34,264 nt of DNA from assembly GCA_903842505.1 (NCBI GenBank), contig CAIMMI010000248.1, positions 1 to 34,264 on the forward strand, given 5' to 3'. A program made the position numbers and the translations under genes. This document shows positions 1 through 34,264 of this stretch, piece by piece. Within the stretch, counting starts at the first letter, position 1. Every line of letters starts with the position of its first letter. The notes below the pieces were generated by a model that ran no database searches, had not been told where the DNA came from, and saw nothing but the letters and a program-made list of their open reading frames with translations. This stretch comes from an uncultured Verrucomicrobiota bacterium (lineage in GTDB: Bacteria; Verrucomicrobiota; Verrucomicrobiia; Limisphaerales; UBA9464).

Positions 1-21
1 AAACCACTCAGCCACCTCTCC
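1..21 (-). tRNA. tRNA-Ser, 5' end only (cut by window edge)
   Basis: Read on the minus strand from 21 to 1, the bases give GGAGAGG (7-nt acceptor strand), then TG, then a D-arm start GCTGAGTGGTTT. The A-box consensus TRGYNNARYNGG is matched exactly by TGGCTGAGTGG. The GGAGAGGTGGC opening is characteristic of bacterial tRNA-Ser. The anticodon and variable arm lie beyond the left edge, so the isoacceptor cannot be stated. Confidence 0.8.
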
Positions 22-81
22 GCCGTAGGGGGCAGACAGTGCGAGAGGAGGGGGGCGGTGCGCAAACCGAATTTTTCAGGA

Positions 82-1620
82 TCAGCGATTGCGGTTCCAT
101 CGGAGCCAGCGGTCGATCCAGGTCCGGGCTGAAGCGGTCAGGCGGGTCCGGTTGTAGTCGTCGCCGCACTGGCGGATGGCCTCGGCGAGGGTGGGATAGG
201 GATGGATCACGTTGGCGAGCGAGGCGAGACCCATGCGAGCGGCCATGGCGGTGGCAACTTCACTGATGAGTTCGCCGGCGTGGGCACCGACGATGGTGGC
301 GCCCACGATCTGGTCGGAACCCTGGCGTACCAGGATGCGGACGAAGCCGTCGGTGGTGTCGTCCGTGCGGGCGCGGTCGACGGAGGCGAAGCGGCGGGTG
401 AAGTGGGTCACGCGGAGTCCGACCGCGTGTGCAGACGCCAGGGAATGGCCGACCTGGGCGACCTCGGGATCGGTGAAGGTGCAGTGGGGAATGGTGAGCT
501 TGCTGAAGCGTTTTCGACCTGGGAACAGCGCATTCTGGATGACGGTGCGGGCGGCGAAGTCGGCGGCGTGGGTGAAACGGTGGGGCAGGCAGACGTCACC
601 GGCGGCGAACACCCGTGGGTTCGTGGTCCGCAGGTGGTCGTCGACCTGGATCGTTCCTGCGGAGTCGCACTGGATCGAGGCGTGGTGGAGCGCGAGTCCG
701 TCGGAGTTGGGGGTGCGGCCGATGGCGACGAGCAGGTCGGAGGCCTCGAGGCTGGCGGCCTTGGAGCCTTGGACGAAGTCGAGGTGAAGGGTGCCGTCGG
801 GGCGGCGTTCCACGTGGTCGAGGACGACATTCCAGTGGAGGGAGACCCCTTCGATTTGGAGGCGGTTGGCCACCAGTTTGCCGGCTTCCGGGTCTTCCCG
901 CGAAAGGAGACGATCCCGACGTGCGAGGAGGGTGACCTCGGAACCGAGGCGGCGGAAGGCCTGGGCGAGTTCGCAGGCGATGGGTCCGGAGCCGAGGACG
1001 ACGAGGTGGCGGGGAAGGGTGGTGAGGTTGAAGACGTTCTCGTTGGTGAGGACGCCTGCCTGGGCAAGGCCTGGGACGTTGGGGAGTGCGGGACGCGCTC
1101 CCGTGGCGATCAGTGCACGACGGAAGCGGAGTTCGCGTCCACCGACTTCGATGGTATCGGGCGATGCGAAGCGGCCGTGCCCGAGGAACACGTCGACCCC
1201 GAGTTCCTGGAAGCGCCGGGCGGAATCGTGGGGGGCGATGGTTGCGCGGAGGTTCCGCATGCGGGCCATCACCTCGGGAAAGTCCACGACTGGAGGGGAG
1301 GTGTGGATGCCGAAGCGGGCGGCGTGGCGCACCGCGTGGGCGGCGTTGGCTGCGGCCAGCAAGGCCTTGGAGGGGATGCAGCCGACGTTGAGACAATCGC
1401 CTCCGAGGAGGTGACGTTCGATCATGGCGGTGCGGGCGCCGAGGCCGGCGGCGGAAGAGGCGGCGACCAGACCCGCGGGACCACCGCCGAGGATGACGAG
1501 ATCGTAGCGTCCGGATGGGATCGGGTTCTGCCAGTCTGGAGGGTGGACAGCGGACACGAGCCGTCGGTTGGCGTCATCGTCGGGGTGCAGACCGAGGGAC
1601 ATCAATGGGTCCGGGCTCAT
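82..1620 (-). CDS. FAD-dependent pyridine nucleotide-disulfide oxidoreductase (mercuric reductase/lipoamide dehydrogenase family)
   Basis: A 512-residue class I disulfide oxidoreductase. An FAD-binding GGGPAG lies at residues 45-50, the redox pair CLNVGC at Cys76/Cys81 within GGDCLNVGCIPSK, a second Rossmann motif VVLGSGPIA for NAD(P)H, a second FAD contact FAAGDV, and a dimerisation domain with HPYPTLAE near the C terminus. It lacks the N-terminal metal-binding domain and the C-terminal cysteine pair of true mercuric reductases, and HPYPT replaces the HxHPT of lipoamide dehydrogenase, so the substrate is unknown. The ATG at 1620 forms an ATGA overlap with the stop of the TVP38 gene, which argues for translational coupling. 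In other bacteria TVP38-type membrane domains are found next to or fused with this enzyme type, which suggests a shared membrane redox role (inference). Confidence 0.88.
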   Translation of the reverse strand: MSPDPLMSLGLHPDDDANRRLVSAVHPPDWQNPIPSGRYDLVILGGGPAGLVAASSAAGLGARTAMIERHLLGGDCLNVGCIPSKALLAAANAAHAVRHAARFGIHTSPPVVDFPEVMARMRNLRATIAPHDSARRFQELGVDVFLGHGRFASPDTIEVGGRELRFRRALIATGARPALPNVPGLAQAGVLTNENVFNLTTLPRHLVVLGSGPIACELAQAFRRLGSEVTLLARRDRLLSREDPEAGKLVANRLQIEGVSLHWNVVLDHVERRPDGTLHLDFVQGSKAASLEASDLLVAIGRTPNSDGLALHHASIQCDSAGTIQVDDHLRTTNPRVFAAGDVCLPHRFTHAADFAARTVIQNALFPGRKRFSKLTIPHCTFTDPEVAQVGHSLASAHAVGLRVTHFTRRFASVDRARTDDTTDGFVRILVRQGSDQIVGATIVGAHAGELISEVATAMAARMGLASLANVIHPYPTLAEAIRQCGDDYNRTRLTASARTWIDRWLRWNRNR

Positions 1621-2348
1621 CCGATGCGGCGGTTGAGGGCTGAGCGGGCGATGCGGGTGACCTGAAAGGTGACGAGGGCGGTGGCAGCGAAGCCGACGCC
1701 GAAGAGGGCCCATTCGGCCGGGGTGCGGGTGCGTTGGGAGGGTTGGCCGGAGAGGAGGGCTTCGCCGACGATGGAGCCGAGGTAGACGTAGAGGGCGGTG
1801 GCGGGAAGCATGCCGATCCAGGAGGCCAGGACGTAATCGCGGAGGCGGACGCCGGTGAGACCGAGGGCGTAGTTGAGAAGGCTGAAGGGAAATGCGGGGG
1901 ACAGGCGGAGAAGACCGACGATCTTCCAACCCTCGCGGCTGACGGCGGCATCGATGGCGGTGAAGCGTGGGTAGCGGGAGAGCTTTTGCTGGAGCCAATC
2001 GCGGGCGGCGAAGCGGCCGATGAGGAAGCTGGCGGTGGCGCCGAGGGTGGAGGCGATCGAGGTCCAGAAGGTGCCCATGACCGGGCCGAAGAGGATGCCG
2101 GCGCCGAGGGTGAGGAGCGAACCCGGGACGAAGCCGACGCAGGCGACGACGTAGAGGATGATGTAGAGGGCGGGAGCCCAAGGGCCCTGGGCCCGGACCC
2201 ATTCGAGGAGACTGGGGAGCGGGACGAAGCGGCCGAGGGCGATGAGAAGGGCGAGGACGGCGAGGGCGGAGACGGCGCGGGCCCAGTTACGCCACGCCGG
2301 GGTGGACCCGGAGGGATCGAGTGCGGGCATCGACTCCGGGCCGGGCAT
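1617..2348 (-). CDS. TVP38/TMEM64 (DedA-like, SNARE-associated) membrane protein
   Basis: A 243-residue inner-membrane protein. After a short soluble N terminus come hydrophobic helices (ALAVLALLIALG, then ALYIILYVVACVGFV). The family signature GSLLTLGAGILFG follows, then LRLSPAFPFSLLNYALGLTG, the re-entrant motif diagnostic of VTT/TVP38 proteins, and a final C-terminal helix. The open frame runs further upstream, but the ATG at 2348 overlaps the DUF547 stop by one base (TGATG) and gives a normal family length. A second ATG lies six codons further in. VTT-domain proteins are proposed lipid scramblases or transporters; no specific substrate can be read from this sequence. It sits between DUF547 and the flavin oxidoreductase, overlapping both. 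Confidence 0.88.
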   Translation of the reverse strand: MPGPESMPALDPSGSTPAWRNWARAVSALAVLALLIALGRFVPLPSLLEWVRAQGPWAPALYIILYVVACVGFVPGSLLTLGAGILFGPVMGTFWTSIASTLGATASFLIGRFAARDWLQQKLSRYPRFTAIDAAVSREGWKIVGLLRLSPAFPFSLLNYALGLTGVRLRDYVLASWIGMLPATALYVYLGSIVGEALLSGQPSQRTRTPAEWALFGVGFAATALVTFQVTRIARSALNRRIG

Positions 2349-3133
2349 CAGGGTTTCGGGATGTCGTTGAGGGACCAATCGTATTCGGTGAACCGGACCT
2401 TGGGCCGGGTTGACCGGACGAACTGGGCATCGTCGCTTGGCAGCCAAGGCGTGACGGCTTCGGAGATGGGCTTGCCGTCCTTGGTGAAGTCCTTGCTGTA
2501 CCAATCGAAGATCGGGCTCAGCCACAGGATGCCGTCCTGACGATCCAACCGATTCTTCTCGGATTGGGCCATGAAGAGGCGGCCCTGTTCATCGAGATCT
2601 GCACTGAGCGTGGCACCGACATAGGCGCGTGGGCGGAGCGGAGGGCAGCCACGGGCGGCGCAGACGAGGGCGAAGTGGACCCGGGGATCGGGGAAGTTTT
2701 TCCGGATCAGGGTGTGTTCGACGTGGTCGAGCGAGAAGGACTGACCCCAGAGTTGGACGGAGTCGAGTTTCCAGGCGCTGGTGAAGAGGCCGCCGATCTT
2801 GCGTATGCTGGTGACGGGGTAGTTGTCCCGGACGAGGCGGAGGGTGGATGCGTTGTAGACGTTGATCAGGAACGCGAGTTGGTCCGGTTTGGGCCAGGAG
2901 TCGAAGGTCGCCTTGGACACGGCGGCGGTTTCGGCGAGGTAGTCATCGAGGCCGCGGCGATCCTGGGTCAGGGCGGGGTAGTCGACGCGCCCATCCCGCA
3001 TGTGTTCCTTGAGGAGGTGGGTAAGCGGTGCGTGGGAAGGATCCAACGCCGGTTGGCCGGCGAGGAGCATGCTGCAGCCCATCGCGATCAACACGATGAA
3101 CAGCCAGCGCGGGATGGAACCCAGACGGATCAT
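2348..3133 (-). CDS. DUF547 protein, exported
   Basis: A 261-residue protein with an N-terminal hydrophobic segment (WLFIVLIAMGCSMLLAG, residues about 10-26) that is probably a signal peptide or membrane anchor; a lipobox-like Cys is present but not convincing. DUF547 hallmarks are FLINVYNASTL, VHFALVCAARGCPPLR with conserved His and Cys residues, and the C-terminal YDWSLN. The biochemical function of DUF547 is not established. The ATG at 3133 is preceded by AAGGAG 13 nt upstream. It is the first gene of a three-gene overlapping operon with TVP38 and the disulfide oxidoreductase, a grouping that recurs in other bacteria. Confidence 0.85.
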   Translation of the reverse strand: MIRLGSIPRWLFIVLIAMGCSMLLAGQPALDPSHAPLTHLLKEHMRDGRVDYPALTQDRRGLDDYLAETAAVSKATFDSWPKPDQLAFLINVYNASTLRLVRDNYPVTSIRKIGGLFTSAWKLDSVQLWGQSFSLDHVEHTLIRKNFPDPRVHFALVCAARGCPPLRPRAYVGATLSADLDEQGRLFMAQSEKNRLDRQDGILWLSPIFDWYSKDFTKDGKPISEAVTPWLPSDDAQFVRSTRPKVRFTEYDWSLNDIPKP

Positions 3134-3234
3134 GTAAAGCGGACCACTCCTTGGGCAGATCGAGTCGGGAAAGCCGGAGTCGCGGTCCCAAGGAGGGAAA
3201 ATGGGTGAAGTCCGGGCACGGTGGCAAGTGCCCG

Positions 3235-3262
3235 GATCTGGAATCTGGCGACTGGAAACTCC
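3235..3262 (+). repeat. Family D repeat (TCTGG/ACTGG tract)
   Basis: A tract of CTGG-based units ending in AAACTCCC, in the 174-bp gap between the DUF547 and methyltransferase genes. Similar tracts occur at 9617-9648, 11746-11777 (inverted) and 26284-26350. The rest of the gap (3134-3307) holds nothing else I can name. Confidence 0.6.
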
Positions 3263-3307
3263 CTCGGGTCCTGCCTCGTGACTTCGGCGGTTACGCCCTT
3301 TCCGGGG

Positions 3308-4552
3308 CTATCCGATGCGGGCGTAGAATCCCTTGAGGTAACGGGCTTCCGGGAAGGAAGCGTGGTGATCGGGGGCGTGGGCGGTGGTTTCGAGTTCGGT
3401 CCAGCGGCGACCGGCGGCGCGGAGGGCGGCGCGGACGGCGTCGTAGAACTCGGATTCGCTGACGTGGGCGGAGCAGGAAGCGGCGAGGAGGAGGCCTCCA
3501 TTGCGGACGCGGTCGAGTCCGAGGCGGGTGAGGCGGTGGTAGGCCTGGATGGCTCCGGCGCGTTCGGATTCGCGTTTGGCCATGGAGGGTGGATCGAGGA
3601 TGACGGTGTCGAAGGCTTCGCGGGGTGCGCGGGCGAGCCATTCGAAAGCGTCGGCCTGGACCTGATGGTGGGAAGCGCGGGCGACGGTGGGGAGGTTGCG
3701 GTTGAGGTCGAAGTTGCGGCGGGCGGAGGCGAGGGCGTGTGGGGAGATGTCGAGGTCGGTCACCGAGCGGGCTCCGCCGCGGGCGGCGTGGACGGAGAAG
3801 CCGCCGGAGAAGCTGAACACGTTGAGGACATCGCCGCCGCCGGCGAGGGAGCCGATGCGGCGGCGGTTGTCGCGTTGGTCGAGGAAGAAGCCGGTTTTCT
3901 GGCCCTGGACGACGTCGGATTCGAAGCGGAGGCCGTCTTCGAGGAAGATGACCGAAGGGGCGGAGTCGTGTCCGAGGAGATTGGCGCCGTCGGTGCAGGG
4001 GAGTTGGGCCTGGAACGGGCTGAGGTTCCGGCTGACGCGGAGGACGACGCGGTCGGGGGCGAGGAGTTCCTGGAGGAGCGGGATGATCCTTAGGCCGCCG
4101 AGGGTTGCGGGTGAGTTGGGGCCTGGGTCGAGGCAAGGGATCCAGGACGGGGTGTAGAGCTTGAGGACCAGGCAGCCGGCGTAGCGGTCGAGGACGAGTC
4201 CGGGGAAGCCGTCGGATTCACCGTTGATGAGGCGGAATCCATTGGTTTCCGGGCCGAAGTGCGGGCTTCGGCGGTCGAAGGCGGCTTTGAACCGGTCGCG
4301 CCACCATTCCGGGGTGAGGGTGACCGGGTTGCCGCGATGCAGGATTCGGACGACGAGGGGTGAGTGCGGATCGAAGAGGCCGATGGCGAGGAACCGGTCG
4401 TTGCGGTCGTAGATGACGGCGAGTTCACCGGCGAGGCCGGCGCGGTTCTGTTCGCGGATCTTGTCGGAGTAGACCCACGGGTGACCGGAGCGGACGGCCG
4501 TTTCCGCGGCAGCGGTGAGCCGGAGGCGGAGGCGGGCGGATTGGGGAGGCAC
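3308..4552 (-). CDS. rlmI: Class I SAM-dependent rRNA (cytosine-5) methyltransferase, RlmI-like
   Basis: A 414-residue protein matching the PUA + methyltransferase architecture of RlmI, which methylates C1962 of 23S rRNA. The N-terminal PUA domain carries [11 protein letters not shown]. An EEHAD-like middle domain follows. The Rossmann domain has SAM motif [13 protein letters not shown], motif [11 protein letters not shown] (Asp-Pro-Pro from residue 320) and motif [12 protein letters not shown], whose Cys360 is the expected catalytic nucleophile. There is no ATG near the domain start. GTG at 4552 gives the usual family length and lies 11 bases after the stop of the upstream nucleotidyltransferase, so the two are probably co-transcribed. 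The open frame continues upstream, antisense-like, into the neighbouring gene and should be ignored. Family is secure; the exact target base is inferred from homology. Confidence 0.88.
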
Positions 4553-4563
4553 CGGGCGGGGAA

Positions 4564-5307
4564 TCAGGATTGGAGCGATGCGAGGACCTCGGGGTCCCGG
4601 ACGTCGACCCATCGGCCCTCGATCTGGAGACCGGCGATGCGGTGGCCGGCGTCGATGATGGCGGAGATGGCGTCGGTGAGTTCGTATTCGCCGCGCGGGG
4701 ACTTCACGAGGCGGGAAGTGAAGTCGAAGAGGGAGGGTTTGAAGAGGTAGATGCCGGCGTTGTACCAGGCGGGTTGGCCGGGTTTGAGCCAGCCGTCGGC
4801 GCGGAGTTGTTCGACCTGTTCGGCGCTGGGCTTCTCGACCAGGCGGGTGAGTTCGAACTGGTCGTTGAAGAAATTGAGGCCGCCTTTGGTGACGTCCTCG
4901 CCGGCGGTGACGGTGAGGAGACCGGCGAACGGCCCGGTCTTCCAGCGTTCGAGCATGCGGCGGTAGGTGTCGGCCTTGACGAGGATGTCGCCGTAGGTGA
5001 GCAGGAAGTCCTCGGAACCGACGAAATCGCGGGCGACCTCGGGGGCCTTGCCGGTGCCGTCCTGGACGACCTGGCGGCGGTAGGTGATGCGGGCGCCGAG
5101 GCGGGAGCCGTCGCCGAAGTGCGATTCCACGACGTCGGCGCGCCATCCGGTGACGATGCACAGGTCGCGGATGCCGTTTTCGATGAGGCCTTCGGCGATG
5201 TGCTCGAGGATGGGGCGGCCCTGGACGGGGAGCATGGGCTTGGGAACTTCCTGGGTGAGTTCCCGCATGCGGGTGCCCTTGCCGGCGGCGAGGATGACAG
5301 CTTTCAT
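4564..5307 (-). CDS. Sugar-phosphate nucleotidyltransferase (RmlA/GlmU N-terminal type)
   Basis: A 247-residue NTP_transferase-family protein starting [14 protein letters not shown], the nucleotide-binding signature LAAGxGTRMxxLT. It also has [16 protein letters not shown], a metal-binding GD in LLTYGDILV, and an EKP motif in RLVEKPSAE, followed by NAGIYLF. These are the classical NDP-sugar pyrophosphorylase motifs. It has no C-terminal left-handed beta-helix, so it is not a full GlmU or a mannose-1-phosphate enzyme with that domain. The substrate could be glucose-, mannose- or GlcNAc-1-phosphate or a related sugar. It is the first gene before the RlmI-like methyltransferase. No clear Shine-Dalgarno is seen before the ATG at 5307. 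Confidence 0.85.
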
Positions 5308-5414
5308 TTCAGGGGGATCGGCTCCGACTGTTGGCCGAGCTTGGGGCAGGAACGCAGGGATGGCCAACCGGAATTCGGGAAGGCGGGCTGAGGCGGGAGA
5401 TTCCAGATGCGAGG

Positions 5415-5470
5415 CCTTGAAACTTGAAACTTGGGACTCCCAAACGGCTCGTGAGGACACTCGCCCCACC
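5415..5470 (+). repeat. Compound intergenic repeat, family C tract joined to a family B arm
   Basis: CCTTGAAACTTGAAAC heptamer tract ending TTGGGACTCC (5415-5440), four bases, then a family B right arm CGGCTCGTGAGG...CTCGCCCCACC (5445-5470). An inverted version of the same compound lies at 11975-12022. The tract reads in frame into dgt and is the source of a spurious N-terminal extension there. The other bases of the 5308-5537 gap include a short family D-like piece near 5400. Confidence 0.8.
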
Positions 5471-5537
5471 TCGGGGCGACGCGGACCAGCAAGCGGGCTT
5501 TGCACCTGGGAGGAACGTGTCCCATGCTTTGGGCCGT

Positions 5538-6707
5538 ATGCCGGTGGATCGATTGGAACTGGAGGCGCGGGAGCGCCAGATGCTTGCGCCGTATGCGCAG
5601 ATGAGCGCGGAGACGCGGGGGCGGCAGCATGCCGAGGAGGCGCCGACGTGGCGGACGCACTTCCAGCGGGACCGGGACCGGGTGATCCACAGCCGGGCCT
5701 TCCGTCGGTTGGAGTACAAGACCCAGGTGTTCCTGAACGGAACCGGGGATCATCTGCGGACGCGCCTGACGCACACGATGGAGGTGGCGGCGATCTCGCG
5801 GAACATTGCGCGGGCGCTGGGATTGAACGAGGACCTGTGCGAGACGATTGCGTTGGCGCATGACCTCGGGCATTCGCCGTTCGGCCACAAGGGCGAGTTC
5901 ATGCTGGATCGCCTGATGCGGGAACACGGCGGATTCGACCACAACCAGCAGAGCCTGCGGATCGTGGAGACGCTGGAGCAGAAGTATCCGCAGTTCAGTG
6001 GGCTGAATCTGAGCTGGGAGGTGCGTGAAGGGTTGGCGAAGCACCAGACCGGGTTCGATCATCCGCCCGGCGGCGAGAGCTTCGAGCATCACCAGCCCAG
6101 CCTGGAGGCCCAGATCGCGAATCTGGCGGACGAGATCACCTATTACAGCCATGACCTCGACGACGGGCTGGATTCGAAGTTGTTGGATGAGGCGCGGTTG
6201 TTGAAGGAGGTCGAGGTCTGGGGAATGGCGGCGCAGGCGGTGAAGAAGAAGTTCGGCAAGCTGCCCGACGAAAGTCGCCGGTATTACACGATCCGCGAGA
6301 TCATCGATGGTCAGGTGACGGACGTCGTGACGACGACCGAGGCGCGGTTGAAGTCCGCCGGGGTAAAGACCGTGGCGGATGTCCGGGCGAGCAAGCGTGG
6401 TCTGGTTCAGTACAGCACGGCGCGTCGTCGGCAGAACATCCAGTTGAGGAAATTCCTCTACAAGAACCTGTATTACCATCCGGTGGTAGCGGAGCCGAAC
6501 AAGCGGGCGATCCGGATGCTCGGCGAGGTCTTCCACTATTACCTGAAGCACCCGGAGCAGATGGGCGACGGAGCGCGGAAACGCTGTGAGGAGATCGGCC
6601 TGCATCGGGCCGTGTGCGATTACCTGGCGAGCATGACCGACCGCTACTGCATCGAGGAACACCATCGGCTGTTCGGTTTGTACGTCGGAAACTTCAAGCC
6701 ATTCTAG
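5538..6707 (+). CDS. dgt: dGTP triphosphohydrolase-like HD-domain protein
   Basis: A 389-residue protein of the dGTPase family (TIGR01353-type), which cleaves dGTP, and in this subgroup often other dNTPs, to the deoxynucleoside plus triphosphate. Near the N terminus FQRDRDRVIHSRAFRRLEYKTQVF is the family signature (residues about 35-58). The HD metal centre is RLTHTMEVA, then AHDLGHSPFGHKGE with the His-Asp pair near residue 107, and the last ligand in ITYYSHDLDD. The open frame starts earlier, at 5424, but those codons are repeat DNA. ATG 5538 begins MPVDRLELEARERQ, which matches typical family N termini. An in-frame GTG at 5517 with GGAGG only 3 nt away is a weaker alternative. recG follows 15 bases downstream, so the two may be co-transcribed. 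Confidence 0.9.
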   Translation: MPVDRLELEARERQMLAPYAQMSAETRGRQHAEEAPTWRTHFQRDRDRVIHSRAFRRLEYKTQVFLNGTGDHLRTRLTHTMEVAAISRNIARALGLNEDLCETIALAHDLGHSPFGHKGEFMLDRLMREHGGFDHNQQSLRIVETLEQKYPQFSGLNLSWEVREGLAKHQTGFDHPPGGESFEHHQPSLEAQIANLADEITYYSHDLDDGLDSKLLDEARLLKEVEVWGMAAQAVKKKFGKLPDESRRYYTIREIIDGQVTDVVTTTEARLKSAGVKTVADVRASKRGLVQYSTARRRQNIQLRKFLYKNLYYHPVVAEPNKRAIRMLGEVFHYYLKHPEQMGDGARKRCEEIGLHRAVCDYLASMTDRYCIEEHHRLFGLYVGNFKPF

Positions 6708-6722
6708 GCGGGCAAACTGCCC

Positions 6723-8771
6723 ATGACGACCCAGTCCCCGATGGCGGCCCGGAGTTCCGGGACCGCAAGTGCCGCGGAGCGTGTTCCTGCTTGGAACGAG
6801 CCCGTGATCCGGGTGCGGGGCGTGGGCGTGGAGCGGTCGGCGCTGCTGGAGAAACTTGGGATCCGCACGGTGGGCGACCTGCTGCTGCACCGGCCACGCC
6901 GGTACGAGGATCGTCGGAAGCTGGTTTCGATCCGGGACATGGAACTGGGAGTGCCGGTGACGGTGGCCGGGACCGTCGTGGCTTCGGGGGTGAAGTGGTA
7001 TCAGCAGCGCCGGAAGTCGGTGTTTGAGTTCGTCCTGGATGACGGGACCGGGAGGCTGCATTGCCGCTGGTGGAACGTGCCGCAGATGGCGCGGGCGTTC
7101 GCGGTGGGCGACACGGTGCTGGTGTTCGGAAAGCCGAATTCCGTCCGGCCGCGGCAGATGGATCACCCCGAAACCGAGCGGTATGAGTCGGAGGATGATC
7201 CCCGTGTTCACCTGAATCGGATCGTCCCGATCCACGCGTTGACCGAGGGATTGTCCGGCCGTGTGATGCGCACGTTGATGTGGAATGCGGTGATGGAGTT
7301 TGCGGGGGCGACTCCGGTGCTGGAGCCGGACCTGGTGCCGACGGTGGCGGCGGATGGCAAGCCATGGCCGACGCGGGAGCAGGCGGTGAGGGACCTGCAT
7401 TTTCCGGCTGAGATCGACGATTCGAAGCGGGCGCGGGAGCGGTTTGCCCTGGAGGAGTTCCTCGATCTGCAACTGGCGATCCAGCGGCGGAGGCGGAATC
7501 TGGAGTCGAAGGCGCAGCCCGCTCCGTGCGCGGGCGACAACCGGTTCATGCGCCCGTTCCTGTCGGGACTGGGGTTCCGGCTCACGGCCGCCCAGACGCG
7601 GGTGTTGAAGGAGATCCGGGCAGACCTCGGCGGGCCGGTGCCGATGCGTCGTCTGCTCCAGGGGGACGTGGGCTCGGGTAAAACGATCGTGGCGGCCTGT
7701 GCAGCGTTGATGGCACTGGAAGGCGGGTTCGACGTGGCGGTGATGGCGCCGACGGAGATCCTCGCGATGCAGTTGGCCGCCCATTTCCGGCGATGGCTGT
7801 CGCCGTTGGGGATTCCGGTGGTGTTGCGCGCCGGTGGGCGCGTGGAGACGGGAGATGTTGTGGCCAAGGCTGGGGCGCCGGGTGTGGTGGTGGGGACGCA
7901 GGCCTTGGTGCAGGCGGGCGTGGAGTTCGAGCGACTCGGACTGGTGATCATCGATGAGCAGCACAAGTTCGGCGTGAGCCAGCGCGAGGAGTTGGTCCGG
8001 AAAGGACGCTTTCCCCACCTGCTCGTCATGACGGCGACGCCCATCCCACGGACGCTGGGGCTGACGTTGTACGGCGACCTGGATGTCAGTCTGCTGGACC
8101 AGTTGCCCGAAGGTCGGCAGGTCATCCGCACGCACGTCCGGGACGAGGAGGCCTTGCCCAAGGTGTGGGCGTTCGTGAAGAAGGAACTCGAAGCGGGCCG
8201 ACAGGCCTACGTGGTGTGTCCCCGGGTGGCGGAATCCGAGAACGAGGATGTCCGGGCGGTGAAGCGGGAATTGGGTCGGGTGCGCGAGGCCCTGGCGCCC
8301 GCGGTGGTCGAGATGGTGCACGGCCAGATGGACGCGGAATCCCGGGACTCCGCGATGACGGCGTTCCGCGAGGGACGCGTGGCGGTCCTGGTGGCCACGC
8401 AGGTGATTGAGGTGGGTGTCGATGTTCCGAATGCCTCGGTGATCGTGATCCTGAGCGCGGAGCTCTTCGGTCTCGCGCAGTTGCACCAGTTGCGGGGACG
8501 GGTGGGTCGCGGATCCGCGGCGTCCCATTGCATCCTGGTGGCGCGGGAGGAGAAGGAAGCATCGTCGGAACGACTGCGCGTCATCGCGGAAACGCGGGAC
8601 GGATTCGCGTTGGCCGAGGCGGACCTGAAGCTGCGTGGGCCGGGTGAATTTCTGGGGCAGGACCAGAGCGGCATGCCAGCGCTTCGATTTGGGGACCTGC
8701 TCAATGACGGTGATTTGGTTCGGTTGGCCCGGGATCTGGCGCGCGAACACCTGCGGGGAGGCGGGAAGTGA
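6723..8771 (+). CDS. recG: ATP-dependent DNA helicase RecG
   Basis: A 682-residue protein covering the whole RecG fold. The N-terminal wedge domain is an OB fold (residues about 75-140) with a helix-hairpin region before it (VRGVGVERSALLEKLGIRTV). The helicase core follows: Walker A GDVGSGKT (residues 313-320), motif II DEQHKFG (near residue 411; most RecGs have DEQHRFG), motif III TATPIPRT, and the RecG C-terminal QLRGRVGRG and LKLRGPGEFLG. RecG remodels stalled replication forks and branched recombination intermediates. Length is close to the family norm. It lies 15 bp after dgt and its stop overlaps the GTG start of the next gene. Confidence 0.95.
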   Translation: MTTQSPMAARSSGTASAAERVPAWNEPVIRVRGVGVERSALLEKLGIRTVGDLLLHRPRRYEDRRKLVSIRDMELGVPVTVAGTVVASGVKWYQQRRKSVFEFVLDDGTGRLHCRWWNVPQMARAFAVGDTVLVFGKPNSVRPRQMDHPETERYESEDDPRVHLNRIVPIHALTEGLSGRVMRTLMWNAVMEFAGATPVLEPDLVPTVAADGKPWPTREQAVRDLHFPAEIDDSKRARERFALEEFLDLQLAIQRRRRNLESKAQPAPCAGDNRFMRPFLSGLGFRLTAAQTRVLKEIRADLGGPVPMRRLLQGDVGSGKTIVAACAALMALEGGFDVAVMAPTEILAMQLAAHFRRWLSPLGIPVVLRAGGRVETGDVVAKAGAPGVVVGTQALVQAGVEFERLGLVIIDEQHKFGVSQREELVRKGRFPHLLVMTATPIPRTLGLTLYGDLDVSLLDQLPEGRQVIRTHVRDEEALPKVWAFVKKELEAGRQAYVVCPRVAESENEDVRAVKRELGRVREALAPAVVEMVHGQMDAESRDSAMTAFREGRVAVLVATQVIEVGVDVPNASVIVILSAELFGLAQLHQLRGRVGRGSAASHCILVAREEKEASSERLRVIAETRDGFALAEADLKLRGPGEFLGQDQSGMPALRFGDLLNDGDLVRLARDLAREHLRGGGK

Positions 8772-9562
8772 AGTGGGCCGGATCAATCCAGGCCGCGGCG
8801 TGGGCGCTGTTCGTCGTTCGCACGTCGGCTGCGGAGGTTTCCGAACCGGGTGGATTGGCTGGCCTCTGGCGGATGACGAACCCGCCGGTGGGAACGGCCT
8901 GGGTCGTGGGAACGACGAATGTTCCGGGAGCTGTCCGCGTGTGCCGCGTGGTGGCGCCCGGTGCGGCCGGTGCGGGGTTGGTCCCGCTGTTTGTCGTCGA
9001 ACGGCAGGAAGTCCGCACGCTGCGCCGCCTCCCGCCCAAGGGACAGGAACAGCAGTTTGATCCGATTGCGTTCGTGCTCCCCCTGGAGACAGAGCCCGGG
9101 GTGGGTGCTGTGTCCGGTCGATGGCGGGTGGTGTCGAAGAAGGAGGACGGAGCCGTGCACCGGTTGACCTGGGAATTGGCAGCAGCGGGCAAGGGGGTGA
9201 GTGGTCGGTTTGATCCGGACACGGACTTCCGGTTCGCACATATCATGGACGGGACACTGATCGACGGCCGGCTCAGGTTCCGCGTGGAGTACATCGAGGA
9301 TCGGTATGAGGTGACCGGCGTGGCCGGGACCGACGGATGGTCCGGGACGTGGCAGCGGCCGGATGGTTCAGAGAAGGGGCAGTGGTCGGCGAAGCGGGCG
9401 CAGCCGGAGAAGGAAGTGGAGTTGCCGCCGCGTGCCGTCGCCCTGTGGGAATGGCGAAAGTCAGGCAGCCCGGAAGTCTGGTACGGCGTGGAAGGTCAGG
9501 CGCCCGAGGGCAAGGGTTGGACCCGGACAGAGCCGGCTCTCGGGCGGGTGTGGGTGCCGTGA
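8768..9562 (+). CDS. Secreted protein of unknown function, translationally coupled to recG
   Basis: A 264-residue protein starting at a GTG inside a GTGA overlap with the recG stop. The N terminus (KWAGSIQAAAWALFVVRTSAA) looks like a short signal peptide. The body is rich in Gly, Trp and beta-type segments, with VSGRFDPDTDFRF, then DGWSGTWQRPDGS, suggesting a small extracellular beta-structure. The C terminus carries VALWEWRKSGSPEVWYGVEG and ends LGRVWVP, which looks like a separate small module. I do not recognise a named family. Pairing with recG is probably positional rather than functional (inference). Confidence 0.65.
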   Translation: MKWAGSIQAAAWALFVVRTSAAEVSEPGGLAGLWRMTNPPVGTAWVVGTTNVPGAVRVCRVVAPGAAGAGLVPLFVVERQEVRTLRRLPPKGQEQQFDPIAFVLPLETEPGVGAVSGRWRVVSKKEDGAVHRLTWELAAAGKGVSGRFDPDTDFRFAHIMDGTLIDGRLRFRVEYIEDRYEVTGVAGTDGWSGTWQRPDGSEKGQWSAKRAQPEKEVELPPRAVALWEWRKSGSPEVWYGVEGQAPEGKGWTRTEPALGRVWVP

Positions 9563-9590
9563 GGGTGCGAGCCCCCGGGATCTTCCACGC

Positions 9591-9648
9591 CGGGTGGGGG
9601 CACCCGGCTACAAGCAGGGAACTGGAAACTGGCCACTGGGAACTCCCC
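9591..9648 (+). repeat. Family G unit followed by family D tract
   Basis: GGGTGGGGGCACCCGGCTACAAG (9592-9614), which resembles 13129-13152, followed by GGAACTGGAAACTGG... ending GGGAACTCCC (9617-9648). It fills most of the 114-bp gap between two convergent genes. Confidence 0.6.
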
Positions 9649-9676
9649 CCAAGCCTCCGGACGTCGGCTTCAACGC

Positions 9677-10795
9677 TCAGAATCCAAACATCCGCATCCA
9701 CCACCGGGATCCGCCGAAGATCCAGACGACGGCGCCGACCGTGAGGTAGGGACCGAACGGGATGCGGGTGGACCAGTCGCGTCGGCCGATGGCGATGAGG
9801 GTGACGCCGACGACGGCGCCGAGGAGCGAGGCCACGCTGAGGGTGAAGACGGTGGACTGCCACCCGAGGAAGGCTCCGATGGTGGCCATGAATTTCACGT
9901 CGCCGAAGCCCATCGCCTCGCGGGGTAGGATCAGTTCCGTGGCGTTGGCGGCCAGGTAGGGTTCGTCGGCGGGGACGAAGGTGTCGGGCCCGACGACGAG
10001 GGCGTCCTGGCTCAGTCGGACCTCCGCTTGCGGATAGCCGCGATCGGCGAGTTCAACGTGGGTGCCGACCATGCGGATGGTGTCGGACTTGCGGTAGAAG
10101 ATGTCGGCGAAGGGAATGTCGCGATCCGGGAGGCGGATGCCGTCCTCGTGGAAGACCACGCGGGTGCCGGGTTCGATGGGAATGCGTTCGCGTCCGAAGA
10201 GGAGTTTCCCCAACCGGACAACGCCGTAGACGACGCCGAAGCCGACGGCGATGCCGAGCGCGCTGCGCTTGAGGGCTTCCCCGACGACGAAGGTCGAGTG
10301 CAGTCCGGGCGCGAGCGGCGTGATGAGGAGTCCGGCGCCGGCACCGCCGAGGGTGATGGCGTCGGGGATAATGAAGTGTTCGAAGTCGATGAAGGTGGCG
10401 ACGACGAACAGCGAGAACAGGACGCAGAGGGCAAGGGCGGTGGCCGGGTCATTGTGGCCAAACGTGAGCCAGCAGAGGACGAACAGCGCGCCGGTGAGGA
10501 CTTCGACGGCGAGGTACCGGGGCGAGATGGGGGCGCGGCAGGAACGGCATTTCCCGAGCAGCCAGATCCAGGTGATGACCGGGATGTTGAGATACCAGGG
10601 AATCGAGTAGCGGCAGTGCGGGCAGTGCGAGGGCGGGTTGACGACCGACTGGTCGAGCGGCATCCGATGGATGCACACGTTGAGGAAGCTGCCGACGAAC
10701 GAGCCGAGGATGGCGATGACGATCGTCCAGAAATGGAACGGCATGCCGAACAGGCTGGGGTGGGCGAGCCACCATTCGACGAAGCGCGGGTTCAT
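9677..10795 (-). CDS. pilD: Prepilin peptidase / N-methyltransferase (PilD family) with large insertion
   Basis: A 372-residue polytopic aspartic protease that cleaves type IV prepilins and pseudopilins and N-methylates the new N terminus. The first hydrophobic segment contains GSFVGSFLNVCIHRMP. A cytoplasmic zinc-type loop holds Cys58, Cys61, Cys83 and Cys86 (CPHC and CRSC). The two catalytic aspartates are Asp137 in FIDFEHFIIPD and Asp299 in GFGDVKFM. They are about 160 residues apart, against roughly 60 in well-known members, because a soluble segment of about 90 residues (about 202-293, containing EPGTRVVFHEDG) is inserted. ATG 10795 forms an ATGA overlap with the aroE stop, and the longer open frame upstream is antisense noise. 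The insertion may be a lineage trait. Confidence 0.92.
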   Translation of the reverse strand: MNPRFVEWWLAHPSLFGMPFHFWTIVIAILGSFVGSFLNVCIHRMPLDQSVVNPPSHCPHCRYSIPWYLNIPVITWIWLLGKCRSCRAPISPRYLAVEVLTGALFVLCWLTFGHNDPATALALCVLFSLFVVATFIDFEHFIIPDAITLGGAGAGLLITPLAPGLHSTFVVGEALKRSALGIAVGFGVVYGVVRLGKLLFGRERIPIEPGTRVVFHEDGIRLPDRDIPFADIFYRKSDTIRMVGTHVELADRGYPQAEVRLSQDALVVGPDTFVPADEPYLAANATELILPREAMGFGDVKFMATIGAFLGWQSTVFTLSVASLLGAVVGVTLIAIGRRDWSTRIPFGPYLTVGAVVWIFGGSRWWMRMFGF

Positions 10796-11709
10796 CCGTA
10801 GATCTCCCGTTCGAGGGCGTTGCGCATGACGTCGCGTGGGGCGTATTGGCCCGACCACAGGTCGAGGGCGGCGGCTCCCTGGTGCAGCAGCATGCCCAGA
10901 CCGTTCGCGGTGCGGCATCCGGCCTCGCGCGCGGCGGCCAGCAGCGGGGTCTCGTGCGGTCGGTAGATCATGTCGTAGACGCAGTCGGCGCCGTTGAGCG
11001 GGAACCGGGTGACGTCGATGGGCAGCGGATCGGTCGGCTTCAGGCCCGCCGAGGTCGCGTTGAGGATGATCTCAACGGAGGAATCCGGATAGCCGGCCTG
11101 GGCGTGGACGGCGGGGAAACGCTCGGTGATTTCGTCGGCGAGTTCCTGAGCCTTGGATTCGGTTCGGTTGACCAGGAACAGTTCGCCGATGCCTTCGTCG
11201 GCCAGTCGCAAGGCCGCCGCCCGTGCCGCACCGCCGGCCCCGAGGAGGAGGATGCGGGCGCCGCGGGGTTCGATGGCGAGGTCCTCGGTCAGGGATCGGA
11301 CGATGGCATCGGCGTCGGTGTTGTATCCGCGGCTGCGGATCGGGCCGGTCGGATGATCCAATTGACCGATGGGACGCCACTCGCCGGAGCCGTCCTGGGC
11401 TTCGAAGACGATGGTGTTTACGGCGCCCCAGGTGCGGGCGGATTCGTCGAGTTCATCGACGAGATCCATGGCCAGCAGCTTGTGGGGGACGGTGAGGTTG
11501 AGACCGACGAAGTGCATGGCCTTCGCCCCGGCGATGGCCGCGGCGAGGTCGGTCGGAGCCACCTCACAGGCCAGATACCGCCAGTCCAGTCCAAGGGCGG
11601 CAATGCCCGCGTTCTGCATCGCCGGCGAGGCGGAATGATGGATCGGCTGACCGTAGACGGCCACGAGGCGCGTACGGGAGCCGACCGGACGAGGATGGAC
11701 GGACGACAT
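10792..11709 (-). CDS. aroE: Shikimate dehydrogenase
   Basis: A 305-residue NADP-dependent enzyme that reduces 3-dehydroshikimate to shikimate in aromatic amino acid synthesis. Substrate-binding motif HSASPAMQNAG (Ser26, Ser28), GLNLTVPHK with catalytic Lys77, and GYNTDADA with Asp132 are all present, followed by the nucleotide-binding LLLGAGGAARA and NRTESKA, and a C-terminal NGLGMLLHQGA. It is slightly longer than the usual 270-290 residues. The frame stays open upstream to 12021, but that part is intergenic repeat DNA; ATG 11709 (MSSVHPRP) fits the family. The stop overlaps the prepilin peptidase start (ATGA). Confidence 0.93.
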   Translation of the reverse strand: MSSVHPRPVGSRTRLVAVYGQPIHHSASPAMQNAGIAALGLDWRYLACEVAPTDLAAAIAGAKAMHFVGLNLTVPHKLLAMDLVDELDESARTWGAVNTIVFEAQDGSGEWRPIGQLDHPTGPIRSRGYNTDADAIVRSLTEDLAIEPRGARILLLGAGGAARAAALRLADEGIGELFLVNRTESKAQELADEITERFPAVHAQAGYPDSSVEIILNATSAGLKPTDPLPIDVTRFPLNGADCVYDMIYRPHETPLLAAAREAGCRTANGLGMLLHQGAAALDLWSGQYAPRDVMRNALEREIYG

Positions 11710-11745
11710 GCGGGCGGAGGTTAAGAGGATGCCGGGCGGATGAGA

Positions 11746-11777
11746 AGTTCCCAGTCGCCAGTTCCCAGATGCCAGAT
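11746..11777 (-). repeat. Family D repeat, inverted copy
   Basis: GTTCCCAGTCGCCAGTTCCC followed by AGATGCCAG is the reverse complement of the CTGGCGACTGGGAAC tracts seen at 26284-26350 and 9617-9648. It begins the 426-bp repeat mosaic between aroE and the AraC gene. Confidence 0.65.
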
Positions 11778-11815
11778 CAGTCCGCCCCCACCGGGTGTGG
11801 AGGGTACGGCGAGGG

Positions 11816-11916
11816 TCGTACTCGAAGCGATGGGTTGGCGTGTGAGGGTTGGGAGTTTGGCGGTGTTCGAGTACGAGTACCGCCCTGCGGGCTGAGTACG
11901 AGTACGAGTACGAGGG
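11816..11916 (+). repeat. Family A REP-like hairpin with GAGTAC hexamers and inverted half-copy
   Basis: At 11866-11916 GAGTAC hexamers flank a GC hairpin, GTAC-C-GCCC-TGC-GGGC-TGA-GTAC (11877-11899). An inverted fragment TCGTACTCGAA (11816-11826) is the exact complement of TTCGAGTACGA at 11866-11876. Almost the same core occurs at 28777-28810 and 33844-33891. Confidence 0.85.
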
Positions 11917-11931
11917 AGTGAAGGCGCGGAG

Positions 11932-12000
11932 CGGTTCGACGGAGTCTCGCCCCACCCCGCTGGAATCAACCCTTGGTGGGGCGAGTGTCCTCACGAGCCG
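11932..12000 (+). repeat. Family B arms in tail-to-tail order
   Basis: Left arm, reverse orientation, at 11932-11956 (CGGTTCGACGGAGTC through CTCGCCCCACC); 18-base spacer; right arm, reverse orientation, at 11975-12000 (GGTGGGGCGAGTGTCC through CACGAGCCG). In the full element at 26177-26236 the arms are joined the other way round, by their CGAGCCG ends. Confidence 0.8.
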
Positions 12001-12004
12001 TGGA

Positions 12005-12090
12005 GGAGTCCCAGGTTTCAAGATTCGGCCTTGAAACTTGAAACTTCAAACTTGGGACTTCCGCCCGGCTCGACGGAGTCTCGCCCAACG
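12005..12090 (+). repeat. Inverted family C pair continuing into a family B arm
   Basis: GGAGTCCCAGGTTTCAAG (12005-12022) is an inverted family C tract. After six bases a direct tract CCTTGAAACTTGAAAC... TTGGGACTTCC (12029-12062) runs into a family B left arm CGGCTCGACGGAGTCTCGCC (12066-12090). The 62 bases 12029-12090 differ from 19114-19175 at only three positions by eye. Confidence 0.85.
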
Positions 12091-12135
12091 CGGATCGGGG
12101 GCGGGCGGTTTACAGGAAGGGGAACACGGGGCAGG

Positions 12136-13035
12136 GTGCGGCGGTTGAGCGCTGCCATCAAATCGCCGGAGTTGGTTGAGACGCATCGGGTGGGGCCGCG
12201 GACGCGGGAATGGATCGTCCGCGCGTCCGAGTGTCCGGCCTTGGTGCCGTTGAACATCGCGCACGTCGGGTTTGCGGATGCGGCGGTGCCGTACACGATG
12301 GTGCGGACGGACCTGGCGGGGACGTACTTTCTGGCGTGCTTTGGAGGCGAAGGGCGGATCCTGCTGGATGGACGGTGGAAGCGGTGTACGGCCGGTTTGG
12401 CGTGCATGGCGCCCCCGCATGCGCTGCACGCGTTCCATGCGATTCCCGGGAAGCGCTGGTCGTTTGCCTGGGTCCGTTTCGATGCGGCGGCGGGCAAGGG
12501 GCCGCTGGGAACGGCCAGCGCTCCAGTGCTGGCGAAGTTTCATTGCGAGGCGGTGGCGTCGGCGGTGCAGGGCCTCTACCACGAGCAACAGGGCGAGGCG
12601 CAGCCGGCTGCGTTGCATCAATGGGCGGAACTCATCCACAGCTACGTGCTGAGGTTTGCCCAGCCGTGGCATGTCGAGGACCGGTTGACCCAGCTCTGGG
12701 ATGCCGTCGCCGCGGCGCCGGGGGAACCGTGGAACCTGACCGAGCTCAGCCGACGGGTGCACTGCAGCGGGGAACATCTGCGTCGGTTGTGCCGGCGTCA
12801 GTTGGGGCGCTCGCCCATGGAACAGGTGACCCACCTGAGGATCCGCCACGCCGCGGCACTCCTGATCGAGACCGATCTGAAGCTGGAGGCGATTGCGGAC
12901 GCAGTGGGCTATGCGAATCCGTTCGTGTTCTCGAACACGTTCAAGAAGTGGACCGGTTGGCGACCGAGCGAATACCGGCTTCGGCCCGATGGAGGCCGGC
13001 TGGGAAGGGTGGGCAAAGGGCGGGGCGTATCGTGA
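12136..13035 (+). CDS. AraC-family transcriptional regulator
   Basis: A 299-residue DNA-binding regulator. The N-terminal two thirds resemble an AraC-type cupin sensor domain (around TYFLACFGGEGRILLDGRW and MAPPHALHAFHA). The C-terminal third has the paired helix-turn-helix unit: NLTELSRRVHCSGEHLRRLC, then PMEQVTHLRIRHAAALLIET, and the signature IADAVGYANPFVFSNTFKKW with GWRPSEYR. The frame is open from 12031, but those codons lie in repeat DNA. No ATG is available near the domain start, so GTG 12136, preceded by a GGAAGGGG about 15 bases upstream, is chosen. Ligand and targets are unknown. The neighbouring gene downstream is a secreted lactonase-like protein, which may or may not be a target. 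Confidence 0.85.
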   Translation: MRRLSAAIKSPELVETHRVGPRTREWIVRASECPALVPLNIAHVGFADAAVPYTMVRTDLAGTYFLACFGGEGRILLDGRWKRCTAGLACMAPPHALHAFHAIPGKRWSFAWVRFDAAAGKGPLGTASAPVLAKFHCEAVASAVQGLYHEQQGEAQPAALHQWAELIHSYVLRFAQPWHVEDRLTQLWDAVAAAPGEPWNLTELSRRVHCSGEHLRRLCRRQLGRSPMEQVTHLRIRHAAALLIETDLKLEAIADAVGYANPFVFSNTFKKWTGWRPSEYRLRPDGGRLGRVGKGRGVS

Positions 13036-13054
13036 CGCTGCCCCCGGGAAAGCC

Positions 13055-13252
13055 GGTGGGGCGAGACTCTGTCGAGCCGTTTCAGGATCGGCTCGTGGGG
13101 ACACTCCCCGGCGTCGATGGTGAAGCGCCGCGTGGGGGCACGCGGCCTACAAGAGGGGGTTGAACCCGCCCGCCCGCTGGCCGGTCCTCGCATGTAAGAC
13201 TCTCGCCCCACCGGAGGGTCAAAACGGGAATCTTCAAACTTGGAACTCCCCG
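13055..13252 (+). repeat. Repeat cluster: family B element, family G unit, family B/C remnants
   Basis: A nearly full family B element at 13055-13110 (GGTGGGGCGAGACTC... CGAGCCGTTTCAGGATCGGC, with a degenerate right end), a family G unit at 13129-13152 (GTGGGGGCACGCGGCCTAC), a partial B arm GACTCTCGCCCCACC (13198-13212), and a short C tract CTTCAAACTTGGAACTCC (13231-13248). Together they fill the 239-bp gap between the AraC and lactonase genes. Confidence 0.75.
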
Positions 13253-13274
13253 CCCGACCGGGTCCCATGGGTCC

Positions 13275-14426
13275 ATGTTTCCACCGATCCGTTCCCGTTG
13301 GTTCTCGATGTTGTGCGCGATGGCCCTGCCGATGAGCGGGGCATTGGCGGAGAGTTATCTGGTGTACGTGGGCACGTACACGGGGCCGAAGAGCAAGGGT
13401 ATCCACGCCTATCGGGCCGATGTGTCGGGTGGGATCATCGAGGAGTTGGGCCTGGTTGCCGAGACGCCGAATCCCACCTTCCTCGCGCTGCATCCAAACG
13501 GCCGATACCTGTACGCCGCGAACGAAGTGGGAGAGTTCGGCGGCAAGAAGGGTGGGGCGGTGACGGGATACGAGATTGATGTGGCGACCGGGAAGTTGCG
13601 GGAGTTGAACCATGCCTCGACGGTCGGCGGCGGGCCCTGCCATCTGGTGGTGGATCGCGCGGGCCGGCAGGTGTTGGTGGCGAACTACGGCGGCGGAAGC
13701 GTTGCGTCACTGCCGCTGGATGCTTCGGGCCGGTTGGGTGAGGCCTCGGCGTTCCACCAGCACCAGGGATCGTCGGTGAACCCGGCGCGGCAGAAGGAAC
13801 CGCATGGGCATTCGATCAACGTTTCGCCCGACAACCGCTTTGCCTTCGCTGCGGACCTGGGAACGGACCGGGTGTACGTGTATCCGCTCGATCCATCCCG
13901 TGGCCTCTCGTCTCCGGCATTGGCCAGTTCGCCGGCGCTTCCGGCTGGATCAGGACCGCGCCATCTGGCGTTCCATCCGTCCGGCAAGTTCGTCTACGTC
14001 ATCAACGAACTCCTCTCGACGATCTCGGTCTTCACGTACAAGGCCTCGGATGGCTCGATGACGCCGTTGCAGACGGTGGGGACGTTGCCGCAAGGCTTCC
14101 AGGGTTCGAGCACGACGGCGGAGGTCGTGGTGCATCCGAGTGGGCGGTTCGTCTACGGCTCGAACCGGGGCCACGACAGCGTGGCGATCTTCTCGGTCGA
14201 TCCTTCGACCGGACGCCTGACCCCGGCCGGACATGAGCTGACCGGCGGGAAGACGCCGCGCAACTTCAACTTCGATCCCTCCGGCCGCACGATGTGGGCC
14301 GCGAACCAATCGACGGACAACATCGTCGTGTTCCGGGTCGATACCGAGACGGGGCTATTGCGACGGACCGGTCAGGAAATGAAGGTTGGGGCGCCGGTCT
14401 GCGTGAAGTTCCTGAAGGTGCCGTGA
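13275..14426 (+). CDS. Secreted lactonase-family seven-bladed propeller (6-phosphogluconolactonase-like)
   Basis: A 383-residue protein with a signal peptide (SMLCAMALPMSGALA, cleavage near residue 25), then YLVYVGTYTG, the opening motif of the lactonase/Pgl propeller family (PF10282 type). Repeated blades carry PNPTFLALHPNGRYLYAANE, GPCHLVVDRAGRQVLVANYG, HGHSINVSPDNRFAFAADLG and GPRHLAFHPSGKFVYVINE, ending RNFNFDPSGRTMWAANQ. E. coli Pgl of this fold hydrolyses 6-phosphogluconolactone in the cytosol. The export signal here makes that role unlikely, and a periplasmic lactone or sugar-derived substrate is more plausible (inference). Confidence 0.88.
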   Translation: MFPPIRSRWFSMLCAMALPMSGALAESYLVYVGTYTGPKSKGIHAYRADVSGGIIEELGLVAETPNPTFLALHPNGRYLYAANEVGEFGGKKGGAVTGYEIDVATGKLRELNHASTVGGGPCHLVVDRAGRQVLVANYGGGSVASLPLDASGRLGEASAFHQHQGSSVNPARQKEPHGHSINVSPDNRFAFAADLGTDRVYVYPLDPSRGLSSPALASSPALPAGSGPRHLAFHPSGKFVYVINELLSTISVFTYKASDGSMTPLQTVGTLPQGFQGSSTTAEVVVHPSGRFVYGSNRGHDSVAIFSVDPSTGRLTPAGHELTGGKTPRNFNFDPSGRTMWAANQSTDNIVVFRVDTETGLLRRTGQEMKVGAPVCVKFLKVP

Positions 14427-14460
14427 GGCAAATCTTCTGCGGTTGGGAGAGGAATCGAAG

Positions 14461-14582
14461 GGTTCACGCGGAGTCGCGGAGCCGCGGAGAAGGTCCGGCA
14501 GTCGAGAAGCCAGGTGAGTCGTCGTCCGCGTCGAGGAGGTCACTCGGGTTCTCCCTCCGCGTCACCGCGTCCTCCGCGTGAG
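14461..14582 (+). repeat. Family E repeats (CGCGGAG heptamer tracts), direct then inverted
   Basis: GGTTCACGCGGAGTCGCGGA continuing to 14493 is a direct tract. GGGTTCTCCCTCCGCG... CCTCCGCGTGAG (14546-14582) is an inverted tract. The direct tract is identical over 33 bases to 15493-15525. Confidence 0.85.
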
Positions 14583-14602
14583 GTTTTCTGGGAATGGGCC
14601 CG

Positions 14603-14890
14603 TCAGGCCCGGCAGCCGGATTGGAGCCGAGGGAGACGTCGGAGCAGGCTCGGAATCGTTGCGGGCGCGCGTCGATCGGTGGCGGGTGACCCGGTCAAGA
14701 CCGTCAGGGGCGACGAACCGGACCAGAGGCCGGCGCTCATGCGCAGCATGGTGCGCGGGCCGCCGGCGGTTTCGATGATGACGGTCCCGAGGATGGCCAC
14801 CAGCAGCAGGAAGAGGGCGGCCTCGGCGCCGCGGGTGTCGACCTTCATGGATTGGGACGAGGTGCGGGACGATTGGCGCGTGGCGTTCAT
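14603..14890 (-). CDS. Small putative single-pass membrane protein
   Basis: A 95-residue open frame from ATG 14890. The N terminus is polar and Ser/Arg-rich (MNATRQSSRTSSQSMKVDTR), followed by one strongly hydrophobic helix EAALFLLLVAILGTVIIETAG (residues about 22-42) and a basic tail ending RLLRRLPRLQSGCRA. The clean membrane helix in this frame is the main support. No family is recognised and no good ribosome-binding site is seen. The C-terminal half could be non-coding read-through. Confidence 0.4.
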   Translation of the reverse strand: MNATRQSSRTSSQSMKVDTRGAEAALFLLLVAILGTVIIETAGGPRTMLRMSAGLWSGSSPLTVLTGSPATDRRAPATIPSLLRRLPRLQSGCRA

Positions 14891-14959
14891 GGGCGGTTCC
14901 GGTTCGATGTCTGCCGGGTGCAATGCAGCGGGCGTGCCAGTCTGGCAATGATGGTGGAG

Positions 14960-15010
14960 AGTCTTTACGATTTAATTAAAGCTCTAAAGATCAGGTGCTT
15001 ATGATGGTGA
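14960..15010. other. AT-rich island in otherwise GC-rich DNA
   Basis: ACGATTTAATTAAAGCTCTAA and nearby bases form the most AT-rich short stretch in this part of the window, with TATGAT at 15000-15005. It could hold promoters for the small minus-strand gene ending at 14603 or for the plus-strand gene starting at 15139. No convincing -35 box is seen. Confidence 0.3.
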
Positions 15011-15138
15011 TTGCTCGCCCGCTTGGTCGGAGGATTCGGATCCGGCAGCTGGCTTTTTTTCCAAGGTCGGGATCGGGCGTCCCGAAACTGGGACGACCCC
15101 GGTGAAAGATCGGGGGTGCCGGCGTCGGAGTGGATGCC

Positions 15139-15461
15139 ATGGAGATCCGTGCGAGCAGGATGGGAATGATCGGCTGGGCGGTGGTGGCCGGGATGATCAG
15201 CGGGGCGAACGCAGCTTCGGCCGGGGCGTTGGCGGTGGGGTGGCTGCCGGAACGAGGGCCGGAACTCCGTTGGACCGACGCCGGCGAGGTTCTGGAGAGT
15301 GCGGGTGCCTTGGCCGGGCCGTAGCAATTCCCACCTTCAACTGGGCCGATGCGCCGACGTCGCCTCCGGTGCCTCAGGGAACGTTGGAGAACGTCGTGGC
15401 CACCGACCGTGCCGGGCGACCGAGGGTGGGAACGGCGGTGGTCGGGGCGCTGCTGCCGTGA
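15139..15461 (+). pseudogene. Frameshifted gene for a small secreted protein
   Basis: ATG 15139 has GGAG eight bases upstream and begins MEIRASRMGMIGWAVVAGMI, a plausible signal peptide ending near ANAASA. The frame then reads GALAVGWLPERGPELRW and stops at 15324. A different plus frame continues with protein-like sequence from about 15311 (AVAIPTFNWADAPTSPP, then TLENVVATDRAGRPRVG) to a stop at 15459-15461. One inserted or two missing bases near 15305-15320 would join them into a protein of about 107 residues. This may be a decayed gene or a sequencing error. No family is recognised. Confidence 0.45.
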
Positions 15462-15492
15462 GTGGGTGGGAACACGGTTGGGAACACGGGAT

Positions 15493-15525
15493 GGTTCACG
15501 CGGAGTCGCGGAGCCGCGGAGAAGG
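15493..15525 (+). repeat. Family E repeat, second exact copy
   Basis: Identical over 33 bases to 14461-14493, one kilobase away. It lies just downstream of the 3' end of the minus-strand gene at 15538-15945. Confidence 0.85.
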
Positions 15526-15537
15526 AGTTGGTCCGAG

Positions 15538-15945
15538 CTATTCCCGGGGCGGATTCCTGATGGCTGTCGCCAGGTGCAATTTGATCGAGAGGCGGGGACG
15601 CTCCCGCGGACCACTTCCGGCTGCGAGCGCCAGTCGGAGCTTCGGGGATTCCGAGACCAAACGTTCGCGTGCTGCCATGGAATAGTCGGAGGGCACAGCA
15701 TAGGCGCGCACATCCTGTCCCTCGCCGAGGTAGGATGGACCGACCTCCAACAAAGTGATCTCGCCCAGTTCGGCAATCTTCTGCCGCCACTCCGATGCCC
15801 AGAACTCGTCCCGCCAAGAGAACCAGAGCCTCGCCTCCTCCAGGCCGGGCACACCCTCCAAAGCCGTGGAAATCGCCTGGGCTCCCCAAGGATAGGTGAA
15901 CCCTTCCGGCAAGCGGTCCTTCGATGCGGTTGGGATCAGGGGCAT
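15538..15945 (-). CDS. Conserved-looking hypothetical protein
   Basis: A 135-residue soluble protein starting MPLIPTASKDRLPEGFTYPWGAQ, followed by ISTALEGVPGLEEARLWFSW, and later LGEITLLEVGPSYLG. Composition is balanced and has none of the Arg/Pro excess of the antisense frames in this window, which argues that it is a real gene. No signal peptide or membrane segment is seen. I do not recognise the family. It stands alone between two repeat-bearing gaps. Confidence 0.65.
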   Translation of the reverse strand: MPLIPTASKDRLPEGFTYPWGAQAISTALEGVPGLEEARLWFSWRDEFWASEWRQKIAELGEITLLEVGPSYLGEGQDVRAYAVPSDYSMAARERLVSESPKLRLALAAGSGPRERPRLSIKLHLATAIRNPPRE

Positions 15946-16009
15946 GCGGACGACTTAGCGGGCCGGTGGTGTGCAGGCGAACCTCAAGGGGCGGGATGAT
16001 CGGCCAGGC

Positions 16010-16435
16010 TCATTCATAGGTGACGCGGACGCCCTGGTGCTCGCTGAGGCGGAGGAATACGCCGGCGGTGCTGCCGCTGGAGATGTTGAGGTGCCGATCG
16101 CCCATCCAGCGGACGTTCACCAAAGGTTCGCCCCCCTGGACGTAGACATTGCCGGCTTCGTTTGGGAGTTCGCTGGACGCCGGAATGATCGCGACGTGCG
16201 TGCTGGGGGTGGTGGTCGCACCGCAATCGCGGCGGAACAGAACCGCCTTGAGTTGTTTATCGGGGGAAAGGCTCGTCTGGAGTGGTTCGTTGACGCAGGT
16301 GTCGTAGGCGCCGGGGAGGGCCAAAAGCAGCAACCCGCCGCAGAGGACGAGCAGGACCAAACCCCCGCCCAGCAGGACTCCCAGGCTGTGCCGGATCTGG
16401 GTGGGGCGAGCCGTCGTGCTGTCGGGCGCTGACAT
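16010..16435 (-). CDS. Membrane-anchored protein resembling DUF5412
   Basis: A 141-residue protein with a polar N terminus, one membrane helix (LGVLLGGGLVLLVLCGGLLL, residues about 18-40), then an extracytoplasmic domain: SPDKQLKAVLFRRDCGATTT, STHVAIIP, GNVYVQGG and a C-terminal WMGDRHLNISS. The SPD...KAVLF.RDCGATT pattern is what I associate with DUF5412-type proteins; the assignment is by memory of the pattern. ATG 16435 is used because the open frame upstream has no such features. The role is unknown. Confidence 0.65.
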   Translation of the reverse strand: MSAPDSTTARPTQIRHSLGVLLGGGLVLLVLCGGLLLLALPGAYDTCVNEPLQTSLSPDKQLKAVLFRRDCGATTTPSTHVAIIPASSELPNEAGNVYVQGGEPLVNVRWMGDRHLNISSGSTAGVFLRLSEHQGVRVTYE

Positions 16436-16550
16436 CCGAGCGTGGTTACTGCACCCCTTTGGTCCGCGCAAGCTCAGCGTCGGGATTGGGGGTTGGACCC
16501 GCATGGCCTTCCTGCTTTGTGCTGCCGGCAGGAGGTGAAGCAAGTGGTTT

Positions 16551-16580
16551 GGACAGGATGAGCAGGATGGACAGGATGGA
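16551..16580 (+). repeat. Family F repeat (ACAGGATG units)
   Basis: GGACAGGATGAGCAGGATGG followed by ACAGGATGG. The inverted version, CTGTTCATCCTGTCATCC..., lies at 23757-23790. It falls in the 257-bp gap between two divergent genes. Confidence 0.75.
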
Positions 16581-16692
16581 ATCGCGGGCCGTCTCGTGCT
16601 GCTCGGAAGTCTTCCTGCAAATCTCGAACTCCCCCAAGCAGGACTGGCGAGCGGCTATCCGTCATGTTTGGCTTTGCGGGAAGAATAGCGCC

Positions 16693-17406
16693 ATGTCGAT
16701 GCCCTCCATGAATCCACGCAAGATCGTTGTCCTGACGGGAGCGGGCGTCAGCGCGCCCAGCGGCTTGGCGACGTTCCGTTCGCTCGGTGGACTCTGGGAG
16801 CAGCATCGCATCGAGGATGTGGCGTCGCCGGAAGGCTGGGCCCGGGATCCGGGGTTGGTCCTGCGGTTCTACAATCTCCGGAGGGAGGCCCTCGCGACTG
16901 CGGTTCCGAACGATGCGCATCGCGCGATCGCGGATTTGCAGGACCGGTTTGAGGTGGTCGTCATCACGCAGAATGTGGACGACCTGCACGAGAGGGCGGG
17001 GTCCAGGAGTGTCATCCACCTGCACGGCGAGCTTCGGAAGGTCCGGAGCACGGCGGACGAGGCAACGGTGGAGGACATCGGGTACACTTCGGTGGCTCTC
17101 GGTCAGGTCTGCGCGAAGGGCGGTCAGATGCGGCCCCATATCGTCTGGTTCGGGGAGGATGTCATGCATCTGGATGAGGCGCGGCGCCACATTGAGGAGG
17201 CGTCGCGGTTCGTGGTGGCGGGAACCTCGTTGGCTGTGTTCCCGGCGGCGGGTCTGGTGCGTTACGCCCGGGATAAGGCTGAGAAGGTGGTTGTGGATCT
17301 GGATCCTCCCGCGGTTTCGGGGGGATTTCGGGTGTTGCGGGGCTCGGCGGATGTGGTCATGCGTGGTTTGGCGTCGGAGTGGTTGGGGTCCGGGAAGGTC
17401 AGATGA
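16693..17406 (+). CDS. cobB: Sirtuin, NAD-dependent protein deacylase (CobB/SIRT5-like)
   Basis: A 237-residue Sir2-family enzyme that removes acyl groups from lysine using NAD. It has NAD-binding GAGVSAPSGLATFR, TQNVDDLHERAG, catalytic His111 in HLHGEL, and GTSLAVFPAAGL. Tyr60 and Arg63 in RFYNLRRE match the Tyr/Arg pair that selects succinyl and malonyl lysine in SIRT5 and CobB. The small domain has only one Cys (QVCAKGGQ) where zinc-binding sirtuins have four, so the zinc ribbon is absent; a zinc-less deacylase subgroup with the pattern LRPHIVWFGE is known in other bacteria. ATG 16693 is chosen at the start of homology; further in-frame ATGs lie 3 and 5 codons on. Confidence 0.9.
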   Translation: MSMPSMNPRKIVVLTGAGVSAPSGLATFRSLGGLWEQHRIEDVASPEGWARDPGLVLRFYNLRREALATAVPNDAHRAIADLQDRFEVVVITQNVDDLHERAGSRSVIHLHGELRKVRSTADEATVEDIGYTSVALGQVCAKGGQMRPHIVWFGEDVMHLDEARRHIEEASRFVVAGTSLAVFPAAGLVRYARDKAEKVVVDLDPPAVSGGFRVLRGSADVVMRGLASEWLGSGKVR

Positions 17407-17586
17407 GGCCTTTGGCGTTGGTGGACGGCCTTCGATGCCCGTACTGGCATTCGGCGCATTGGCAATTCACGATTCGGTTCCATGGACCGGCAACTTGCGC
17501 TCTCCGGTGAGCGGGGGTACCTCAGGTCCGCGTTAGGACTCAACCCGCAGCGCGATCTGACACCGTCGGACCTTTCCCCACAACGG
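17407..17586. other. Short gap with a family I fragment
   Basis: CCTTTGGCGTTGGTGGACGG continuing to about 17440 resembles GCCGTTGGCTTTGGTGGAGG at 19010-19045. I see no gene or clear regulatory site in the rest. Confidence 0.35.
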
Positions 17587-18870
17587 ATGAAGCCCCGCAC
17601 CGATTTCAAGCTCCTGCGCCTGGCCGCGTTCCTTCTGGCCCTGGCCCTCGCCGGCTGTGGGCGGACGAAGACCGTGCCGGGTGTAACCGGCAGCCAGGCT
17701 GCGGCGATCAGCAACCGACTCGCCGCCGTCACGGCTGCGGGTGAGCCGGTGACGCTGGAGCAGTTGAGCCGGATCTATGAGGTGCCCCCGGCCGACCAGG
17801 ACGCTGCGCCCCTCTACGCACGGGCGTTTGCCGCTGCGAGAGCCGCGGACTCGAAGGCGCCTCTGGCCGACAAGAAGGAGGTACTCGACCTTTTGCTGAA
17901 GGCTGCGGAACATCCCGGGTGCCGTTACCCTGTCGAACTGACTAATGGGCAGAAGGCATTGTTCCATCATCTCTCGGACATCAAGCGCTGCGCGGGGTTG
18001 CTCAGATCGGAGGCCACGAATCGGGCAGCCCTGCGTCAGACCGACGCCGCGAGCAAGGCGATCCTTGCCGGCATACGACTGGCCCGATCCCTCGACCAGG
18101 AGCCGGTACTCATCTCGAAGCTGGTCGAGATCGCGACCCTGGAACGCGCCTTCGATGCACTGGAGGAATCACTCAACCAGACGGCCTTCTCGAACGCCGA
18201 ACTGAGCCGTTTGATGTTGGCGTTGGGTGATGCCGAGTCGGGTGTTGGGTTCCGGCGGGCGATGCTGGGCGAACGCGCGAACCTCGTGGCCCAATTTCAG
18301 TCTTCGGACGAGGGACTCGCCGAGGCCATGGCCATGAGCGGCGGAGGTGCGACAGCCCCAACCTTCCTCGGCAGCTACCGCTCCGACGGACACCTTGAGG
18401 GTGACTTCGCGTTCGCACTGGATTTCATGTCGAACCTGGTGGCGGTGGTGGCCTTGCCCTTTCCGGAGGCGCTCGACGCCGCAGCAGGGCTTCAGGTCCC
18501 TGACGCGCAGGCGGCACTTCAAGGGAAGCTCGTCTTCTCGGCCATGCTCCTGCCTCGGCCTGCCACCTTTGTTCCCAAGGGTGCCGCGACGGTTGCCCGT
18601 GTCCGGATCGCTCGGACGGTGCTGGCGGTGGAGCTTTATCGTGGCAAACACGGCGGTTCGCTGCCGGAGACGCTGGCGGAGGTGTCGGCTGAATTGTCGG
18701 ATGGAGTTCCCAAGGATCCCTTCGACGGTCAGCCCCTTCGGTACCGGAGGGCTGCGGCGGGCGGCTATGAGGTTTGGTCGGTGGGGCCGGACAGGAAGGA
18801 CGACGGAGGGGCGAAGGAACCGTCGGAGGGCAAGGCTGGGGGTGACTTGGGGGTCAGGATTGCCCGGTAG
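17587..18870 (+). CDS. Lipoprotein with pseudopilin-like C-terminal segment
   Basis: A 427-residue protein with a lipoprotein signal: MKPRTDFKLLRLAAFLLALA and lipobox LAGC with Cys24. The middle is mostly helical and has no recognisable enzyme motif. The C terminus, RIARTVLAVELYRGKHGGSL followed by PETLAEVSAE, VPKDPFDGQPLRYRR and VWSVGPDRKDDGG, is the pattern of type II secretion major pseudopilins and of many PVC-group proteins that reuse that tail. Function is unknown; surface or periplasmic location is inferred. The longer frame upstream of 17587 shows no coding character. Confidence 0.75.
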   Translation: MKPRTDFKLLRLAAFLLALALAGCGRTKTVPGVTGSQAAAISNRLAAVTAAGEPVTLEQLSRIYEVPPADQDAAPLYARAFAAARAADSKAPLADKKEVLDLLLKAAEHPGCRYPVELTNGQKALFHHLSDIKRCAGLLRSEATNRAALRQTDAASKAILAGIRLARSLDQEPVLISKLVEIATLERAFDALEESLNQTAFSNAELSRLMLALGDAESGVGFRRAMLGERANLVAQFQSSDEGLAEAMAMSGGGATAPTFLGSYRSDGHLEGDFAFALDFMSNLVAVVALPFPEALDAAAGLQVPDAQAALQGKLVFSAMLLPRPATFVPKGAATVARVRIARTVLAVELYRGKHGGSLPETLAEVSAELSDGVPKDPFDGQPLRYRRAAAGGYEVWSVGPDRKDDGGAKEPSEGKAGGDLGVRIAR

Positions 18871-19273
18871 GAAGCACGCAGCAGGGTCCGGGTGCGAACC
18901 ACGCCGGGTTTGGTGGGTTGGCCACAACCGCGTTGCGGTTGGGAGGATCGAGGGGCCGGCACCCGGGGTTGGCCTCGTGCCTCGACCAACCTTGGGCCAG
19001 GGGGCTCAACGCCGTTGGCTTTGGTGGAGGGCTTCGAGGCCGCGGGACTGCTTTTGTTAGGGGCCGGGGTGATTCGCGGTTCGAGTACGAGGAGGGAAGC
19101 GGCTCGACGGAGTCCTTGAAACTTGAAACTTCAAACTCGGGACTTCCGCCCGGCTCGACGGAGTCTCGCCCCACCGGCCTTGAAACTTGAATCTGAGCAC
19201 TTGGAACTCCGTTCCAGATTCAGGAAGGTTTGAATTGTCGATACCCGAAGAGCGTAGAGGTTGGCGCGAGTTC
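18871..19273. repeat. 403-bp intergenic repeat cluster (families I, A, B, C)
   Basis: Contents in order: a family I-like stretch with GTTGGCCACAACCGCGTTGC (about 18917-19045); a family A half-copy TTCGAGTACGA (19080-19090); a B-arm fragment CGGCTCGACGGAGTCC (19100-19115); a compound C+B element (19114-19175) almost identical to 12029-12090; and another C tract, CCTTGAAACTTGAATC... TTGGAACTCC (19178-19210). No gene is seen. Confidence 0.8.
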
Positions 19274-21178
19274 ATGAGCGGCTATTTCTCCATGCGGAAG
19301 GTCCTGTTGCTGGCCCTGGCGATTTGTCCGGGGGGCATGGCTGTCGGCGCGGATGCCGGGCTGATGTGGTCGACGCACGTCCGGCCGATCCTCGATCTGC
19401 ACTGCGTGAAGTGCCACGGGCCGATCGAGCGCAAGAGCGGGCTGGAACTGGATACGCCGGAGGCGGTGTTGAAGGGCGGGGATGAAGGTCCGGCGGTGGT
19501 GCCGGGTGAGCCCGACAAGAGCCGGTTGTATCAGTTCCTCGCGCCGGGAGCGGATCCGCACATGCCGCCCAAGAAGCAGTTGGGCGACGCGGATCGGGAG
19601 ATGATCCGGGCGTGGATCACGGCGATGTCCGCAGGGAAGGGTGGGGTGACGAACCCGCCGGTGGCAGCGGTGCGGGAGGCGCGGAAGTTTGGTTCGATTC
19701 CGGAAGCGGTGGAAACGCTGCTCGCGGAGGGATGGAAGGCCCGAGGCGTGAAGCCGGCCGGGTACGTGGACGACCGGACGTGGTGCCGTCGGGTGTACCT
19801 CGATCTGGTGGGACGGATCCCGACGCCGGGTGAGACCCAGGCTTTCCTGGCCGAGGCTGCGGACGCGCGACGGGAGAAGCTGGTGGATCGGTTGCTGGCC
19901 TCGGACGCCCATGCGGTGCGGATGCGGGAATTGTGGGATGTGTTCCTGATGGGGCGGCCGCGTCGGGACAATCACGAAGATCGGCGTCGGGACAATGGAT
20001 GGTGGAGTTTCCTGGAAGGAGCGTTCCGGAAGAACCGGCCTTGGAACGAGACCGTGCGCGACGTGTTGGTCGGGCGGGGCGAGGCACCGGAGGCGAAGGG
20101 AGCCTCGTGGTTCCTGTATGAGCGTCGGAACAACCATCAGGGCATTGCGGAGGCGGTGGCGCCGGTGGTGTACGGGACGAAGATCGATTGTGCGCAATGC
20201 CACGACCATCCCCTGGCGCGGGAGATCAAGCAGGCGCACTACTGGGGCTTGGTGGCGGCGTTCAATCGCAGCAAGAACGTCGATGGCGGGAACGTGGTGG
20301 GCGAGTCGGCCATCGGGGGCTTCATCAATTTCACGAACCTGAAGAAGGAATCGCAGCCGGCGGTGGTCACGCTGCTGAATGGTCGGGTCGTGGAGGAAGC
20401 GCGACCGGCGGCGGATGCGAAGGAGGAGGATCGCGACGGGCTGTACGAGGATCCGAAGGCGAAGGTCCGGGTGCCGAAGTTTTCGCGGCGCGGGGCGTTC
20501 GCGGAGGCGGCGACGCGGGACAATCCACTGTTGGCGCGGGCGTTCGTGAACCGGATGTGGGCGGTGTTCTTCGGGCGGGGGTTGGTGCATCCGGTGGACG
20601 AGATGAACGCGCGGAATGCGCCGAGTCATCCGGAGTTGCTGGACTGGTTGGCGGCGGATTTTGCGGCATCGGGGCATGACCCGCGGCGATTGGTGCGGGG
20701 TTTGGTCCTGAGCCCGGCGTATGGGCTGGACCGGGGAGAGGCGCCGCCGGAGTCCTTTGGTTCGGCATTGGAGCGGCCGTTGACCGGGGAGCAGTTGGCG
20801 CGGTCCTGGCGGGTGGCGGCCGGGTTGGGGCCGGACGAGGATGGTTTGCGGCGGGCGGCGGTGGGCGCGATTCCGGAGGTGCTGCCGAGGGATTACAACG
20901 CGACGTTCCAACAGGCCCAGTTCCTGGCGAATTCGCCGGCGTTGCTGGAGCTGTTGAAGCCGGCGGGGAGCGGAACCGTGCCGCGGATCGCGAAGCTGGG
21001 AAATGGCGCGGACCGGGTCCGGGAGGCGTTCCGGGCTGCGTTCGGAAGGGAGCCAGCGGAAGGTGAGCTGGAGGCGGCGATGGAACTCGGGGGCGCGGGA
21101 TCTGAGCGGGCAGGGGAACGGTCGCGTGACCTGATGTGGGCGTTGATGACGAGTGCGGAATTCCTGACGACACCGTGA
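19274..21178 (+). CDS. DUF1549/DUF1553 planctomycete-type cytochrome c protein (PSCyt1)
   Basis: A 634-residue exported protein. A signal peptide (RKVLLLALAICPGGMAVGA) is followed by a PSCyt1 haem-binding domain with CVKCH (Cys44, Cys47, His48) and MPPKKQLGDADREMIRAWI. Then comes DUF1549 (TWCRRVYLDLVGRIPTPGE, and a second CxxCH, CAQCHDHP, at Cys306/Cys309/His310) and DUF1553 (ARAFVNRMWAVFFGRGLVHP, PSHPELLDWLAADF). These proteins are expanded in Planctomycetota and Verrucomicrobiota and are usually paired with DUF1501; their role is unproven but often tied to polysaccharide degradation. ATG 19274 or 19292 could start it. The stop overlaps the next gene (GTGA). Confidence 0.9.
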   Translation: MSGYFSMRKVLLLALAICPGGMAVGADAGLMWSTHVRPILDLHCVKCHGPIERKSGLELDTPEAVLKGGDEGPAVVPGEPDKSRLYQFLAPGADPHMPPKKQLGDADREMIRAWITAMSAGKGGVTNPPVAAVREARKFGSIPEAVETLLAEGWKARGVKPAGYVDDRTWCRRVYLDLVGRIPTPGETQAFLAEAADARREKLVDRLLASDAHAVRMRELWDVFLMGRPRRDNHEDRRRDNGWWSFLEGAFRKNRPWNETVRDVLVGRGEAPEAKGASWFLYERRNNHQGIAEAVAPVVYGTKIDCAQCHDHPLAREIKQAHYWGLVAAFNRSKNVDGGNVVGESAIGGFINFTNLKKESQPAVVTLLNGRVVEEARPAADAKEEDRDGLYEDPKAKVRVPKFSRRGAFAEAATRDNPLLARAFVNRMWAVFFGRGLVHPVDEMNARNAPSHPELLDWLAADFAASGHDPRRLVRGLVLSPAYGLDRGEAPPESFGSALERPLTGEQLARSWRVAAGLGPDEDGLRRAAVGAIPEVLPRDYNATFQQAQFLANSPALLELLKPAGSGTVPRIAKLGNGADRVREAFRAAFGREPAEGELEAAMELGGAGSERAGERSRDLMWALMTSAEFLTTP

Positions 21179-22509
21179 ACACTCCAGTGAATGAAAACGG
21201 GCCGGGGCCATGCCGGGTGGACGAGCATCGGTTGCATCGCCGGCTGTTCCTCAAGGGGCTGACGGGTGGGACGGCGGCGGCGGTGACGAGCTTCTCGGGT
21301 TTGTTCGAGAACGCGGCGTTTGCTGCGGCGGCGAAGAAGGCGCAGAAGCGTTGCCTGCTGCTGTGGCTGTGCGGGGCACCGAGCCAGTTCGAGACGTGGG
21401 ATCCGAAACCAGGCCGGCCGTCCAGCGGACCGTTCGGGAGCATTCCGACGCGGATTCCCGGGGTTCATTTCTCGTCGTTGATGCCGATGTGCGCGGGGAT
21501 TGCGGACCGGATGAACCTCATCCGGAGCATGAAGACGGCGCAGCCGGAGCACCTGCAGGCGATCAACCTCCTCCAACGCGGCAATCCGGAGCGGGCAGGA
21601 TTCACGCGACCGACGCTGGGCAGTGCGTTGTCGCATGCACTGGGCCAGTTGGATTCGCCGATCCCGAACTTCGTGTTCATCGACCCGATCCCGGGCGGGA
21701 ACGAGTTCGAGACGTTCAAGTCGGGGAACTGGAATGGCTGGGTTGGGGCGGAGCACGCGCCGGTGCGGGTGGGCGGCGACTACTCGCGCTTGATCGGGGC
21801 GGCGACGGAAGGGATCCCAGCGCATGACCGGGAAGCGCGGGAGAAGTTGCGGCGGTTCCTGACTTCCAAGTTCGAGCGGGACCGGCGGAGCGCGGTGGCG
21901 GCGAGCCAGAACGCGGCCTTCGAACGGATGAAGGGCATGGCGGCGAGCGCAGATCTCTTCGACGTGAACAAGCTGCCAGCGAAGGACCGGGAACGGTACG
22001 GCCCGGGGAGCTTCGCGCAGCACACCTTGATGGCGCGGAACCTCATCGAGCACGGAGCGCCCTTCGTGATGGTTGCGAACGGCATGAACTGGGACAACCA
22101 CGTCTTCCAGCACGAGATCCATCAGATGCTGGTGCCGGAGTTGGATCGGGTACTGTTCCATCTGATCCGCGATCTGGAGGAGCGGGGATTGCTGGACTCA
22201 ACGCTGGTGGTGGCGATGGGCGAGTTCGGTCGGACGCCGTGGCTGAATCCCGCGCGCGGCCGGGATCATTATCCGAATGCATGGAGCCTGATGATGACGG
22301 GGTGCGGATTGAAACGGGGCGTGGTCACGGGGGCGACCGATGCGGATGGCGTGGACGTGATCGAGAAGCCGTACAACGAGCAGAACCTGTTCGCGACGAT
22401 CTTCACGGCGCTGGGGATTGATCCGCACGGCGAGTATGAACTGCCCGGGATGCCGACCTTCCATCGGGTGGAAGATCGGGCGGAACCCATCCGCGACCTG
22501 TTGGCGTAA
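21175..22509 (+). CDS. DUF1501 protein with Tat signal
   Basis: A 444-residue protein beginning at GTG 21175 in a GTGA overlap with the upstream stop; another in-frame GTG is at 21187. The N terminus has a twin-arginine signal, RRLFLKGLTGGTAAAVTSFS, ending near AAFAAAA. The body is of the DUF1501 (alkaline-phosphatase-like/sulfatase-like) type: LLLWLCGAPSQFETWDPKPG, GMNWDNHVFQH, VVAMGEFGRTPWLNPARGRDHYP, and the C-terminal NLFATIFTALGI. It is the standard partner of DUF1549/DUF1553 proteins in PVC bacteria. Enzymatic activity is not established; metal-binding His and Asp residues in the EFGRTP and RDHYP segments suggest a hydrolase fold. Confidence 0.9.
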   Translation: MNTPVNENGPGPCRVDEHRLHRRLFLKGLTGGTAAAVTSFSGLFENAAFAAAAKKAQKRCLLLWLCGAPSQFETWDPKPGRPSSGPFGSIPTRIPGVHFSSLMPMCAGIADRMNLIRSMKTAQPEHLQAINLLQRGNPERAGFTRPTLGSALSHALGQLDSPIPNFVFIDPIPGGNEFETFKSGNWNGWVGAEHAPVRVGGDYSRLIGAATEGIPAHDREAREKLRRFLTSKFERDRRSAVAASQNAAFERMKGMAASADLFDVNKLPAKDRERYGPGSFAQHTLMARNLIEHGAPFVMVANGMNWDNHVFQHEIHQMLVPELDRVLFHLIRDLEERGLLDSTLVVAMGEFGRTPWLNPARGRDHYPNAWSLMMTGCGLKRGVVTGATDADGVDVIEKPYNEQNLFATIFTALGIDPHGEYELPGMPTFHRVEDRAEPIRDLLA

Positions 22510-22530
22510 AGGCAAGGAACTGGAATTCCG

Positions 22531-23595
22531 ATGAAGCTGAGCCAGATCAAGGATCACAAGCTGCCGACGGGTGTGCTGGGGTTTGCCCTCGGCCCCGATG
22601 GCCTGACGGGGTTTGCGGCGTGCGCGGACGGGACGGTGCACCGGGTGAACCTGGAGACGGGAAAATCGGAGGCCTTCGCGGGGCGGCATCATTCCTATGC
22701 CAGCGGGTGCGTTGTGCTGCCGGACGGCGGCACGGTGATCTCGGGCGGGTATGACGGTCGATTGCTGTGGCATGAGGTGGAGACGGGGCGTTGCTGGCGT
22801 GAGGCGACCGCGCACCGGTTCTGGAGTTGGCAATTGGCACTTTCGCCGGATGGACGTCGGGTGGCGTCGTGCACGGGGCAGTACCTGTCGGGTGGATGGA
22901 AGTACGAGCCGTCGGCCGAGGTGGAACTCTCGGTGAAGGTTCACGACACGATGACGGGCGAGGAGGTCGGCGCCTATTCGCACGGGCCTCCGGTATTGAG
23001 TTGTGCGTTCAGTCTGGACGGTCGGCATCTGGCGGCGGCGAACATGCTCGGCGAGGTGCGGGTCTGGGACACGTATCCGACCGGTTCAAAGGAGCCGGTA
23101 TCGAAGTGGACCACGCCGGACTTCACGTCGTGGGGTTCGACCAAGACCCACCATTACTGCGGGGGAATTTACGGACTGGCGTTTGCGCCGGATGGGAAGT
23201 CGATCGTCGGATGCGGCATGGGGCCGATGACGGATCCGATGGCGGGCAACGGGAAGATGACATGGCAGCGGTGGGATTGGCGGACGGGGGAGCGACTGGG
23301 TCAGATCCGGGACGGCCAGCATGGGTCGGGGTTGATGGAGGCGGTGGCATGGCATCCGGACGGGCGGCATTTCGTGATGGCCGGGCGCCAGGCGCAAGGG
23401 ACGTGGAACGCGGCGTTGTTTGGGGTGGAGGACGGCGGGTTGGTGCATGCCGTAGACACGAAGAAGCGGATCACGCACGCGCGGTTTTCGAAGGATGGGA
23501 AGCGGTTGATCCTGGCCGGGGCCAATGGTCAACCGCAGCGCAAGGACGGGGTGTGGCCGTCGTGGGGACGGGTGCAGGTGTATGAGGTGGGGTGA
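22531..23595 (+). CDS. WD40-repeat beta-propeller protein
   Basis: A 354-residue protein with at least five WD40-like blades: LGFALGPDGLTGFAACADGT, GCVVLPDGGTVISGGYDGRL, WQLALSPDGRRVASCTGQ, LSCAFSLDGRHLAAANMLGEVRVWD and YGLAFAPDGKSIVGCG. No signal peptide is visible, unlike its two operon partners, so it may stay in the cytoplasm or be exported by another route. It begins 21 bp after the DUF1501 stop with AAGGAA upstream. A WD40 gene beside a DUF1549-DUF1501 pair is common in this group and may act as a binding scaffold (inference). Confidence 0.85.
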   Translation: MKLSQIKDHKLPTGVLGFALGPDGLTGFAACADGTVHRVNLETGKSEAFAGRHHSYASGCVVLPDGGTVISGGYDGRLLWHEVETGRCWREATAHRFWSWQLALSPDGRRVASCTGQYLSGGWKYEPSAEVELSVKVHDTMTGEEVGAYSHGPPVLSCAFSLDGRHLAAANMLGEVRVWDTYPTGSKEPVSKWTTPDFTSWGSTKTHHYCGGIYGLAFAPDGKSIVGCGMGPMTDPMAGNGKMTWQRWDWRTGERLGQIRDGQHGSGLMEAVAWHPDGRHFVMAGRQAQGTWNAALFGVEDGGLVHAVDTKKRITHARFSKDGKRLILAGANGQPQRKDGVWPSWGRVQVYEVG

Positions 23596-23611
23596 GGGGG
23601 GAGGGGGAGGT

Positions 23612-23790
23612 GGAAGTTTTCAGATTCAAGTTTGAAGTGGGATGTAGCCGACGAGGTGACGAGGCGGGGTTTGAGGACAGCCTCGTTACCTCGACTGCTA
23701 CTCGGACAACAGCCTCCTGACTTTGGCTGCTACCCGGCCTAGTGCGTCACTCAGCAATCCTGTTCATCCTGTCATCCTGTCATCCTATCC
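23612..23790. repeat. Repeat cluster upstream of the S9 peptidase (families C, H, F)
   Basis: An inverted family C tract GATTCAAGTTTGAAGTGG (23623-23640). Family H inverted pair: TGTAGCCGACGAGGTGACGA (23643 on) and GCCTCGTTACCTCGACTGCT (23680 on), about 14 bases apart, able to form a hairpin. Family F inverted copy: TCCTGTTCATCCTGTCATCC and on to 23790. The rest of the 278-bp gap, up to the peptidase start, holds nothing further I can name. Confidence 0.75.
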
Positions 23791-23873
23791 AAACATCCCG
23801 CTCCTATCCCAAACCGGGTTTGAGAGGTTCGGTCTTTGCAGGGGAAGGCGTGGGCGGGCAGGGTTGCTCCGGA

Positions 23874-26174
23874 ATGAAGTCATGGTCACTGGGAATCCGG
23901 GACGGGATCTGGGTCGTGGGGTTGGCTTGGTGCCTGGCGTTGGGGGCAGGGCATCGGGTCGGGGCAGCGGAGGGGGCGGCGACGAATGCGCCGGCTTCGC
24001 CGAAGCTGACCTTGCAACGGATCTTCGGCGACGGTGAGTTCGGCGGCGATTCGTTCGGTGGGCGTTGGTTGGACGAGGGGCATCGGTACACGACGTTCGA
24101 GTCGACCACGAACGGCGTGGGTGGTCGTGACCTCGTCGCGCACGATGCGGCGACCGGCGCGAAGGAGGTGCTGGTGGCCTCGTCGGACTTCATCCCGAAG
24201 GGTGAGTCGGGTCCCTTGTCCGTCGAAGGGCACTGGTGGTCGAAGGATCGTTCCCGGTTGTTGATCTACACGCAGTCGAAGCGCGTGTGGCGGACGAACA
24301 GCCGCGGGGATTACTGGGTGCTGGACCGGACGGCGCGGGAGTTGAGGAAGCTGGGCGGCGATGCGCAGCCTTCGAGCCTGATGTTCGCGCGGTTTTCCCC
24401 GGATGGAACGCGCGTGGCGTATGTCCGCGAGCGGAACCTGTATGTCGAGGACGTCCGCACGCACGAGATCATCGCGCTGACGAAGAGCACGTCGCCGACG
24501 ATCATCAACGGCACATTCGACTGGGTTTACGAGGAGGAGTTCGGGTTGCGGGATGGGTTCCGCTGGAGTCCGGATGGGAAGCGGATCGCGTACTGGCAAC
24601 TGGACACGACAGGTCTGCGTGAGGTGCCGTTGGTCGACAATGTCGACGGGCTTTATCCGAAGGTGCAATGGATCCCGTATCCGAAGGTTGGGGAGCAGAA
24701 CGCGTCGTGCCGGGTGGGCGTGGTGTCGGCCTCGGGCGGTGAGACCCGATGGATGGAGGTGGCCGGGGATCCCCGAAACCAATACCTGTTCGACCTCGCG
24801 TGGGTGGAGTCGACGGGGGACGTGCTGCTGCAGCAGTTGAATCGGTTGCAGAATACGAATCACATCCTGCTGGCGGATCCGACGTCGGGGAAGGTGTCGA
24901 CCCTGGCGGTGGACCGGGATGATGCATGGGTGGACGGGCATCAGAACCTCAAGTGGCTGGACGAGGGGAAGCGGCTGCTGTTCTGGAGCCAGCGCGATGG
25001 GTGGCGGCATCTGCACACGGTGGACCGCAAGGGGCGCAAGGTCCGGACGCTGACCTCCGGGGAATTCGACGTGACCGACCTGGTGCACGCGGATCCCGAC
25101 CAGGATCTCGTGTATTTCACGGCATCGCCGACGAATGCCACCCAGCGATACCTGTATCGGGTGCGATCGAACGGGCACGGAATGGAACGGGTGACTCCCG
25201 GGGGGCAGCCTGGGACGCATGGGTACCAGATTTCGGCGGACGGGAAGTTCGCGGTGCACACGTACTCGCGGTTCCACGAGCCGCCGGTGATCGAGATGGT
25301 CACCTTGCCGGATCACAAGGTGGTGCGGGTGCTGGTGGAGAACCAGAAGCTGAAGGAAAAGCTGGCGACGTTGGACCAGCCGAAGACCGAGTTCCTGAAG
25401 GTGCCGTTGACGAACGGCGTGGTGATGGACGCGTGGATGATCCGTCCCCCGGACTTTGATCCGGCGCGGAAGTACCCGCTGGTGGTCTACGTTTATGGCG
25501 AGCCGGCTGGGACAACGGTGACGGACTCCTGGGGTGGGAAGTCGTACCTGTGGCACGTGATGTTGGCGCAGCAGGGATATGTGGTGATGAGCTTCGACAA
25601 CCGCGGCACCAGCGCACCGCGGGGGCGGGCGTGGCAGAAGGCCATCTACCGGCAGGTCGGAATCCTGGCACCGCAGGAACAGGCACTGGCGATCCAGCAG
25701 GTTTTGGCAACGCAGCCTTCCATTGATCCGGATCGGATCGGGGTCTGGGGCTGGAGCGGTGGGGGTTCGATGACGTTGAACGCGATGTTCAAGTTTCCGG
25801 ACCTGTACAAGGTCGGGATCTCGATCGCGTCGGTGCCGAACCAACGCTTCTACGACACGATCTATCAGGAGCGGTACATGGGGTTGCCGGCAGACAACGT
25901 CGACGGCTTCCGGAACGGTTCACCGATCCACTTCGCGAGCCAGTTGAAGGGGGAGTTGCTGTTGATCCACGGGACGGGTGACGACAACTGCCACTATCAG
26001 GGTGCCGAAGCGTTGGTGGACGAGTTGATCCGGCACAACCGGCCGTTCCGGTTGATGGCGTATCCGAACCGTTCCCACAGCATCAGCGAGGGAACGGGAA
26101 CGACACTGCACCTGCGTGGATTGATGACGTCGTTCCTGAACGAGAAGTTGCCGGCGGGTGGGTTGCCGCGGTGA
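23874..26174 (+). CDS. Exported S9 family serine peptidase (dipeptidyl peptidase IV type)
   Basis: A 766-residue protein: signal peptide (GIWVVGLAWCLALGAG), an N-terminal eight-bladed propeller (DPPIV_N), then an alpha/beta hydrolase domain. The propeller carries DWVYEEEFG (Glu pair near residues 219-221), which anchors the substrate N terminus in DPP IV. The catalytic triad is visible as Ser628 in GWSGGG (GWSYGG in mammalian DPP IV), Asp703 in HGTGDDNCHYQ, and His735 in YPNRSHSIS. It probably removes dipeptides from proline- or alanine-containing peptides in the periplasm. ATG 23874 is the only start giving a proper signal peptide. It ends two bases before a 60-bp inverted repeat. Confidence 0.93.
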   Translation: MKSWSLGIRDGIWVVGLAWCLALGAGHRVGAAEGAATNAPASPKLTLQRIFGDGEFGGDSFGGRWLDEGHRYTTFESTTNGVGGRDLVAHDAATGAKEVLVASSDFIPKGESGPLSVEGHWWSKDRSRLLIYTQSKRVWRTNSRGDYWVLDRTARELRKLGGDAQPSSLMFARFSPDGTRVAYVRERNLYVEDVRTHEIIALTKSTSPTIINGTFDWVYEEEFGLRDGFRWSPDGKRIAYWQLDTTGLREVPLVDNVDGLYPKVQWIPYPKVGEQNASCRVGVVSASGGETRWMEVAGDPRNQYLFDLAWVESTGDVLLQQLNRLQNTNHILLADPTSGKVSTLAVDRDDAWVDGHQNLKWLDEGKRLLFWSQRDGWRHLHTVDRKGRKVRTLTSGEFDVTDLVHADPDQDLVYFTASPTNATQRYLYRVRSNGHGMERVTPGGQPGTHGYQISADGKFAVHTYSRFHEPPVIEMVTLPDHKVVRVLVENQKLKEKLATLDQPKTEFLKVPLTNGVVMDAWMIRPPDFDPARKYPLVVYVYGEPAGTTVTDSWGGKSYLWHVMLAQQGYVVMSFDNRGTSAPRGRAWQKAIYRQVGILAPQEQALAIQQVLATQPSIDPDRIGVWGWSGGGSMTLNAMFKFPDLYKVGISIASVPNQRFYDTIYQERYMGLPADNVDGFRNGSPIHFASQLKGELLLIHGTGDDNCHYQGAEALVDELIRHNRPFRLMAYPNRSHSISEGTGTTLHLRGLMTSFLNEKLPAGGLPR

Positions 26175-26176
26175 GA

Positions 26177-26236
26177 GGTGGGGCGAGACTCCGTCGAGCC
26201 GTTTCAGGATCGGCTCGTGAGGACACTCGCGCCACC
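26177..26236 (+). repeat. Full family B element, 60-bp near-palindrome
   Basis: Starts GGTGGGGCGAG and ends CTCGCGCCACC; inner stem CGAGCCG (26195-26201) and CGGCTCG (26211-26217) with loop TTTCAGGAT. The two arms differ between the outer and inner stems (ACTCCGT against TGTCCTCA), giving an imperfect hairpin. It begins two bases after the peptidase stop, so it could stop transcription or protect the mRNA 3' end (inference). Confidence 0.85.
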
Positions 26237-26283
26237 GTGAGGAGGCCGCTGATGGGGTGGGGCGTGAGGAGGCTGGGCTGGGG

Positions 26284-26381
26284 CAGTTGCCAGTTTCCAG
26301 ATGCCGGTTCCCAGTTCTGGAATCTGGCGACTGGCGACTGGGAACTCCCTCTGGACCCGCCTCGTTACCTCGTCGGCTACC
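26284..26381. repeat. Family D inverted pair followed by a family H unit
   Basis: CAGTTGCCAGTTTCCAGATG (26284 on) is followed by a direct tract TCTGGAATCTGGCGACTGGC... GGGAACTCCC (ending 26348); the two are partly complementary. GCCTCGTTACCTCGTCGGCT (26359 on) is a family H unit like 23680-23701. Confidence 0.7.
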
Positions 26382-27564
26382 GGGCGGGCCCGGCGGCCAT
26401 GCCAGAGGGCATGCCGGGGACGGGGATCCGGACGCCGGTGTCCTTGAGTTTCGATCCGGCGACGCGGTAGATGCGCAGTTCGCGGTCGGGATGGCATTGC
26501 ACGACGACGTGTCGGCCGTCCGGGGTGAAGGTGACGCCTTCGGGTATGCGGCCGGTGGGGAGGGTCTGGCGTTGGACCCAGCGGTTGCCCTCGCGGGCGA
26601 AGAGGACGATGAGGCCGTGGTCCTTGAAGAGAGGGCCGCCCGGGGTGGTGTTGGACCCGTTCATGAACACGCCCACGCCGAGCTTGCCGTCGGGACTGAG
26701 TTCGAAGGATTCAGGTCCCGAAGCGAGCGGAAGGAATTGCGTGGTGCGGAAGGAGTCGCCGCGGACCTCGACGATGGACAGGGCGTCGATGTCGTCGCCG
26801 TTCCCGGCGCCAGCGCCGGTGGTGAGTACCTGTTGTCCGTCGGGCGTGAAACGGACCCGGTAGGGACGGCCGTAGACGGAGATGCGGCGTTGGGTGTCGA
26901 CGAGGTGGTCGCCTTCCCATCGGAGGACGGCGAGGACGGAGGATTTGTTGACGGAGGCGACGACCCATCGACCGTCGGGGCTGCAGGCGACGTCAGCGAC
27001 CTCGGTGGAGGGATCGGCGATCCGGAGGGCTTCGACGTGGTGCAGTTGGCCGTCGTTGAAGGTGAAGGCAGAGACGGTGCCGTCGGCGCGGTTCGCGGCG
27101 GCGACGTGGCGGCCATCGGGGGAGAAGGCGATGCCGGAAGGTTGCAGGCCGGTGTCGGAGGTGGAGGCGACACGGGGCGGATCCTGACGGAGGTCGAGGA
27201 TGTGGATGTGCCGGGCGGGGCTCCAGCCGTTGGTGCGGGAGCGGTCGAGGACGATGGAGTCGGCGACGAGGGCGAAGTGGCCGTCGGGGCTGAAGGTGAC
27301 GTTGGAGGGTGGCCCGAGGACGGTGTTGGGGATGTTGGTGAGGTGGCGGGTGTGGGGAGGGAAGGTGGAGAAATCCAGGAGGGTCAGGGAGTCGGGAGGA
27401 GCGTCGTGGAAGACGCGTTGGGCCCCGGTGGCGAGATCGAGTTTGTTCTCGTTGGCGGAGAGGACCCACTGAGGGTTGGCCGCGGGGGCCAGGACGGAAC
27501 AGGCGAGCAGGGCGGCGACGGCGATGGCGACGGGACGCCTGTGGGCGGCTGGCACGGGGAACAT
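26377..27564 (-). CDS. Exported beta-propeller protein, lactonase/YVTN-like
   Basis: A 395-residue protein with a signal peptide (RRPVAIAVAALLACSVLAPA). Repeated blade motifs are NVTFSPDGHFALVADS, SGIAFSPDGRHVAAANRADG, DVACSPDGRWVVASVN, YRVRFTPDGQQVLTTG, ESFELSPDGKLGVGV and EGVTFTPDGRHVVVQCH. This is the PDGxxxxV pattern of YVTN/lactonase-type propellers. No active-site residues can be assigned. ATG 27564 is at the start of the signal peptide; the further upstream open frame lies in repeat DNA behind the truncated release factor gene. Both this and the lactonase at 13275 are exported, but they are not obvious duplicates. Confidence 0.85.
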   Translation of the reverse strand: MFPVPAAHRRPVAIAVAALLACSVLAPAANPQWVLSANENKLDLATGAQRVFHDAPPDSLTLLDFSTFPPHTRHLTNIPNTVLGPPSNVTFSPDGHFALVADSIVLDRSRTNGWSPARHIHILDLRQDPPRVASTSDTGLQPSGIAFSPDGRHVAAANRADGTVSAFTFNDGQLHHVEALRIADPSTEVADVACSPDGRWVVASVNKSSVLAVLRWEGDHLVDTQRRISVYGRPYRVRFTPDGQQVLTTGAGAGNGDDIDALSIVEVRGDSFRTTQFLPLASGPESFELSPDGKLGVGVFMNGSNTTPGGPLFKDHGLIVLFAREGNRWVQRQTLPTGRIPEGVTFTPDGRHVVVQCHPDRELRIYRVAGSKLKDTGVRIPVPGMPSGMAAGPAR

Positions 27565-27657
27565 GGCTGGGGTTTGCCTTGGTGGCGGGCGAGATTCAAG
27601 GATCAATCGGCCCGCATCCCGAGGTTGGGAGCAGCTGGATCCGGATGGAGGGGTGAG

Positions 27658-27682
27658 CGGTTCAACGGAGTATCGCTCCCCC
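27658..27682 (+). repeat. Degenerate family B arm beside truncated prfC
   Basis: CGGTTCAACGGAGTATCGCT followed by CCCCC matches the left arm CGGTTCGACGGAGTCTCGCCCC with several changes. It lies 45 bases beyond the stop codon of the release factor gene. Confidence 0.6.
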
Positions 27683-27726
27683 GTTCGATAGCCGTCCGGG
27701 GGGCAACTCACCGCTTCTCGAAGCCG

Positions 27727-28578
27727 TCAGGCGGCGGCGAGGCGGCCGCGGGGAACGGACGAATAGCGGAGGAAGCTGTCGAGCAGGAGTTGGACGCCGA
27801 AGTTGTTGACGCCGGAGCCGAAGAATACGGGCGAGAGCTTGCCGGCGAGGACGAGGTCGTGGTCGAACTCGGATCCGGCCATCTCGATCATCTCGATCTG
27901 CTCGCGGACCTGACGGTAGGTCTGTTCGTCGAGTCGGGAGGAGACGAGGGGATCGGAGAGGCCGGTGACGTTGACGGGGGCGCGGTACATGCCGCCCACG
28001 ACGCGTTCGAAGAGGTGGACCTTCTGTTCCTGTCGATCGTAGATGCCCTTGAAGTCGGCGCCGTTGCCCAGCGGCCAGTTCATCGCGACGGAACGGATGC
28101 CGAGGACGGCTTCGAGTTCGTCCATGAGCCCGATCGGGTCCCGTGCGGGGCGGTCGAGCTTGTTCATGAAGGTGAAGATGGGGACGCCGCGACGGGAACA
28201 GACCTCGAACAGCTTGCGGGTCTGGGCTTCGACGCCCTTGCCGGCGTCGATGACCATGATGACGGCATCGACGGCGGTGAGGACGCGGTAGGTGTCCTCG
28301 GAGAAATCCTTGTGACCCGGGGTATCGAGGAGGTTGATGCGGAAACCGGAATAGTCGAATTGCAGGACGGTGGAGCTGATCGAGATGCCGCGTTTCTTTT
28401 CGAGTTCCATCCAGTCGGAGGTGGTGGCGCGCTGGTTCTTGCGGGCGGTGACGGAGCCCGCAAGCTGGACGGCTCCGCCGTACAGCAGGAGCTTCTCGGT
28501 CAGCGTTGTCTTGCCGGCGTCCGGATGCGAGATGATCGCGAACGTCCGGCGTCTCTGGATTTCAGCTTCGAATGTCAC
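27727..28578 (-). CDS. prfC: Peptide chain release factor 3, C-terminally truncated (G domain only)
   Basis: A 283-residue protein that is clearly RF3 over its whole length, whereas complete RF3 is about 530 residues. It has G1 SHPDAGKTTLTEK, the switch region SDWMELEKKRGISI, G3 DTPGHKDFSEDTYR, G4 NKLDR and the RF3-specific PVFFGSGVNNFGVQ. It stops after LLDSFLRYSSVPRG, the point where domain II begins in E. coli RF3. Domains II and III, needed to contact the ribosome, are absent here and I find no remnant of them in any frame downstream. RF3 recycles RF1/RF2 from the ribosome, so this copy may be non-functional or may do something else. Start GTG 28578 (VTFEAEIQRRRTFAII) matches family N termini; TTG 28596 is an alternative. 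A degenerate family B arm lies just after the stop. Confidence 0.88.
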   Translation of the reverse strand: MTFEAEIQRRRTFAIISHPDAGKTTLTEKLLLYGGAVQLAGSVTARKNQRATTSDWMELEKKRGISISSTVLQFDYSGFRINLLDTPGHKDFSEDTYRVLTAVDAVIMVIDAGKGVEAQTRKLFEVCSRRGVPIFTFMNKLDRPARDPIGLMDELEAVLGIRSVAMNWPLGNGADFKGIYDRQEQKVHLFERVVGGMYRAPVNVTGLSDPLVSSRLDEQTYRQVREQIEMIEMAGSEFDHDLVLAGKLSPVFFGSGVNNFGVQLLLDSFLRYSSVPRGRLAAA

Positions 28579-28638
28579 GTGGGGCGATCTTACCAAGGAG
28601 CGGAGCCGGGGGGGAGCAGGAGTTTCGAGTGAGGGAGC

Positions 28639-28845
28639 TTTCGAGTTTCAAGCCCACCGGAGGCGGGATGGAGTGGGAGGGCACCCTGTTGGGCCCGCGC
28701 GTAAGGAGTGGGTACTCCTACTCGTACTCAGGCCAATGGGTGGGTTGAGGCGAGGGTGGGAGCCGCATTGGGATCAAGTACGAGTACCGCCCTGCGGGCT
28801 GAGTACGAGTGGGCTTGAAACTTGAAACTGAAAACTTGGGACTCT
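28639..28845. repeat. Repeat cluster upstream of hemX-like gene (families C and A)
   Basis: An inverted C fragment TTTCGAGTTTCAAGCCC (28639-28655); an inverted A half-copy GTACTCCTACTCGTACTCAG (28712-28734); a full A element with its GC hairpin (28777-28810); and a direct C tract CTTGAAACTTGAAACTGAAA... GGGACTC (28814-28844). Both families occur here as inverted pairs. The 316-bp gap holds no gene. Confidence 0.85.
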
Positions 28846-28894
28846 ACCGGCCGACAGGCTTGCCGGGCGGCGGTCCCGTCGTAACGTTTGGGGC

Positions 28895-29788
28895 GTGCCG
28901 GGCTTGAGCGATCGCCAGTGGTTTTTGGGCGCCGTGATTCTTTACGGCGTCGCGTCGCTCTTTGGGTTGCTGGTCTGGCGGCACGGGTTTCGTCGGGACA
29001 ATCGGGCCCTTTACGGGTTGATGTGGGCTGGGTTCGTGTTGCACACGCTGGCGTTGGTGGCCCGGGGTGTGAGTCTGGCGAGGTGTCCGATCCGGAACCT
29101 CTATGAGGCGACGACCTTCCTGCTCTGGACGATTGCCGCGGCGTATCTGGTGGTGGGGATGCTGCGGCGGGTGCGGTTCCTGGGTGTTTTCGTGGCACCG
29201 CTGATGTTTGCGGTTGGGATCTTCGCCTTGATGCCGGCACTGGACTCGCCCGAAGCGGGATCGCGGATGGTGCCTGGTTGGCGCAGCCTGCACGCGACCT
29301 TCATCCTGCTGGCCTACGGGGCGTTCGGGCTCGGCGCGTTGACGGGTGGGATGTACCTGATGGAGTCGGACCACCTGAAGAACCATAAGGCCCGGGCGCT
29401 GGCTTCGTTGTTGCCGCCGATCACGCGGGTCGAGGCGGTGACGGCGGGCAGCCTTCTGGCGGGGGTGGGCTTGCTGACGGCCGGGTTGGTGACGGGAGTC
29501 TTCTACCTCAAGTCGGCCCGGGGCAGTTACCTCAGTGCGGATCCGTTCGTTTTGTATTCGGCGCTGACCTGGGTGCTGTACGCGGCGCTGGTGGTCGCGC
29601 GGTGGCGATTCGACCAGCGCGGGCGTCGGTTGGCCTTTGGCGCGGTAGCTGGGTTCGCGTTCGTGTTGCTGACCTTCTGGGGAATCTACCTGCTGTCGGG
29701 TCTGCACCGGGGGGCGCAACCCGCTTCCTCGGCGGCGGTGGTCGTGGCCTCGAAGGCCCAAGGACCGGTGAACGGGGGGGGGCGCTGA
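28895..29788 (+). CDS. CcsA/HemX-like cytochrome c assembly membrane protein
   Basis: A 297-residue polytopic membrane protein with about eight hydrophobic segments, such as FLGAVILYGVASLFGLLVW, WAGFVLHTLALVARG, FLLWTIAAAYLVVGML and VLLTFWGIYLLSG. Histidines in VLHTLAL and WRSLHATFILLAYGAFGLGA are in positions typical of the cytochrome c assembly (CcsA/HemX) family. Only weak traces of the CcsA tryptophan-rich motif are present. It lies one base before hemA. In Bacillus HemX is encoded with hemA and affects glutamyl-tRNA reductase levels, so HemX-like is the better label here than CcsA. Start GTG 28895. Confidence 0.8.
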   Translation: MPGLSDRQWFLGAVILYGVASLFGLLVWRHGFRRDNRALYGLMWAGFVLHTLALVARGVSLARCPIRNLYEATTFLLWTIAAAYLVVGMLRRVRFLGVFVAPLMFAVGIFALMPALDSPEAGSRMVPGWRSLHATFILLAYGAFGLGALTGGMYLMESDHLKNHKARALASLLPPITRVEAVTAGSLLAGVGLLTAGLVTGVFYLKSARGSYLSADPFVLYSALTWVLYAALVVARWRFDQRGRRLAFGAVAGFAFVLLTFWGIYLLSGLHRGAQPASSAAVVVASKAQGPVNGGGR

Positions 29789-29789
29789 C

Positions 29790-30851
29790 ATGTCCCTCGT
29801 GGTCGTCGGTCTCAATCACAGGACGGCGCCGGTGGAGATTCGGGAAAACTTCGCGTACGCGGAGCCTGCCGTGCCGGTGGCGCTGGAGTCCCTGCGTTCC
29901 TCCGGGTTGGTTCGGGAGGCGGTGCTGCTGTCGACGTGCAACCGGGTCGAACTGTACGCGGTGGTGGAAGGCGATCCGCGGAGCATGGCGCGGCGGTTGC
30001 GCGAGTTCCTTTCGCAGGACCGCCGGTTCGCCGGTGACCTGGCGGCGGTCAGTTACACGCACTTCGAGGGTGCCTGCCTGACCCACTTGTTCCGGGTGGC
30101 GGGCGGACTCGATTCCATCGTCCTCGGCGAGACGGAAATCCTCGGGCAACTGAAGAAGGCCTATGATTCCGCGCTGCGGGGCGGGCACACGGGCAAGGCG
30201 TTGAACCAGGCCTTCCAGCGGGCGTTCAGTGTGGGGAAGCAATTGCGGTCGGAGACGCAGATCCAGCGCGGCAACACGTCGGTGGCATCGGTGGCGGTGG
30301 AACTTGCCGAGAAGATCTTCGACGACCTGCGCCATCGGGAAGTGATCATCCTCGGTGCCGGGGACACAGGCGAGAAGACCGCCCGAGCCCTGTTGAGCCG
30401 CGGTGCCCGCAGCCTGAAGGTTTCGAACCGTTCGTTCGACCGGGCGGCGGCGCTTGCCGAGGAATTGGGTGGCCGTGCGATCCACTTCGACGAGTGGGAG
30501 CGCGAGTTCGCGAAGGTCGACATCATCGTCTCGAGCACGAGCGCACCGCACCACGTGCTCGACCGGGCGCGGATGGAGCGCCTGCTGCGGACGCGTCCGT
30601 CGCGTCCGCTGCTGCTCATTGATCTCGCCGTGCCGCGGGACATCGACCCGGAGGTCGAGAAGTTGGAGGACGTGTTCCTGTACAACGTGGACCACCTGCA
30701 GACGGTGGCGGACGCCTACACGCGGTTGCGGCGGGATGAGGTGGCGCGGTGTGAGGAGATCATCCGGATCCGGGTGCAGGCCCTGTCGGCTGGAAGCGGA
30801 GCGCGACCGGAGGGTGGACTGGGATCGGCGCTGCCGGTTCGGCCGAGTTGA
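29790..30851 (+). CDS. hemA: Glutamyl-tRNA reductase, short form
   Basis: A 353-residue enzyme that reduces glutamyl-tRNA to glutamate-1-semialdehyde, the first committed step of tetrapyrrole synthesis by the C5 route. It has GLNHRTAPVEIRE, the catalytic Cys50 in STCNRVELYAVVEG, GLDSIVLGETEILGQ, the NADPH-binding ILGAGDTGEKTARAL, SNRSFDRA, and DLAVPRDIDPEVE. Typical family members reach about 420 residues. Here the C-terminal dimerisation domain is reduced to roughly one helix (VADAYTRLRRDEVARCEEII) before a Gly/Pro-rich tail. It starts one base after the hemX-like stop, with a run of G as ribosome-binding site. Short forms may be normal in this lineage; I cannot test that here. Confidence 0.92.
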   Translation: MSLVVVGLNHRTAPVEIRENFAYAEPAVPVALESLRSSGLVREAVLLSTCNRVELYAVVEGDPRSMARRLREFLSQDRRFAGDLAAVSYTHFEGACLTHLFRVAGGLDSIVLGETEILGQLKKAYDSALRGGHTGKALNQAFQRAFSVGKQLRSETQIQRGNTSVASVAVELAEKIFDDLRHREVIILGAGDTGEKTARALLSRGARSLKVSNRSFDRAAALAEELGGRAIHFDEWEREFAKVDIIVSSTSAPHHVLDRARMERLLRTRPSRPLLLIDLAVPRDIDPEVEKLEDVFLYNVDHLQTVADAYTRLRRDEVARCEEIIRIRVQALSAGSGARPEGGLGSALPVRPS

Positions 30852-30894
30852 GCGCGGACCCGGTAGTTTCGTGGAGGTGGGAACGTCTTTTTTC

Positions 30895-31947
30895 GTGAAT
30901 CCAAATCGAACAATCGTGATTGCCACGCGGGGTTCCGCGCTGGCGTTGGCGCAGGCCCGGAACGTGATGGAGTCGGCCCGCCTTCTGTTTCCGGATCAGC
31001 CGTTTGAGCTGAAGGTCGTGCGCACGACCGGTGACCAGATGCAGGCGGCGTCGATGACGAATCCGGATCGGGCCCTGGACAAGGGACTGTTCACGAAGGA
31101 ACTCGAAGTGGAGTTGGAATCGGGCGCGGCGGACCTGGCGGTGCACAGCCTGAAGGATCTTCCGACGGAATTGCCGTCCGGACTGGAGTTGATCGCGACG
31201 TTGCCGCGTGCGGATGTCCGGGAAGTACTGCTCTACCGGGACGCCGCAAACGTAGCCGCCCGTCCACCGATCACGGAGTGGTCGCCGGGACAGCGGTTGA
31301 TGAAGGGCTTTCCGCCCGGGTTGAAGTTGTCGCGCCTGCCGGCGAAGACGGTGGTCGCCACCAACAGCACCCGACGCGCTGCGTTGCTCGGGGCCATCCG
31401 GTCGGACATCGAGATCGTGCCCATCCGCGGGAACGTCGGGACGCGGTTGGGGAAGTTGGCGGAGGATCCGAAGTTCGACATGACGATCCTGGCTGCGGCG
31501 GGTTTGGTTCGGCTAGGATTGTTCCTGGGTCCGAAGGATCGGTTGATGCTCGATCCCACCCTGCCGCGTGGGCATGCGTGCGAGCCACCCCCGGCAGGAC
31601 TGTTGGGACGTTTGCTCGAGCCAGAAGAGTTCCTGCCTGCTCCGGGTCAAGGCGCCATCGGGATCGAGATCCGGACGGAAAATCCAGAGGCACGGCGGAT
31701 CGCGTCGGCCCTCAACCACGGGAACACGTGGCGTTGCGTGCTGGCCGAGCGGGCGTTCCTCCGGGGCATTGGAGGCGGATGCCAGAGTCCGGTCGCGGCA
31801 TCGGCACGCATCGTGGGACATCAGGTCCATCTGCGGGCCGCATGGATGAAGGACGGAAGTTGGTGGAGGGGCGAGGGACGTCGTGCGGCAGCCGAGGCCG
31901 AGGTGCTCGGGTTGGAGTTGGCCGTGCAGGCGAGGGGCAACCGGTGA
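30895..31947 (+). CDS. hemC: Hydroxymethylbilane synthase (porphobilinogen deaminase)
   Basis: A 350-residue enzyme that condenses four porphobilinogen units into hydroxymethylbilane. It starts at GTG 30895 with IVIATRGSALALAQARN; a second in-frame GTG lies at 30871. It has LKVVRTTGDQM, KGLFTKELE, DLAVHSLKDLPTELP, NSTRRAALL, PIRGNVGTRLGKL, and Cys296 in GGGCQSPVAA, the residue that carries the dipyrromethane cofactor. It is longer than the usual ~310 residues, partly because of an extra segment of about 25 residues (around EWSPGQRLMKGFPPG). It is the third gene of the hemX-hemA-hemC run, 43 bp behind hemA. Confidence 0.93.
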   Translation: MNPNRTIVIATRGSALALAQARNVMESARLLFPDQPFELKVVRTTGDQMQAASMTNPDRALDKGLFTKELEVELESGAADLAVHSLKDLPTELPSGLELIATLPRADVREVLLYRDAANVAARPPITEWSPGQRLMKGFPPGLKLSRLPAKTVVATNSTRRAALLGAIRSDIEIVPIRGNVGTRLGKLAEDPKFDMTILAAAGLVRLGLFLGPKDRLMLDPTLPRGHACEPPPAGLLGRLLEPEEFLPAPGQGAIGIEIRTENPEARRIASALNHGNTWRCVLAERAFLRGIGGGCQSPVAASARIVGHQVHLRAAWMKDGSWWRGEGRRAAAEAEVLGLELAVQARGNR

Positions 31948-31986
31948 GGGAGGGGGCGCAAGACCCGGGACGCCGTCGGGTACGGG

Positions 31987-32535
31987 TCAGTAGCGGAAGG
32001 TTTCGAACTGGGTGTCGAACCAGAGTTGGTTGAGGTCGAATTGGATGGTGCCGCCTTCGAGGTCGGCGCGGAAGAGGTGGAAAGCGTTGCGTTCGCGGAC
32101 GAGGCCGCAGACCTCTTCGAAGAAGGCCGGGTCGAAGGCGATGATGCCGTAGCGGTCGCGTCGGAACTCCTCCTTCTTCATGGTGCGGAGGAGCGCGTGG
32201 GCCTCGTCGGCGGAGGGCTTGAGGATCCAGATCTGGGCCTCGGGACACTTGACGGCGATCTTGTGGAGCTTGGCGGTGGAGCAGTCGCCGCACTCGACCC
32301 AGAGGACGGGGCGCATGTCGTATCCGATCTCGACGAGGTCGGGGACGAAGGGGATGGAATCGTTCTCGAGGTCGGTATCGATCGAGAGGCGGTCGCGGTG
32401 GAACAGGACCCACCCGAGGAACTTCATCGCGATGTGCCGGACGGACTCGTTGATGCCGAGTCCGATGATGATCTTGTGCGGCAGCGGACGGCGCCGGTCG
32501 TCGCTGGTCAGGGTGAAGGTGTACTTGATGGCCAA
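31987..32535 (-). CDS. YaeQ-like family protein
   Basis: A 182-residue protein beginning TTG-AIKYTFTLTSDDRRRPL. The core contains ESVRHIAMKFLGWVLFHRDR, DLVEIGYDMRPVLWVECGDC and KLHKIAVKCPEAQIWILKPS. A conserved Asp, Glu and Lys-type arrangement around VLWVECG and KLHKIAV matches the YaeQ family, which is built on a PD-(D/E)XK nuclease-like fold. Nuclease activity has not been shown for most members. It starts 49 bp after the bioB stop on the same strand, so co-transcription is plausible. No Shine-Dalgarno is seen before the TTG. Confidence 0.7.
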   Translation of the reverse strand: MAIKYTFTLTSDDRRRPLPHKIIIGLGINESVRHIAMKFLGWVLFHRDRLSIDTDLENDSIPFVPDLVEIGYDMRPVLWVECGDCSTAKLHKIAVKCPEAQIWILKPSADEAHALLRTMKKEEFRRDRYGIIAFDPAFFEEVCGLVRERNAFHLFRADLEGGTIQFDLNQLWFDTQFETFRY

Positions 32536-32584
32536 ACCAGGGTGGGTCGCGGGTGGGTTGGCTGGGGACCGGCGGCGGCGAGGC

Positions 32585-33625
32585 CTACGCGGTGCAGGAA
32601 TCCTGGCAACCGGAAGAGGCGCAGGCGGCGGCGCGTTCGGTGGGATGACCCATCTTGAACGGTTCGCGGAAGGTCATGCCGAGGGCGACGAGGAGGGCCT
32701 GGTCGGCGTCGTAGCTGGGCGAGGGAACCGCCTTGGTCAGCATGAACTCGGTCTCGCTGGAGAAGATCGAGTTGGCACCAGCGAGGAAGCAGAGCGCCTG
32801 GATGCCCGGGGCGAGGTGGGCGCGGCCGGCCGTGAGTCGGACGTCGGAGAGAGGCATCACGATCCGGGTGGTGGCGATCATGCGGACGACGTCCCAGGAT
32901 GGGACGTCGGCGTTGTTGGCGAGGGGCGTTCCCTCGACCTTGCTGAGGACGTTGATGGGAACGGACTCGGGATGAGGCCGGATGGCGGAGAGCGTCTGGA
33001 GCATCTTGAGGCGATCGACGACGGTTTCGCCGAGGCCGATGATGCCGCCGGAGCAGAGGGTGACGCTGGTCTGGCGGACGTTGTCGATGGTCTGGAGACG
33101 GTCCGCGTAGGTGCGGGTGGTGATGATCGTCTCGTAGAACTCGGCGGAGGAATCGACGTTGTGGTTGTAGGCGTAGAGTCCGGCCTGTTCGAGGCGACGG
33201 GCTTGGTCGGTGGAGAGCATCCCGAGCGTGCAGCAGACCTCGAGTCCCATGTCAGTGACGGAACGGACCATGTCGACGACGCGGTCGAATTGCTCGCCGT
33301 CACGGACGGAGCGCCAGGCCGCGCCGAGGCAGACGCGGGAGACGCCGGCGTCCTTGGCGCGACTGGCGATCTCGACGACGCGGGCCTTGTCCATGAGCTT
33401 CTCCGGGGCGACGCCGGTGGAGTAGCGGGAGGACTGGGCGCAGTACGAACAGTCCTCGGGGCAGGCTCCGGTCTTGATGGAGATCAGCTTGCTGACCTGC
33501 ATTTCGCGCGGGTTGTGGTGCTTCCGGTGCACGGTGGCAGCGCGGAAGACCAGATCCAGAAGGGGCAGGTCGTGGAGGGCCTGGAGATCAGCCAGGGACC
33601 AGTCGTGTCGGATGTCGTCGCTCAT
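32585..33625 (-). CDS. bioB: Biotin synthase (radical SAM)
   Basis: A 346-residue enzyme that inserts sulfur into dethiobiotin. The radical SAM cluster ligands are Cys55, Cys59 and Cys62 in [11 protein letters not shown]. The [2Fe-2S] ligands are Cys99 (CLGAAWR), Cys131 or Cys132 (CCTLGML), Cys191 ([10 protein letters not shown]) and Arg262 (VRLTAGR). [12 protein letters not shown] and [11 protein letters not shown] are also typical. The C terminus is Cys-rich ([14 protein letters not shown]), as in many bioB genes. ATG 33625 fits the family; the upstream frame is antisense noise. No other biotin genes are near. Confidence 0.95.
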
Positions 33626-33724
33626 GCAGTGCAATCCCGGGCGGCGGGAGGCAACCCGGGCGGGAAGGATGGAGGATGGAGGAGGGTCTTGTAAACCCAA
33701 GTTCCGGGGGGAGTTGACGGGGGT

Positions 33725-34007
33725 TGAGAGTTTGAAGGTTCAAGATTCAAGTTGGAAGCAGTGGGAGGGCGCGGAAGGGGCAGGTTGTCCCGCAGAGGCG
33801 CGGAGGCGCAGAGGGGGCGGGGAGGAGAGGGGATTGTCGGGGATCGAGTACGAGTACCGCCCTGCGGGCTGAGTACGAGTAGGAGTACGAACGGGGGCCG
33901 CGAAGGGGCGGATCGGCTCGTGGGACACTCGCCCCACCGTCCGAGGAGGAGTTGAGGGGTGGCACGCAACGGGAATTTGGAGCGGGGGTACTCGTACTCG
34001 TACTCGA
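33725..34007. repeat. Repeat cluster flanking the RAYT gene (families C, E, A, B)
   Basis: In order: an inverted C-like tract TTTGAAGGTTCAAGATTC (33731-33748); an E-like tract GCAGAGGCGCGGAGGCGCAG (33792-33811); a full family A element (33844-33891) with the GC hairpin and GAGTAC hexamers; a family B right arm CGGCTCGTGGGACACTC... CCCCACC (33914-33938); and an inverted A half-copy GTACTCGTACTCGTACTCGA (33988-34007). The transposase start codon lies 122 bases beyond the last of these. The remaining part of the 503-bp gap holds no gene. Confidence 0.85.
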
Positions 34008-34128
34008 GCGGATGGATGGCGGCGTGGGAAGAGGACCCGAAGCATCGCGTTGAAGGGCAACGGGGGAGGGCAACAGGGTCAGATCTATCCATTTGACATT
34101 TGAGCGGCGATTCAGCTGAAGTTGGCGG

Positions 34129-34264
34129 ATGGCAAGACCATTGAGGATCGATAGGGCCGGGGCGTGGCATCACGTCACGAGCAGGGCAAATGGGGGTGAT
34201 CCCCTGTTCCGCGGCGACCTCGACCGGCACCGCTTCCTTGGGTTGCTCTCGGAGCTGCCCGAGC
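34129..34264 (+). CDS. REP-associated tyrosine transposase (RAYT), N-terminal part, cut by window edge
   Basis: The frame from ATG 34129 is open to the last base (45 codons) and reads MARPLRIDRAGAWHHVTSRA, then NGGDPLFRGDLDRHRFLGLL. This is the opening of the RAYT/TnpA_REP group of the Y1 transposase family (HUH enzymes, PF01797 type), normally MARPLRIxxPGAxYHVTSRGN followed by IFxDDxDRxRFLxLL. The HUH histidines and catalytic Tyr would lie beyond the window. RAYTs act as single-strand endonucleases on REP palindromes and are typically flanked by them; family A and B repeats lie directly upstream. The small length is due only to the window end. Confidence 0.85.
   Translation, partial: MARPLRIDRAGAWHHVTSRANGGDPLFRGDLDRHRFLGLLSELPE

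Follow-up and report, generated by a model that had tools for sequence, protein, structure and literature searches.

GTGG-tagged REP hairpins with opposed GA dinucleotides: a REPIN-like element in a Verrucomicrobiota genome and its relationship to RAYT genes

The GTAG REP superfamily (Di Nocera et al., 2013; PMC3733652), which includes the GTGG-tagged GTAG-20 of Opitutus terrae, consists of short stem-loops that carry a GTRG tag at the foot, are present in many intergenic copies, form inverted heterodimers with structured spacers and are associated with REP-associated tyrosine transposases (RAYTs); Verrucomicrobia and Planctomycetes are named as hosts. The REPINs of Pseudomonas fluorescens SBW25 (PMC3116915), which number in the hundreds, are inverted REP doublets with a spacer of defined length that appear to behave as a unit; in these, the pairs form within one REP group, a RAYT is present elsewhere, and singlets are clearly decayed. 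In the BIMEs of E. coli, two related REP types (y and z) alternate in inverted orientation, and TnpA_REP (4ER8) depends on the GTAG tag as well as on a mismatch bulge that is conserved within the stem (PMC8266576). So-called ‘double foot’ REPs, which can be explained by central deletion, are described in PMC6006769, as are REP insertions that lie in frame within tnpAREP genes.

The element discussed here occupies positions 26177–26236 (plus strand) of a 34,264-nt stretch of DNA (hereafter the window) from a fragmented, 95.6% complete, 5.2-Mb MAG of the order Limisphaerales (Verrucomicrobiota). It is very probably a REPIN (BIME), i.e., a non-autonomous miniature element composed of two inverted GTGG-tagged REP hairpins, denoted A and B, with the tags facing outward. 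The element shares the foot tag, short stem-loop, numerous intergenic copies, inverted heterodimers with structured spacers and RAYT association with the GTAG REP superfamily, and is set apart from it by the opposed GA dinucleotides between the two 3-bp stems of the A and B hairpins and by a heptad-repeat core. Accordingly, the family can be classified as REP/REPIN (BIME-like) within the GTAG/GTGG superfamily and appears to be new, yet could be identical to one already reported in PMC3733652, the comparison having been made by description. Unlike in SBW25, A–B heterodimers predominate, the cognate RAYT was not found in the assembly and the decay of singlets is weak, whereas compared to E. coli, the AA-GC bulge is replaced by GA opposite GA and the GTAG tag by GTGG.

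Architecture of the element and of its arms

The 60-bp near-palindrome described in the earlier note, with 11-bp outer arms containing one mismatch and a 7-bp inner stem, is indeed present at 26177–26236 and, judged from the sequence, can be read as a short-form REPIN in which an A arm (26177–26201, plus strand; GGTGGGGCGAGACTCCGTCGAGCCG) and a 9-nt loop are followed by the reverse complement of a B arm (26211–26236, minus strand; GGTGGGGCGAGTGTCCTCACGAGCCG). Both assignments draw on folding and covariation in addition to the sequence. Each arm corresponds to a GTGG-tagged hairpin of the form GGC-[GA]-NNN-loop-NNN-[GA]-GCC, for which a DNA folding program yields two stems separated by an internal loop with GA opposite GA. 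The arms have in common the framework GGTGG-GGC-GA-...-GA-GCC-G and differ in the inner stem, which is GAC-TCC-GTC in A and GTG-TCCT-CAC in B; the first outer-stem triplet of B is (C/G)GC, with one outer-stem mismatch in this copy. The earlier note had overlooked this folding of each arm into a hairpin of its own, as well as the long form of the element, which is the commoner one. When folded as RNA, the complete elements are strongly structured, with z −5.3 for the 60-nt short form and −81.5 kcal/mol (z −9.6) for the whole long form; a single arm was no more stable than its shuffles.

The structure of the arm was assessed by covariation in a set of 30 distinct arms collected from RAYT flanks and from relatives. 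In this alignment, 97.2% of the cells are paired, with 27 two-sided changes compared to 8.2 in shuffled data (0/500), under a search pattern that determined most of the outer framework and also most of the first inner pair, so that only the two innermost pairs were a free test; in three of the rows (the G053 arms), the 5-nt tag, which is unpaired, and the final base were supplied rather than read, the paired columns being as found. Structures slid by 1–3 columns gave at most 39% pairing. The two innermost pairs covary (GC, AU, CG and UA at one; CG and GC at the other), i.e., the stem-loop is maintained through compensatory changes at both. The GA dinucleotides are nearly invariant on both sides, in a search pattern that also favours GA. 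In general, GA opposite GA gives sheared pairs that are stable. The GTRG tag is located at the 5′ foot of the arm, and GTGG, GTAG and GGAG are found as foot tags among the relatives. A and B have different inner stems, yet each preserves its own, which points to arms that fold separately rather than as one long palindrome.

Copies, arrangements and genomic setting

A scan of the whole genome (5.21 Mb, 362 contigs) for copies with conserved boundaries, as suggested in the earlier note, produced 368 matches to the framework GGCGAGN{6,9}CGAGCC compared to 7 for the reversed control, and the boundaries are fixed; an A-like pattern with ≤2 mismatches gave 271 matches compared to 15 for the control. 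In an 866-kb sample, which also is the source of the pair statistics given below and is not fully random in that some contigs were taken for holding matches, 67 A and 59 B arms were detected at ≤2 errors, the reversed patterns giving none in either case. Given these counts and the genome-wide 368 to 7, chance is excluded. Of the arms in the sample, every one of the 71 exact copies and 123 of the 126 at ≤2 errors are intergenic, according to a crude codon-usage gene caller that assigns 74% of the bases to coding regions.

An intergenic location would also be expected of immobile functional sites under selection, such as bidirectional terminators, mRNA-end stabilisers or nucleoid-protein sites. 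The same explanation could account for the setting of 26177–26236, which begins 3 nt past the stop codon of a DPPIV/S9 peptidase gene (23742–26174) and lies between predicted genes that the crude caller places in convergent orientation, and for the strong RNA folding of the 60-nt form (z −5.3, as above). We nevertheless consider such a role quite unlikely, given that 26177–26236 contains neither a T tract nor a terminator-like site, that convergent gaps are not favoured (arms are found in 10/62 convergent, 32/210 tandem and 21/78 divergent gaps), that the copy number within a single genus ranges from near background to 368, and that orthologues of the peptidase gene in four congeners end without an element after the stop codon. 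The latter genes also bear on the search for empty sites proposed in the earlier note: the element is absent at this point in all four, but the downstream contexts differ, so that none represents a clean empty site. An Rfam search of the window returned no match.

Among 58 relatives, the arms are abundant in G000 (the genome of the window), G003, G009, G016, G043, G050, G053 and G055, and phylum-wide, in G147 (219 vs 11 in the control), G069, G175, G181 and G164; in most of the other genomes surveyed, the counts are at background. The patchy distribution within the genus fits what mobile elements would give. The arms of the phylum relative G147 have 4-bp inner stems (GCTC/GAGC and GCAC/GTGC) and include some inverted pairs.

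Within 200 bp of each other, neighbouring arms form 54 pairs, a 3.7-fold excess over the 14.7 obtained by random intergenic placement (maximum 24 in 300 randomisations); 48 of the 54 are A–B pairs and 48 of the 54 are inverted (p about 1e-9 each). The commonest arrangement is the long form, with the tags outward and a spacer mostly of 67–87 nt. The short form, to which 26177–26236 belongs, likewise has the tags outward and shows a core-to-core spacer of 11–12 nt (7 cases), and the tags-inward form has a spacer of 26–29 nt in most of its 12 cases. The long spacer is an inverted repeat of 7-nt units with the consensus GGAGTTTGAAGTTTTCAGTTTCAAGTTTGAAGC...CCTTGAAACTTGAATCTTGAAACTTGGGACTCC and a period-7 self-match of 0.73 in both halves. 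This heptad core is a partly independent repeat because 67 of the 113 CTTGAAA-type heptad tracts in the sample (8 in the reversed control) lie within 60 bp of an arm. The short form is probably a ‘double foot’ derivative of the long form that arose by central deletion, and the facing and solo arms would result from neighbouring insertions and decay. Homodimers are found in other genomes (G055, L273 and L264), and heterodimers are therefore not obligatory. The REPIN signature of conserved doublets and decayed singlets is weak here: the mean number of errors in singlet and paired arms is, respectively, 1.12 and 0.71 for A and 0.94 and 0.74 for B, with equal fractions of exact arms.

Intergenic tracts of 7-nt units (CTTGAAA and also CTGGCGA/GCCAGAT) are common, whether inside REP elements or apart from them, and in the window are located at 12029–12065, 19114–19150, 23598–23637 and 28814–28856, among other positions. 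Some long-form elements (in L078, L090, L092, L106 and L125) are bordered, beyond the GTGG tags, by an additional inverted repeat, CTTGACACTGCCCCC... / ...GGGGGCAGTGTCAAGATGCGCC.

The inverted ends of about 25 bp, the internal core and the multiple copies are compatible with a MITE of a DDE transposon, in which the arms would be terminal inverted repeats that are cut as double-stranded DNA and leave target-site duplications. This possibility is highly improbable: in 35 elements, no target duplication of 2–9 bp was detected above the level of shuffled flanks, the internal hairpin of each arm is kept by compensatory changes, and the arms flank HUH/Tyr RAYT genes (see below).

All the separate arm copies listed in the earlier note are present in the window, with the one at 27658–27682 being doubtful, and several belong to larger structures. 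The near-full copy at 13055–13110 (plus strand) is a second short form with a truncated B tag end, and the right arm at 33914–33938 (minus strand) is, as proposed, a solo B arm, with the 3-nt loop TCC. The supposedly lone left arm at 12066–12090, on the other hand, pairs with an inverted B arm (11975–12000) across a heptad-repeat core (12001–12065) in a long-form REPIN on the minus strand (11975–12090). Both arms indeed are found within 11932–12000, but what had been taken for a reversed order is the junction of this long element with another A arm (11932–11956, minus strand), whose tag points inward, toward that of the B arm at 11975, across an 18-nt linker. The arms at 19151–19175 (A) and 5445–5470 (B) are present but each carries half of the same core (19114–19150 and 5416–5444, respectively), and 19114–19175 and 5416–5470, both on the minus strand, are therefore half elements. 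The sequence at 27658–27682 (minus strand) resembles a degenerate A arm and is considered doubtful because its core shows four differences from A and the reversed control also often scores at 4 errors (163 matches for the A pattern vs 70 in the 866-kb sample).

A second REP family, GTAGCCGACGAGGTAACGAGGC with the partner GTAGCCGACGACGTGAGGAGGC, is found in the window at 23644–23668, 26356–26380, 3273–3294 and 23680–23733; it also forms inverted pairs, with CTGG-type heptad spacers, and is represented by 19 copies at ≤2 substitutions in 866 kb (0 in the reversed control). In addition, a 44-nt repeat that contains GAGTACGAGTACCGCCCTGCGGGCTGAGTACGAGTA, a period-6 tract around a CGCCCTGCGGGC motif, is located at 11863–11906, 28770–28813 and 33840–33883.

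RAYT genes and the arms that flank them

RAYT genes with tandem-GA arms on both sides were identified in G003 (same genus), G043 (an order-mate) and G028. Used as the query against bacterial genomes, that RAYT yielded 80 loci, of which 56 were examined; arms are present on both sides within 250 bp in 16 of these 56, and the arm density is 2.27/kb within 250 bp of the RAYT genes compared to 0.108/kb beyond 1 kb. The exact A core flanks the RAYT in L265, L273 and L275, and the exact 26-nt B arm does so in L284. The L265 locus is a clean unit in which 30-nt inverted ends surround a 156-aa RAYT that matches E. coli TnpA_REP (4ER8; E 8e-8) and contains the HUH motif DHLH and the Y motif YVQENP. In related bacteria, identical arms flank transposase-like genes, and the elements can therefore be regarded as, most likely, miniature mobile elements that belong to a known kind but show a newly described hairpin design. 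The view of the earlier note that the arms resemble BIME-type REP mosaics or miniature elements is thus supported by the copy number, intergenic location, fixed boundaries and inverted A–B pairing in this genome and by the RAYT flanking elsewhere, to which sequence comparison adds the covarying inner stems.

A tree of 36 RAYTs shows clustering of the tandem-GA label (5 changes vs 12.2 when shuffled, 0/500). Seven RAYTs with GTGG-tagged tandem-GA arms are united in a 99/99 clade that contains, as separate supported groups, two GAC-stem loci and three GCG-stem loci; the stem type tracks the RAYT clade. The RAYT relatives outside the tandem-GA groups mostly have other GTAG/GTGG-tagged repeats.

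In the 95.6%-complete, fragmented assembly of the window's own genome, no RAYT of the cognate clade was detected at E 1e-12, and because of this, the family must be considered an orphan in the assembly unless its RAYT falls within a sequence gap. Several other candidates were rejected as partners. The C245 RAYT (L156/L196, G000 C245:108–869) is flanked by its own repeat, GTAGGCCCGGGTGCCCTCACCCGGC, a different REP; the C309 RAYT has a single B arm 185 bp upstream, the only arm near a RAYT in this genome, which was judged to be within chance; and two 360-aa Y1 transposases (C116 and C21), with no arms close by, are not likely partners.

The missing RAYT, together with the many half elements and solo arms, would be accounted for if the RAYT that spread the family had since been lost from the lineage, leaving the copies to decay passively. 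We regard this as possible but less likely than not: about half of the arms still are exact to the consensus, which suggests recent spread, and high-copy repeats often break short-read assemblies, so that the assembly may lack a RAYT gene that lies between such repeats.

Proposed mechanism and implications

For the role of the GA/GA loop, and for cleavage and movement, we infer the following scheme. An arm that becomes single-stranded, for example in the lagging-strand template, would fold into its own hairpin; the RAYT, an HUH/Tyr single-strand endonuclease of the TnpA_REP type, would read the GTGG tag along with the interrupted stem, cleave beside it and join the excised A...B unit to DNA at another place. 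By analogy with E. coli TnpA_REP, for which both the tag and the mismatch bulge are necessary (PMC8266576), the likely recognition marks on single-stranded DNA are the GTGG tag and the GA/GA loop; for a GTGG tag, the Marinomonas enzyme treated in PMC8266576 would, again by analogy, predict cleavage at CC or CA.

Under a broader proposal, to which we give about even chances, a Verrucomicrobiota clade of RAYTs, with relatives in Planctomycetota, recognises a hairpin marked by a symmetric GA/GA internal loop that separates two very short stems, the inner stem sequence and the RAYT co-diverge, and in the present genome, these hairpins combine with an inverted core of 7-nt repeats into composite REPINs of about 135 bp. 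The family extends the REP-RAYT partnership, so far studied mostly in Gammaproteobacteria, to a well-defined clade in Verrucomicrobiota and Planctomycetota. The natural variants, in which the stem is altered while the tag and the GA/GA loop are kept, provide a ready test set for the choice of hairpin by RAYTs, and the family also makes it possible to test whether several hundred REPIN arms can be maintained as a population in the absence of their transposase.
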